Of a stretch of DNA of 38,597 nt, positions 1-38,597 are shown one piece after another; the first letter of the stretch is position 1, and each line of letters starts with the position of its first letter. The notes under the pieces are model-generated. The model ran no database searches, was not told the origin of the DNA, and saw only the letters and a list, made by a program, of their open reading frames with translations. The DNA comes from Akkermansia muciniphila (GTDB lineage: Bacteria > Verrucomicrobiota > Verrucomicrobiia > Limisphaerales > BJHT01), in NCBI GenBank assembly GCA_945861535.1, contig CAMAUZ010000076.1, forward strand, positions 1 to 38,597, read 5' to 3'. The position numbers were made by a program, and so were the translations under genes.

Positions 1-1620
1 CCGGAGCGCGACTTCGTTGACTACGCTTCGGCGCATCGTGTGGGTGAGGCCGAAATCGAATTCCTCTTGCGTAACGCGTCCACCATCGCCGGCGCGATGA
101 TCAAGCGGCATTCCGTTAGCCACGGCAGCTTCGGTGCCTACATCAAAGAGTTGGCGACGGTGATCAAGGCGGGTGGGGCCGCCACTGCGGAGCAGGCGGA
201 CGCCGCGCTGGCTCCGGCCTTCGAGGGACTCTTTCAACGGCCGCCGACGGCCGCCGAGGCCGGGCGTTACGGCGCTTTTTTCCGGGACAACGTCGCGAAA
301 CTGGGCGGCCCGGACGCGGTCGGGCAACTGCTCACCGCCCTGCTGTGCAACACGGAATTGATTCACCGGGTCGAGATTCCAGCCGGGCCGGGGAACCGTC
401 TCGCGCCGCGCGATCTGGCGCGGACGATCGCGTTTGCACTGACGGACGACGGGCCGGATACGGCGCTCGCCACGGCCGCCGCAGAGGGAAAACTCGCCAC
501 GCGCGAGGAGGTGGCGGCGCAGGTGAAACGCATGCTCGACGACGCCACGATCGCGAAGCCGCGTGTGCTGCGGTTTTTCCGCGAATACTTCGCCTACGCA
601 TCGGCCCCGGGCGTGTTCAAGGATGAGGTGACGCTGTTCCAGGAACTCGCCGTGCGCGGTGCGCGGGGCTGGAATGCGGACTTTTTCGTCAGCGACGCCG
701 ATCGGGTCGTGCTCGCCGCGCTCGCCGAGGACAAGGAGGTGCTGCGGAGCCTGCTGACGACGACGAAAACCCATGCGCTCACGGTGGACCCGCTATTTCA
801 GATTCACACCAAGAAGGACGCTTACCGGCAGCAGAAGAAGACCTTCGAGGCCGACGAGCAAACGGCCATGAAAATCTATGGCGTCTCCATCCCGACCCGC
901 CCGGACTGGGATCCCCATCGCCTCTACGACCTCCCGCCGGAGCACCGGCTCGGCTTGCTGACGCATCCCGCGTGGCTGGTGGCCCAGTCGGGCAACTTCG
1001 ACAACCACGCCATCCATCGCGGGCGCTGGATTCGCGAGAAGCTGCTTGGCGGAAAAATCCCCGAGGTGCCGATCACCGTCAATGCCATGCTGCCCGATGA
1101 GCGGCATCGCACGCTGCGCGACCGGATGCGGGTGACCCGCGAGGAATACTGCTGGACCTGCCACAAGCAGATGGACCCGCTCGGGCTGCCCTTCGAGCAA
1201 TTCGATCACTTCGGTCGTTTCCGCACGGAGGAGATGGTGGTGGACCCGGAGGCGACGTCGGCCAAAAAGAACCTCAAGAAGGACGGCATGCCTTGGAAAA
1301 CGTTGCACAAGCAGGTGCCGCTCGAGACGACCGGCGAAGTGAGCGGCAGCATCGATCCATCGCTCAATGGCCCGGTGAAGGATCCATTCGAGCTGATCCG
1401 GCGGCTCGCGGCGTCCGAGCATGTCGAGCAGGTTTTCGTGCGGCACGCGTTCCGCTATTTCCTGGGCCGCAACGAAACGCTCGCCGACGGACCGGCCCTC
1501 GTCGCAGCCCATCAGGCCTATCGGAAAAACGGCGGCAGCATGAGGGCGCTGGTCACCTCACTGCTCAGCTCGGATCCCTTTTTGTTTCGCACCCATCCAT
1601 CAGAAAAAACATCACCATGA
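1..1620 (+). CDS. DUF1592/DUF1588/DUF1585 cytochrome-like protein (5' partial)
   Basis: The frame is open from base 1, so the true start lies outside the window; the first possible internal start is GTG at 40. The visible part covers the middle and end of a planctomycete/verrucomicrobial multidomain protein. A DUF1592-like region comes first (LFQRPPTAAEAGRY, then DLARTIAFALTDD). A DUF1588-like region follows (GLLTHPAWLVAQS, HRGRWIREKLLGG) with a heme-type CWTCH at about codons 384-388 followed by KQMDPLGLPFEQFD. A DUF1585-like end follows (RYFLGRNETLADGPALVAAH). These proteins are exported and presumed to bind c-type heme; their substrate is unknown, though a role in polymer breakdown is often suggested. 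The stop codon overlaps the next start as ATGA, so the gene is translationally coupled to the DUF1552 gene. Family assignment is firm; function is not. Confidence 0.9.
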   Translation, partial: PERDFVDYASAHRVGEAEIEFLLRNASTIAGAMIKRHSVSHGSFGAYIKELATVIKAGGAATAEQADAALAPAFEGLFQRPPTAAEAGRYGAFFRDNVAKLGGPDAVGQLLTALLCNTELIHRVEIPAGPGNRLAPRDLARTIAFALTDDGPDTALATAAAEGKLATREEVAAQVKRMLDDATIAKPRVLRFFREYFAYASAPGVFKDEVTLFQELAVRGARGWNADFFVSDADRVVLAALAEDKEVLRSLLTTTKTHALTVDPLFQIHTKKDAYRQQKKTFEADEQTAMKIYGVSIPTRPDWDPHRLYDLPPEHRLGLLTHPAWLVAQSGNFDNHAIHRGRWIREKLLGGKIPEVPITVNAMLPDERHRTLRDRMRVTREEYCWTCHKQMDPLGLPFEQFDHFGRFRTEEMVVDPEATSAKKNLKKDGMPWKTLHKQVPLETTGEVSGSIDPSLNGPVKDPFELIRRLAASEHVEQVFVRHAFRYFLGRNETLADGPALVAAHQAYRKNGGSMRALVTSLLSSDPFLFRTHPSEKTSP

Positions 1621-3041
1621 ACCCCAACATTGGCCGCCGCACTTTGCTCAAATCGCTGTCCGCCGGAGCCGGTGGACTGGCATTCCTGCCCCTGATCAAC
1701 AAATTGACCGCGCTGGAAGCGGGGACCTACAAGACCCCAAAGCGCGTGGTCTTCGTCATGTTCGGCAACGGCTTCCACGAAAAGGGCTCGGTGCCCCTTG
1801 AATTGCCCGCGCCGGGACTGGAAGGGAAGGACACGAAATCGTATCCGCTGAAGGCACTCACGCTGCCGTTCGACATCGAGCCCTTCACGCCGTGGAAGAA
1901 CCGCCTGACGATCGTCCACGGCCTGCGGTCCGGCCCGGTGCATCCCGATCACGGCGCCGGCTTCGGGGCGCTCGCGGCGGTCAATGTCGGCGTGGGTGAC
2001 GACAAGCGGCGCAACGTGGTGGCCGAGACCATCGACGCGGCGATCGCGCGCAAGCTGGGCGGCATTTTCCCGCTGCTGAACCTCGGCATCGATCCCGGGC
2101 AGCCGGCCACGAAAGCGATTCGCTGCTCCTCCGCCTGGGGACCGGGCCAGCCACTCGCGGCGCAATGCCGGCCGGAACTGGCTTACGAGTCGCTCTTCGG
2201 CGGCATCGGCGCGACGAAGAACGACTTCGCGCTTCGCACGAACCTGCTCGACCTGCTCAAAGGCGACGTCAAGGCGCTCCGCTCGCAACTGCGCGGAACC
2301 GAATTGACGCAGCTCGACTATCAGATCGATGCGTTCGAGTCGCTCGGCCGCCGCGAAGCCCAGCTCGCCAAAATGTTCGACCAAGGCTTGCTGTCCAAGG
2401 CCGCGCCCAAACTGCCGACGCCGTATCCCGTCAAGTTTACCGACACGGTGACGGCCCAGTTCGACATCGCGGCGTCGGCGATCGTCACGGGACTGACCAA
2501 TGTGGTCACCATCACCTCCGAGCTTTGCACCGTCCGCGGCAACTACACCGGCATCTCCGACATGGGAACGCACGGGGTGGGCCACAACGAGACGGACGTG
2601 AAGCTGAATCTCACCGGCCTGGACATTTTGCCGAAAGTGCGGCGGCACATGGCCGAGCGCACCGCCGCGCTGCTCCAGCGGCTCGCGGAGATGCCCGAGG
2701 ACGGCGGCACGATGCTCGACAACACGCTGGTCGTCTTCATGAGCGACAGCGCGAACCGCCAGCACACCCACGGCGAGAACTGGCCGTTCGTCCTCCTGGG
2801 CAATCTCGGCGGACGCATCAAGACCAACCAGTTGGTCGTCTATCCGATCAAAACGGACAGCCCGACTTACAGCGGCACCCAGAACCGCATCATGACCGCG
2901 GCGGCGGAGAATCCGACGCTCAACGCCTTCTACAACACGCTCCTCCACGCCGTCGGCGCCCCGCGCGACCACTTCAACCTGGTCGGCCCCGACCAGAAGA
3001 ACCCCGTCCTGGCCGGCCCGTTGCGGGAACTGCTGGTGTGA
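1617..3041 (+). CDS. DUF1552 Tat-exported protein
   Basis: A 474-residue protein starting at the ATG that overlaps the upstream stop (ATGA). The N-terminus has a twin-arginine signal (NIGRRTLLKSLSAGAGGLAF), so it should be exported folded. The body matches DUF1552: a VVFVMFGNGFH strand, a VHPDHGAGFG segment, the SELCTVRGNYTGISDMGTHG region, and a late MSDSANRQHTHGENWPFVLLG segment recalling the metal-binding region of the related alkaline-phosphatase-like DUF1501 proteins. DUF1552 genes are usually found directly after DUF1592/1588/1585 genes, as here, which suggests the two products act together in the periplasm. The reaction is unknown. A longer frame running back to 1293 exists but overlaps the upstream gene heavily and lacks the signal sequence at its start. 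Confidence 0.9.
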   Translation: MNPNIGRRTLLKSLSAGAGGLAFLPLINKLTALEAGTYKTPKRVVFVMFGNGFHEKGSVPLELPAPGLEGKDTKSYPLKALTLPFDIEPFTPWKNRLTIVHGLRSGPVHPDHGAGFGALAAVNVGVGDDKRRNVVAETIDAAIARKLGGIFPLLNLGIDPGQPATKAIRCSSAWGPGQPLAAQCRPELAYESLFGGIGATKNDFALRTNLLDLLKGDVKALRSQLRGTELTQLDYQIDAFESLGRREAQLAKMFDQGLLSKAAPKLPTPYPVKFTDTVTAQFDIAASAIVTGLTNVVTITSELCTVRGNYTGISDMGTHGVGHNETDVKLNLTGLDILPKVRRHMAERTAALLQRLAEMPEDGGTMLDNTLVVFMSDSANRQHTHGENWPFVLLGNLGGRIKTNQLVVYPIKTDSPTYSGTQNRIMTAAAENPTLNAFYNTLLHAVGAPRDHFNLVGPDQKNPVLAGPLRELLV

Positions 3042-3136
3042 TGGTGAACCACCTTTTCCACAGCTTCATCGTTTGCATCACCACTGCGTTCGCCCTTCCT
3101 CCGGCAACTGCCGCTGACACCGAACCGCGCGAGTGA
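3041..3136 (+). CDS. tiny coupled ORF with signal-peptide-like start (possible gene remnant)
   Basis: A 31-codon ORF whose ATG overlaps the DUF1552 stop as TGATG, a classic coupling arrangement. It encodes MVNHLFHSFIVCITTAFALP followed by PATAADTEPRE, which reads as a complete signal peptide with an Ala-x-Ala cleavage site and then a stop. The following ~100 bases continue without an obvious domain before the sulfatase gene. It may be the stump of a secreted third operon gene truncated by mutation, or a short exported peptide. The frame and coupling are seen directly; function is unknown. Confidence 0.4.
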   Translation: MVNHLFHSFIVCITTAFALPPATAADTEPRE

Positions 3137-3244
3137 AGGTGCGGCAAAGTTGTTTCAGAAGATTTACGACAAGGCGATTTGAATGCTGTTCCGGTGCGAG
3201 TATCCATTACCAAGAACTGACCTCGTTATGAAAGTAACGAACAG

Positions 3245-4816
3245 ATGAAAGCGAACGCCATGAAACCCAGTCTCGCACTTTTCGCCGCCCTGCTGCTCGC
3301 GCCGCTGGCCGGACTAACTGCCGCCGCGCCTCCCAAACCCAACATCGTCTTCATCTACGCCGACGACTGGGGCTGGGGCGATCTGTCCTGTCACGGCAAC
3401 ACGTGGCTGAAAACTCCTCGACTCGACAAGCTGGCCAGTGAGGGCATTGATTTTCAGCAGTTTAATGTGCTCAGTCCGATCTGCTCGCCCAGTCGTGCGG
3501 CGGCCCTGACGGGGCGTTTTCCGGGTCGCTTCGGAATCAACACGGTCTTCGGTGTCGCCAAGCCTCCGGAGATGCCGGACTGGTTGGACCCCAAGGCACC
3601 CACGACACCACGCTTGCTCAAAGCAGCGGGCTATCGCACGGGGCACTTTGGTAAATGGCATCTGGGGGAAGGGAAACCGACCATGGCGGACTACGGCTTT
3701 GACGAGTCGGCGGTCTATCACGGGCCGGGGCCGAAAGTCGGACCGTATGGCAACGATATTCCCAATCAGGCAGTGAAGTTCATCGAGGCGAACAAAGACC
3801 GTCCGCTCTGCGTGAACGTGTGGCTGCATGAGAGTCACCTGGCCCATAGCCCGTCGGACGAATCCATGGCGCGGTGGAAACATCTCGACCCCCGGCAACA
3901 GGTTTATGCGGCCGTCATCACCGACGGCGACAACAAGGTCGGCATGATCCTCGATGCGCTGGAGCGGTGCGGAATCGCGCAGAATACGCTGGTGGTATTT
4001 TCCAGCGATAACGGCCCTGCAAAACTCAAGGAGGACGACAAAGGCGAACCCGGCAAGTATCGCAGTCACTACAATGTCGGTGAAACCGGCGGTCTGCGGG
4101 GACAGAAAACCAGTCTCTTTGAAGGCGGCGTGCGCGTGCCGTTCATCGTGCGGTGGCCGGGCCATGCTCCGGCTGGCTTGAAAAATGACGCCACCGTTCT
4201 GACGGCGGTGGATTTGCTCCCCACCTTCTGCGCCGCCGCCGGAGTCACCCCGCCGACCGATGCCAATGGCGACGGCGAAAATATGCTCCCGGCACTCAAG
4301 GGCGAACCCTTCCTGCGCACCCGCCCCATTTTCTGGCGGATCAACGGCAACAAAAAGGACCCCAACTTCTGGCCGGATCTGGCGGTTCGCGACGGGGATT
4401 GGAAACTGGTGACGACCTTCGACGGCCAGAAGCTCGAACTGCACGATCTCAAGGCGAATCGCATCGAAGACGCTGGCAAGGACGCCGCCGAAGCGCACCC
4501 GGAAATCACCCAGCGCCTGGGCAAACTCATTCGTGATTGGTATGCGACGCTGCCCACCAAAGCAGATCCAGACTGTTTGGCAAAACCACAAGAGAGCGAG
4601 CCGAAGAAGCGCTTGGAAAAGGCCGCGCCCAAATCTGAAGCTCCCGCTAAAGACCGCATCCAGCCACAACCGCCCCGCCCTGGCAAACCCGGCTCACAGC
4701 GACTTTCCCGACCGCAGCCAATTTCCAAGGGGGAGGTCAGGATGTCTGAGGCTTTGGAGCAGGAACTCGCAGCGGCTCGCGCCCGGCTCGCGCCACCGCG
4801 TTCGGCAGGGGATTGA
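3245..4816 (+). CDS. secreted sulfatase (formylglycine type) with long C-terminal tail
   Basis: A 523-residue type I sulfatase. A signal peptide (residues 1-28) ends near LTAAA. The N-terminal metal site is D40-D41 in FIYADDWGWGD, and the formylglycine signature is CSPSRAAALTGR with C80 as the residue to be oxidised. Further conserved blocks are GKWHLG, VFSSDNGPA and the substrate-side H in VWLHESH. The product should hydrolyse sulfate esters of polysaccharides or small molecules outside the cytoplasm. The catalytic fold appears complete by about residue 450; the last ~70 residues are rich in Pro, Lys and Arg, unlike the enzyme core. Inside that tail, ATG 4742 (codon 500) is preceded by GGGGGAGGTC, a strong ribosome-binding-like sequence. 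The stop overlaps the start of the PIN gene (TTGA). No sulfatase maturase is in the window. Confidence 0.92.
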   Translation: MKANAMKPSLALFAALLLAPLAGLTAAAPPKPNIVFIYADDWGWGDLSCHGNTWLKTPRLDKLASEGIDFQQFNVLSPICSPSRAAALTGRFPGRFGINTVFGVAKPPEMPDWLDPKAPTTPRLLKAAGYRTGHFGKWHLGEGKPTMADYGFDESAVYHGPGPKVGPYGNDIPNQAVKFIEANKDRPLCVNVWLHESHLAHSPSDESMARWKHLDPRQQVYAAVITDGDNKVGMILDALERCGIAQNTLVVFSSDNGPAKLKEDDKGEPGKYRSHYNVGETGGLRGQKTSLFEGGVRVPFIVRWPGHAPAGLKNDATVLTAVDLLPTFCAAAGVTPPTDANGDGENMLPALKGEPFLRTRPIFWRINGNKKDPNFWPDLAVRDGDWKLVTTFDGQKLELHDLKANRIEDAGKDAAEAHPEITQRLGKLIRDWYATLPTKADPDCLAKPQESEPKKRLEKAAPKSEAPAKDRIQPQPPRPGKPGSQRLSRPQPISKGEVRMSEALEQELAAARARLAPPRSAGD

Positions 4817-5217
4817 TCCTCGAGACTTCGCTGCTGGTGGCGCACGAACGACGGAAGTTCGACCTGCCCGCCTTCCTGCTCGCCCACGGTGACGAACCCG
4901 TTGCCATCGCCGCCATAACCTACTCCGAAGTGCTACATGGTTGGCATCGCGCCACCGACCCCAAGATCAAGTCCGAGCGTGGACTGTACGTCGCCGGAGT
5001 GAGGCGGGATTACACGATCATCTCGTTCGCCGAGGCGCAGGCGAAACACCATGCGCGAGTCTGGGCGGACTTGGAAACGGGCGGTCTCCTCATCGGCGCG
5101 CATGACCTGCAAATCGCCGCGACGGCGTTGAGTCTGGGCTATGCGGTGGCGACGCTGAACGCGCGGGAGTTCGCCCGCGTGCCTGGGTTACAGGTGGTTC
5201 GAGTGGAGCGGGGATAA
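4813..5217 (+). CDS. VapC-like PIN-domain protein
   Basis: A 134-residue PIN-domain ribonuclease-like protein. The start is TTG at 4813, overlapping the sulfatase stop (TTGA); no ATG or GTG exists further upstream before an in-frame stop at 4747. It begins MILETSLLVAHERRKFDLP, which aligns with the usual LILDTSLLIAAER start of this VapC/FitB group, except that the first catalytic Asp is Glu. Other PIN acidic positions are kept: the E in YSEVLHGWHRA, the D in IGAHDLQIAATAL, and the late TLNAREFARVPGL block. The family normally cleaves RNA and pairs with a small antitoxin encoded just upstream; no complete antitoxin is present here. The gene may be an orphan or decayed toxin. Family call is good; activity is uncertain because of the D-to-E change. 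Confidence 0.75.
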   Translation: MILETSLLVAHERRKFDLPAFLLAHGDEPVAIAAITYSEVLHGWHRATDPKIKSERGLYVAGVRRDYTIISFAEAQAKHHARVWADLETGGLLIGAHDLQIAATALSLGYAVATLNAREFARVPGLQVVRVERG

Positions 5218-5497
5218 GGATGTGCGCCGAGATGTTTCAGGTTCACTTCGCCATGAGGGTGTTTTTCAACCGCGTTCTCAAGACATCTCCGGCCCGCGCA
5301 ACCGGTCCCTGCCAGCGCTGAACTGGTCGGCCGTGATGCTCAGACGCTGGCGGATGGAGGCGTGGCGGCTCGTGGTTTGATGGTTGTTCGTCGTGCTGAA
5401 GGCGCGGCGTTCTGGCCGCGTTGAAAGCCGTTTCGACCAGCAGCACGGAGGGTGCTTGAGCTTGCCCCGCCCGCTGTCTGACGAGTAGGATTCGCTC

Positions 5498-5710
5498 ATG
5501 AAGAAAGAGCCCGCCTACCATTCCGACCCGGAGATTCTGAGCGGCCTGCTGGTGTTCAAGGGCACGCGGGTGCCGGTGAAAAGTTTGTTCGACCACCTCA
5601 AGGCGGGGGATTCCATCGAGGTGTTTCTGGACGGCTTCCCCAGCGTGAAACGGGCGCAGGTGCTGGCGGTGTTGCAGGAGATGGAAACGGAAGTTCTGGC
5701 CCACGCGTAA
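5498..5710 (+). CDS. DUF433 antitoxin
   Basis: A 70-residue DUF433 (COG2442) protein. The family pattern is clear: HSDPEILSGLLVFKGTRVPV, then FDHLKAGDSIEVFLDGFPSV, then a C-terminal helix. DUF433 proteins fold as a small helix-turn-helix domain and act as antitoxins for the DUF5615 PIN-like protein, which follows after one base. The pair most likely forms an autoregulated type II toxin-antitoxin operon. The ATG start is preceded by GACGAGTAGGATTC, a modest ribosome-binding sequence. Confidence 0.85.
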   Translation: MKKEPAYHSDPEILSGLLVFKGTRVPVKSLFDHLKAGDSIEVFLDGFPSVKRAQVLAVLQEMETEVLAHA

Positions 5711-5711
5711 C

Positions 5712-6032
5712 GTGCGCATTCTGTTGGATGAAAATCTAAACTGGCGGCTGGTACGGTTTCTGCCCGGCCACGACGTGAAATCCGTCCCGCGCATCGGATG
5801 GGCGGGTTTGAAGAATGGGAAACTGCTGGCCCGCGCACAGGGGGAATTTGACGTGCTCCTCACCATGGACGGGTCGATGGCCAGCCAGCAAAATCTCGCC
5901 CGGTTTCGTCTCGCCATCGTCGCCCTGTGCGCGCCATCGAACCGCTTGGAAGACACCAGTCCGTTGATGCCGGAGGTGCTCGCCGTGTTGCCGTCGCTGA
6001 AGCCGGGAAGCGTGGTGAAGATTGGTGGTTGA
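5712..6032 (+). CDS. DUF5615 PIN-like toxin
   Basis: A 106-residue DUF5615 (COG4634) protein starting at GTG 5712, one base after the DUF433 stop. It shows the family start MRILLDENLNWRLVRFLPGH with acidic residues in LLDEN, the IGWAGLKNGKLL segment, and the second acidic motif in VLLTMDGSMASQQNL. DUF5615 proteins are PIN-like nucleases and the presumed toxin of DUF433 modules. Length is normal and no frameshift is visible. This is the second PIN-type gene within 1.3 kb. Confidence 0.85.
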   Translation: MRILLDENLNWRLVRFLPGHDVKSVPRIGWAGLKNGKLLARAQGEFDVLLTMDGSMASQQNLARFRLAIVALCAPSNRLEDTSPLMPEVLAVLPSLKPGSVVKIGG

Positions 6033-6139
6033 GGAGGGGTTCGCGGGCGGATTGCGAGGAATGGTGTTTTCCGCGTCCTCGTGGGTAACCGTGCGGCATC
6101 AGAGCGTGGGAGATTTTGCGACCGAAGTGCATCCCCCGA

Positions 6140-6183
6140 CGCCGGATGCGAGGGCGTATCCGGCGACACGCGGGGGCGCGTGT
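6140..6183. terminator. two adjacent hairpins between converging genes
   Basis: The 176-bp gap between the converging DUF5615 gene and the minus-strand sulfatase holds two perfect stems: CGCCGGAT (6140-6147) with ATCCGGCG (6158-6165), and ACACGCG (6166-6172) with CGCGTGT (6177-6183) around a GGGG loop. No clean T-tract follows, so this is a plausible bidirectional stop or a copy of a dispersed palindrome rather than a proven intrinsic terminator. Confidence 0.4.
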
Positions 6184-6208
6184 GCTCCCCCAGCTTCGGG
6201 GTTCGGAT

Positions 6209-7684
6209 TCAATCCGGAATCGGATCGTTCTTCCCCACATCCTTGCCTTCCCAGTTCACGGCGCCGGTGGCGGCGTCGTAGAGGAGGATGCGGTGCTGGC
6301 TGTTGGGGACGGGCTTTTTGTTGAGCTTGGGGAGCCATTTCGCGAGGTCGCGTTTGGTGGCGGCGTGTTGCGGGGCGGCGGCGAGGTTGTGCCATTCGTT
6401 CGGGTCGGCGGCGAGGTCGTAGAGTTCCTCGGTGGCGTCGGCGTAGCGGATGTAACGCCAGCGTTCGGTGCGGATGGTGTGGTTGTCGTGGTTGTGCGTG
6501 GTGATGGCGGGGAAGTCGCGCGGGGCGCGTGCGTCCTTGAGTTGCGGGACGAGGCTGTGGCCTTCGAGGTCGGGGCGCGCGGGGAAGGCGGCGAGTTCGA
6601 GGAGGGTGGGGAAAATGTCGAGGAGTTCGGCGGGCCGGGCGCACTTGGCGTCTTTCGCGATGCCGGGGCCGGCGAAGATGAGGGGGACGCGGGTGGAGCG
6701 GTCCCAGAGCGTGTTCTTGCCGGTGATGAGTTTTTCGCCGAGGTGCCAGCCGTGGTCGCTCCAGAGGACGACGATGGTGTTGTCGGCGCGTCCGGTGGCG
6801 TCGAGGGCGTCGAGGACGCGGCCGACCTGGGCATCCATGAAGCTGATGGTGGCGAGGTAGGCGCGGACGAGGGGCCGCCATTCGTTGCGTTCGCGCAGCG
6901 TGTGCAGGCGCGGCTCGGGGAGACGCCAGTGGAGATACCAGGAGAAGCGCGGCGTGTCGTCGCGGTCGGTGTCGAGCACGGGCGGCATTTGCAGCGTGGC
7001 GTCGGGGTAGAGGTCGAACCATTTCTGCGGCGCGTAACAGGGGACGTGCGGCATGCGGAAGCCCGCGCCGATGAAGAAGGGTTTGTCCTTGGGCGCGGCG
7101 GCGAGGGCGTCGCGGGCGGCGGTGGCGATTTTGTAATCGCCGTGGTCTTCGTCGCGTTCGGGGAACGCGCCCCAGTCCATCGCGGGATGGCGCGGCGCGG
7201 GGAGATTGGCGAAGGGTTTCTCCGGTTTGCCGGGGCCGGGAGCGGGGCCCCAGGTGTTGAATTCTGCCGGGCGGTCTTTGGGTTTGATGGAGCCGTCGTG
7301 GTAAATCTTGCCGCTGGTGTAGGTGTGGTAGCCGGCGCTGGTGAAGGTCTGCGGGAGGGTGATGTGGTTCTTCAACTCAGCGACATCGCGGATGCCGGGG
7401 GTGAGGCCGTAGATGCCGGTGGTCGAGGGGCGCAGGCCGGTGAGGAGGCTCGAACGCGAGGGATTGCAGAGCGGTGCCTGGCAGTGCGCGTTGGTGAAGA
7501 GCGTGCCGCGTTTGGCGAGGCGGTCGATGTTCGGGGTCTTCACTTGCGGATGGCCGCCGAGGCAGCCGAGCCAGTCGTTTTGGTCGTCGATGGCGAGGAA
7601 GAGGACGTTGGGGCGCGGGGCGGCGGTGGCGGGTGTGACGGAGAGGGAGAGAAGGAGGGAAAGGGAGACGGAGAGAAGGCGCAT
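6209..7684 (-). CDS. secreted sulfatase (iduronate-2-sulfatase-like)
   Basis: A 491-residue type I sulfatase on the minus strand. A leucine/serine-rich signal peptide spans residues 1-22. The metal site is D33-D34 in LAIDDQNDWLGCLGGHP, a start typical of the iduronate-2-sulfatase-like branch. The formylglycine signature is CNPSRSSLLTG with C73. GKIYHDG, the WSDHGWHLGEK block (metal-binding D and H) and the C-terminal WRYIRYADATEELYDL strand complete the fold. It should remove sulfate from polysaccharides after export. It is not closely related to the sulfatase at 3245. It lies 246 bp downstream of the PVC heme-binding gene on the same strand, with a long palindrome between them. The signal peptide is encoded by an almost pure purine (plus strand) tract. 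Confidence 0.92.
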   Translation of the reverse strand: MRLLSVSLSLLLSLSVTPATAAPRPNVLFLAIDDQNDWLGCLGGHPQVKTPNIDRLAKRGTLFTNAHCQAPLCNPSRSSLLTGLRPSTTGIYGLTPGIRDVAELKNHITLPQTFTSAGYHTYTSGKIYHDGSIKPKDRPAEFNTWGPAPGPGKPEKPFANLPAPRHPAMDWGAFPERDEDHGDYKIATAARDALAAAPKDKPFFIGAGFRMPHVPCYAPQKWFDLYPDATLQMPPVLDTDRDDTPRFSWYLHWRLPEPRLHTLRERNEWRPLVRAYLATISFMDAQVGRVLDALDATGRADNTIVVLWSDHGWHLGEKLITGKNTLWDRSTRVPLIFAGPGIAKDAKCARPAELLDIFPTLLELAAFPARPDLEGHSLVPQLKDARAPRDFPAITTHNHDNHTIRTERWRYIRYADATEELYDLAADPNEWHNLAAAPQHAATKRDLAKWLPKLNKKPVPNSQHRILLYDAATGAVNWEGKDVGKNDPIPD

Positions 7685-7741
7685 GGGGAAAGGGTTAAGG
7701 CGTTGAAGGGTTGAAGGGTGAAAGGGGGCGGGCTGGCCTCC

Positions 7742-7827
7742 GTTGGTAGGGCGCGTCTGTCCTCAGCGCGCCGCGGGGGCGTGTGGACCCGCAAGCGGCG
7801 CGCTGAGGACAGGCGCGCCCTACCAGC
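7742..7827. repeat. 33-bp-arm palindrome
   Basis: Left arm 7742-7774 (GTTGGTAGGGCGCGTCTGTC...) pairs with right arm 7795-7827 at 31 of 33 positions, around a 20-base loop. It lies in the spacer between the PVC heme-binding gene and the downstream sulfatase. It could form a strong RNA hairpin and limit read-through, and looks like a dispersed palindromic repeat rather than a gene-specific site. Confidence 0.85.
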
Positions 7828-7930
7828 TCGGTTGCAGACGGAGGCCGGGAATGTCTGTGGCATTTGGCGGAGGTGGGGCACTTGCGGGCGGGCCGCCCGC
7901 GCTCTTGAGCAGCGGGGCGCGGGCGTTCCA

Positions 7931-10900
7931 CTATTTTCCGGGCGGCGTTGGTACGGGCAGGGCGACCGGGCCTTTGCTCATGAGGTAGGCGATGAGGTCG
8001 CGAACCTGGGTTTCGGTGAGGGCTTCGAGGAGGCCTTCGGGCATGAGGGAGAGTTTGGATTCTTCGATGCTTTTCACGTCGGCGCGTTCGAGGGTGAGTT
8101 TCTCGGTCATGGTTTGGAGCGTGAGGGTACGGTCAGTGCGCGCGCCGATGACGGCGTTGAGGGTGCGGCCGTCTTTGAGGGTGATGACGGACATGAGGTA
8201 GTCGGCGGGGACGAGGGCGCTGGGGTCGGCGAGGTTTTCGAGGAGGTAATCGAGGTTGCCGCGGTCGCCGCCGGTGAGTTCGGGGCCGATGGAGCCGCCG
8301 TCGCCGTAGAGGCGGTGGCACGCGGCGCAGGCGACGTTGAAGACGGCGCGGCCCTGGCTGGCGTTGCCGCTGGCGACGACGGCGGGAGTCAGGCGCGTTT
8401 TCCACTTGGCGATGAGCTGCTGTTTGTCGGCGGCGGAATCGCGCAGGACGCCCCAGACTTCGGTGAGTTTGGCGGTGAGCGCGGGGTCGTTGAAGCTGCG
8501 AATCTGGCGGGCGTGGAAGGCGGAAATATCGGCGCGCGGAATTTGTTTGGCGTCGGGGCCGACGTGGGCGAGGAGGGCTTTCGCAAAGCTGGGGCGCGAG
8601 ACGAGCGTGGCGATGACGTCGGGTCGGGCCGACGAATAGAGGCCGGAGTAACGCTTGGCGAGAAGTTCGCCGATGGCCGGGTCGTCAGTGAGGCCGAGGC
8701 CGCGGGCGGCGATGCCGGCGAGTTCGCGGACGCCGAGGAGTTGTTCGCAGACTTTGCGGAGGTCGGGCGCGCGCTGGTCCACGAGGGTTTGCAGTGCGGC
8801 GCGGCGGCCGGCGAGTTCGATGGAGCCATCGAGGGCGATGCGGCGGATGTCGTCGAGCGCGCGGCCGTCGCCGAAGAGGATGCTCAAGTCGCGGAGGCGG
8901 TCGGTGAGCGCGGGGTTGGTGCTGGTGGCGAATTGTTGGGCGATGGCGTCCCAGTTGGCGGGCTTGGGCGCTTTGCGGCGGCCGCGCAGGCCTTCGGCGG
9001 TGCCGGTGAGAATTTCAGCGGTGGATTCGGGCGAGTCGCTCTTCAGCGTCGCGGCGAGGAGGGAGTCGAGGTGCAGGCCGAAGGTTTCGATTTGCTCGGC
9101 GAAACGGCGGGCGACGTTGCGTTGGATCAGCGGGATTTTGGAATCGGTGGCGAGCGTGGCGAGCGCGGCGGGATTGGCTTCGGCGAGGCTTTTGATTCCG
9201 TTCCACAGCACCAAGGGAAGGTTGTGATCCTGGGCGTCTTCGGCGCGGGACAGCAGGGCTTTGGCGATGGCAGGCCGGTCGGCGAGCGGGAGCCGGGGCA
9301 GCGCGGAGGCGAAGGCGAGACGGACGAGTGCCGAGCGCTCGAGTCGGGCCAGGGCGGCGAAGCCGAGCGGGGATCGGGATTGCGGGCCGACCGTGGCCGC
9401 GTTGTTCAACGGCAGGGCGTCGATCAGGGCGCGGATGGCCGCGACGCGGATGGGTTCGTCCCGGTCGCCCAAGCGGGCGCGGAGCCAGGCGTCGTCCGCC
9501 TCGCCGATGGAGTGGAGCGTCCACAGGCTGCGGAGGCGGTGCGTGGAATTGGTGCTGGTGGCGACCAACCTTTTCAACGCCACCGCGAGCAGTGCACCGG
9601 GACGGCCGGCGGCGGCGCGTTGCTGGAGCAACTGCCGGGCCTGCCGCGCGAACCATTCGTTTTTGTGCGTGAGGAGCGCGACCAGATTGGCGTCGTCCAG
9701 TTTGGCAATGTTATGCACCTCGGGTTTGGTGGGCTGGCCGTAGGTGATTTTGTAAATGCGCCCGCTGGTGCGGTGGATGCCGTCGTTATCATGGCATTCG
9801 CCGATGTCGGCCCAGTCGATGAGGAAGACGCCGCCGTCGGGGCCGTAGGTGAGGTCGAGGCCGCGGAACCACGGGTCGGTGGTGGTGAGGAAATCGGGGG
9901 CGTGTTTGCCGACGTAGCCGGAGCCGCGGCGTTCGAGGCGGTCCATGTTCACGCGGTGGCCGTGGAGGTTCACGGTGAAAACCGCGCCGCGATATTCATC
10001 GGGCCAGTTGTCGCCTTGATAGATCATCAGGCCGCTGTGGGCGTGGCCGCCGCCGGCGAGCGAGGTGGTGTCGGTGACGCCCTTGGCGCGGATGTCGCTC
10101 CATTTTTCGCGGGTGTCCCAGTGGAAATGGTCGGCGTGTTGTTCGAGGAAACCGTAGGCGTGCGGGTCGAGCGCTTCGCCGAACATGCGGCGGTAATGCG
10201 CGCCGGGGATGACGTGCCAGAGGTGGCCGATGACGGTGTTGATGAAGAAAGCTTCGCCGTGCTCGTTCCAGTCCATGCCCCAGGGGTTGGTGGTGCCGTG
10301 GGCGACCGGTTCGAAGATTTTGCGGACCGGATGATAACGCCAGATGCCGCAGTTCATTTTCGTGCGTTCGGATTCGGGCGCGCCGGGTTTGCCGACGGTG
10401 GAGGTGCTGGTGATGCCGTGGCGCGCGTAGAGCCAGCCGTCCGGTCCCCACTTGAGGCCGTTGGCGATGTTGTGGCGGATGCGGTCGGTCTCGAAGCCGT
10501 CGAGGAGGACGATGGGTTCGCTGTCGGGCACGTCGTCGCCATTGCGGTCGGGGAGGAAGAGGAGGTTCGGCGGGCAGAGCGCGAAGACGCCGCCGAAGCC
10601 GAGTTCGATGCTGGTGAGGAGTTGGCCGCCATCCCAGAAGACGGTGCGTTTGTCAAAGCGGCCGTCGTTGTCGGTGTCCTCGAAAATGACGATGCGGTCG
10701 CGGACCGAGCGGTCGAAGCCGACCTTGGATTCGGCGTAGGTGTAGTTCTCGGCGATCCAGAGGCGGCCACGGGAATCCCAGGCCATGGCGATGGGATTTT
10801 GCACGTCGGGTTCGGCGGCGAAGAGGGTGGCTTGGAAGCCGGGGGGGAGCTTCAGCAATTTCAGCGCGTCGAGCGGGGGCGTGAGGGGCTGGGCGTTGGT

Positions 10901-11050
10901 GGCCTGGGTGTCGAAGAGTTTGGGGAAGGGCAGGGGAGGGGCGGCGGGGGCGGCGGGGGCGGGGCGGTTGAAGGGTTGAATCGTTAAGAGTGAAAGGGTG
11001 AAGAGGAGGAGCGCGTGGGCGCGGCGGGCAAGGTGGCGGCGGAGTTGCAT
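7931..11050 (-). CDS. PVC-type heme-binding dehydrogenase-like protein
   Basis: A 1039-residue exported protein. An N-terminal signal (residues 1-35) leads into a Pro/Ala linker. Next comes a beta-propeller of the PVC membrane-bound dehydrogenase type (LPPGFQATLFAAEPDVQNP, GRLWIAENYTY, IVIFEDTDNDGRFD, GLKWGPDGWLYARHG, TTNPWGMDWNEHGEAFF, GGVFLIDWADIGECHD). A HEAT-like alpha-helical middle (about 480-880) follows, then a C-terminal cytochrome domain with CAACH at 908-912, the GPELTGGDRGNLDYLLENL segment and the SLMPEGLLEALT end. These proteins are thought to oxidise sugars or alcohols and pass electrons through heme, but no substrate is established. The start at 11050 is followed by a plausible signal peptide. 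A shorter relative is at 30370-33228. Confidence 0.92.
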   Translation of the reverse strand: MQLRRHLARRAHALLLFTLSLLTIQPFNRPAPAAPAAPPLPFPKLFDTQATNAQPLTPPLDALKLLKLPPGFQATLFAAEPDVQNPIAMAWDSRGRLWIAENYTYAESKVGFDRSVRDRIVIFEDTDNDGRFDKRTVFWDGGQLLTSIELGFGGVFALCPPNLLFLPDRNGDDVPDSEPIVLLDGFETDRIRHNIANGLKWGPDGWLYARHGITSTSTVGKPGAPESERTKMNCGIWRYHPVRKIFEPVAHGTTNPWGMDWNEHGEAFFINTVIGHLWHVIPGAHYRRMFGEALDPHAYGFLEQHADHFHWDTREKWSDIRAKGVTDTTSLAGGGHAHSGLMIYQGDNWPDEYRGAVFTVNLHGHRVNMDRLERRGSGYVGKHAPDFLTTTDPWFRGLDLTYGPDGGVFLIDWADIGECHDNDGIHRTSGRIYKITYGQPTKPEVHNIAKLDDANLVALLTHKNEWFARQARQLLQQRAAAGRPGALLAVALKRLVATSTNSTHRLRSLWTLHSIGEADDAWLRARLGDRDEPIRVAAIRALIDALPLNNAATVGPQSRSPLGFAALARLERSALVRLAFASALPRLPLADRPAIAKALLSRAEDAQDHNLPLVLWNGIKSLAEANPAALATLATDSKIPLIQRNVARRFAEQIETFGLHLDSLLAATLKSDSPESTAEILTGTAEGLRGRRKAPKPANWDAIAQQFATSTNPALTDRLRDLSILFGDGRALDDIRRIALDGSIELAGRRAALQTLVDQRAPDLRKVCEQLLGVRELAGIAARGLGLTDDPAIGELLAKRYSGLYSSARPDVIATLVSRPSFAKALLAHVGPDAKQIPRADISAFHARQIRSFNDPALTAKLTEVWGVLRDSAADKQQLIAKWKTRLTPAVVASGNASQGRAVFNVACAACHRLYGDGGSIGPELTGGDRGNLDYLLENLADPSALVPADYLMSVITLKDGRTLNAVIGARTDRTLTLQTMTEKLTLERADVKSIEESKLSLMPEGLLEALTETQVRDLIAYLMSKGPVALPVPTPPGK

Positions 11051-11118
11051 TGGAGGTTTTTAGAGAGGGGCGGGCGTTCGTGCAAGCGGGGGCGGCGGGG
11101 ACTTTTTTTGGGGTGGAG

Positions 11119-11163
11119 TTGTAGGAGACGACGTTAGGAGACTCTAACTTTTTCCCCGGGAGG
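11119..11163. repeat. fragment of the MITE-like repeat
   Basis: TTGTAGGAGACGACGTTAGG and the following GAGACTCTAACTTTTT resemble the left end of the two fuller copies at 11229 and 15077. The right half is not found before the next copy begins, so this appears to be a truncated or nested copy. It lies 68 bp upstream of the minus-strand heme-binding gene. Confidence 0.6.
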
Positions 11164-11228
11164 CGCGGCAGGGTGCCAACGGGTTCGGCGGACGGAAGGG
11201 GAAACGTTGAGAGGCGGACCTCCCGCCG

Positions 11229-11407
11229 TTGTAAGAGTCGAGGTAACGAGACTCGACCTCTTCAGCGCGAGTTACGGACTGAGTCTTGGGGGGCGGACGT
11301 AGGCGAGCCTTGTGGGACCGGAACTTGGTTTCAATATGCGCCCGGAGTGTGGTTGGGCGGACCACTCGTGGAAGGAGGTCAGAGTCTCGTTACCTCGTCT
11401 CCTACAA
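11229..11407. repeat. MITE-like element, copy A (179 bp)
   Basis: Terminal inverted repeats TTGTAAGAGTCGAGG...GAGACTC (11229-11254) and GAGTCTC...TCCTACAA (11382-11407) pair at 24 of 26 positions. The interior is alignable with copy B at 15077-15256, for example ACCGGAACTTGGTT against ACCGGAGCTTGGTT and CCACTCGTGGAAGGAGG against CCACTCGGGGTAGGAGG. It has no coding capacity and no obvious target-site duplication. It fills the divergent promoter region between the heme-binding gene and pgsA, ending 67 bp before the pgsA start. Confidence 0.8.
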
Positions 11408-11474
11408 TGATGATTCCCGGAGGCGGCGGTTGACACGGGGACGGGCATCGGGACAAATCCGCGCGGCTCGCCTG

Positions 11475-12071
11475 ATGAATCTGCCCAATAAACTGACTCT
11501 GTCGCGGTTTGCGCTCACCGCGCTGTTCTTGCTGGCGGTGTTCTGGCGTTCGCCGATCAATGACACGGCGGCCCTGGTGTTGTTCATCGTGGCGAGTGTG
11601 ACGGACTATTTTGACGGCAAGATCGCGCGGGATCGGAAGTTGGTCACCAATTTCGGAACGCTGATGGATCCGTTGGCGGACAAGATTTTGACCTGCTCGG
11701 CATTCATTGCGCTGGTGGAGCGTTCGCAACTGGGGAATGGCGCGCTGGTGAAGGTCGAGGCGTGGATGGTGGTGATCATTGTGGCGCGCGAACTGGCGAT
11801 CACGGGGCTGCGGCTGCTGGCGGCGTCGAAGAGCGTGGTGCTGGCGGCGGAGCGGTACGGGAAGCACAAGACGGCGTCGCAGATCACGGCGATCATCGCG
11901 CTGCTGCTGGTGGATAGTTGCGTGGAATGGGGGTGGTGGGCCACGACGTGGCTCATGCCCTGGGTGCCGAAGTTCGCGCAGGTGGCGCTGTGGCTTACGG
12001 TGGGGCTGACGTTCACGTCGGGGGCGATTTATCTGTGGCGGAACCGGAAGATTTATCTGGAGGATTTGTGA
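11475..12071 (+). CDS. pgsA: CDP-diacylglycerol-glycerol-3-phosphate 3-phosphatidyltransferase
   Basis: A 198-residue integral membrane enzyme of the CDP-alcohol phosphotransferase family. It makes phosphatidylglycerophosphate from CDP-diacylglycerol and glycerol-3-phosphate. The diagnostic motif is complete: D44, D47-G48, A51-R52, G61, D65 and D69 in TDYFDGKIARDRKLVTNFG and TLMDPLADK. The MNLPNKLTLSRF start is typical of PgsA, which decides ATG 11475 over longer frames. Several hydrophobic segments follow, and the C-terminus ends in a membrane helix plus a short charged tail. pgpA, the next enzyme in the pathway, follows 43 bp downstream on the same strand. Confidence 0.95.
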   Translation: MNLPNKLTLSRFALTALFLLAVFWRSPINDTAALVLFIVASVTDYFDGKIARDRKLVTNFGTLMDPLADKILTCSAFIALVERSQLGNGALVKVEAWMVVIIVARELAITGLRLLAASKSVVLAAERYGKHKTASQITAIIALLLVDSCVEWGWWATTWLMPWVPKFAQVALWLTVGLTFTSGAIYLWRNRKIYLEDL

Positions 12072-12114
12072 GGGGTGGGTGGCTTTTCGGTACGCCGGGT
12101 CTGACACTTTTCTC

Positions 12115-12639
12115 ATGCGGATGAACCCCACAGTGATTGTCTGGATTGCCCAAGGTTTCGGCATCGGGCGGCTGAAGCCGGGGCCGGGGACCTGGGGATC
12201 GCTGCTGGGGTTGGGGTGGTTCGCGGCGCTGCTGGCGACGGGGAGCGTGGCGTGGTTCGTGATCGGCGCGGTGGCCGGGGTGCTGGCGAGCGTGTGGCTT
12301 TGCGGGGCGGCGGAGAAGATTATGGGTCAGAAGGATCCCGGCTCGGTGGTCTTGGATGAGGTGGCGGCGATTCCGTTTTGTTTCGGTGCGTGGGTGGCGA
12401 CGGTGTATTTGCAGAGCGGGCGGCTGCCGGGACCGGAGCATTTTTTCTCGGCGGAGAACTGGCTCAAGGTGGTGCTGGTGTTTGGCGCGTTTCGTTTTTT
12501 CGACATCGTCAAGCCGTGGCCCGTACATCAGAGCCAGTCGCTGCCGGGCGGCTGGGGTGTGACGGTGGATGACCTGCTGGCGGCGGGGTACGTGAATGTC
12601 GTGTGGGCGGGTGTCGCGTGGATGGTCGCGGGGCGGTGA
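12115..12639 (+). CDS. pgpA: phosphatidylglycerophosphatase A
   Basis: A 174-residue PgpA-family membrane phosphatase that removes phosphate from phosphatidylglycerophosphate to give phosphatidylglycerol. Family marks are GIGRLKPGPGTWGSLLG near the N-terminus, the acidic DPGSVVLDEVAAIP block, FRFFDIVKPWPV, and the late GWGVTVDDLLAAGY block. The start is taken as ATG 12115; ATG 12121 and an upstream GTG at 12079 are alternatives, and no strong ribosome-binding sequence decides between them. It probably shares a transcript with pgsA. Confidence 0.92.
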   Translation: MRMNPTVIVWIAQGFGIGRLKPGPGTWGSLLGLGWFAALLATGSVAWFVIGAVAGVLASVWLCGAAEKIMGQKDPGSVVLDEVAAIPFCFGAWVATVYLQSGRLPGPEHFFSAENWLKVVLVFGAFRFFDIVKPWPVHQSQSLPGGWGVTVDDLLAAGYVNVVWAGVAWMVAGR

Positions 12640-12643
12640 GGCC

Positions 12644-12750
12644 GGTGTAGCGCAGGCGTCCTCGCCTGCGAGTTTGGGCGGTGTCTCGCCGCCCGTACCG
12701 ACTTGGGGCGAGACGCCCCGCTAACTCGCAGGCGGGACGCCTGCGGTACC
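12644..12750. repeat. ~50-bp-arm imperfect palindrome downstream of pgpA
   Basis: The left part (GGTGTAGCGCAGGCGTCC, CGCCTGCGAGTT, then GGCGGTGTCTCGCC) and the right part (GGCGAGACGCCCC, AACTCGCAGGCGG, GACGCCTGCGGTACC) are inverted copies with a few mismatches. It starts five bases after the pgpA stop, so it may end pgsA-pgpA transcription. The core GCAGGCGTCCTCG recurs at 18253-18280. Confidence 0.8.
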
Positions 12751-12808
12751 CTTTTGCACAACAGCACGGTGGCAGGCGGCAGGAACCCCAACGGTGTTCG
12801 GAGCCACC

Positions 12809-12935
12809 CGCCTCCTCGCGTCGGCGGCTACGGCGTTCGCGGCGCGCGGCCTTCAGGCCGCTTCAACGTGCGCCAGCAACGGGGCTCGGACACGCCGTTC
12901 GCGCTCCACGTTGAAGCGGCGTAAACGCCGCGCTC
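12809..12935. repeat. palindromic repeat between pgpA and the FKBP gene
   Basis: Arm 12842-12870 (GCGCGCGGCC...TTCAACGTG) pairs with 12907-12935 (CACGTTGAAGCGGC...) at 25 of 29 positions. Just before it, 12809-12832 (CGCCTCCTCGCGTCGGCGGC...) is the reverse complement of the repeat family seen at 18171 and 28027. With the palindrome at 12644, this means the 328-bp spacer between converging genes is made almost wholly of repeat DNA. Confidence 0.7.
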
Positions 12936-12967
12936 CGGCTGCGCTGCGGAACCTTTCCGCGTTACGG

Positions 12968-13303
12968 CTATTCGCCGACGGCCAGCAACTCGACCTCGAA
13001 GATCAGCGTCGCGTCGGGCGGGATCACGCCGGGATAGCCGGATTCGCCATACGCCAAATCGGAGGGAATCGTGAGGCGGACCTTGTCGCCGACGCGCAGG
13101 GTGGCGACGCCATGATCCCAGCCCGCGATGACCTGGCCTTCGCCCAGCACGAATTCAAACGGCTCGCCGCGGTCCACGGAGCTGTCGAATTTCCTGCCGT
13201 CGGTAAGCCAGCCGGTGTAGTGGACGGACACGGTTTTTCCGGTCTCGGCCGCGGTGCCGACGCCGGCCTGGAGCTTTTCAATTTTGAGGTCGCTGATGGG
13301 CAT
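12968..13303 (-). CDS. FKBP-type peptidyl-prolyl cis-trans isomerase
   Basis: A 111-residue single-domain FKBP. The fold runs through [54 protein letters not shown] and [13 protein letters not shown], with the aromatic and Asp residues that line the active site (Y, F, D, W and the AYG segment). No signal peptide or membrane segment is visible, so it should act in the cytoplasm on proline bonds of folding proteins. Start ATG 13303 ([11 protein letters not shown]) gives the usual family length; a longer frame back to 13369 adds a low-complexity Pro/Thr stretch and is less likely. Confidence 0.93.
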
Positions 13304-13815
13304 GGGAGGTGTGGGGTGGTGAGTTGAGGTTTTGATTGGGGTTGGAAACGGGAGTGACCGACGCGTCAACGGAGGTTTTCGCTGGCTGAGAATTTACGCG
13401 AAATGAGCCGCAGTGGGGCGTCTGCGGCGAGCCTCCCTGCGGCCGTATTGAGAAAAGCTTCCGGCGCCGGTGGAGCCAGCGAAGCGCCGAGCAGCAAGGG
13501 CAGGGCACGGGGGCGAAGTAATTTCATGGACGGTCGCGACGCTAGCAGGGCACCCGCCGTTGGCCACTACCAATGGGGCGCGGCGGGCGCGCTCGGCCGA
13601 CATCGCGTCGCCGGTGCTGGGCATCCGGATGTCGTTGAGCTGGGCCAGGGGTTTGGGCGTGAAGGCAGTGCTGCCGAGCATAACTGGGACCTTCATGTCT
13701 GGTGGCTGCCATCGGGCGGCGGGACTGGTCGGGCTTTTTCAATGCGTCCCATGAGCCGGTCAAGCCCCCGGACTCCCAGATCCCGCGGCGCCCCGGTCGC
13801 GGGCGGGCGGGCCGT
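13304..13815. other. 512-bp spacer without a recognised gene
   Basis: This stretch between the FKBP start and the downstream end of the gene at 13816 has no recognisable domain in any frame. The only item of note is a short minus-strand ORF with a signal-peptide-like start (13366-13527). Part of the rest may be decayed coding DNA, since coding-like base composition continues through it. Confidence 0.5.
13366..13527 (-). CDS. 53-residue ORF with signal-peptide-like start
   Basis: A minus-strand ORF starting at ATG 13527 and ending at TGA 13366. It begins [20 protein letters not shown], a good signal peptide in form (basic start, hydrophobic core), followed by a short polar stretch ending SENLR. 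No family is recognised. It lies 62 bp upstream of the FKBP gene in the same direction. It could be a small exported protein or the surviving 5' end of a lost gene; chance is also possible in GC-rich DNA. Confidence 0.3.
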
Positions 13816-14955
13816 TCACGGCAGGTCCAGCGCCGCCAGCGCGAGGCTCTTCTGCGCGTCCTGTTGCAGGGCGAGCGCCTTGGTGGCGTCGAGTCTGTCG
13901 AGGTGCATCACACCGTGGTAGGCCTCGATCATCTTGATGCCGGCCGCGGTCGGTTCGCCCTTGGCATCGAGGCGGAGGAGGGCCTTCTCGTTGATGTTCT
14001 GTTTTTCGTTCACGAGGCTGCTGTCGATGCGGACGGTCCAGTACGGACTCGGCCCAAAGGGCTTGCGGGCGTGGTGAAAGCGATGGGTGTTCATGAGGAT
14101 GTAGGCTTTTCCATCCTTCTGATAGGTGAACATGTTGAGCGGCTGATTGCCCGAACCCAGCTCGATGACGCTCTCGCCTTTGACCTGTCCGGCGGGCTTG
14201 AGGTCATCCAGCGGATAGCGCACCACGGGCGTGCAGGCGAAGGCGCCGACGACGTATTTTTTTCCGTTCTCTTCCATCGGCATGAGCGTGGTCATCGGCG
14301 CGCGGGTCTCCCATTTCTTATGCGCGACGTGATAGGTCTCGGTGCTGAAACTGGTCGGACCCGCGGTGGGATCGAGCGGCGCGGCGAAGGAGAAAACTTT
14401 CGACGCGAACTCCTCGGTGGCCAGCGCGCCGACCAGCACGCGGTCGCCCGACCACGCGACGTCCGTGATTTTGTTGACTGCGCCCTTGTCGCTCTTGGGC
14501 AGCGGCAGGACGGCGTGCTTCACATTCTCGAGGCTGAACTCGCCGATCTTGCCCGCGCCGTTGACGGTCAGGATGATGTGCTTGCGGTCGTCTTGCTTGC
14601 GCACGGCGATGTAGGCGGTGTGCGAGGCGGGATTGACGGAGAGATGCAAAATCTCAATGCCCGCGGCGGTGGTGCCGAGCTTCGCGGCGAGCTTCTCGTC
14701 GATCTTGTCCACGCGGGCGATGGTCCACGGCGTGGCGGTGGTGTCGCCGGTCTCGACGGCGATGAGTTGCGCGCCAGGACCGTCCCCGATCAACAGCACG
14801 CCGCCGGGGGCGAAGCTTATGACATTGATGCCTTTGATGGCCGGCTTGCCGAGGGTGGCGGCCTTGATCGGCGACGCGGCGTGCGCGGCGGTGGTGAGGG
14901 TGAAGGCCGTCACTAGCGCGGCGGCAACGGTGGGGAACAATTTGTTTGTGCTCAT
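13816..14955 (-). CDS. secreted protein of unknown function, propeller-like
   Basis: A 379-residue protein starting at ATG 14955. Residues 1-26 form a clear signal peptide ending AAHAA. The mature part has repeated beta-strand-like blocks (INVISFAPGGVLLIGDG, IEILHLSVNPASHTAYIAV, ITDVAWSGDRVLVGAL, MFTYQKDGKAYILMNT) spaced as in beta-propellers that read out stored values. A late segment has HRFHHARKPFGPSPYW and ends with a helical LDATKALALQQDAQKSLALA stretch. No catalytic motif or CxxCH is visible. A DUF1501 gene lies 334 bp upstream on the same strand, with a MITE-like element between, so co-transcription is uncertain. Confidence 0.8.
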   Translation of the reverse strand: MSTNKLFPTVAAALVTAFTLTTAAHAASPIKAATLGKPAIKGINVISFAPGGVLLIGDGPGAQLIAVETGDTTATPWTIARVDKIDEKLAAKLGTTAAGIEILHLSVNPASHTAYIAVRKQDDRKHIILTVNGAGKIGEFSLENVKHAVLPLPKSDKGAVNKITDVAWSGDRVLVGALATEEFASKVFSFAAPLDPTAGPTSFSTETYHVAHKKWETRAPMTTLMPMEENGKKYVVGAFACTPVVRYPLDDLKPAGQVKGESVIELGSGNQPLNMFTYQKDGKAYILMNTHRFHHARKPFGPSPYWTVRIDSSLVNEKQNINEKALLRLDAKGEPTAAGIKMIEAYHGVMHLDRLDATKALALQQDAQKSLALAALDLP

Positions 14956-15076
14956 AGGTGACGCGCCCGGTTTGGTCGCGACGAACATGCCGCGGCACTC
15001 AAGGGCAGGGGCGCAAGCTAGTAACGCCGCCGGCGGATGTCGAAAGAAATGAACCGCCGCCGGGCCGCTCCCACCC

Positions 15077-15256
15077 TTGTAGGAGTCGAGGTAACGAGAC
15101 TCTGCCTTTTTCTGCGTGGGGCGCGGGCTGAGTTTCGGGGGCTGACTTGGGTGCGGCGTCCGGGACCGGAGCTTGGTTGCAAGACGCGGCGTGCGGTGGT
15201 TTTGGACGGGCCACTCGGGGTAGGAGGCTAGCGCCTCGTTACCTCGTCTCCTCCAA
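15077..15256. repeat. MITE-like element, copy B (180 bp)
   Basis: The left end TTGTAGGAGTCGAGGTAACG and right end CGTTACCTCGTCTCCTCCAA are inverted copies with few mismatches. In this copy the inverted repeat extends outward (CACCC before, GGGTG after). The interior aligns with copy A. It lies in the 334-bp spacer between the DUF1501 gene and the secreted protein gene, 121 bp before the start of the latter, and could supply or block a promoter there. Confidence 0.8.
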
Positions 15257-15289
15257 GGGTGGTGAGGGGCGGGCCGTCCGCGCTCACGT

Positions 15290-16693
15290 TCAGACCAACT
15301 CTTCGATGGGCCGTCCGCCTTCCGTGACAATCGGTCGGGGCCGGCCGGTCTGGTCGATCCATTGCGTGGCGAGGTCGATGCCGAGGTGCTGGAACACCGT
15401 GGCGGCGAGGTCCGACGGTCCCACGCGGCGGCTGGCGATGTCGTGGCCGTGACGATCCGTGCTGCCGATCACCTGGCCGTGCCGCAGGCCGCCACCGGCC
15501 ATGATCATCGACATCACGCGCGGCCAGTGGTCGCGGCCGGCATTCTTGTTAATCACCGGGCTGCGGCCGAATTCGCCCATCATCAAAATGAGCGTGCTGT
15601 CCAACAAACCGCGGTCTTCGAGGTCGGTGACGATCGCGTGCAGCGTGCGGTCCACCACGGGCAGCAGCGGCCGGAGACCCTTCTCGATCCCGCCCCAGCG
15701 CACCTCGTCGCCGTGATGATCGAAGTAACCCCACGCGCCGCTCACGGTGACAAAGGTCACGCCCGCCTCGACGAGCCGCCGCGCGAGCAGGGCCTTCTCA
15801 CCGAGACTCCCGGCCCCGTAAGCTTCGCGGACGGATGACTTTTCCTCGTCGAGATTGAAGGCGCGTTGCGCGCGGCCGGACAGCAGCACGTCGTAGGCTT
15901 GCTGCGTGTAAACATCGGCAGCCGCGATGGCCGCGTTGCCGTCGGTGCGCCGTCGCCATTGATCGAGCTGCTCGTTCAACGCACGGCGCTCGCCGAGACG
16001 GTCGAGGGAAAGTCCCTCCGCCAAAGCCAGGCGCCCCGCGAGTTCCTTGCCATTCACCGGCTCAAACGCGTGGCCGAGTTGACCCGCGCCCCACATGTCC
16101 GACACCCACGTATCCGCCAGCCCGACGAAGCCCGGCAGCCCCGGCGCATTAGGGCCACGATACCGCGCCGCGACGGAACCCATCGACGGATAGCCGTCGC
16201 CGTCCTTGCCGTCGTTGGTGCGTTTGGCCAGCGGATTGCCGGCCTGCATCGTGATGGGCGTGTGATTGCTGGCGCTGCAATCCACCGAGCGGAGCAGCGT
16301 GAGCTTGTCCATGAGCCGCGCGGTCAGCGGCAGGTGCTCGCACACATGCACGCCGGGGAGCTTCGTGGGAATATGGCCGAACGGCCCGCGAATCTCGCGC
16401 GGCGAATCCGGCTTGGGATCCCACATGTCCACATGACTCGGCCCGCCCGAGAGCCAGAATAAAATCACGCTGGCCGGGCGCTTCGGCGTGCCGGCGGCGG
16501 AGGCCGCGGCGCGTTGCTGCAACAGCCCCGGGAGCGACAAGCCCGCCAGGCCCGTCAATCCCGTCTGAAGAAACCCGCGGCGCGTGGAACCCACGCGGAC
16601 AATGTCACCCCGCGCCGGGCTGAAACTGTTGATGGTAGCGGGGCGCAGCGGCGTGGCGGGGGGCGTGGCGGCATCGGATGGCAGCGAGTGCAT
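15290..16693 (-). CDS. DUF1501 Tat-exported protein
   Basis: A 467-residue DUF1501 protein. The N-terminus carries a late twin-arginine signal (STRRGFLQTGLTGLAGLSLP, about residues 37-56) after a 36-residue polar leader. The family blocks are present: VILFWLSGGPSHVDMWDPKP, the HVCEHLPLTARLMDKL segment, ALLARRLVEAGVTFVTVSG, LILMMGEFGRSP, and DHWPRVMSMIMAGGGLRHG. The fold is related to alkaline phosphatase and sulfatases and probably binds metal, but no reaction is established. In this phylum DUF1501 genes usually stand next to a DUF1549/DUF1553 cytochrome gene; none is adjacent here. A second member is at 28626. Confidence 0.92.
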   Translation of the reverse strand: MHSLPSDAATPPATPLRPATINSFSPARGDIVRVGSTRRGFLQTGLTGLAGLSLPGLLQQRAAASAAGTPKRPASVILFWLSGGPSHVDMWDPKPDSPREIRGPFGHIPTKLPGVHVCEHLPLTARLMDKLTLLRSVDCSASNHTPITMQAGNPLAKRTNDGKDGDGYPSMGSVAARYRGPNAPGLPGFVGLADTWVSDMWGAGQLGHAFEPVNGKELAGRLALAEGLSLDRLGERRALNEQLDQWRRRTDGNAAIAAADVYTQQAYDVLLSGRAQRAFNLDEEKSSVREAYGAGSLGEKALLARRLVEAGVTFVTVSGAWGYFDHHGDEVRWGGIEKGLRPLLPVVDRTLHAIVTDLEDRGLLDSTLILMMGEFGRSPVINKNAGRDHWPRVMSMIMAGGGLRHGQVIGSTDRHGHDIASRRVGPSDLAATVFQHLGIDLATQWIDQTGRPRPIVTEGGRPIEELV

Positions 16694-16829
16694 GATGGTC
16701 GGATTGGCTGTGGTGGTGGCGGCGGCGTGTGTGTTCTAAAAAATGGTCCCGCGTCGGACTGCATTGTGCCGGCAGTCATTCGGCGGATGTTTATCAGTCG
16801 TAACCATTCAGCCGAACCGAAATTTTTTG

Positions 16830-16959
16830 GACCACAGAGACACGATGAACACAGAGGAAAACCAAGGACTCGCTGGTCGATCTTCGTTCACTGATTGGTG
16901 ACTTCCCGCAGCCGATGCCGTCCCTCGTTCTTCTCTGTGCTCATCGTGTCTCTGTGGTC
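16830..16959. repeat. inverted repeat of the CACAGAGACACGATGA type
   Basis: Arm 16830-16856 (GACCACAGAGACACGATGAA...) pairs with 16933-16959 at 26 of 27 positions across a 76-base spacer. It occupies the region just upstream of recF (start 17080) in an otherwise empty 386-bp gap after the start of the divergent DUF1501 gene. The arms are less GC-rich than the surroundings, suggesting they came from elsewhere. Confidence 0.85.
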
Positions 16960-17079
16960 GAAGAAAAACGGCTCGCCTGAATTGTTTCGGCTCAGTCGTT
17001 GCGAGAGTCTGTGCCGGGATTCGTCTGCCCAGTCGCGGAACCGCTCGCCTTCTCTTCTGCCTCGGCCTTACGCTGCGCC

Positions 17080-18168
17080 GTGCATTTGGCCCATCTGAGA
17101 CTGCGCGAGTTCCGCAATTACGCCCGCCTGGACGCGGACTTTTCGCCGGGCTTCCACGTGCTTCTCGGCAACAACGCGCAGGGCAAAACCAACATCCTCG
17201 AAGCCATCTACCTCCTCGCCACGCTGCGCTCCTTCCGCGGTGTCGGCGGCGCGCAAATGATCCGGCATGGGGAGAAGGGCTACTTCATCGGTGCCAACGT
17301 CGTCGCCGCCGACAGGCACGAGATCAAGCTCTACTGGGCCTCGCGCGAGCGCAAAGTCACCCTCGACGGCCAGCCCGTCCGCAAGCTCACCGACTTCTTC
17401 GGCGTCTTCCGCGCCGTGGTGTTTTGCACCGAGGATTTGCAACTGGTGAAAGGCACCTCGCGCATCCGCCGCCGCTTCCTCGACCTCATCCTCGCGCAAA
17501 CCCAGCCCGGTTACCTCCCGCTCCTCCAGCGCTACGCCAGCGCGCTGCGTTCGCGCAACTCGCTCCTGAAACGCCGCGTCATCGATGAGGCCGCGCTCGA
17601 GAGTTTCTCGCACGAACTCGTCGCCGTCGGCGTGCGCCTGATCGAAGCGCGCCGCACCCTGCTCCCGCGCCTCTCGCCGCTCGCGCGCCTCGCCTACCGC
17701 CGCGTCGCCAACGACGCCGAGGAACTCCGCCTCGAATATCAGCCCAGCATCCAGGCCGACTTCGCCCTCGAACTCGCCCGCAGCCGCGACCGCGAACGCG
17801 CCGCGCGCTGCACCGTCGTCGGCCCGCATCGCGACGACCTCGCGCTGCTCCTGGGCGACCGCTCCGCCGCGCAATTCGGCAGCGAAGGCCAGAAACGCAC
17901 CCTTGCCATCGCCCTGAAAATGTCCCAGGCCGAATACCTCACCGGCCTCCTCGGCTCGCCGCCCGTGCTGCTCATCGACGACGTCATGGGCGAACTCGAC
18001 GCCACCCGCCGCGCCGGCCTCATGCCGCTGCTCGAACGCGCCCACCACGCCAGCGGGCAGGTTTTCATGACCTGCACCGGCGAGAACTGGCCGCGCGAAC
18101 TCAGCCGTCAACTCCAGCGCTGGCAGGTCAACGCCGGCACCGTCGTCCCACTGAAACCCGCCGCCTGA
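17080..18168 (+). CDS. recF: DNA replication and repair protein RecF
   Basis: A 362-residue RecF, an ABC-type ATPase that helps load RecA at gaps in single-stranded DNA. The start is taken as GTG 17080 (VHLAHLRLREFRNYARLDAD), matching the usual RecF N-terminus; a longer frame from 16999 adds 27 residues unlike the family. Walker A is GNNAQGKT (residues 30-37), the ABC signature is FGSEGQKRTLAIALKMS, and Walker B is VLLIDDVMGELD (about 296-307). The usual neighbours dnaN and gyrB are absent, so recF is displaced from the replication-origin cluster. Confidence 0.95.
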   Translation: MHLAHLRLREFRNYARLDADFSPGFHVLLGNNAQGKTNILEAIYLLATLRSFRGVGGAQMIRHGEKGYFIGANVVAADRHEIKLYWASRERKVTLDGQPVRKLTDFFGVFRAVVFCTEDLQLVKGTSRIRRRFLDLILAQTQPGYLPLLQRYASALRSRNSLLKRRVIDEAALESFSHELVAVGVRLIEARRTLLPRLSPLARLAYRRVANDAEELRLEYQPSIQADFALELARSRDRERAARCTVVGPHRDDLALLLGDRSAAQFGSEGQKRTLAIALKMSQAEYLTGLLGSPPVLLIDDVMGELDATRRAGLMPLLERAHHASGQVFMTCTGENWPRELSRQLQRWQVNAGTVVPLKPAA

Positions 18169-18170
18169 AA

Positions 18171-18248
18171 CCTCGTAACCGCTGCCGTGAGGAGGCGGAC
18201 GCTGGGATGGGTCCGGGCCTCCGCCTCCTCACGCCAGCGGCTACGAGG
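18171..18248. repeat. 29-bp-arm palindrome after recF, possible terminator
   Basis: Arm 18171-18199 (CCTCGTAACCGCTGCCGTGA...) pairs with 18220-18248 at 27 of 29 positions around a 20-base loop. It begins two bases after the recF stop, well placed to end recF transcription, though no T-tract follows. The same sequence family occurs at 12809-12832 and 28027-28056, and a shorter relative begins at 18281. Confidence 0.8.
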
Positions 18249-18252
18249 GTTG

Positions 18253-18280
18253 GTACCGCAGGCGTCCTCGGCTGCGGTAC
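18253..18280. repeat. short GTACCGCAG hairpin
   Basis: GTACCGCAG (18253-18261) and CTGCGGTAC (18272-18280) form a perfect nine-base stem. The core shares GCAGGCGTCCTCG with the long palindrome at 12644. It lies between recF and the end of the converging minus-strand operon. Confidence 0.65.
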
Positions 18281-18342
18281 GTAGCCGCCGCCGTGAGCAG
18301 GGGGACCGGTTTCGCGGCGTGGTCGTCCGCCGCCGCCGCCGG

Positions 18343-19224
18343 CTACTCGCGCCGGAGTTGCAGGCGGAAGAAGCCCCGCGGGGCCATGGAAACATTGAAG
18401 CGGTGCTCCACGTCCGCGACCGGGCTGGGGCTGGTGAGTTCCTCGCCGGCCGTCCACGGGCCGCGGATCGTCGGGGCGCTTTGGATCACGTAGCGGCGGC
18501 CGGGCTCCATGGTGGAGAGGCGCACCGTCACGCTCGGCAGCCGGGCCGTCTGGATGGCGAAGCGGAACGCCGATGCCGGATCGCGCGGATCGGTGAGCGC
18601 GAGGAACTCCAGGGCGTTGTTGCGCCCGTCGCCATCCGGATCCGCGCTGGCCACGCCGAGCGGGTCGCCGGTGCCGAAGTGCCGCACCTGCCAGTCGTCG
18701 TCCACGCTGTCGCCCGCGTAGAGGCCGAAGTTGTCGGCCAGCGTGTTCAGCACGGTCACGCCCACGTCGGCGGAGAGGCCGTGATACTCGCCGCGCAAGT
18801 TGAGCAACGCGCTTTCATACACGGGCTGCCCGCTGATGAGGCCCGCCGCGTCCACGATGGCCTGGCCGGTCGCGTTGGTGAAAAGCCACGTCACCGCGCT
18901 GCCGGGCACGGAGGCGAAAAGGTTGTCGTCCGTCGTGATGAGCGCGGTGGCTTGCAGCGTGCCGTTCTCCGCGACGAACTGCGCGCCCGCGCCGATGGAA
19001 AATGCCGCCTCGTCGTAGAGCCGTCCCGCGAAGCCCTGCCGCGCGACGACGACGTTGCTGGGCGATTCCGCGACGACTCCGCCGAGCGTGCCGATCTCGG
19101 AGACGATGCTCACATTCGCCGAAGTGACGCGCCCGCCGCCGCTGCCGACGGTGTGGGATAAAATGGCGACCGGCTCCGCGTGGGCGACGGCGGCGAGGGC
19201 GATGAGGATGAGTGGTGTTTTCAT
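18343..19224 (-). CDS. secreted protein with DxDGDG segment and FFRL-type C-terminus
   Basis: A 293-residue protein, last gene of the probable sigma/kinase operon. Residues 1-16 form a signal peptide (MKTPLILIALAAVAHA). The mature part is beta-rich (SIVSEIGTLGGVVAESPSN, ATALITTDDNLFASV). Near residue 190 is ADPDGDGRNNALEFLALTDP, a calcium-binding type segment very common in verrucomicrobial secreted proteins. The C-terminus (YVIQSAPTIRGPWT ... RGFFRLQLRRE) matches the module that usually follows it. It begins two bases after the stop of the 131-residue gene. It is probably a cell-surface or extracellular protein; no enzyme motif is visible. Confidence 0.8.
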   Translation of the reverse strand: MKTPLILIALAAVAHAEPVAILSHTVGSGGGRVTSANVSIVSEIGTLGGVVAESPSNVVVARQGFAGRLYDEAAFSIGAGAQFVAENGTLQATALITTDDNLFASVPGSAVTWLFTNATGQAIVDAAGLISGQPVYESALLNLRGEYHGLSADVGVTVLNTLADNFGLYAGDSVDDDWQVRHFGTGDPLGVASADPDGDGRNNALEFLALTDPRDPASAFRFAIQTARLPSVTVRLSTMEPGRRYVIQSAPTIRGPWTAGEELTSPSPVADVEHRFNVSMAPRGFFRLQLRRE

Positions 19225-19226
19225 GG

Positions 19227-19622
19227 CTACGCGCGGTGAAGTTCAAAAGGGCCGTTGCCCATTGCACCGTCGCACCACCAGCCTTGAATCCTGCCGGTGG
19301 GGAGTGCGTTCGGCGGCGTCTGCGTGAGGACGTGGTAGCCGCTCCACACCGCCACGTAGTTGTCGCCGGTTTGGAGGATGGAGATCGCGGTTTGCTCGTT
19401 GAGGTTGTAGGCCGCGCCGAGCGGGCGGGAGAGGGTGAAGACGCGGGCTTCGAGCCTGCCGATGTCCTCGCGCGTCGCGGTGAAAATCCCCGGCCTGTCG
19501 GGGTCGCTGTCGAATGTGATGGGGCCTTGCTCTACTAGGGCCGCTCCTCCGCCGCCGTGGCCCCACGAGAGGATCCATTTTCCAGCGAGTGCGAAGGGTT
19601 CGATGAATGTGGTCGTTGTCAT
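19227..19622 (-). CDS. small beta-rich protein of unknown function
   Basis: A 131-residue protein starting at ATG 19622. No family is recognised and no signal peptide is visible. It shows an ordered series of short strands: FALAGKWILSWGHGGGGAAL, GPITFDS, GIFTATRED, TAISILQTGDNYVAVWSGYH, GRIQGWWCDGAMGNGPFELH. The opening GKW and closing G-x-W-x-D...G-x-F-x-L resemble small beta-barrels of the lipocalin or avidin type, but this is only a resemblance. It lies between the large repeat protein (57 bp) and the secreted protein (2 bp), so it should be co-expressed with them. Confidence 0.65.
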   Translation of the reverse strand: MTTTTFIEPFALAGKWILSWGHGGGGAALVEQGPITFDSDPDRPGIFTATREDIGRLEARVFTLSRPLGAAYNLNEQTAISILQTGDNYVAVWSGYHVLTQTPPNALPTGRIQGWWCDGAMGNGPFELHRA

Positions 19623-19679
19623 GATGTTTGTTCTATTTGTTTGGTGTGTTTGTGCTGAGGAAAGGGTGCGAGGCGTGGG

Positions 19680-21584
19680 TCAGGGTTTGATGATGAGGAC
19701 GTTGAATTTGTGACCCGGGGTAATTGCGATGCCGTGCATGGTATCGGCCATTGAAAAAACGACCCACCTGTTGGCCGTGCCTCCTGGGAACGAACCGGCG
19801 GCGTTCGTGCGGTAGTAGACTCCGAAACGCTCCGGAATTCCCGATCCGTAGCTTGATCCGTCAGTGGACGCCCTCGCGTGGGCAGTGACGACGAGAATAG
19901 CATTCGGGGCACCGTTGCACATCGGGTGATCGATCTCTGACATACTAAATTCGAAGTTACTCGCCTCGGTCACCTCATGAATGAACGCCGCCGTCGGCGT
20001 GTTCACCCCCGCGCCGTCCACTCTGATCTGCCCGCCTCCGATACGCAGCGCCGTGCTCGTGGCCGCCTGCGTGAGCGAAACTCCGGCATGGCCAATGGCG
20101 ACGACACCGGCATCCGAGCCGAGGATGCCCGCCGCGCTGGTCGCGGTGTTTTGGCCCCACACACCTTTGCCGTTCGCGTGGACGCCATGAATGGCGGCTC
20201 CGGTTCCCGAAGCCAATTGACCGTAGACCGCATCCGTAGCACCGGCGCCCACAGCGGTGACAGGGCCATCCGCCGTCAGCCCCTTCGTCACGCGCACGCG
20301 CCCCTCGAAATATCCCGCGTGGCCGACCGTGTCGCTGTCGCCGTTGCTGCCATAGATGCCGGTGCCGTCCGTCGTGATGCCTGCCACACCATACCCGGAG
20401 GTGCTTGTGCCACGCGCGCCTTCGCTGCTCCCGACCGCTCGCACTCCATAAGCGCCGCCGGTGATGTAGGCACCCGTGCCGCCCGCCACCGAATTGAGAG
20501 CGCGCAGGCCGTATCCCCCTGCCGACAATGTCTCACCCCACAGGCCACTGCCCAAGCCGCTCGTCGAGGTCGCCAGACCGAACACGCCGCGCGCATTCAA
20601 GTCAGCCGAAGCCGTCTCGCCCCGCACGCCCGGCGCAATGCCCGTCGCCGCAGCGTGCACCCCGGCGACGCCGATGCCGGACGCTCCCGTTGCGATGCCC
20701 GTGAGGCCGACGCCAGCGGTGCCGGTCACCAGGCCCGACATGGCGAGGCCGTCTGCGGCGGTGTTTTGAATGTTGAAGGCGGAGCCGGAGAAGCTGCCCG
20801 TCCAGTCCGCGCCGAGGTGGTGGTGGTCGCTGCGCGTCGCGGTGTTCGCCACGCCGCTGCCGGCGAAGTTGAGCCTGAACTCCGTGCCCGCGAGCGACAG
20901 CCCCGCGCCCGCAGTGAAGAGCGTGTCGTTGTCCACCCCATCGGCGAAGCCGCCGGGGAGGCCCGCGAGATTTGTCCAGTTCACGGCTTTCCAGATCGCG
21001 CCGAAAGCGTCCGTGCTGAGAAACTCCCCTGGCGCGCTCAGGCTGAAATCAAGTTTCTGCAATGTCACCGAGCCGTTTACGATTTGGTTCGCGCCGACGG
21101 CATCCGCCGCGAGTTTTGCCGTGGTGATGGAACCGTCCGGCACACTCCCCGCCATCATGGCATAGCCAACGCTGGCGATGCGCTGGTCCGGCGTGAGGAG
21201 CTGCCAGCCGCCATTCGCCACACCCGCGTCAAACCACACCCGCAGCCGCACGTCCGCATTGGCAAAGACCGTCCTCGGGATCGGCGTCATGCCCGCCACG
21301 GTGTCGTCGCCGAGCAGCACGGAATAGAGGCCGTTGGCCACGGTAAGGATGATTCTCACGGTCGGCTCGTGATTTGGCCCGGTGGAATTTCCGTCGTTCG
21401 TCCAGAAGACGGCGCTGCCGTCACCGTTCACGAGCGCGAATTTGAATTCGCCCGGCCCGTTGACGAGCGTGCCGTTGAGCGAGACGCGGCCCTGGTAATG
21501 GATCATCTGTGGCACGGCCTGCACCGCCGTGACCAGGCCGAGGAGGAGGAGTGACAGGAGGGATTTCATGAGTGGTAGTTGCAT
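19680..21584 (-). CDS. large secreted repeat protein, tail-fibre-like
   Basis: A 634-residue protein. ATG 21584 is preceded by GGAGGCAGGGG, which favours it over ATG 21569. A signal peptide covers about residues 1-23. The N-terminal domain (QMIHYQGRVSLNGTLV ... NGLYSVLLGDD) is the type found at the start of many bacterial surface proteins. Next comes a linker with DGSITTAKLAADAVGANQI, typical of fibre proteins. About residues 280-500 hold many short Gly-rich repeats of form GVxG/GIxG (GVFGLATSTSG, GLWGETLSAGG, GIYGSNGD, GVWGQNTATS), expected to form a long beta-structure. The C-terminal ~115 residues form a separate domain (FSMSEIDHPMCNGAPNAILV ... WVVFSMADTM ... KFNVLI), resembling a domain that caps many such proteins. 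Likely displayed at the cell surface; no catalytic motif. Confidence 0.8.
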   Translation of the reverse strand: MQLPLMKSLLSLLLLGLVTAVQAVPQMIHYQGRVSLNGTLVNGPGEFKFALVNGDGSAVFWTNDGNSTGPNHEPTVRIILTVANGLYSVLLGDDTVAGMTPIPRTVFANADVRLRVWFDAGVANGGWQLLTPDQRIASVGYAMMAGSVPDGSITTAKLAADAVGANQIVNGSVTLQKLDFSLSAPGEFLSTDAFGAIWKAVNWTNLAGLPGGFADGVDNDTLFTAGAGLSLAGTEFRLNFAGSGVANTATRSDHHHLGADWTGSFSGSAFNIQNTAADGLAMSGLVTGTAGVGLTGIATGASGIGVAGVHAAATGIAPGVRGETASADLNARGVFGLATSTSGLGSGLWGETLSAGGYGLRALNSVAGGTGAYITGGAYGVRAVGSSEGARGTSTSGYGVAGITTDGTGIYGSNGDSDTVGHAGYFEGRVRVTKGLTADGPVTAVGAGATDAVYGQLASGTGAAIHGVHANGKGVWGQNTATSAAGILGSDAGVVAIGHAGVSLTQAATSTALRIGGGQIRVDGAGVNTPTAAFIHEVTEASNFEFSMSEIDHPMCNGAPNAILVVTAHARASTDGSSYGSGIPERFGVYYRTNAAGSFPGGTANRWVVFSMADTMHGIAITPGHKFNVLIIKP

Positions 21585-21633
21585 ATCACCCCTGCCTCCG
21601 CGCCGTCGGACGGCTTGTTACAAACGAAGTGAA

Positions 21634-24624
21634 CTATTTTTCCAAGATCACCACCGACTCGATCCCGGCCGCCGCCGCCGGCCACGGTTCGGGCGGGGGC
21701 GGATGGTGCGGCCAGTCGAGGGCGAGGGCGCGCAGTTCGCGGCGCAGCGACCACAAGTCCAGCCCGGCGGACTGGCTGAACAGCCAGCGGCTGTCGGGGC
21801 TGAAGGCGAACTGGCTGCCAGGGACAAAGCCATCGAACGTGACCAACTCGGCCAACGTGGTGGCCTCCAGCAGGCGCACGGGCGCGTGGTCATCCGTGAG
21901 CACGAGCAGGCGGCCATCGGGCGAGAAGACGGCCTGTCCCGGCGCACCTGAGGGCGCGCGGCGGGCCAGGCGGCGCTGCACGGCACCGGTGGCGGGATTC
22001 AGGAAGATGTATTCGCGGGCCGAACCGGCGACGAGGCTCTGGCCGTCGGGCGAGAAGGCGACCTGCGCGTGGATGTCCACGGCGAACTGGCGGCGTTGCG
22101 CGGGATCGTGCGCGGGCCAGAGCCACACGGCGGGCGCTTTCCACGCCCCGGCGGCCAGCCAGCGACCGTCGCGACTGACGGCGAGCCAGGTCAGCAACGC
22201 GGGCGCGGGAAAAATCTTCTCGCCCCCCGCGTCGGCGAAGCACCGCACTGCCGCGCCATCAATCCACCAGACGGCTTGGCCGCCCCGCACCGCCGAACCG
22301 GCGTCGCGATCCGGCGCTTCGCCGTGCGTCTGCGGCGGTCCGAGCACGAGTGCGCCGCCCTCCGTGCGCACCGGCCAGCGTTGGCAGGCGGTTTCGCCGC
22401 CGAGCAGGAGCGCGTCGCCGTCGAAGGCGGAGGAATGCGTGCGGCTGCCGGCGCGCGCCGCGAGCCAGCGGCCCGTGCGCCAGTCGTAGCACGCGAAACC
22501 GGAGCCGGTGCCCTGCACCAGCAGCCTTTGGTGGGCGTCGAGCTGGAGCGGCTCGCGCAAGCCCGCGCCCGGCGGCGGCGCAAATTCCCGCCAGCCGCCC
22601 GGCAGCGCGGTCGCCAGCAGCAGCACGTCGCCCGCGTAGCTGACGAGTCCCAGTCGGGTGCCGTCGCCGCTGAACTCCACCGGCACGCCGGCGGTGGCGA
22701 AGGTCATTTCCACCGCGCCGTTCGCGCTGTTCCAAAGCTTCGTCGTGCCGTCCCAGCTCGTGCTCGCCAGCCATTCGCCGGAAGGATGGAAGGCCAGTCC
22801 GTGAACGAGCGTCGCGTGGCCGCGCCGCTGGTGTCGGAGCGCGCCCGCGCGGAGATCCCACACCATCACCGCGCCGTCCCCGAAACCTGCCGCCAGCAGT
22901 TCGCCGCGATGATCGAGGGCAAAGCACGCCGGAATCGCGGGCAAGTCGAAGCGCTGTTCAGCGGCCCCGGTGGCGGAACTCCAGACTGTGATCGTCTTGT
23001 CCTTCGCCCACGCCAGCCGCTGGCCGCCTGCCTCCGCCTGCCCCCGGGGGAAGGAATTTTGGAACGGCACTTCGCGGAGCAATCGCCCGCTGCGGGCCTC
23101 GAACTCGCCGAGGACGCCGCGCGCCAGAATCACCCGGAGGCTCGCGCCCGCGGCGCGAATCGTGGCGACGGCTCCGGCGATCTCCCAGAGCTGCCGCCCG
23201 CGGCGCCAATCCCACCCCCGCACAACATTGTCGCTGGCCTGGCTGACGAGCAGGTCCGGGCCGTGGAAATGCGCCCAGCGCCGGGTGCCGAACGCGGCGG
23301 GCGACTGGAAGGTTGCCACGCTCGCGCCGGTGTGACTGTCGAGCACCACGAGCTTGCCCGCGGCCTCGCACCGGACGGCGTGTTCCAGCGCGGGCGAGAA
23401 ATCCGTCGGCGCATCCGTTTCGAGCAGGCCGAATGCGCCTTGCGTGACGACGCGCACATCGGGCAACCGCAGCGCCGCCGCTGCGACGCGGCGGGCCTCC
23501 GGGGAAGGCGTGCGGGCGGCGACCTGGCGCACGAGCGCGAGCGTTTCGAGCCGTTGCCCCGCGCGTTCGCTCCGCACCAGCGCGTCCGCCTGGGCGAGGA
23601 GCGCCCCGCTTTCCGCCAGTTCGGCCCGCACGCGCAAGGCCTGCTCGCGCCCGTGCTGCCAGCGCGCGAACGCCCCCGCGCCCAGCGCCGCCAGCGCCAC
23701 GCCCACGAGCAGTGCGGCGGCGCGGCGCGCGACCCGGAGCTGGCGTTCGAGGCCGCGCGCCCGGCGGAGTGAACGGCCCGCCTGGAGCTGCGCGAGGTCG
23801 GCGGCCAGTTCGTCCGCGCTGGCGTAGCGCCGCGCGGGATCGGCCTCGCACGCGCGCAGCAGCACTTCATTGAACTCCAGCGCCACCGCGTCGCCCACCC
23901 ACGCCGCCGGGATGGCGGGGAAGTCGTGGCGGTCTTTTCCCGTCGCGATTTCGTAGAGCACCTTGCCCAGTCCGAACACGTCGGCCTGCGGCCTCCCCGT
24001 GCCTTCGCGCGGGACGAAGCCCTCGGTGCCGACCACGCTGCGCACTTCGCCCGCCAGCCCCACGAGGCCGATGTCCGCGAGCTTCGCGCGGCCGTTCACG
24101 AAGATGATGTTCGAGGGTTTGAGGTCGCGGTGCACCAGCCCGTGCCGGTGCAGATGCGCCAGCCCCTGCGCGAGGGCGAGGCCGATGGCGGTGCAGTCGG
24201 CGATGGGGAGCGCGCCCCGCGCCGCTTCGGAGCGGAGGGTGCGCGGCAGGTAGCTGGCCACGTCGGCGGGTTCAGGGTCCACGGCATCCGCCAGCTCCAT
24301 CACGTAGTGGAATTGTGCGCGGTCGTCGCCCCAGCCCGCATGGAGCACTTGCATGAGCGCGTCATGCGTGCGGGAGACCGGCTCGAAGCGGCAGATGCCT
24401 TCGAACTCGCGCTCGAATGGCCGCGCCTCGTGGAAATCCTCGCGCCGAACAATTTTCACCGCGCGCAGCGCGCCGAGCGCCGTACGCGCGAGCCACACCT
24501 CGCCATAGCTCCCACGCCCGATGCGGCGCAGCAGGTCGTGGCCGGCCACGGGCGGGGCCGCGCGGTCGGCGGGCGCGTGGCGGGCAGCGTCGGCTTCGAG
24601 CCGGGTGGCGGAGGCGGTGGGCAT
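21634..24624 (-). CDS. serine/threonine protein kinase with WD40 repeats
   Basis: A 996-residue membrane-anchored kinase. The kinase domain spans about residues 27-285: glycine loop IGRGSYGEVWLA (35-46), K57 in AVKIV, catalytic loop HRDLKPSN (165-172), and the magnesium loop, which reads DIG (184-186) instead of DFG. The activation segment has GTEGFVPREGTGRPQADVFG. A single transmembrane helix lies at about 302-321 after a basic stretch. The remaining ~650 residues are WD40-type repeats (FDLPAIPACFALDHRGELLA, MVWDLRAGALRHQRRGHA, GLAFHPSGEWLASTSWDGTT), so a large propeller probably faces the periplasm. The ECF sigma gene is 51 bp upstream and the repeat protein 49 bp downstream, all on one strand. 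Confidence 0.93.
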   Translation of the reverse strand: MPTASATRLEADAARHAPADRAAPPVAGHDLLRRIGRGSYGEVWLARTALGALRAVKIVRREDFHEARPFEREFEGICRFEPVSRTHDALMQVLHAGWGDDRAQFHYVMELADAVDPEPADVASYLPRTLRSEAARGALPIADCTAIGLALAQGLAHLHRHGLVHRDLKPSNIIFVNGRAKLADIGLVGLAGEVRSVVGTEGFVPREGTGRPQADVFGLGKVLYEIATGKDRHDFPAIPAAWVGDAVALEFNEVLLRACEADPARRYASADELAADLAQLQAGRSLRRARGLERQLRVARRAAALLVGVALAALGAGAFARWQHGREQALRVRAELAESGALLAQADALVRSERAGQRLETLALVRQVAARTPSPEARRVAAAALRLPDVRVVTQGAFGLLETDAPTDFSPALEHAVRCEAAGKLVVLDSHTGASVATFQSPAAFGTRRWAHFHGPDLLVSQASDNVVRGWDWRRGRQLWEIAGAVATIRAAGASLRVILARGVLGEFEARSGRLLREVPFQNSFPRGQAEAGGQRLAWAKDKTITVWSSATGAAEQRFDLPAIPACFALDHRGELLAAGFGDGAVMVWDLRAGALRHQRRGHATLVHGLAFHPSGEWLASTSWDGTTKLWNSANGAVEMTFATAGVPVEFSGDGTRLGLVSYAGDVLLLATALPGGWREFAPPPGAGLREPLQLDAHQRLLVQGTGSGFACYDWRTGRWLAARAGSRTHSSAFDGDALLLGGETACQRWPVRTEGGALVLGPPQTHGEAPDRDAGSAVRGGQAVWWIDGAAVRCFADAGGEKIFPAPALLTWLAVSRDGRWLAAGAWKAPAVWLWPAHDPAQRRQFAVDIHAQVAFSPDGQSLVAGSAREYIFLNPATGAVQRRLARRAPSGAPGQAVFSPDGRLLVLTDDHAPVRLLEATTLAELVTFDGFVPGSQFAFSPDSRWLFSQSAGLDLWSLRRELRALALDWPHHPPPPEPWPAAAAGIESVVILEK

Positions 24625-24675
24625 GATGGCGCGGCTGTATCTACCGGCTGTATCCGTGCGCGGCGCGGGGTTGTT

Positions 24676-25284
24676 TCAACGATTCGCTTCGGCCTCCAGG
24701 CGGCGGATTTCCTTGGCGAGGAGCTTGGCGACGCGATGCCGGGTCACGCGGACGTTGAGGTTGGAGAGGTTCAGCGCGCGCGCGACCGCGGCGATGGGCA
24801 GGCCCTGGTTCACGCTCAGGTCGAAAATCTGGAACTGCCGCGGCTTCACCTTTTCCTTCAGCCGCGCGACCGCCGTGTCGAGCAGGCTGCGCCGCCATTC
24901 CTCGTCCCACAGTTGCTCGAGGTCCGCCGGCACGGCGGTCGCGTTGCTCTCCCCCTCGCCGGTCGCGCTGGGGAGACGGCAGCCCTTGCGCCGCTGAAAA
25001 TCCACGACCCGCGAATGGATGACGAGCATGAGCCACGCCTTGAACGAGCCGTTCACCGGCTCATAGACAAAGCCGCGCATCTTCTTCGCCACGCTCACGA
25101 CGATCTCCTGCACGACATCCTCCGCCTCGTCCCGTCGCAGTCCGTAGCGCTGGGCGGTGTTGAAAATGAAGCGGCTGTATGTGTCAAAAAACTCGCGCCA
25201 GCCACCCGCGTCGCTCCAGTGGCTCAACCGGGCGAGCAGGCTGCGCCGCGTGGGGAGGAACTCGTCGGGATTCTGATCGGGCAT
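24676..25284 (-). CDS. ECF-family RNA polymerase sigma factor
   Basis: A 202-residue sigma-70 family factor. Region 2 reads REFFDTYSRFIFNTAQRYG, LRRDEAEDVVQEIVVSVAKK and GSFKAWLMLVIHSRVVDFQR; region 4 reads KPRQFQIFDLSVNQGLPIAA and NLSNLNVRVTRHRVAKLLAK. The wording of region 2 is that of ECF factors common in Planctomycetes and Verrucomicrobia, often found beside serine/threonine kinases. The start is taken as ATG 25284 (MPDQNPDEFLPTRRSLLARL); the longer frame to 25350 adds a low-complexity leader. No anti-sigma factor is adjacent, so the kinase 51 bp downstream is the likely regulator. Confidence 0.93.
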   Translation of the reverse strand: MPDQNPDEFLPTRRSLLARLSHWSDAGGWREFFDTYSRFIFNTAQRYGLRRDEAEDVVQEIVVSVAKKMRGFVYEPVNGSFKAWLMLVIHSRVVDFQRRKGCRLPSATGEGESNATAVPADLEQLWDEEWRRSLLDTAVARLKEKVKPRQFQIFDLSVNQGLPIAAVARALNLSNLNVRVTRHRVAKLLAKEIRRLEAEANR

Positions 25285-25332
25285 CGCCACAGCGTGGGCA
25301 GTCCCGTGGGACGCGACAAGTGGTAAAGCCGC

Positions 25333-25358
25333 CGGGAGGCGGGCTGGCAAGCCTCCCG
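25333..25358. terminator. hairpin between the rsuA-like gene and the sigma gene
   Basis: CGGGAGGC (25333-25340) and GCCTCCCG (25351-25358) form a perfect eight-base stem with a ten-base loop. It lies 30-57 bp past the stop of the minus-strand pseudouridine synthase gene. It could separate that gene's transcript from the sigma operon. No strong T-tract is present on the minus strand. Confidence 0.4.
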
Positions 25359-25389
25359 CCCGTGCGGGCCACCAGCGGCAGAGTTTCGC

Positions 25390-26148
25390 TCATCCCTCCC
25401 GTCCAAACCCCGCCGGCAGCGACAGCAACCGCCATTTCCCGATCTCCAAATCCCTCGCATCGATTTCACCAAAACTCCGCCGATGCAATCGCGTCACGTT
25501 GTAGCCTTGGCTCGCGAACATCCGTTTCACCTGATGAAATTTCCCCTCGACCAGATGCAGCCACGCCTCGCGCGGTGCGCGAATCTCCAGCGTCGCCGGC
25601 AGACACGCCTTCTCCTCGTCCTCCAACACCAGTTCGCCTGCCGCGAAAACTCCGACCAATCCCGGCTCCAGATCGCGATCCACCGTCACCTCGTAAATCT
25701 TCGTCACCTTGTGCTTGGGCGAGGTCCAGCGCTGCACCAACTCGCCAATGTCTGTCACGAGCAGCACGCCGGTGGTGTCCTTGTCGAGCCGCCCGATGGT
25801 CGTCACCGGCGGATTCCGTTTCAGCCAGCGCGGCGGGAGCAGCTCATAAACACTCGGCCCCTCCTTCGTTCCGTGCGAACACACGTAGCCCGCCGGCTTG
25901 TGCAACAACGCGAGAATTCCCTCGGGACATTCCACCGGCTCGCCTTCCACGAGCACGTCGCTGACCGCCACCTTCACATCCGCCGTCTTCGGTATTTCTC
26001 CCGCGACTGTGACGAGTCCGCGTTGCACCCACACGCGCGCCTGGCTGCGACTGCAGTAGCCGTAATTGGAGAGAATCTGGTCGAGCCGCCGCCGCGATTT
26101 GGTTTCTTGCACGCGCTCCTTGTAACGACCCGCGACGCACAACTCCAC
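25390..26148 (-). CDS. RsuA-family rRNA pseudouridine synthase
   Basis: A 252-residue pseudouridine synthase of the RsuA/RluB/E/F family. An S4 RNA-binding domain lies at about residues 18-68 (RRLDQILSNYGYCSRSQARV, RGLVTVAGEI). The catalytic domain has HKPAG (83-87), IGRLDKDTTGVLLVT with catalytic D122, and EGKFHQVKRMFASQGYNVTR, the family's C-terminal motif. It isomerises a uridine in ribosomal RNA; which one cannot be told from sequence alone. The start is GTG 26148; GTG 26109, thirteen codons further in, is a reasonable alternative since the S4 domain begins just after it. Confidence 0.92.
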   Translation of the reverse strand: MELCVAGRYKERVQETKSRRRLDQILSNYGYCSRSQARVWVQRGLVTVAGEIPKTADVKVAVSDVLVEGEPVECPEGILALLHKPAGYVCSHGTKEGPSVYELLPPRWLKRNPPVTTIGRLDKDTTGVLLVTDIGELVQRWTSPKHKVTKIYEVTVDRDLEPGLVGVFAAGELVLEDEEKACLPATLEIRAPREAWLHLVEGKFHQVKRMFASQGYNVTRLHRRSFGEIDARDLEIGKWRLLSLPAGFGREG

Positions 26149-26179
26149 CGCCTTCGCGCAGTGGAATCAGGGAAATGGA

Positions 26180-26299
26180 TTGGCAGGGGGATTTTAGGGC
26201 AAAGGAATGGAGGCAAAGGAATGGGGGAATGGAAATGGACGCGGGGAAGTTTCTCTCATTCCTTTGCCTCCATTCCTTTGCCCCAAATTCCCCTGCCAA
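26180..26299. repeat. GCAAAGGAATGGAG palindrome, copy 1
   Basis: Left arm 26180-26223 (TTGGCAGGGGGATTTTAGGG...) and right arm 26257-26299 are inverted copies over about 43 bases. Each arm contains two near-tandem units, GGCAAAGGAATGGA and GGCAAAGGAATG. It lies between the pseudouridine synthase and xylB. A second copy occurs at 28263-28347, on the other side of xylB. Confidence 0.85.
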
Positions 26300-26381
26300 C
26301 TCGGCTTTGGAGCTGAGCGTGCGAGCCGGCGCGGGCGGTCTTTAATTCAATGCGGGGCGGCCCGCCCACGCTCCTCCACGC

Positions 26382-27908
26382 CTACCTTGTCACCAATGCC
26401 CGATGCTGCGGGAACACGCCGCGCAGCGCCTTCGACGTCGCGTCCTGCAGCGCCTGCACCTGCCGGTAGGTCTCGACGTTCTTCGCGTTCGGCGTCGCCG
26501 TCTCCGCCTTGTTCAGCGTCACGAACTGATCGGTGATCGCATCAATCGCGACATCCTCGCCCTGCCCGCGCCGCCAGCACCAGAGCGCCTGCAACGCCGC
26601 ACCATACGCCGCGCCCTCGCTCACCTTCAGCGTCACCACCTCCGCGTTGAAAACATCCGCCATCACCTGCCGCCAGAGCTTGGACTTGGCACCGCCGCCG
26701 GTGGCGCGGATTTGCGTCGGCTTCACCCCGAGTTCCGCGAGGCGGCGCAGGCCGTAATTCATGCCGAGCGTCACGCCTTCCATCGCCGCGCGGGCGAAGT
26801 GCTGCGCGGTGAAGGTCTTGGGATTCACGCCGAGGAAAACTCCCGTGCCCGCCGGCACGTTGGGCGTGCGCTCGCCATCGAGATACGGCACCAGTACCAG
26901 CCCATCGCAGCCCGCTGGCGCGCTCGCGGCGACGGCGGCGAATTTGTCATGCGTCCAGCCGAAATACTGCCGCGCCATCTCCGTCGCGACCGTGACGTTC
27001 ATCGTGCAGAGCAGCGGCAGCCAGCGGTTGGTGGAATCGCAGAACGCCGCGATCTCGCCCTGCGGATCGATGACCGGTTTCTCGGCGCAGGCGTAAATAG
27101 TGCCGCTCGTGCCGAAGCTCGCCGTGATGACGCCAGGTCGCGTGTTTCCGGTGCCAATCGCGCCCATCATGTTGTCCCCGCCGCCCGCGCTCACGACCAC
27201 CTCCGCGCTCAACCCCAGCGCCTTCGCCGTCGTGGCTTGGAGTCGCCCTGCCGCCTGATCGCTCGCGCGCAAGGGCGGCAGCTTTCCCGCGAGATCGTCG
27301 TCGATCGCCTTCAGCACCGCGGCCGACCACTGGCGCTTGCGCACGTCCAGCAGCGCGGTGCCGCTGGCGTCGCCGTATTCCATCGTGGCCTGGCCGGTGA
27401 GCCAGAAATTGAGGTAATCGTGCGGCAACAGCACCGTCGCGAGCCGCGCGAAATTTTCCGGCTCATGATTTTTCAACCAGAGAATCTTCGGCGCGGTGAA
27501 GCCCGGCGCGATCGAGTTGCCAACCGCTTTGATTGCGGCCTTCAACCCGCCGAGTTTGCCGGTGATCTCCTCGCACTCGGCGATGGTCGAGGTGTCGCAC
27601 CAGAGTTTGGCGGCGCGGATGACCTCGCCGTTTTTGTCGAGCGGCACAAAGCCGTGCTGCTGTCCGCTCACGCCGATGGCCTTCACTTCGGCGGCGGTGG
27701 CCTTGGCGGCTTTGAGCGCGGCTTTCATGGCCTTCGCCGTCGCGTCGCGCCAGGTATGCGGATGCTGCTCCTTCGCGCCGGGCGGGAGGTTCGGGATGAG
27801 GTCGTAAGCGGCGGACGCGCTGCCGAGGACCTTGCCGGATTTGGCGTCCACGACGAGAGCCTTGGTGGATTGAGTGCCGCTGTCGATGCCGAGAACGAGG
27901 GTGCGCAT
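26382..27908 (-). CDS. xylB: xylulokinase
   Basis: A 508-residue FGGY-family sugar kinase that phosphorylates D-xylulose with ATP to xylulose-5-phosphate, feeding the pentose phosphate pathway. Seen in sequence: the N-terminal phosphate loop GIDSGTQSTKALVVD (7-21), SGQQHGFVPLD with the substrate-side residues, LWCDTSTIAE, the catalytic Asp D245 in SAGGGDNMMGAIG, VPYLDGERTPNVPAGTG, and the C-terminal ATP-binding RATGGGAKSKLWRQVMADVF. Length and motif order are normal. No xylose isomerase or transporter gene is adjacent. Copies of one palindromic repeat lie on both sides of the gene. Confidence 0.93.
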   Translation of the reverse strand: MRTLVLGIDSGTQSTKALVVDAKSGKVLGSASAAYDLIPNLPPGAKEQHPHTWRDATAKAMKAALKAAKATAAEVKAIGVSGQQHGFVPLDKNGEVIRAAKLWCDTSTIAECEEITGKLGGLKAAIKAVGNSIAPGFTAPKILWLKNHEPENFARLATVLLPHDYLNFWLTGQATMEYGDASGTALLDVRKRQWSAAVLKAIDDDLAGKLPPLRASDQAAGRLQATTAKALGLSAEVVVSAGGGDNMMGAIGTGNTRPGVITASFGTSGTIYACAEKPVIDPQGEIAAFCDSTNRWLPLLCTMNVTVATEMARQYFGWTHDKFAAVAASAPAGCDGLVLVPYLDGERTPNVPAGTGVFLGVNPKTFTAQHFARAAMEGVTLGMNYGLRRLAELGVKPTQIRATGGGAKSKLWRQVMADVFNAEVVTLKVSEGAAYGAALQALWCWRRGQGEDVAIDAITDQFVTLNKAETATPNAKNVETYRQVQALQDATSKALRGVFPQHRALVTR

Positions 27909-28026
27909 GGGAATGAAAATGGGTGTCGCTGAGTGTCGTTAAGAGTGCTGGTCGCGGTTGATTTCGCTGACGGGCGCGGAGGATGAACATCGCCCTCGGG
28001 AGTGTCCAAACCTTTTCGTGAAACCG

Positions 28027-28112
28027 CTCGTAGCCGCCGACGTGAGGAGGCGGACGGCCTCGCCGCAGCGCCCAATCCGCCTGCCAACGTCCGCCTCGTC
28101 GGCGTCCGCCTC
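28027..28112. repeat. CGTAGCCGCCG-GAGGAGGCGGA palindrome
   Basis: The left arm CTCGTAGCCGCCGACGTGAG and following GAGGCGGACG (28027-28056) pair with CGTCCGCCTCGTCGGCGTCC (from 28088) with one three-base gap. It is the same family as the palindrome after recF (18171). It lies in the 717-bp region upstream of both xylB (minus) and the DUF1501 gene (plus). Confidence 0.7.
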
Positions 28113-28262
28113 TGCCCCCATCTCCGGCCTCCGTGCGGAATGGCGAAATCATTAACGGCCTGTCACCACGGGGCTTTGCCACCTTTTGGTGCGTATGCAT
28201 CAAAAGGTTGCGGCGTTGATGCCGGGGTTTTCCACCCTGCCTTTGCCCAATCCCCGAAACGG

Positions 28263-28347
28263 ATTTTGCAAAGGAATGGAGGCAAAGGAATGAAGACAAA
28301 AAGTTTCCGCGTCCCCATTCCTTTGCCTCCATTCCTTTGCCCAAAAT
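28263..28347. repeat. GCAAAGGAATGGAG palindrome, copy 2
   Basis: Left arm 28263-28292 (ATTTTGCAAAGGAATGGAGG...) and right arm 28316-28347 are inverted copies, the left lacking two bases. The arms are nearly identical to those of copy 1 at 26180. The rest of the 717-bp gap between xylB and the DUF1501 gene (27909-28625) holds the palindrome at 28027 and no recognisable gene. Confidence 0.85.
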
Positions 28348-28625
28348 TTCCCTGCCCCATTGCCGTGCGCCGATCGGCACCGCGCCACTCGCTGCCAACG
28401 TCCGTCCCTCCGCCTGCCAAGTATGCTGGTCCCATGCTGCGCCGTTTCGATGCTCGGATGCTGCAACTTCGGGGGCGTGCGGAAGTCCCCGCCGCGCGGG
28501 AACCGCGCGTTGCACCACCCGCGCCCGGCTGCTAGCCTGCCTCCATCGCCGCCGAAATTTTCTGCCATTCAGTGCGGACGGCGGACTGCGGTGCGGATGA
28601 TGACGGCGCGGGCAAAACCGATTTT

Positions 28626-30029
28626 ATGCAAAGCAACCGACACGATGGATTCCAGCCGGAACGCGGACGTTTCGCGATCAGCCGCCGGCGCATGTTGCAG
28701 GTCGGCGGGTTGGGCATGTTCGGACTGTCGTTGCCGAAGATTCTGCGCGCCGAGGCGCTGAAGAAGGGACCGCCACCGAAGGCCAAGTCGGTGATCTTCC
28801 TGTTTCAGTGGGGCGGCCCGAGTCATCTCGAGACGTTCGACATGAAACCGAACGCGCCCGAGGGCATCCGCGGTTTGCACAAGCCCATCGCGTCCAACGC
28901 CGACGGCATCCAAGTCTCCGAGCATCTGCCGCGCGTGGCGAAGGTGATGGACAAGGTGACGCTCATCCGGTCCATGCACCACACGATGAAGAATCACAAT
29001 TCAGCCGGGTATTACGCGCTCACGGGCCACGCGCCGGCGACCGATGACCAGCGGCTGAAAGATTCGGTCGAACTGTTCCCCGGCTACGGCTCGGTGGTGG
29101 ACAAACTCGCGCCGATCAGCGGCGAGATGCCCACGTTTGTCGGCTATCCCTACACGATCTCGGACGGCTCGATCACGCCGGGACAACACGCGAGTTTTCT
29201 CGGGAAGCTCCACGATCCGTTGCTGATTTTGCGCGATCCGAACGAGCCGGGATTCGGCCTGCCGGAGCTGAGCCTGCCGTCGAATCTGAGCTACGAACGG
29301 CTGGCGGCGCGGCGCGAATTGCAGAAGGTGATCGATGCGCAAACGCGGCTGCTCGATTACTCCGGCGCGGCGAAGGGACTCGACGCCTACTACGAGCGCG
29401 CGCTGACGATGCTGCACTCCACGCGGCTGCGGGACGCGTTCAATCTCGAGGCCGAACCGGCCAAGGTGCGCGACTCCTACGGCCGCACGCCCTACGGCCA
29501 GGGCTGCCTGTTGGCGCGGCGGCTCGTCGAGGCGGGGGTGAAATTCGTGAACGTCTATTTCTCTGACAATATCGGCGGGCGCACGACCACCGACGGCGGC
29601 TGGGACACGCACGGTTTCGACAACACCCGCATGTTCCCGATCATCGAGAAGCGCCATCTGCCGATCACCGATCAGACCCTGCCGACGCTGCTCAACGATC
29701 TCGAAGCGCGCGGCTTGCTCGACTCGACGCTCGTCGTGTGGGTCGGAGAATTCGGTCGCACGCCGCGAATCAACGCCAACATCAGTCGTGACCATTGGCC
29801 GCAATGCTACACCGCGCTGCTCGCGGGCGGCGGGACCAAGCGCGGCTTCGTCCACGGCGCATCGGACAAACGCGGCGAGTTCCCGGCCACCAGTCCCGTC
29901 ACCCCCGACGACCTCGCCGCGACGATCTACCACCTGCTCGGCATCGACCCCGCGTCCGAGGTTCTCGACACGCTCAAACGCCCGCTGCCGATCTCCTACG
30001 GCAAACCGGTGCTGGAAGTGATGGCGTAA
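28626..30029 (+). CDS. DUF1501 Tat-exported protein
   Basis: A 467-residue DUF1501 protein starting at ATG 28626. A twin-arginine signal is clear (FAISRRRMLQVGGLGMFGLS). Family blocks are VIFLFQWGGPSHLETFDMKP, QVSEHLPRVAKVMDKVTLIR, GCLLARRLVEAGVKFVNVYF, VVWVGEFGRTPRIN and DHWPQCYTALLAGGGTKRG. The fold is alkaline-phosphatase-like with probable metal binding; the reaction is unknown. It is more distant from the DUF1501 at 15290 than a recent duplicate would be. The PVC heme-binding gene follows 340 bp downstream in the same direction, but the spacer contains repeat DNA. Confidence 0.92.
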   Translation: MQSNRHDGFQPERGRFAISRRRMLQVGGLGMFGLSLPKILRAEALKKGPPPKAKSVIFLFQWGGPSHLETFDMKPNAPEGIRGLHKPIASNADGIQVSEHLPRVAKVMDKVTLIRSMHHTMKNHNSAGYYALTGHAPATDDQRLKDSVELFPGYGSVVDKLAPISGEMPTFVGYPYTISDGSITPGQHASFLGKLHDPLLILRDPNEPGFGLPELSLPSNLSYERLAARRELQKVIDAQTRLLDYSGAAKGLDAYYERALTMLHSTRLRDAFNLEAEPAKVRDSYGRTPYGQGCLLARRLVEAGVKFVNVYFSDNIGGRTTTDGGWDTHGFDNTRMFPIIEKRHLPITDQTLPTLLNDLEARGLLDSTLVVWVGEFGRTPRINANISRDHWPQCYTALLAGGGTKRGFVHGASDKRGEFPATSPVTPDDLAATIYHLLGIDPASEVLDTLKRPLPISYGKPVLEVMA

Positions 30030-30369
30030 GCCGGAACCCGGTAGGGCCGCGCTGCCGCGCATTTCCCGGTCCCGACGCGGACGACGGACGACGGACGACG
30101 CCGGCCGGTGTGGTTGAACATCGCGGCACGGACGGGGACGGTCACGGACCCACGCAGCGCTTCCGTGACTCAGTCCCCTCTTTTCGTGCCTTTCGCGTCT
30201 TTCGTGGTTCATCCCACCTGCCGAATCCAAGTTCCGCAATCGGGAAGGCGCCGACGCTCGCTCACTCCCTCACTGACACCGCGCTCATCCGACTCATGAA
30301 ATGATTGGCCTTTGCACTCGTTTCCCCGTTTCATCCGGGGCATCTCAGTATTCGCAACAGGAAAATCTT
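30030..30369. other. 340-bp spacer with tandem and dispersed repeats
   Basis: The spacer has a seven-base tandem (CGGACGA three times, 30078-30098), a hairpin GTCACGGA (30141-30148) with TCCGTGAC (30162-30169), and the pyrimidine-rich string TTTTCGTGCCTTTCGCGTCT followed by TTCGTGGTTCAT (30181-30212). The last resembles one arm of a CACAGAG-type dispersed repeat with no partner here. No gene is seen. Confidence 0.5.
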
Positions 30370-33228
30370 ATGAAGCATCTTAGTCATTGCATGCAGTCTT
30401 GGTTTCGCAGGCGCGCGTGGGTTTTGGCCGTGGCGCTGGTGTGTTGGGTGGGGGTTGACTGCGCGTGGGGCGCGAAGGAACCGACGGATGTGACGGCGGC
30501 GGTCGCCGCTGCCGTGAAGAATGAGCGCCTGGCCATCGAGGCCACCAACGCGAAATTCGGCGACACGGCGCAGGGCGTGCCCAAGAAGCTGCGGGTCGAA
30601 TACAGCGTCGGCGGGGAGAAGTTGGCGCGCGAGGTGTCCGAGGGCGGGAAGCTCGAAATTGCCGCGCCGGCGGGGCAGAAACTGGTCATCCTCAAGGCGG
30701 TCTATGGGCCCGCGGATGGGTCCAAGCCGGTGGCCAGCACCGCGCTCTCGGAAAAACCCGGTGAACTTCTGGAAACGCTGCCGGGCTTCCAGATCGAACA
30801 TGTCTTGCGCGCCGATCCCAAGACGAACGGTTCGTGGATTTGCCTCGCGAAGGATCCGAAAGGCCGGCTGCTGCTAGGCGGCCAGCGCGGTCAGCCGATT
30901 ACTCGGGTGACTCTCAAGGACGGCAAGAGTGTCAAGGCGGAGACTCTCCAAATTCCTGTGAGTGAGACCATGGGCATGCTGTTTGTGGACAACGTCCTCT
31001 ATATCAGCGGCAGCGGCAGCAAGGGCTTCGCGCTCTATCGCTGCAAGGATACCAAGGGCGATGACAGTTACGATGACGTGGAGTTTCTCCGCGCGTGGCA
31101 GGGCGGCTCGGGCGAGCACGGCGCGCATGGCCTCGTGCTCGGGGCGGATAAGATGCTCTATGCGGTCTGCGGTAACTTCACGGGCGTGCCCAAGGACCTC
31201 GCGCCCAGTTCGCCGCATCGCAACTACGGCGACGACCTGGCGCTCAAGCGCATGGAGGATGGCAATGGCTTCGGCGCGGGCACGAAGCCCCCGGGCGGCT
31301 ATGTCCTGCGCATGGACCTTGATGGTAAGAACGCGGAACTGTACTCCGCCGGACAGCGCAATGCCTACGACATCGGTTTCAATGCCGATGGCGAGCTGTT
31401 CAGCTTCGACAGTGACATGGAATGGGACTGGGGCAGCCCGTGGTATCGGCCGGTTCGCGCCTTCCATTGTGTCCGCGGCGGCGACCATGGCTTCCGCGAA
31501 GGCAGCGCCAAGTGGCCGGAATATTACGCCGACAGCCTGCCGGCGTCGGTGAACATCGGCATTGGTTGCCCGACCGGCGTGGGCTTCGGCACGGGCGCGA
31601 AGTTTCCGGCGAAATACCAGAAGGCCTTCTATATCTGCGACTGGACCTATGGCCGGCTAATCGCCGTTCACCTGACACCGGATGGCGCGAGCTACACCGG
31701 GTCATGGGAAAACTTCGTCGCTCCCAAGTCACTGCGCGCCAAGTCGGGCAGAACACCGTTGAATCTCACGGATGTCGTGATCGGCGACGATGGCTCGCTC
31801 TATTTCACCATCGGCGGGCGCGGCACGCAGGCGAGTCTGTTCCGGGTGACTTACACGGGCACCGAGGCCGCCGTCCCGCTCACTGCCAGCCAACTGCGTG
31901 ACGAAGCGGGTCGCGAGGCGCGTGAACTGCGGCGCAACCTGGAGTCCTTCAATGTCAAAGCCGATCCTGCGGCGGTTGCTTTCGCCTGGCCCCATCTGAA
32001 CAGTCCCGATCGTTTCATCCGCTACGCCGCACGCCTGGCCATCGAGCGCAATCCGCTCGCCGAATGGCAGGACCGGGCCCTCGCGGAGAAGCAGCCAGAC
32101 GCGGCGTTCACGGCGCTGCTTGCGCTGGCCCGCCACTCCGGCCCCGAGACACAACCCGCGATCATCAAGTCGCTCGCTGCGATTCCTTTTGCGAAGCTGT
32201 CGGAGGAGCAGGTGCTTGGTAAGTTGCGAGTCATCGAGGTTTCCATCGCGCGGCAGGGCGTGCCGGCCGGCGATGTCGCCGCTCAACTCATCGCCGACGT
32301 GGCGCCGCTCTATCCGGCGAAGAGTGAGTTCGCCAATCGGGAACTAAGCCAGATACTGCTCGCGCTGAACGCGCCGGGCGCGGTCGCCAAAACCGTCGCG
32401 CTGCTCAAGTCCGCGTCCACACAGGAAGAGCAGGTCACCTATGCGGTCGCGTTGCGGAGCATTAAGACTGGCTGGACCGAGGCGCTGCGCCGCGACTATC
32501 TCTCATGGTGGAATACCGGTCGCTCGACCCAACATCCTGAACACGTTGTCCAATGGTTCAAGGATGCCGGCATTAACTTCAACAACGGCTCAAGCTTCCA
32601 GAATTTCCTCAAGAACGCGCTCAAAGAAGCACATGCCACAATGACACCCGCCGAACTCGCGGCGCTTGGCGATCTGAGCAAACCCACGGCTGTTGCCGCT
32701 CCCGCCGCCGCACTGCGCAAGTTCGTTAAGGAATGGAAGACCGCCGATCTCCAACCGTTGCTGGAGAAGGTCGGCAAGGGCCGCGATTTCGCCCGGGGCA
32801 AGGCCGCCTTTGTCGCCGCGCAGTGTGTGCTCTGTCATCGTTACGGTGACCAGGGCGGCGCGGCGGGACCGGACCTCACCACCATCACCACCCGCTTCAA
32901 GCGGCAGGACATATTGGAATCCATGACCGAGCCCTCGAAAGTGCTCTCCGAGCAATACATGAGCACCGTTTTCAAGCTGAAGGATGGCGAGGACGTCGTG
33001 GGTCGCATCGCCCTGGAAACTCCCGAGAAAGTCGTGGTGATGACCAATCCCTTCGACACCACCACCCTCGCCACTGTCAGCAAGTCCGCCATCAAATCAC
33101 GCGAACTTTCCAAAGTCTCACTCATGCCGCCCGGCCTGATCGATACCTTTTCGGAGACTGAAATACTCGACCTGCTCGCCTACCTGGAATCCATGGGTGA
33201 TCCGAAACACCCTAACTTCAACAAATAG
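30370..33228 (+). CDS. PVC-type heme-binding dehydrogenase-like protein
   Basis: A 952-residue exported protein starting at ATG 30370, with AGGA nine bases upstream. A signal peptide with a basic start covers about residues 1-35 (SWFRRRAWVLAVALVCWVGV). A short beta-domain (about 60-125) precedes the propeller (FQIEHVLRADPKTNGSWICL, DPKGRLLLGGQRGQPITRV, GEHGAHGLVLGADKMLYAVC, SAGQRNAYDIGFNADGELFS, FDSDMEWDWGSPWYRP). A HEAT-like helical region follows, then the cytochrome domain with CVLCH at 819-823 and the SLMPPGLIDTFSETEILDLL end. It differs from the protein at 7931 in its N-terminal domain and propeller sequence, so it belongs to another subgroup. Substrate unknown; periplasmic oxidation with heme electron transfer is the usual proposal. 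Confidence 0.92.
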   Translation: MKHLSHCMQSWFRRRAWVLAVALVCWVGVDCAWGAKEPTDVTAAVAAAVKNERLAIEATNAKFGDTAQGVPKKLRVEYSVGGEKLAREVSEGGKLEIAAPAGQKLVILKAVYGPADGSKPVASTALSEKPGELLETLPGFQIEHVLRADPKTNGSWICLAKDPKGRLLLGGQRGQPITRVTLKDGKSVKAETLQIPVSETMGMLFVDNVLYISGSGSKGFALYRCKDTKGDDSYDDVEFLRAWQGGSGEHGAHGLVLGADKMLYAVCGNFTGVPKDLAPSSPHRNYGDDLALKRMEDGNGFGAGTKPPGGYVLRMDLDGKNAELYSAGQRNAYDIGFNADGELFSFDSDMEWDWGSPWYRPVRAFHCVRGGDHGFREGSAKWPEYYADSLPASVNIGIGCPTGVGFGTGAKFPAKYQKAFYICDWTYGRLIAVHLTPDGASYTGSWENFVAPKSLRAKSGRTPLNLTDVVIGDDGSLYFTIGGRGTQASLFRVTYTGTEAAVPLTASQLRDEAGREARELRRNLESFNVKADPAAVAFAWPHLNSPDRFIRYAARLAIERNPLAEWQDRALAEKQPDAAFTALLALARHSGPETQPAIIKSLAAIPFAKLSEEQVLGKLRVIEVSIARQGVPAGDVAAQLIADVAPLYPAKSEFANRELSQILLALNAPGAVAKTVALLKSASTQEEQVTYAVALRSIKTGWTEALRRDYLSWWNTGRSTQHPEHVVQWFKDAGINFNNGSSFQNFLKNALKEAHATMTPAELAALGDLSKPTAVAAPAAALRKFVKEWKTADLQPLLEKVGKGRDFARGKAAFVAAQCVLCHRYGDQGGAAGPDLTTITTRFKRQDILESMTEPSKVLSEQYMSTVFKLKDGEDVVGRIALETPEKVVVMTNPFDTTTLATVSKSAIKSRELSKVSLMPPGLIDTFSETEILDLLAYLESMGDPKHPNFNK

Positions 33229-33406
33229 GGGCGCGTGCTCTGGGTGGTGAACAGGATAATCTCACGCCGCTGATACTACCTCGGACGAATTGCCCCCGCC
33301 GACCACCCGGGTGATAAGTTGATTTCCATCCAATGAAATCGTTCGGGACTATCAACCGGTGCGAAAATTCGCGCCGGAACTGGCATAACGACCAGCGCGT
33401 CCGGCT

Positions 33407-33540
33407 CCCTCGCCCCGTGAGGCACGCACGGGGAGAGGGCCGGGGAGAGGGGTGCCCCACTATTGCGAACGGTCTGGCTTCGCCGTGTCGGAGCACCTCC
33501 TCACCCCAACCCTCTCCTCCGTTCCGAACGGAGGAGAGGG
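33407..33540. repeat. paired CCCTCTCC-type hairpins
   Basis: Two hairpins lie in the 506-bp spacer before the deacetylase gene. CCCTCGCCCCGTG (33407-33419) pairs with CACGGGGAGAGGG (33427-33439) with one mismatch. CCCTCTCCTCCGTT (33510-33523) pairs perfectly with AACGGAGGAGAGGG (33527-33540) around CCG. The string CCTCACCCCAACCCTCTCC is a dispersed repeat seen in many environmental bacterial genomes. Apart from these, the spacer 33229-33734 shows no gene. Confidence 0.8.
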
Positions 33541-33734
33541 AGATAGAAGCCACGGTGCGGACTGCACGAACTTTCGCAAACGCTGAGACACGGTGCCTCA
33601 GATTCGGCGCTGCGAATATTGGTGCCGGAACCGCCGCCCTGAGTCGCGCATCGGTCTCGCTCGGTCTGGGACGCCCGAGAGCGGTAGGGACTGGGAAGAA
33701 TGGAATTCCCGACGCAACATCCCGCCTCTCAAAG

Positions 33735-36700
33735 ATGTCATCTCTTCTCCTCGCGCTGTTGATCCTTCTGGTGCTGCCTTCAGGTAGCATCGCTTCACCA
33801 CCGGTGGATCCGGACCCGAACGGCGTTCTGCTCAAGCCCATTCCCGACAAGCTGGTGGTGCTCACGTTCGATGATGCGCCGGCCAGTCATGCGACGGTGG
33901 TCGCGCCGATTCTCAAGGAGATGGGTTTCGGCGGTTCCATCTATGTTTGTGACTTTGATTCGTTCAAGACGCGGAAGGACTGGTATCTGACTTATCGCCA
34001 GATGAATGCCATGCACGCGGCTGGCCTGGAAATCGGCAACCACAGCCTGGGCCACCAGTCGGGATACGAGCCGATGCTGGCCATGGAGGATCAGGTGCTC
34101 GCTCATGGCGGTCCAAGGATGACCACGCTTTGCTGGCCGATCTATCATGTGAACTGGAATGACATCCCGAAACTCTCTGCGCATGGCTACACCTTTGGGC
34201 GCGGCGGCCATGAGCGACCCTACCGGCCGACGGTGGACAATCCGTTTGATGTGCCGTCCTTTTCGATCACGGATGCGACGGCGGTCGAGAGGTTCATCCG
34301 GCAGGTGCAACAGGCCTGTCACGGCCGGGTGGTCGTGCTCACCTTCCATGGAGTGCCGGACCTGGAGCATCCGCCGGTGAGTCTGGAGCCGGCGATGTTC
34401 AAGGCGATGATGCGGTATCTGAAAGATAACGGCTATCAGTGCATCGCGATGCGCGATATGGCGAAGTATATCGACCCGGTCAAAGCCGCGAACCTGCCGC
34501 GCACCGCCCAAGATGCCAAGGGCGCACCGCCTTTCGCGAGCATCAAGGACGAGAAGCCCTTCGTCGCTCCGTCCGGAAATGCCATTTTGGATTTCCGTTT
34601 TCCGAATCTGCCACCGGCGAGCGTCGCGAAGACCAGCATCCGGCTTACTGTTCCGCATGACACAGACATCACCGCACTGGCGCCGATGGTCAAAGTGTCT
34701 GCGGATGCCAGCGTCGTCCCTGCGTCCGGCGTGAGGCGCGACTTCTCCGCGCCGCAGACCTATACCGTCACCGCGCGGAATGGCTCCACAAAGCGTTTCG
34801 TCGTCACGATGAAAAAAGCCGTCGTTAGCGAGGCGAAGGAAATGCTGACCTTCACGCTGCCCGGCGCGCGCTCCATCGGCATTTCCCCTACCCGCATCGC
34901 GGTGCGAATGCCGCAGGCGGCGGACGTGACGGCGCTGGCGCCCGCCTTCACGCTGTCGCCCTTCGCCACGGCGGTGCCAGCTTCCGGCACAGCACGGGAT
35001 TTTACCCGGCCGCAGACCTACACCGTCACCGCGCAGGATGGTTCCGCGCAGCCGGTAACCGTGACCGTGGTGAAAAGTGACGACCCCAACGCCTTTGTGT
35101 GGAGCAAGGCGGAGGCAGGTAACTGGAGCGATGCCGCCAGGTGGTCTGACAACCCGGTGGGCGCAGCCACGCCTAGGCGTGCCGGGCAGCCCGACTATGT
35201 CCTGAGTTTCAACCAAGGCGGCACCTGCGCGGCAACCAACGACCTGAGTCCAGGGTTTCTCCTGAACCAGCTCGTTCTCGGGGATCGTTCCGGCGGATTG
35301 ATCATCAGCGGCAGCGAACTGACCTTCGCTAAGGAAATCGTGAACAATATTCCCCCGATGATTCATGCCACCAAATGCCAAAGGGTGGACATCAACACGC
35401 CCCTGACACTGCGGGACGATCTCACGGTGAATACCGCACCGGACAAGTCTCCCAATTGCTTCATCAGTTTCAACGGAGTGATCTCCGGCCCGCGCTCCCT
35501 GATGCTGCGAAGCGCCGGCGATCCCAACGTCGCCGGCATCAACTTCCACGATGTCCACTTCGGCATCCTCCAAATCAACCAGACGAACACTTACAGCGGC
35601 GGGACACGCATCAATGGCGGTAAGCTCAACGTGCGGCGGTCGGGGGGCTTGGGGATCGGGACGGTGACGCTCGATAAGTTCGGCACCTTGTCCACCGAAG
35701 CCAACCTCGCCAACCCCGTGGTGATCAATCAAGGCACGCTCTTTCGTTGCACGTTGAGCGGCCCCGTCACACTGAATGGCATTGCTGGCTTCATCAGCCA
35801 TTGCTCGATTGCCGGCGGGATGAGTGGAGCCGGCGGCTTCACGATGTATGGCGCCAACGGAACTTATCTCAACATGGTGCCCGGCGGCACCGTGACGCTT
35901 CACGGCACGAACACCTACACCGGGCCGACCACGATCTTTCCGGCAACGCTGATCGTGAAGAAGGCTGCGGGGCTCTACAACGGTGACGCTGCGAAATGGA
36001 CCCCGGCCAACATCACCATCCACAAAGCCGCGACGCTCCGTCTCAACGTCGGCGGCCCGGGTGAATTCACCGGCGAGCACGTCGGGACGCTGCTGGGAAA
36101 CTTGACGCGCTCGGTGAATGGCAATGGCTTGATGGGCGGTTCCTTTGTGTCCCTCGACACGACCAACGCCACGCAACCCGTCACCATCTCGGCCAATCTC
36201 TCGGACTCCAAAGGTGGCGGCGGCGGCGCCTTTCTCCTCCGGAAATGTGGCCCCGGCGCGATGCGTCTTTCCGGCAACAACACCCATACCGGCCGGACGA
36301 TTCTGGAAGGCGGGACGTTGATCGTTTCATCCTTCAACAGTTTCAGCGAAGGAATGCGCAGGCCCAGCAGCAGCCTCGGAGCGCCGACGGACATCGAGTC
36401 CGGCGAGATCGCCATCGGCGAGGAAGGCAAAGACGGGGATTGCGCGCTCATCTACACCGGCCCTGGCGAGACCTCCGACCGCGTTATGAATTTCGCGGGG
36501 AAAAAATCCACCGTGACCTTCGATCAATCCGGCACGGGCCAGTTGAAACTCACCAGCGACCTCCTCATCTCCGGCTATGGCCACAGCAAGACCGTCGTGC
36601 TCAAAGGCGACACCACCGGCGTCGGAGAAATCGCCGGCATCATTGCCGATCCTCATGACCGCACCGGCAAGGCGACTACTTCCATTACGAAGTCCGGCAA

Positions 36701-36962
36701 GGGCACATGGGTGCTCTCGGGGAAGAACAGCTCCAGCGGCCCGACCAGGGTGACCCAGGGCACCCTGTCGCTCTCTAATGCCCGCAGTATGGGGGACAAA
36801 ACCGAAGTCGAGGTCTCCGAGGGAGCCGTGCTGGAACTGAACTTCAAGGGTGAAATGCGTGTTGGCAAAATCAGTTTCGGCGGACGACCACAACCGGCCG
36901 GCGCATACGATGCAAACAACGCCCCCAACTTCATCAAGGGCACCGGAGTGCTCAAGCATTGA
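33735..36962 (+). CDS. secreted polysaccharide deacetylase fused to beta-strand repeats
   Basis: A 1075-residue protein. ATG 33735 gives a clean signal peptide (MSSLLLALLILLVLPSGSIA). Residues ~38-265 are a NodB-type deacetylase: LTFDDA (D46, D47), GNHSLGH with metal ligands H103 and H107, CWPIYHVN where other members have RxPY/F, and VLTFHGVPD. Two related ~80-residue repeats follow (about 283-360 and 373-452), each holding TDITALAP or ADVTALAP, an ASGVRRDFSAPQTYTVTARN-like block and a closing VTM/VTV strand, as in DUF5018-like cell-wall modules. From ~455 to the end there are autotransporter-associated beta-strand repeats (TNTYSGGTRINGGKLNV, TNTYTGPTTIFPATLIV, NNTHTGRTILEGGTLIV, GPTRVTQGTLSLSNA). 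No autotransporter barrel or sorting signal is visible. Likely a surface enzyme removing acetyl groups from polysaccharide. Confidence 0.88.
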   Translation: MSSLLLALLILLVLPSGSIASPPVDPDPNGVLLKPIPDKLVVLTFDDAPASHATVVAPILKEMGFGGSIYVCDFDSFKTRKDWYLTYRQMNAMHAAGLEIGNHSLGHQSGYEPMLAMEDQVLAHGGPRMTTLCWPIYHVNWNDIPKLSAHGYTFGRGGHERPYRPTVDNPFDVPSFSITDATAVERFIRQVQQACHGRVVVLTFHGVPDLEHPPVSLEPAMFKAMMRYLKDNGYQCIAMRDMAKYIDPVKAANLPRTAQDAKGAPPFASIKDEKPFVAPSGNAILDFRFPNLPPASVAKTSIRLTVPHDTDITALAPMVKVSADASVVPASGVRRDFSAPQTYTVTARNGSTKRFVVTMKKAVVSEAKEMLTFTLPGARSIGISPTRIAVRMPQAADVTALAPAFTLSPFATAVPASGTARDFTRPQTYTVTAQDGSAQPVTVTVVKSDDPNAFVWSKAEAGNWSDAARWSDNPVGAATPRRAGQPDYVLSFNQGGTCAATNDLSPGFLLNQLVLGDRSGGLIISGSELTFAKEIVNNIPPMIHATKCQRVDINTPLTLRDDLTVNTAPDKSPNCFISFNGVISGPRSLMLRSAGDPNVAGINFHDVHFGILQINQTNTYSGGTRINGGKLNVRRSGGLGIGTVTLDKFGTLSTEANLANPVVINQGTLFRCTLSGPVTLNGIAGFISHCSIAGGMSGAGGFTMYGANGTYLNMVPGGTVTLHGTNTYTGPTTIFPATLIVKKAAGLYNGDAAKWTPANITIHKAATLRLNVGGPGEFTGEHVGTLLGNLTRSVNGNGLMGGSFVSLDTTNATQPVTISANLSDSKGGGGGAFLLRKCGPGAMRLSGNNTHTGRTILEGGTLIVSSFNSFSEGMRRPSSSLGAPTDIESGEIAIGEEGKDGDCALIYTGPGETSDRVMNFAGKKSTVTFDQSGTGQLKLTSDLLISGYGHSKTVVLKGDTTGVGEIAGIIADPHDRTGKATTSITKSGKGTWVLSGKNSSSGPTRVTQGTLSLSNARSMGDKTEVEVSEGAVLELNFKGEMRVGKISFGGRPQPAGAYDANNAPNFIKGTGVLKH

Positions 36963-37004
36963 GGTTCTTGAATACCCACCGCCTCGCTCCGTCGGCTTCC
37001 ATTC

Positions 37005-38111
37005 ATGAAAAAAATCGTCACAGGGGCAGCGTTGATAATTTTATCCAGCACCCTGGTGCTGATGGCGGGCGACGAGGAGAAGGCGGGGGCGGGAATGGTT
37101 CTCGGGGAGCCGTTCTGGCGGTCCAAGGCGATGGACCGTGAGCCGGTTCTCTTCATTCAGGAGGAAGGCCATTCCCTGGCCACGGCCAAACTGCTGTTCA
37201 TTCCCAGTGCCAAGTTCAGGATCACTCATCCGGATCAGGTGATGCAATATGAGGAGGGCAAGGATTTCACCTGGAAACCCGGTTCGAACATCATTGAGCT
37301 GACGTTTACCTCGCGGATCCCTTTCAAGACGGCGGCGCAGATGGTTCCGCCGAAAGGCAGCCCGAACATGTTTGCCACCGTCCTGCACTCCGAAGGCCAT
37401 TTCTTCCATGATCTGCAGGTGCAGGTTTCATACTGGCATACCAATGACGTCTGGACTTTGCCGGACCAGCCCCAGTCCGAACAGTTGACGCGTGTTCTCG
37501 CCAAGCTGAGAAGCAAACAGCCGATCAAACTCGTGGCCCTCGGCGACAGCATCACGCAGGGATTCAATGCTTCTGGATTCAAACCCTCCCAGGCGCCGCC
37601 CTATCAGCCCTCCTATCCGCAACTGGTCGCCAACACCCTCCAGAAGCGTTTCGGGGCGACGGTGACGCTGGTCAATTTCGGAGCCGCCGGGGCGGAAGCC
37701 GGCTGGGGGGTGGAGATGGTTCCCAAGGTAACAGCGGTGAAGCCCGATCTGGTTTTCCTCGCCTTCGGCATGAATGACGGCGGTGGCTATGACAAGAAGA
37801 TGACCAAAATGCGCGATGAGGTCATGGCCCAGAATCCCGATGCTGATATCGTGCTGGTTTCGCCCATGACCATGAATCCGCGCTTTGCCGGTGCTGATGG
37901 CTTCCTGTGGAAAGCCAAGTTTCTGGGCGGCTTGGTGAAGGAGAACGTGGCTTTGGCGAATGTGACCAGGCCCTGGATCGAAATCCTCAAGAAGAAGAAC
38001 TTTTCCGATATCAGCGGCAACAATGTCAACCATCCGAACGATTTCGGGCATCGCCTCTATGCCCAGGTGATTCTGGAGCTGTTCCCTTTGTCATCGGGCC
38101 CCAAGAAATAG
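37005..38111 (+). CDS. secreted SGNH/GDSL hydrolase
   Basis: A 368-residue SGNH hydrolase. Residues 1-21 form a signal peptide (MKKIVTGAALIILSSTLVLM). An N-terminal beta-domain (about 30-160) precedes the catalytic domain: GDSITQG with nucleophile S182, NFGAAG with G227, FGMND with N257, and HPNDFGH with D346 and H349. All four SGNH blocks are present, so it should be an active esterase, most likely removing acetyl or other acyl groups from carbohydrate. The gene lies 42 bp after the deacetylase and 16 bp before a second deacetylase, which points to a shared role in deacylating an exported or environmental polysaccharide. Confidence 0.9.
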   Translation: MKKIVTGAALIILSSTLVLMAGDEEKAGAGMVLGEPFWRSKAMDREPVLFIQEEGHSLATAKLLFIPSAKFRITHPDQVMQYEEGKDFTWKPGSNIIELTFTSRIPFKTAAQMVPPKGSPNMFATVLHSEGHFFHDLQVQVSYWHTNDVWTLPDQPQSEQLTRVLAKLRSKQPIKLVALGDSITQGFNASGFKPSQAPPYQPSYPQLVANTLQKRFGATVTLVNFGAAGAEAGWGVEMVPKVTAVKPDLVFLAFGMNDGGGYDKKMTKMRDEVMAQNPDADIVLVSPMTMNPRFAGADGFLWKAKFLGGLVKENVALANVTRPWIEILKKKNFSDISGNNVNHPNDFGHRLYAQVILELFPLSSGPKK

Positions 38112-38127
38112 GAGAGAGGCGAGAATC

Positions 38128-38597
38128 ATGACAAAGCCAACGAAGGCAAAGTTGATGTGTGCCCTGCTGATCGCAGGCGCAGTCATCGCGCGGGCGCAAC
38201 CGGCACCGGCCGACGATCCCACCGGGATCATCAAGCAGCCGATTCCGGAACGGTTGGTGGTTGTCACGTTCGACGATGGCTGTGCGAGTCACGCCACCAT
38301 CGCCGCCCCGCTCCTCAAGAAGCATGGTTTCGGCGGCACGTTTTATGTCTCCGATGCCTACCTGTTCCGCGAACGCAAGGATTGGTATATGACGTGGCGG
38401 CAGATCAAGGGCATGTCCGATGATGGCTTCGAAATTGGCAATCACACCAGGGGACATGGGCAGTTGTCGTTGACCGATGTCGGCGGCATGCAGGCCTACG
38501 TGTGGACTCTGGAGGATGAAATGATCGCCAATCGGATTCCGAGGTCCACGACCTTTTGCTGGCCATTCTATGTTGTGAATCCGCGGTTCTATTCCCT
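38128..38597 (+). CDS. polysaccharide deacetylase (3' end outside window)
   Basis: The first 156 codons of a second NodB-type deacetylase, running off the window. ATG 38128 follows GGAGAGAGGCGAGAATC, a good ribosome-binding sequence. A signal peptide covers about residues 1-23 (ending ARAQ). The catalytic start is VVTFDDG (D49, D50), then GFGGTFYVSD, RKDWYMTWRQIKGM, and GNHTRGH with H106 and H110. The third motif is FCWPFYVVN, the same CWPxY variant as in the deacetylase at 33735. The two are paralogs with very similar spacing, although here motif 1 keeps the usual TFDDG. Whether this copy also carries beta-strand repeats cannot be seen. Confidence 0.88.
   Translation, partial: MTKPTKAKLMCALLIAGAVIARAQPAPADDPTGIIKQPIPERLVVVTFDDGCASHATIAAPLLKKHGFGGTFYVSDAYLFRERKDWYMTWRQIKGMSDDGFEIGNHTRGHGQLSLTDVGGMQAYVWTLEDEMIANRIPRSTTFCWPFYVVNPRFYS

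Follow-up and report, generated by a model that had tools for sequence, protein, structure and literature searches.

Repeated elements of about 180 bp in a Limisphaerales genome are probably long-spacer REPINs, likely spread by a RAYT transposase and now apparently orphaned

The short elements that recur in the window analysed here, that is the whole contig of 38,597 nucleotides, are most probably REPINs, a reading to which we give a probability of about 85%: pairs of GTAG-tagged REP hairpins in inverted orientation around a long conserved spacer, likely spread by a RAYT and now orphaned. These elements are non-autonomous. The window is contig C76 of the host genome, a 7.94-Mb draft in 169 contigs which is 96.6% complete (hereafter G000), and comparisons within the genus were made with a congener, G001. 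The original prediction described two MITE-like copies of about 180 bp and a third left end, and all three lie where it had placed them (Table 1). What stands of the term MITE-like is that the elements are miniature, non-autonomous, multicopy, inverted at their ends and polymorphic between species; the mechanism does not stand, because target duplications are absent, end subtypes are mixed, the hairpins covary and the likely partner is a RAYT.

Table 1. Positions in the window of the features assigned to the putative REPINs, with the evidence for each.
Feature	Position	Strand	Evidence or remark
REPIN copy 1, full-length, 179 bp (REP, conserved spacer, inverted REP)	11229..11407	+	one of 53 or more full-length copies in G000; site empty in congener G001
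Copy 1, left REP hairpin GTAAGAGTCGAGGTAACGAGACTC, 1 mismatch, in GTAG tag	11231..11254	+	hairpin pattern scan
Copy 1, spacer, conserved within the genus	11255..11381	+	mean column conservation 0.80, 99 copies
Copy 1, right REP hairpin GTAGGAGACGAGGTAACGAGACTC	11382..11405	-	hairpin pattern scan
Solo left REP TTGTAGGAGACGACGTTAGGAGACTC	11119..11144	+	pattern scan and similarity; absent in G001
REPIN copy 2, full-length, 180 bp	15077..15256	+	similarity to copy 1
Copy 2, left REP hairpin GTAGGAGTCGAGGTAACGAGACTC, consensus	15079..15102	+	hairpin pattern scan
Copy 2, right REP hairpin GGAGGAGACGAGGTAACGAGGCGC, degenerate, 2 mismatches	15231..15254	-	hairpin pattern scan

The two full-length copies of the window are 76% identical to each other over their full length, and their termini form an inverted repeat of 26-27 bp with the consensus TTGTAGGAGTCGAGGTAACGAGACTC. 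The solo left end, which is 80% identical over 50 nt to the copy at 15077 and whose likeness to the full copies extends to about position 11168, is the remnant of a degraded copy or a singlet. A 24-nt hairpin pattern, with up to 3 mismatches allowed, has 5 matches in the window and none in 100 dinucleotide shuffles of it, and the 15-mer GAGGTAACGAGACTC, with up to 1 mismatch, is found 94 times in G000 against 0 for the reversed-pattern control; chance is thus excluded. Copy 1 sits between the starts of two divergent genes, a minus-strand DUF7133/cytochrome c gene (start at 11050) and a CDP-alcohol phosphatidyltransferase gene (pgsA-like, start at 11475). Copy 2 lies between a minus-strand gene that has no Pfam match, with its start (14955) 121 bp from the left end of the element, and a DUF1501 gene, with its stop end (15290) 34 bp past the right end. 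The distances to gene starts given in the original prediction are correct, and we agree with it that the window holds no transposase; the leftward similarity that it suggested for some 70 bp beyond both copies was not found, the gap-free match reaching only 9 bp further on that side.

Among the loci fetched, a profile search put the number of full-length copies at 53 or more for G000 and 46 or more for G001, the latter being a sampled number, and BLAST with copy 1 as query found about 40 near full-length copies in G000 at 71-82% identity. Exact class A REPs number 149 in G000 and 255 in G001, and the latter genome also carries tandem arrays of the element with a period of about 205 bp. The family therefore neither consists of the window copies alone nor lacks polymorphism, the two outcomes that had been named as contrary to a mobile family, since besides these numbers site 1 is empty in the congener. 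Beyond the genus, in other families of the order, the end motif alone is shared with the element. The pattern GTAGGAGNCGASGTNASGAGNCTC was found in 50 of 146 genomes of the order (reversed control, 0), and almost every named record that contains it bears the label Limisphaerales, Pedosphaera, Verrucomicrobiales or other Verrucomicrobia, which makes it most likely that the host belongs to this group.

At site 1, G001 has flanks that are 90-92% identical, separated by unrelated sequence of about 70 bp in which both the solo end and the element are missing, so that this site is a presence/absence polymorphism between the two species. Site 2 is rearranged in G001: its left flank is found on a different contig, and the REPIN that adjoins the DUF1501 gene, at the end where G000 has its own, is shorter there, at about 105 bp. 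Synteny between the two genomes breaks at or beside the REPIN of site 2 (G001:C264, G001:C102; L376, L377), as if REPINs were recombination points. Two further well-preserved copies of G000 (L002 and L003) have no complete counterpart at the corresponding position in G001, and about eleven REPIN sites are common to the two genomes.

Each end of the element reads, from 5' to 3', GTAG, a 5-bp stem, GA, one base pair, a GTNA loop, one base pair, GA and the complement of the stem. In a set of 603 distinct sites, gathered without constraint on the stem, 298 have C-G and 286 have G-C as closing pair, which is of Watson-Crick type in 97%, against 50% expected if the two sides were independent; stem pair 4-17 is of Watson-Crick type in 77% against 33% expected, with T-A, C-G and A-T all common. 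The internal GA/GA dinucleotides are present in 363 of the approximately 383 sites whose stem and closing pair are intact. Of the 99 full copies, 23 combine a G-C end with a C-G end, and thus opposite subtypes, and each hairpin is still locally paired. This covariation, together with the local pairing of opposite-subtype ends, indicates that the conserved unit is the single hairpin and not a pair of matching arms. Close REP pairs are inverted with GTAG outside in 51 of 59 cases in G000 and 48 of 60 in G001; the length from GTAG to CTAC is 170-179 nt in 47 of these 51 and 44 of these 48 pairs, and elsewhere in the order it is mostly 50-110 nt. The spacer measures about 128 bp and is conserved across the 99 copies (Table 1). 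Some degeneration is seen in the REPs of the window. Of five REP variants tested, two have no stable fold alone by DNA energy rules, which may not credit tandem G.A pairs.

The candidate partner enzyme was found only by inspecting the interiors of REP pairs 640-750 bp apart; in two other genera (G022 and G011) such inverted pairs, at distances of about 690-750 bp, enclose a RAYT-like protein of 190-200 aa, and inside one wide REP pair (G068:C44, L177) a RAYT is absent. The protein carries the motifs MPDH(L/V)HLVW and CFYxxxNPVRAEL, which by alignment correspond to the HxH motif and the catalytic Tyr. All 19 members tested match NF047646 REP_Tyr_transpos (best 1.3e-17), and the two that are individually listed score 38 and 45 bits, under the model cut-off of 80; Pfam Y1_Tnp gives no match even at E 0.01 for 17 of the 19 and only 0.0044 for the other two. 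Among solved structures, the only PDB match of the RAYT profile is E. coli TnpAREP (4er8, E 1.9e-7), and an AlphaFold model built from 4 sequences was unusable (mean pLDDT 37). The subfamily is present in 31 of the 146 genomes of the order, and in most of the loci fetched inverted hairpins stand close on both sides of the gene.

REP stems moreover correspond to groups of RAYTs. The stems fall into five classes and one unassigned group, each of which a single branch sets apart from the rest of the RAYT tree; REP class changes 5 times on this tree, which is the minimum, against a mean of 14.1 after shuffling (0 of 200 shuffles). Such matching clades are the pattern expected of RAYT/REP co-divergence, which has been reported for Pseudomonas and others (PMC3116915, PMC6006769). 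RAYT and class A REP also co-occur across genomes (23/8/27/88, Fisher p 3e-7), a test which is indicative as the genomes are related; the association is incomplete, some REP-rich genomes (G009, G076, G096 and G104) being without a RAYT. Pfam Y1_Tnp was also tried as a probe for the partner and was rejected: it gave 17 genes in G000 and G001, none of them flanked by class A REP.

Some observations concern the neighbourhood of these genes and their relatives. Of 11 class A RAYT genes, at least 5 adjoin type II restriction-modification genes of the Eco57I/TaqI_C, MmeI or BglII types (L181, L182, L185, L186, L192); a search of 114 other REP loci did not recover the C-terminal motif of the Eco57I-like protein, and at L179 a REP overlaps the 3' end of a methylase gene. 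Another genome of the order, G014, has about 30 Y1_Tnp matches, many of which cover only profile positions 6-62, which suggests a multicopy or truncated IS200-like family.

Within the genus, the RAYT subfamily was not found in the 169-contig draft of G000, where there are only distant Y1 homologues (E about 3e-5), and G001 has one close member only (L199), which is flanked by class C REP. A class A cognate RAYT was thus not seen in the draft assemblies of G000 and G001, and neither class A nor class C REP was found near a distant RAYT-like gene of G001 (L387) or near distant Y1 genes of G000 (L386, L389). Class C REP has 192 exact sites in G000, where its RAYT was not found, and 205 in G001, where it is present. 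In the window the class C REP GTAGCCGNCGASGTNASGAGNCGG occurs once exactly, once with 1 mismatch and three times in degenerate form (28030-28053 on the plus strand, 12808-12831 on the minus strand, and 18175-18304). The region of a Y1_Tnp gene of G000 (L132:1893-3564) contains several large inverted repeats with arms of 60-65 nt, CCGGGGGC...AGCGAGGAACGAG...GCCCCCGG, which are unrelated to class A REP and are probably another RAYT or IS200-like repeat family.

In usual MITEs a DDE transposase reads the ends as double-stranded inverted repeats, and target duplications are made. An element derived by deletion from a DDE insertion sequence, bounded by terminal inverted repeats of 26 bp and moved in trans as double-stranded DNA, would agree with perfect consensus repeats of 26-27 bp and with the 180-bp size, the many copies and the conserved interior, but it is very improbable here and is already largely refuted: 96 of the 99 full copies have a target duplication of zero, equal to the mismatched-flank control, the ends of opposite subtypes are each paired locally, the hairpins covary, and the genes framed by such ends in relatives are, in the loci fetched, RAYTs. 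Host selection is also unlikely as an explanation; in that view each copy would be maintained as a signal made of structured RNA or DNA, such as a promoter or 3'-end element serving the gene beside it, and its mobile origin would be incidental. In eight orthologous pairs the terminal REPs differ between the two species by 7.2% and the spacer by 17.5%, a comparison that is biased, the G001 copies having been chosen by similarity; the REPIN that both species carry at the corresponding end of the DUF1501 gene and the single strand of the whole element, which folds better than shuffles, would likewise speak for host selection. Against it, the consensus fold of the whole element shows covariation in only 2 of 35 pairs (covariation term +0.18), an Rfam search of the region gave no match above chance, and site 1 lacks the element in the congener. 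A reading of the whole element as a long hairpin or structured RNA was rejected, as covariation support is absent. In the same eight pairs, deviations of the terminal REPs from the consensus number 29 in G000 and 2 in G001, which could reflect decay in G000 or selection bias in the fetching of copies; these counts were kept out of the evidence because the G001 copies were selected by similarity.

A family that is still mobile is a possibility that we consider less likely than not; the enzyme driving it in trans would be either the class C RAYT found in G001 or one of class A that dropped out of the drafts at repeat-flanked contig ends. In favour of it are the 255 exact class A REPs and the tandem arrays of G001, the polymorphism of site 1, and the ease with which repeat-framed genes such as RAYT are lost from draft assemblies, here of 169 and 730 contigs; yet most copies are only 71-82% identical to copy 1, so that a recent burst is not visible, and each RAYT clade pairs with its own REP class. 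The REPIN reading, with a population that is probably now orphaned or nearly so, is the one that we retain.

According to this reading, a RAYT (TnpAREP, a HUH/tyrosine transposase) would recognise each folded REP on single-stranded DNA through the GTAG guide, the stem with its tandem G.A and the GTNA loop, would cleave next to it, and would copy or move the REP pair elsewhere without target duplication. In E. coli, REPs (Y, Z1, Z2) are recognised via a conserved AA-GC mismatch in the stem (PMC8266576), and by analogy the tandem G.A mismatch may play the same part here. The cognate enzyme would be the RAYT of stem class A (GAGNC), which is flanked by REPs in other genera and is missing from the G000 assembly; as a consequence, the population of G000 is most likely orphaned and would consist of relics of past transposition, shaped by local duplication and decay. 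We infer that a RAYT moved the G000 copies, and that it was lost rather than missed by the assembly.

The elements resemble the REPINs and BIMEs of Pseudomonas and Escherichia (PMC3116915, PMC3733652) in their inverted pairs of GTAG hairpins, many copies, tandem clusters, singlet remnants and association with RAYTs, but differ from them in the spacer, which is about 128 bp long and conserved in the genus and not short and variable, in the obligate tandem G.A stem and GTNA loop, and in that the cognate RAYT was not found in the host assembly. REPIN spacers have been described as short and highly diverse (PMC8049555); this feature, which is not shared here, is descriptive and not mechanistic, hence the element is filed as a REPIN variant. 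The enzymes share with RAYT/TnpAREP (NF047646; E. coli, 4er8) the HxH and Tyr motifs (MPDHLHLVW, CFYxxxNPVRA), a length of about 190 aa and flanking by a REP class of their own, whereas the two members listed individually score under the model cut-off and the subfamily is mostly missed by Pfam Y1_Tnp. The REP of E. coli (PMC8266576) likewise combines a conserved internal stem mismatch with mixed REP subtypes within one element, but its stems are different, the mismatch here being a tandem GA/GA one pair below the GTNA loop. In the phylum, the GTAG-20 repeats of Opitutus terrae (Verrucomicrobia), mostly tagged GTGG, are also GTAG-type REPs (PMC3733652), compared here by description only. Classical MITEs of DDE insertion sequences are alike in being short, non-autonomous and inverted at their ends, but the present elements lack target duplications, end in single-strand hairpins of mixed subtypes and have a HUH/tyrosine partner.

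The set formed by a long conserved spacer, an obligate tandem G.A REP, a RAYT subfamily under curated cut-offs and an apparently orphan population is unusual. As a speculation, to which we give little weight, hosts might use long REPINs after loss of the transposase, with the REP ends and the 128-bp spacer under selection at many sites, so that a mobile population would become a host regulatory repeat. The analysis adds a RAYT/REP family in an order that is known mainly from metagenomes. Its stems and transposases, which diverged together in at least five classes, offer a natural series on how RAYTs read hairpins, and an orphan-like population of long REPINs beside genera that bear the enzyme makes the persistence of REPINs without a RAYT testable.

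Follow-up and report, generated by a model that had tools for sequence, protein, structure and literature searches.

A sigma factor, a membrane kinase and a fibre-like surface protein encoded side by side raise the question of whether the three form one regulatory unit and, if so, which genes the sigma factor switches on. The locus considered here lies in a stretch of 38,597 nucleotides, hereafter the window, from an environmental member of the Verrucomicrobia, and it consists of five minus-strand ORFs. A first-pass annotation had read these ORFs as an operon in which a kinase-linked ECF sigma factor controls its own surface proteins. The pairing of such sigma factors with kinases is already known; the promoter results are what is new here.

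RESULTS

Gene order and domains of the locus

The five-gene layout, the ORF positions and the gaps of 51, 49, 57 and 2 bp were all as annotated, and the features are as follows.

24676..25284, minus strand: ECF sigma factor, 202 aa, with regions 2 and 4 and the acidic region 2.2 motif DEAED retained
24653..24678, minus strand: putative sigma promoter 5' of the kinase, TGAAACAA-N13-ACGGA, overlapping the sigma stop codon
21634..24624, minus strand: Ser/Thr kinase, 996 aa, with the kinase domain at about residues 32-290, a hydrophobic span at about residues 302-320 and a WD40 C-terminus
21597..21624, minus strand: putative sigma promoter 5' of the fibre, TTTGTAACA-N14-GCGGA, 10 bp past the kinase stop
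19680..21584, minus strand: fibre protein, 634 aa, with signal peptide, base domain, shaft and tip; start probably at 21569
21135..21512, minus strand: fibre base domain (residues 25-150), MAT-like, 83% identical to that of the relative's fibre
19683..20012, minus strand: fibre tip (residues 525-634), DUF7452, 44% identical to that of the relative's fibre
19227..19622, minus strand: 131-aa orphan gene, a probable lineage-specific rider, by eye without signal peptide
18343..19224, minus strand: secreted partner protein, 293 aa, with relatives mostly behind a fibre gene; the relative's copy is 82% identical

The identities given to the first two genes held. The sigma factor scored 76.7 bits against TIGR02937 (sigma70-ECF; cut-off, 42.9), which places it in the ECF family, and it has two regions, with 42.3 bits for Sigma70_r2 (cut-off, 24) and 23.8 bits for r4_2, slightly below the cut-off of 25.7. 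The kinase scored 76.9 bits for Pkinase and 61.7 bits for WD40, each above its cut-off, and has an intact catalytic loop (HRDLKPSN) and one strongly hydrophobic stretch C-terminal to the kinase domain, the single predicted membrane span. No anti-sigma gene lies within the unit, as had been noted, and the Ser/Thr kinase adjoins the sigma factor, so that the locus is an ECF-kinase pair. The neighbour upstream of the unit on the same strand encodes an RsuA-type pseudouridine synthase (25390-26148), and recF lies on the plus strand beyond the other end. The window also carries a dispersed repeat, 40-50 nt long and present in inverted copies (GCAAAGGAATGGAGGCAAAGGAATG), at 26158-26297 and 28268-28356; its hairpins flank the sugar-kinase gene on both sides, and it looks like an intergenic repeat element. 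A single transcription unit is not required, given the promoter-like sites before the kinase and the fibre.

Sigma-kinase pairs across the order

Kinase-linked ECF sigma factors are common in this group: of 196 genomes in the order, 108 contain a relative of the window sigma factor at an E value of 1e-12. Two collections yielded 99 nonredundant sigma loci, 90 of them with at least 1.5 kb behind the sigma gene; a kinase gene followed on the same strand within 1.6 kb in 58 of these 90 loci, compared to 4 of 626 control windows from the same loci, and the remaining 32 had none. The other genome of the host's family had no relative of the sigma factor or the kinase at the thresholds used. The catalytic-loop motif was matched in 47 of 51 partner kinases (counted by eye), and the acidic residues of region 2.2 were conserved in nearly all of 80 aligned sigma factors, the window's among them. 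In ECF43 (EcfP-type) sigma factors, as outlined in the account of PMC8999054, the DAED motif is replaced by uncharged residues and its charge is restored by a phosphothreonine, whereas the window sigma factor has DEAED; given that the acidic residues are retained, the ECF43 mechanism does not hold here as such. The kinase PknS is described as also phosphorylating its sigma factor in the linker that joins regions 2 and 4 (PMC13147305). The linker of the window sigma factor contains Ser and Thr residues, and one Thr is common to the sigma factor of the relative described below (by reading).

Close relatives of the window fibre stood behind a sigma factor of this type in the window and in that relative's genome only, with none in 79 other sigma loci at 1e-6. 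Fibre-linked sigma factors did not form one clade, being scattered on a quick tree (2 changes versus 2.5 when shuffled), and a crude detector revealed no clear excess of signal peptides in the genes after the kinase (11/38 versus 35/134). The window's genome has a second such pair, on contig C106 (locus L112, 6478-9631 and 14559-16274), with a 20.3-bit profile site after the kinase and an S74 gene about 5 kb off on the other strand. In another genome (G099, contig C141), an S74 gene (1536-1682, minus strand) and a sigma gene of this family (4614-5261, plus strand) are divergent and about 3 kb apart.

The cassette in a related genome

The relative (G196) is a metagenome-assembled genome, CAMDQC, labelled Prosthecobacter debontii, whose contig CAMDQC010000189.1 (locus L240) came from a scan of named genomes. 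This contig encodes a sigma factor 77% identical to the window's, followed by a kinase that extends to the contig end. A second contig of the same genome starts with the last 30 residues of the kinase and continues with fibre and secreted genes orthologous to those of the window, and the last 28 bases of one contig are the first 28 of the other (by eye). The flanks have changed: L240 has no match to rsuA or the sugar kinase, a divergent carboxylase-like gene (by reading) lies beside the cassette, and a cytochrome-like gene stands where the window has recF. The sigma factor, kinase, fibre and secreted protein are thus a conserved four-gene cassette in two genomes with different neighbours. The first-pass annotation had held that a lack of the downstream three genes behind the pair in every related genome would refute the unit; two of these three are kept behind the pair, and the 131-aa gene is missing.

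Identity to the relative was 83% in the kinase domain and 67% in the WD40 part. Along the fibre it was 83% at residues 25-150, 80% at 150-250, 44% at 250-350, 70% at 350-440, 30% at 440-525 and 44% at the tip, so that the tip and one stretch of the shaft are its fastest-diverging parts; a conserved base with a fast tip fits an adhesin. The secreted protein went from 97% at its start to 62% at its end. The second Met of the fibre, at 21569, is its more likely start, given that the relative's protein starts at that position. The element TTGTCGCG stands 35 bases 5' of the sigma ATG in both genomes (window, 25312-25319; L240, 4652-4659), and the remaining upstream DNA differs. We did not retain it as a meaningful element; TTGTCGC occurs in 3 of 129 sigma upstream regions.

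The fibre and its partner

The fibre has a DUF7452 domain at its C-terminus above the cut-off, a match to Bdello_MAT_N at its N-terminus below the cut-off and, between base and tip, a glycine-rich shaft. In the description of the mosaic adhesive trimer (MAT) fibres of Bdellovibrio (PMC10769870), a signal peptide is followed by a conserved base domain about 130 residues long, a shaft that is trimeric and tips that can be exchanged. Against NF053851, the window fibre gave an E value of 1.1e-7 and 31.8 bits, below the cut-off of 60, and 28 of 30 scanned base domains matched the Bdellovibrio MAT base model at an E value of 0.01 (best, 2.2e-10). The base domain was found in 71 of 196 genomes, and the family's ends differ on related bases: an S74 chaperone in the window genome's own paralogue (contig C51), kelch at locus L088 and DUF7452 in the window. 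The ends are thus exchangeable in the manner of MAT tips, and identity to the relative is 44% in the tip compared to 83% in the base. The fibre is probably a distant relative of the Bdellovibrio trimers. The sole PDB match of the fibre, to an antibody chain (E value, 0.075), is taken as chance.

In other genomes, the fibre belongs to a conserved cluster with an ATP-grasp protein, a PLP decarboxylase, a urea transporter-M23 peptidase fusion, two TPR proteins and often the secreted partner (L113, 7647-17089; L092, 3-10756; L074, L076, L083, L084, L086, L131, L135 and L150). The families found there led us to discard an initial guess, drawn from gene lengths, of a pilus/secretin system resembling Amuc_1098-1102.

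Inspection by eye gave the 293-aa protein a signal peptide, and its similarity to a pilus-like protein is weak. In 13 of 20 fetched loci, its near full-length relatives follow such a fibre gene in the same orientation. At L088 (genome G025), a sigma factor of another ECF type and a kinase precede the kelch-tipped fibre and the partner gene. The 131-aa gene fared differently. Its product had been called small and beta-barrel-like, for which we found no support: the structure model had a mean pLDDT of 43.6 and was not used, and the protein had no family in Pfam, NCBIfam or PHROGs and no PDB sequence match at an E value of 5. Nor does it behave as a conserved part of the unit, given that it is absent between the fibre and secreted genes in the relative's contig and that a search of 196 genomes of the order yielded its own genome and two partial matches, with no full-length relative. 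By this distribution, it appears to be a rider dispensable to the cassette.

Putative promoter sites before the kinase and the fibre

TGAAAG[AG] occurs in the sequence preceding the sigma gene in 44 of 99 loci, compared to 5.8 expected. The promoter sets combined genomes with named contigs, and redundancy was reduced by shared 12-mers (99 of 129 retained), with some related loci remaining, e.g., L098 and L103. Refinement on 64 of 97 loci, the window and L240 being left out, gave a two-part profile of TTTTGAAAGAATC and gCGAATA with a TG-to-CG distance of 21-23 bases.

This profile scored 18.6 bits 5' of the window's kinase and 11.1 bits 5' of its fibre. The corresponding scores in the relative were 18.0 and 8.9 bits, and the sequence and spacing of the fibre site are conserved there, the two genomes not being independent in this respect. 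Taken alone, the fibre site is modest, with 12 of 2082 windows of the 38.6-kb stretch scoring as high. Upstream of the sigma, 131-aa and secreted genes, the scores were -10.2, -6.9 and -4.2, respectively, and control of the sigma gene by its own product was thus not supported in this window. Separate promoters had been named as evidence against a single unit, and in form they exist, yet they resemble the sigma factor's own type. Across 63 pairs, only 3 had a site above 14.4 bits in the sigma-kinase gap, the window and L240 being two of them. Given that such gap sites are rare, the feedback promoter seems in this lineage to lie before the kinase, compared to before the sigma gene in relatives.

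The four sites of the window and its relative share AAC for AAG, CGGA for CGAA and one spacing, all absent from the family consensus. The window's genome (7.94 Mb) and that of the relative (5.2 Mb) each contain two matches to the pattern TGWAACAM-N13-RCGGA, all at the kinase and fibre sites, and a reversed pattern gave 1 and 0 matches, respectively; the pattern was built from the four sites that it finds, and only the absence of further matches is a test. This uniqueness argues for a putative private target over a wide regulon. Matches to sigma70 promoters and terminators in the unit were at chance level, and a hairpin in the kinase-fibre gap was rejected as a terminator (z-scores, -0.96 and -0.71). 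Judged by these sites, both the kinase gene and the fibre gene are most likely under the control of the sigma factor.

Matched sites behind other kinases

In 53 pairs, we searched a stretch of 170 bases from around the kinase stop onwards. Sites above 14.4 bits were found in 12 pairs and above 9.4 bits in 15, compared to 0.42% and 3.7% of shuffles and 0.67% and 1.9% of 743 downstream windows; 38 of the 53 had no site at 9.4 bits. In 13 pairs, the after-kinase site resembled the sigma promoter of its own locus more closely than those of others (summed similarity, 215 versus a permuted mean of 180.1; p=0.0001), with equal spacing in 11. Motifs shared by the two sites of a locus include GCTTAT at L237, GCGAAG at L215 and TTGTAAG at L098 and at L103.

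The genes after these sites mostly encode exported proteins. S74 fibres follow at L215, L219 and L237, and the further cargo includes a collagen-repeat protein (L109), Ig-like proteins (L098 and L103), propeller proteins (L110 and L189), a subtilase (L204) and a VWA/FGE protein (L234). Among the 15 cargo genes, that of L281 encodes an OsmC protein, and at L112 the ORF looks spurious, leaving no credible ORF. At L206, a kelch fibre follows a 24.8-bit site in a longer gap, for which a longer stretch was scored, outside the 53-pair count. An earlier scan had L206, L215 and L237 inside the training set; a leave-out profile gave 0.0035 for L206, 0.012 for L237 and >0.05 for L215. The site was absent from all 79 upstream regions of other fibre genes, and the gap 5' of the fibre at L088, behind the other sigma type, had a profile score of 4.7.

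DISCUSSION

We consider it fairly probable that the locus is a sense-and-display cassette, in which a kinase-activated sigma factor switches on the kinase, the fibre and the partner. The kinase's WD40 part would lie outside the inner membrane and register a signal, and the kinase would activate the sigma factor, probably via phosphorylation, for which a site in the linker, as in PknS/EcfK, may serve. Active sigma factor would then transcribe the fibre and partner genes and, as feedback, the kinase gene; the base of the fibre may anchor at the surface, and its fast-evolving tip may bind a target. What stands of the original idea of a sigma-kinase-surface-protein unit with sigma-controlled surface genes is the gene order, found in a second genome, and the sites 5' of the kinase and the fibre, whereas the 131-aa gene as a conserved part and self-control of the sigma gene find no support.

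ECF sigma factors are classically restrained by membrane proteins, and the same promoters and cargo could be served by a kinase that restrains its sigma factor, holding it at the membrane as an anti-sigma factor would, or that phosphorylates other proteins. The sigma factor keeps the acidic 2.2 residues that, in the account of PMC8999054, ECF43 sigma factors lack, and could be active unphosphorylated. We nevertheless regard this reading as unlikely, given that the kinase loop is intact, as in nearly all partners, and that the ECF-kinase pairs studied to date act by phosphorylation, as those sources describe them (PMC8999054 and PMC13147305). It is more doubtful still that the pair precedes an unrelated fibre-partner module by chance. 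Fibre and partner do often occur apart from a pair (most of the 13 partner loci with a fibre upstream have none), and pairs are mostly without a fibre; however, the order is preserved despite changed flanks, the promoter sites are conserved and matched, and fibres lie behind other pairs too, in other families (L206, L215, L219 and L237). A leftover phage tail fibre or a part of an injection machine, which the fibre architecture and the occurrence of S74 chaperones in phage tail spikes (PMC10769870) might suggest, is very improbable given the signal peptide and secreted partner, the ordinary chromosomal neighbours and the absence of PHROG hits among the three proteins at 0.1, and no virion or sheath genes were seen beside the fibre in the close relative in the stretches examined.

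Extending the preferred reading, that of a kinase-activated sigma factor, to the family is tentative, and we hold it somewhat less likely than not. Each Verrucomicrobia ECF-kinase pair might have co-evolved with a promoter code of its own, and a second, matched promoter might precede a single exported cargo that can be exchanged; fibre contact might be sensed by the kinase's WD40 part, closing a loop between display and encounter. If true, the pairs would be a modular class of private switches whose cargo is a trimeric fibre, a collagen-like protein, a propeller or a subtilase, and if each sigma factor reads its own promoter only, they would be a natural set of orthogonal switches. The readable promoter signature and the adjacent cargo make the sigma targets directly testable. 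The cassette is a candidate route for switching on adhesive fibres like those of predatory bacteria, and in related bacteria this arrangement probably serves different exported cargo. In the literature searched, we found no description of targets of these kinase-linked ECF sigma factors, nor of an ECF-kinase pair adjoined by a gene for an exported protein with a matched promoter, although the latter may exist in the ECF re-classification.

Among known systems, EcfP-PknT of Vibrio parahaemolyticus and EcfK-PknS of Xanthomonas citri, as described in PMC8999054 and PMC13147305, likewise combine an ECF sigma factor and a membrane Ser/Thr kinase in a unit without an anti-sigma factor. The window cassette differs from such ECF43 systems in keeping the acidic 2.2 residues, in its private promoter signature and in its putative target, a single adjacent fibre gene rather than a secretion system or drug-resistance regulon. 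ECF59, ECF61, ECF62 and ECF217, listed in PMC8999054 as kinase-linked groups of PVC bacteria, likewise have sigma-kinase synteny in the same superphylum; compared by description, they differ in that a matched second promoter and exported cargo do not form part of the account given there. The WD40 kinases of Planctomycetota, as presented in PMC11032199, have the same layout, with the kinase inside, a single span and the WD40 part predicted in the periplasm, whereas the window kinase is tied to one sigma factor and one cargo. The window fibre and its family resemble the Bdellovibrio MAT fibres in the variable ends, S74 among them, and the fast tip, and appear to do so in the signal peptide followed by a beta-rich base. 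The window fibre, a possible trimer that scores under the family cut-off, differs from them in adjoining a sigma-kinase pair.
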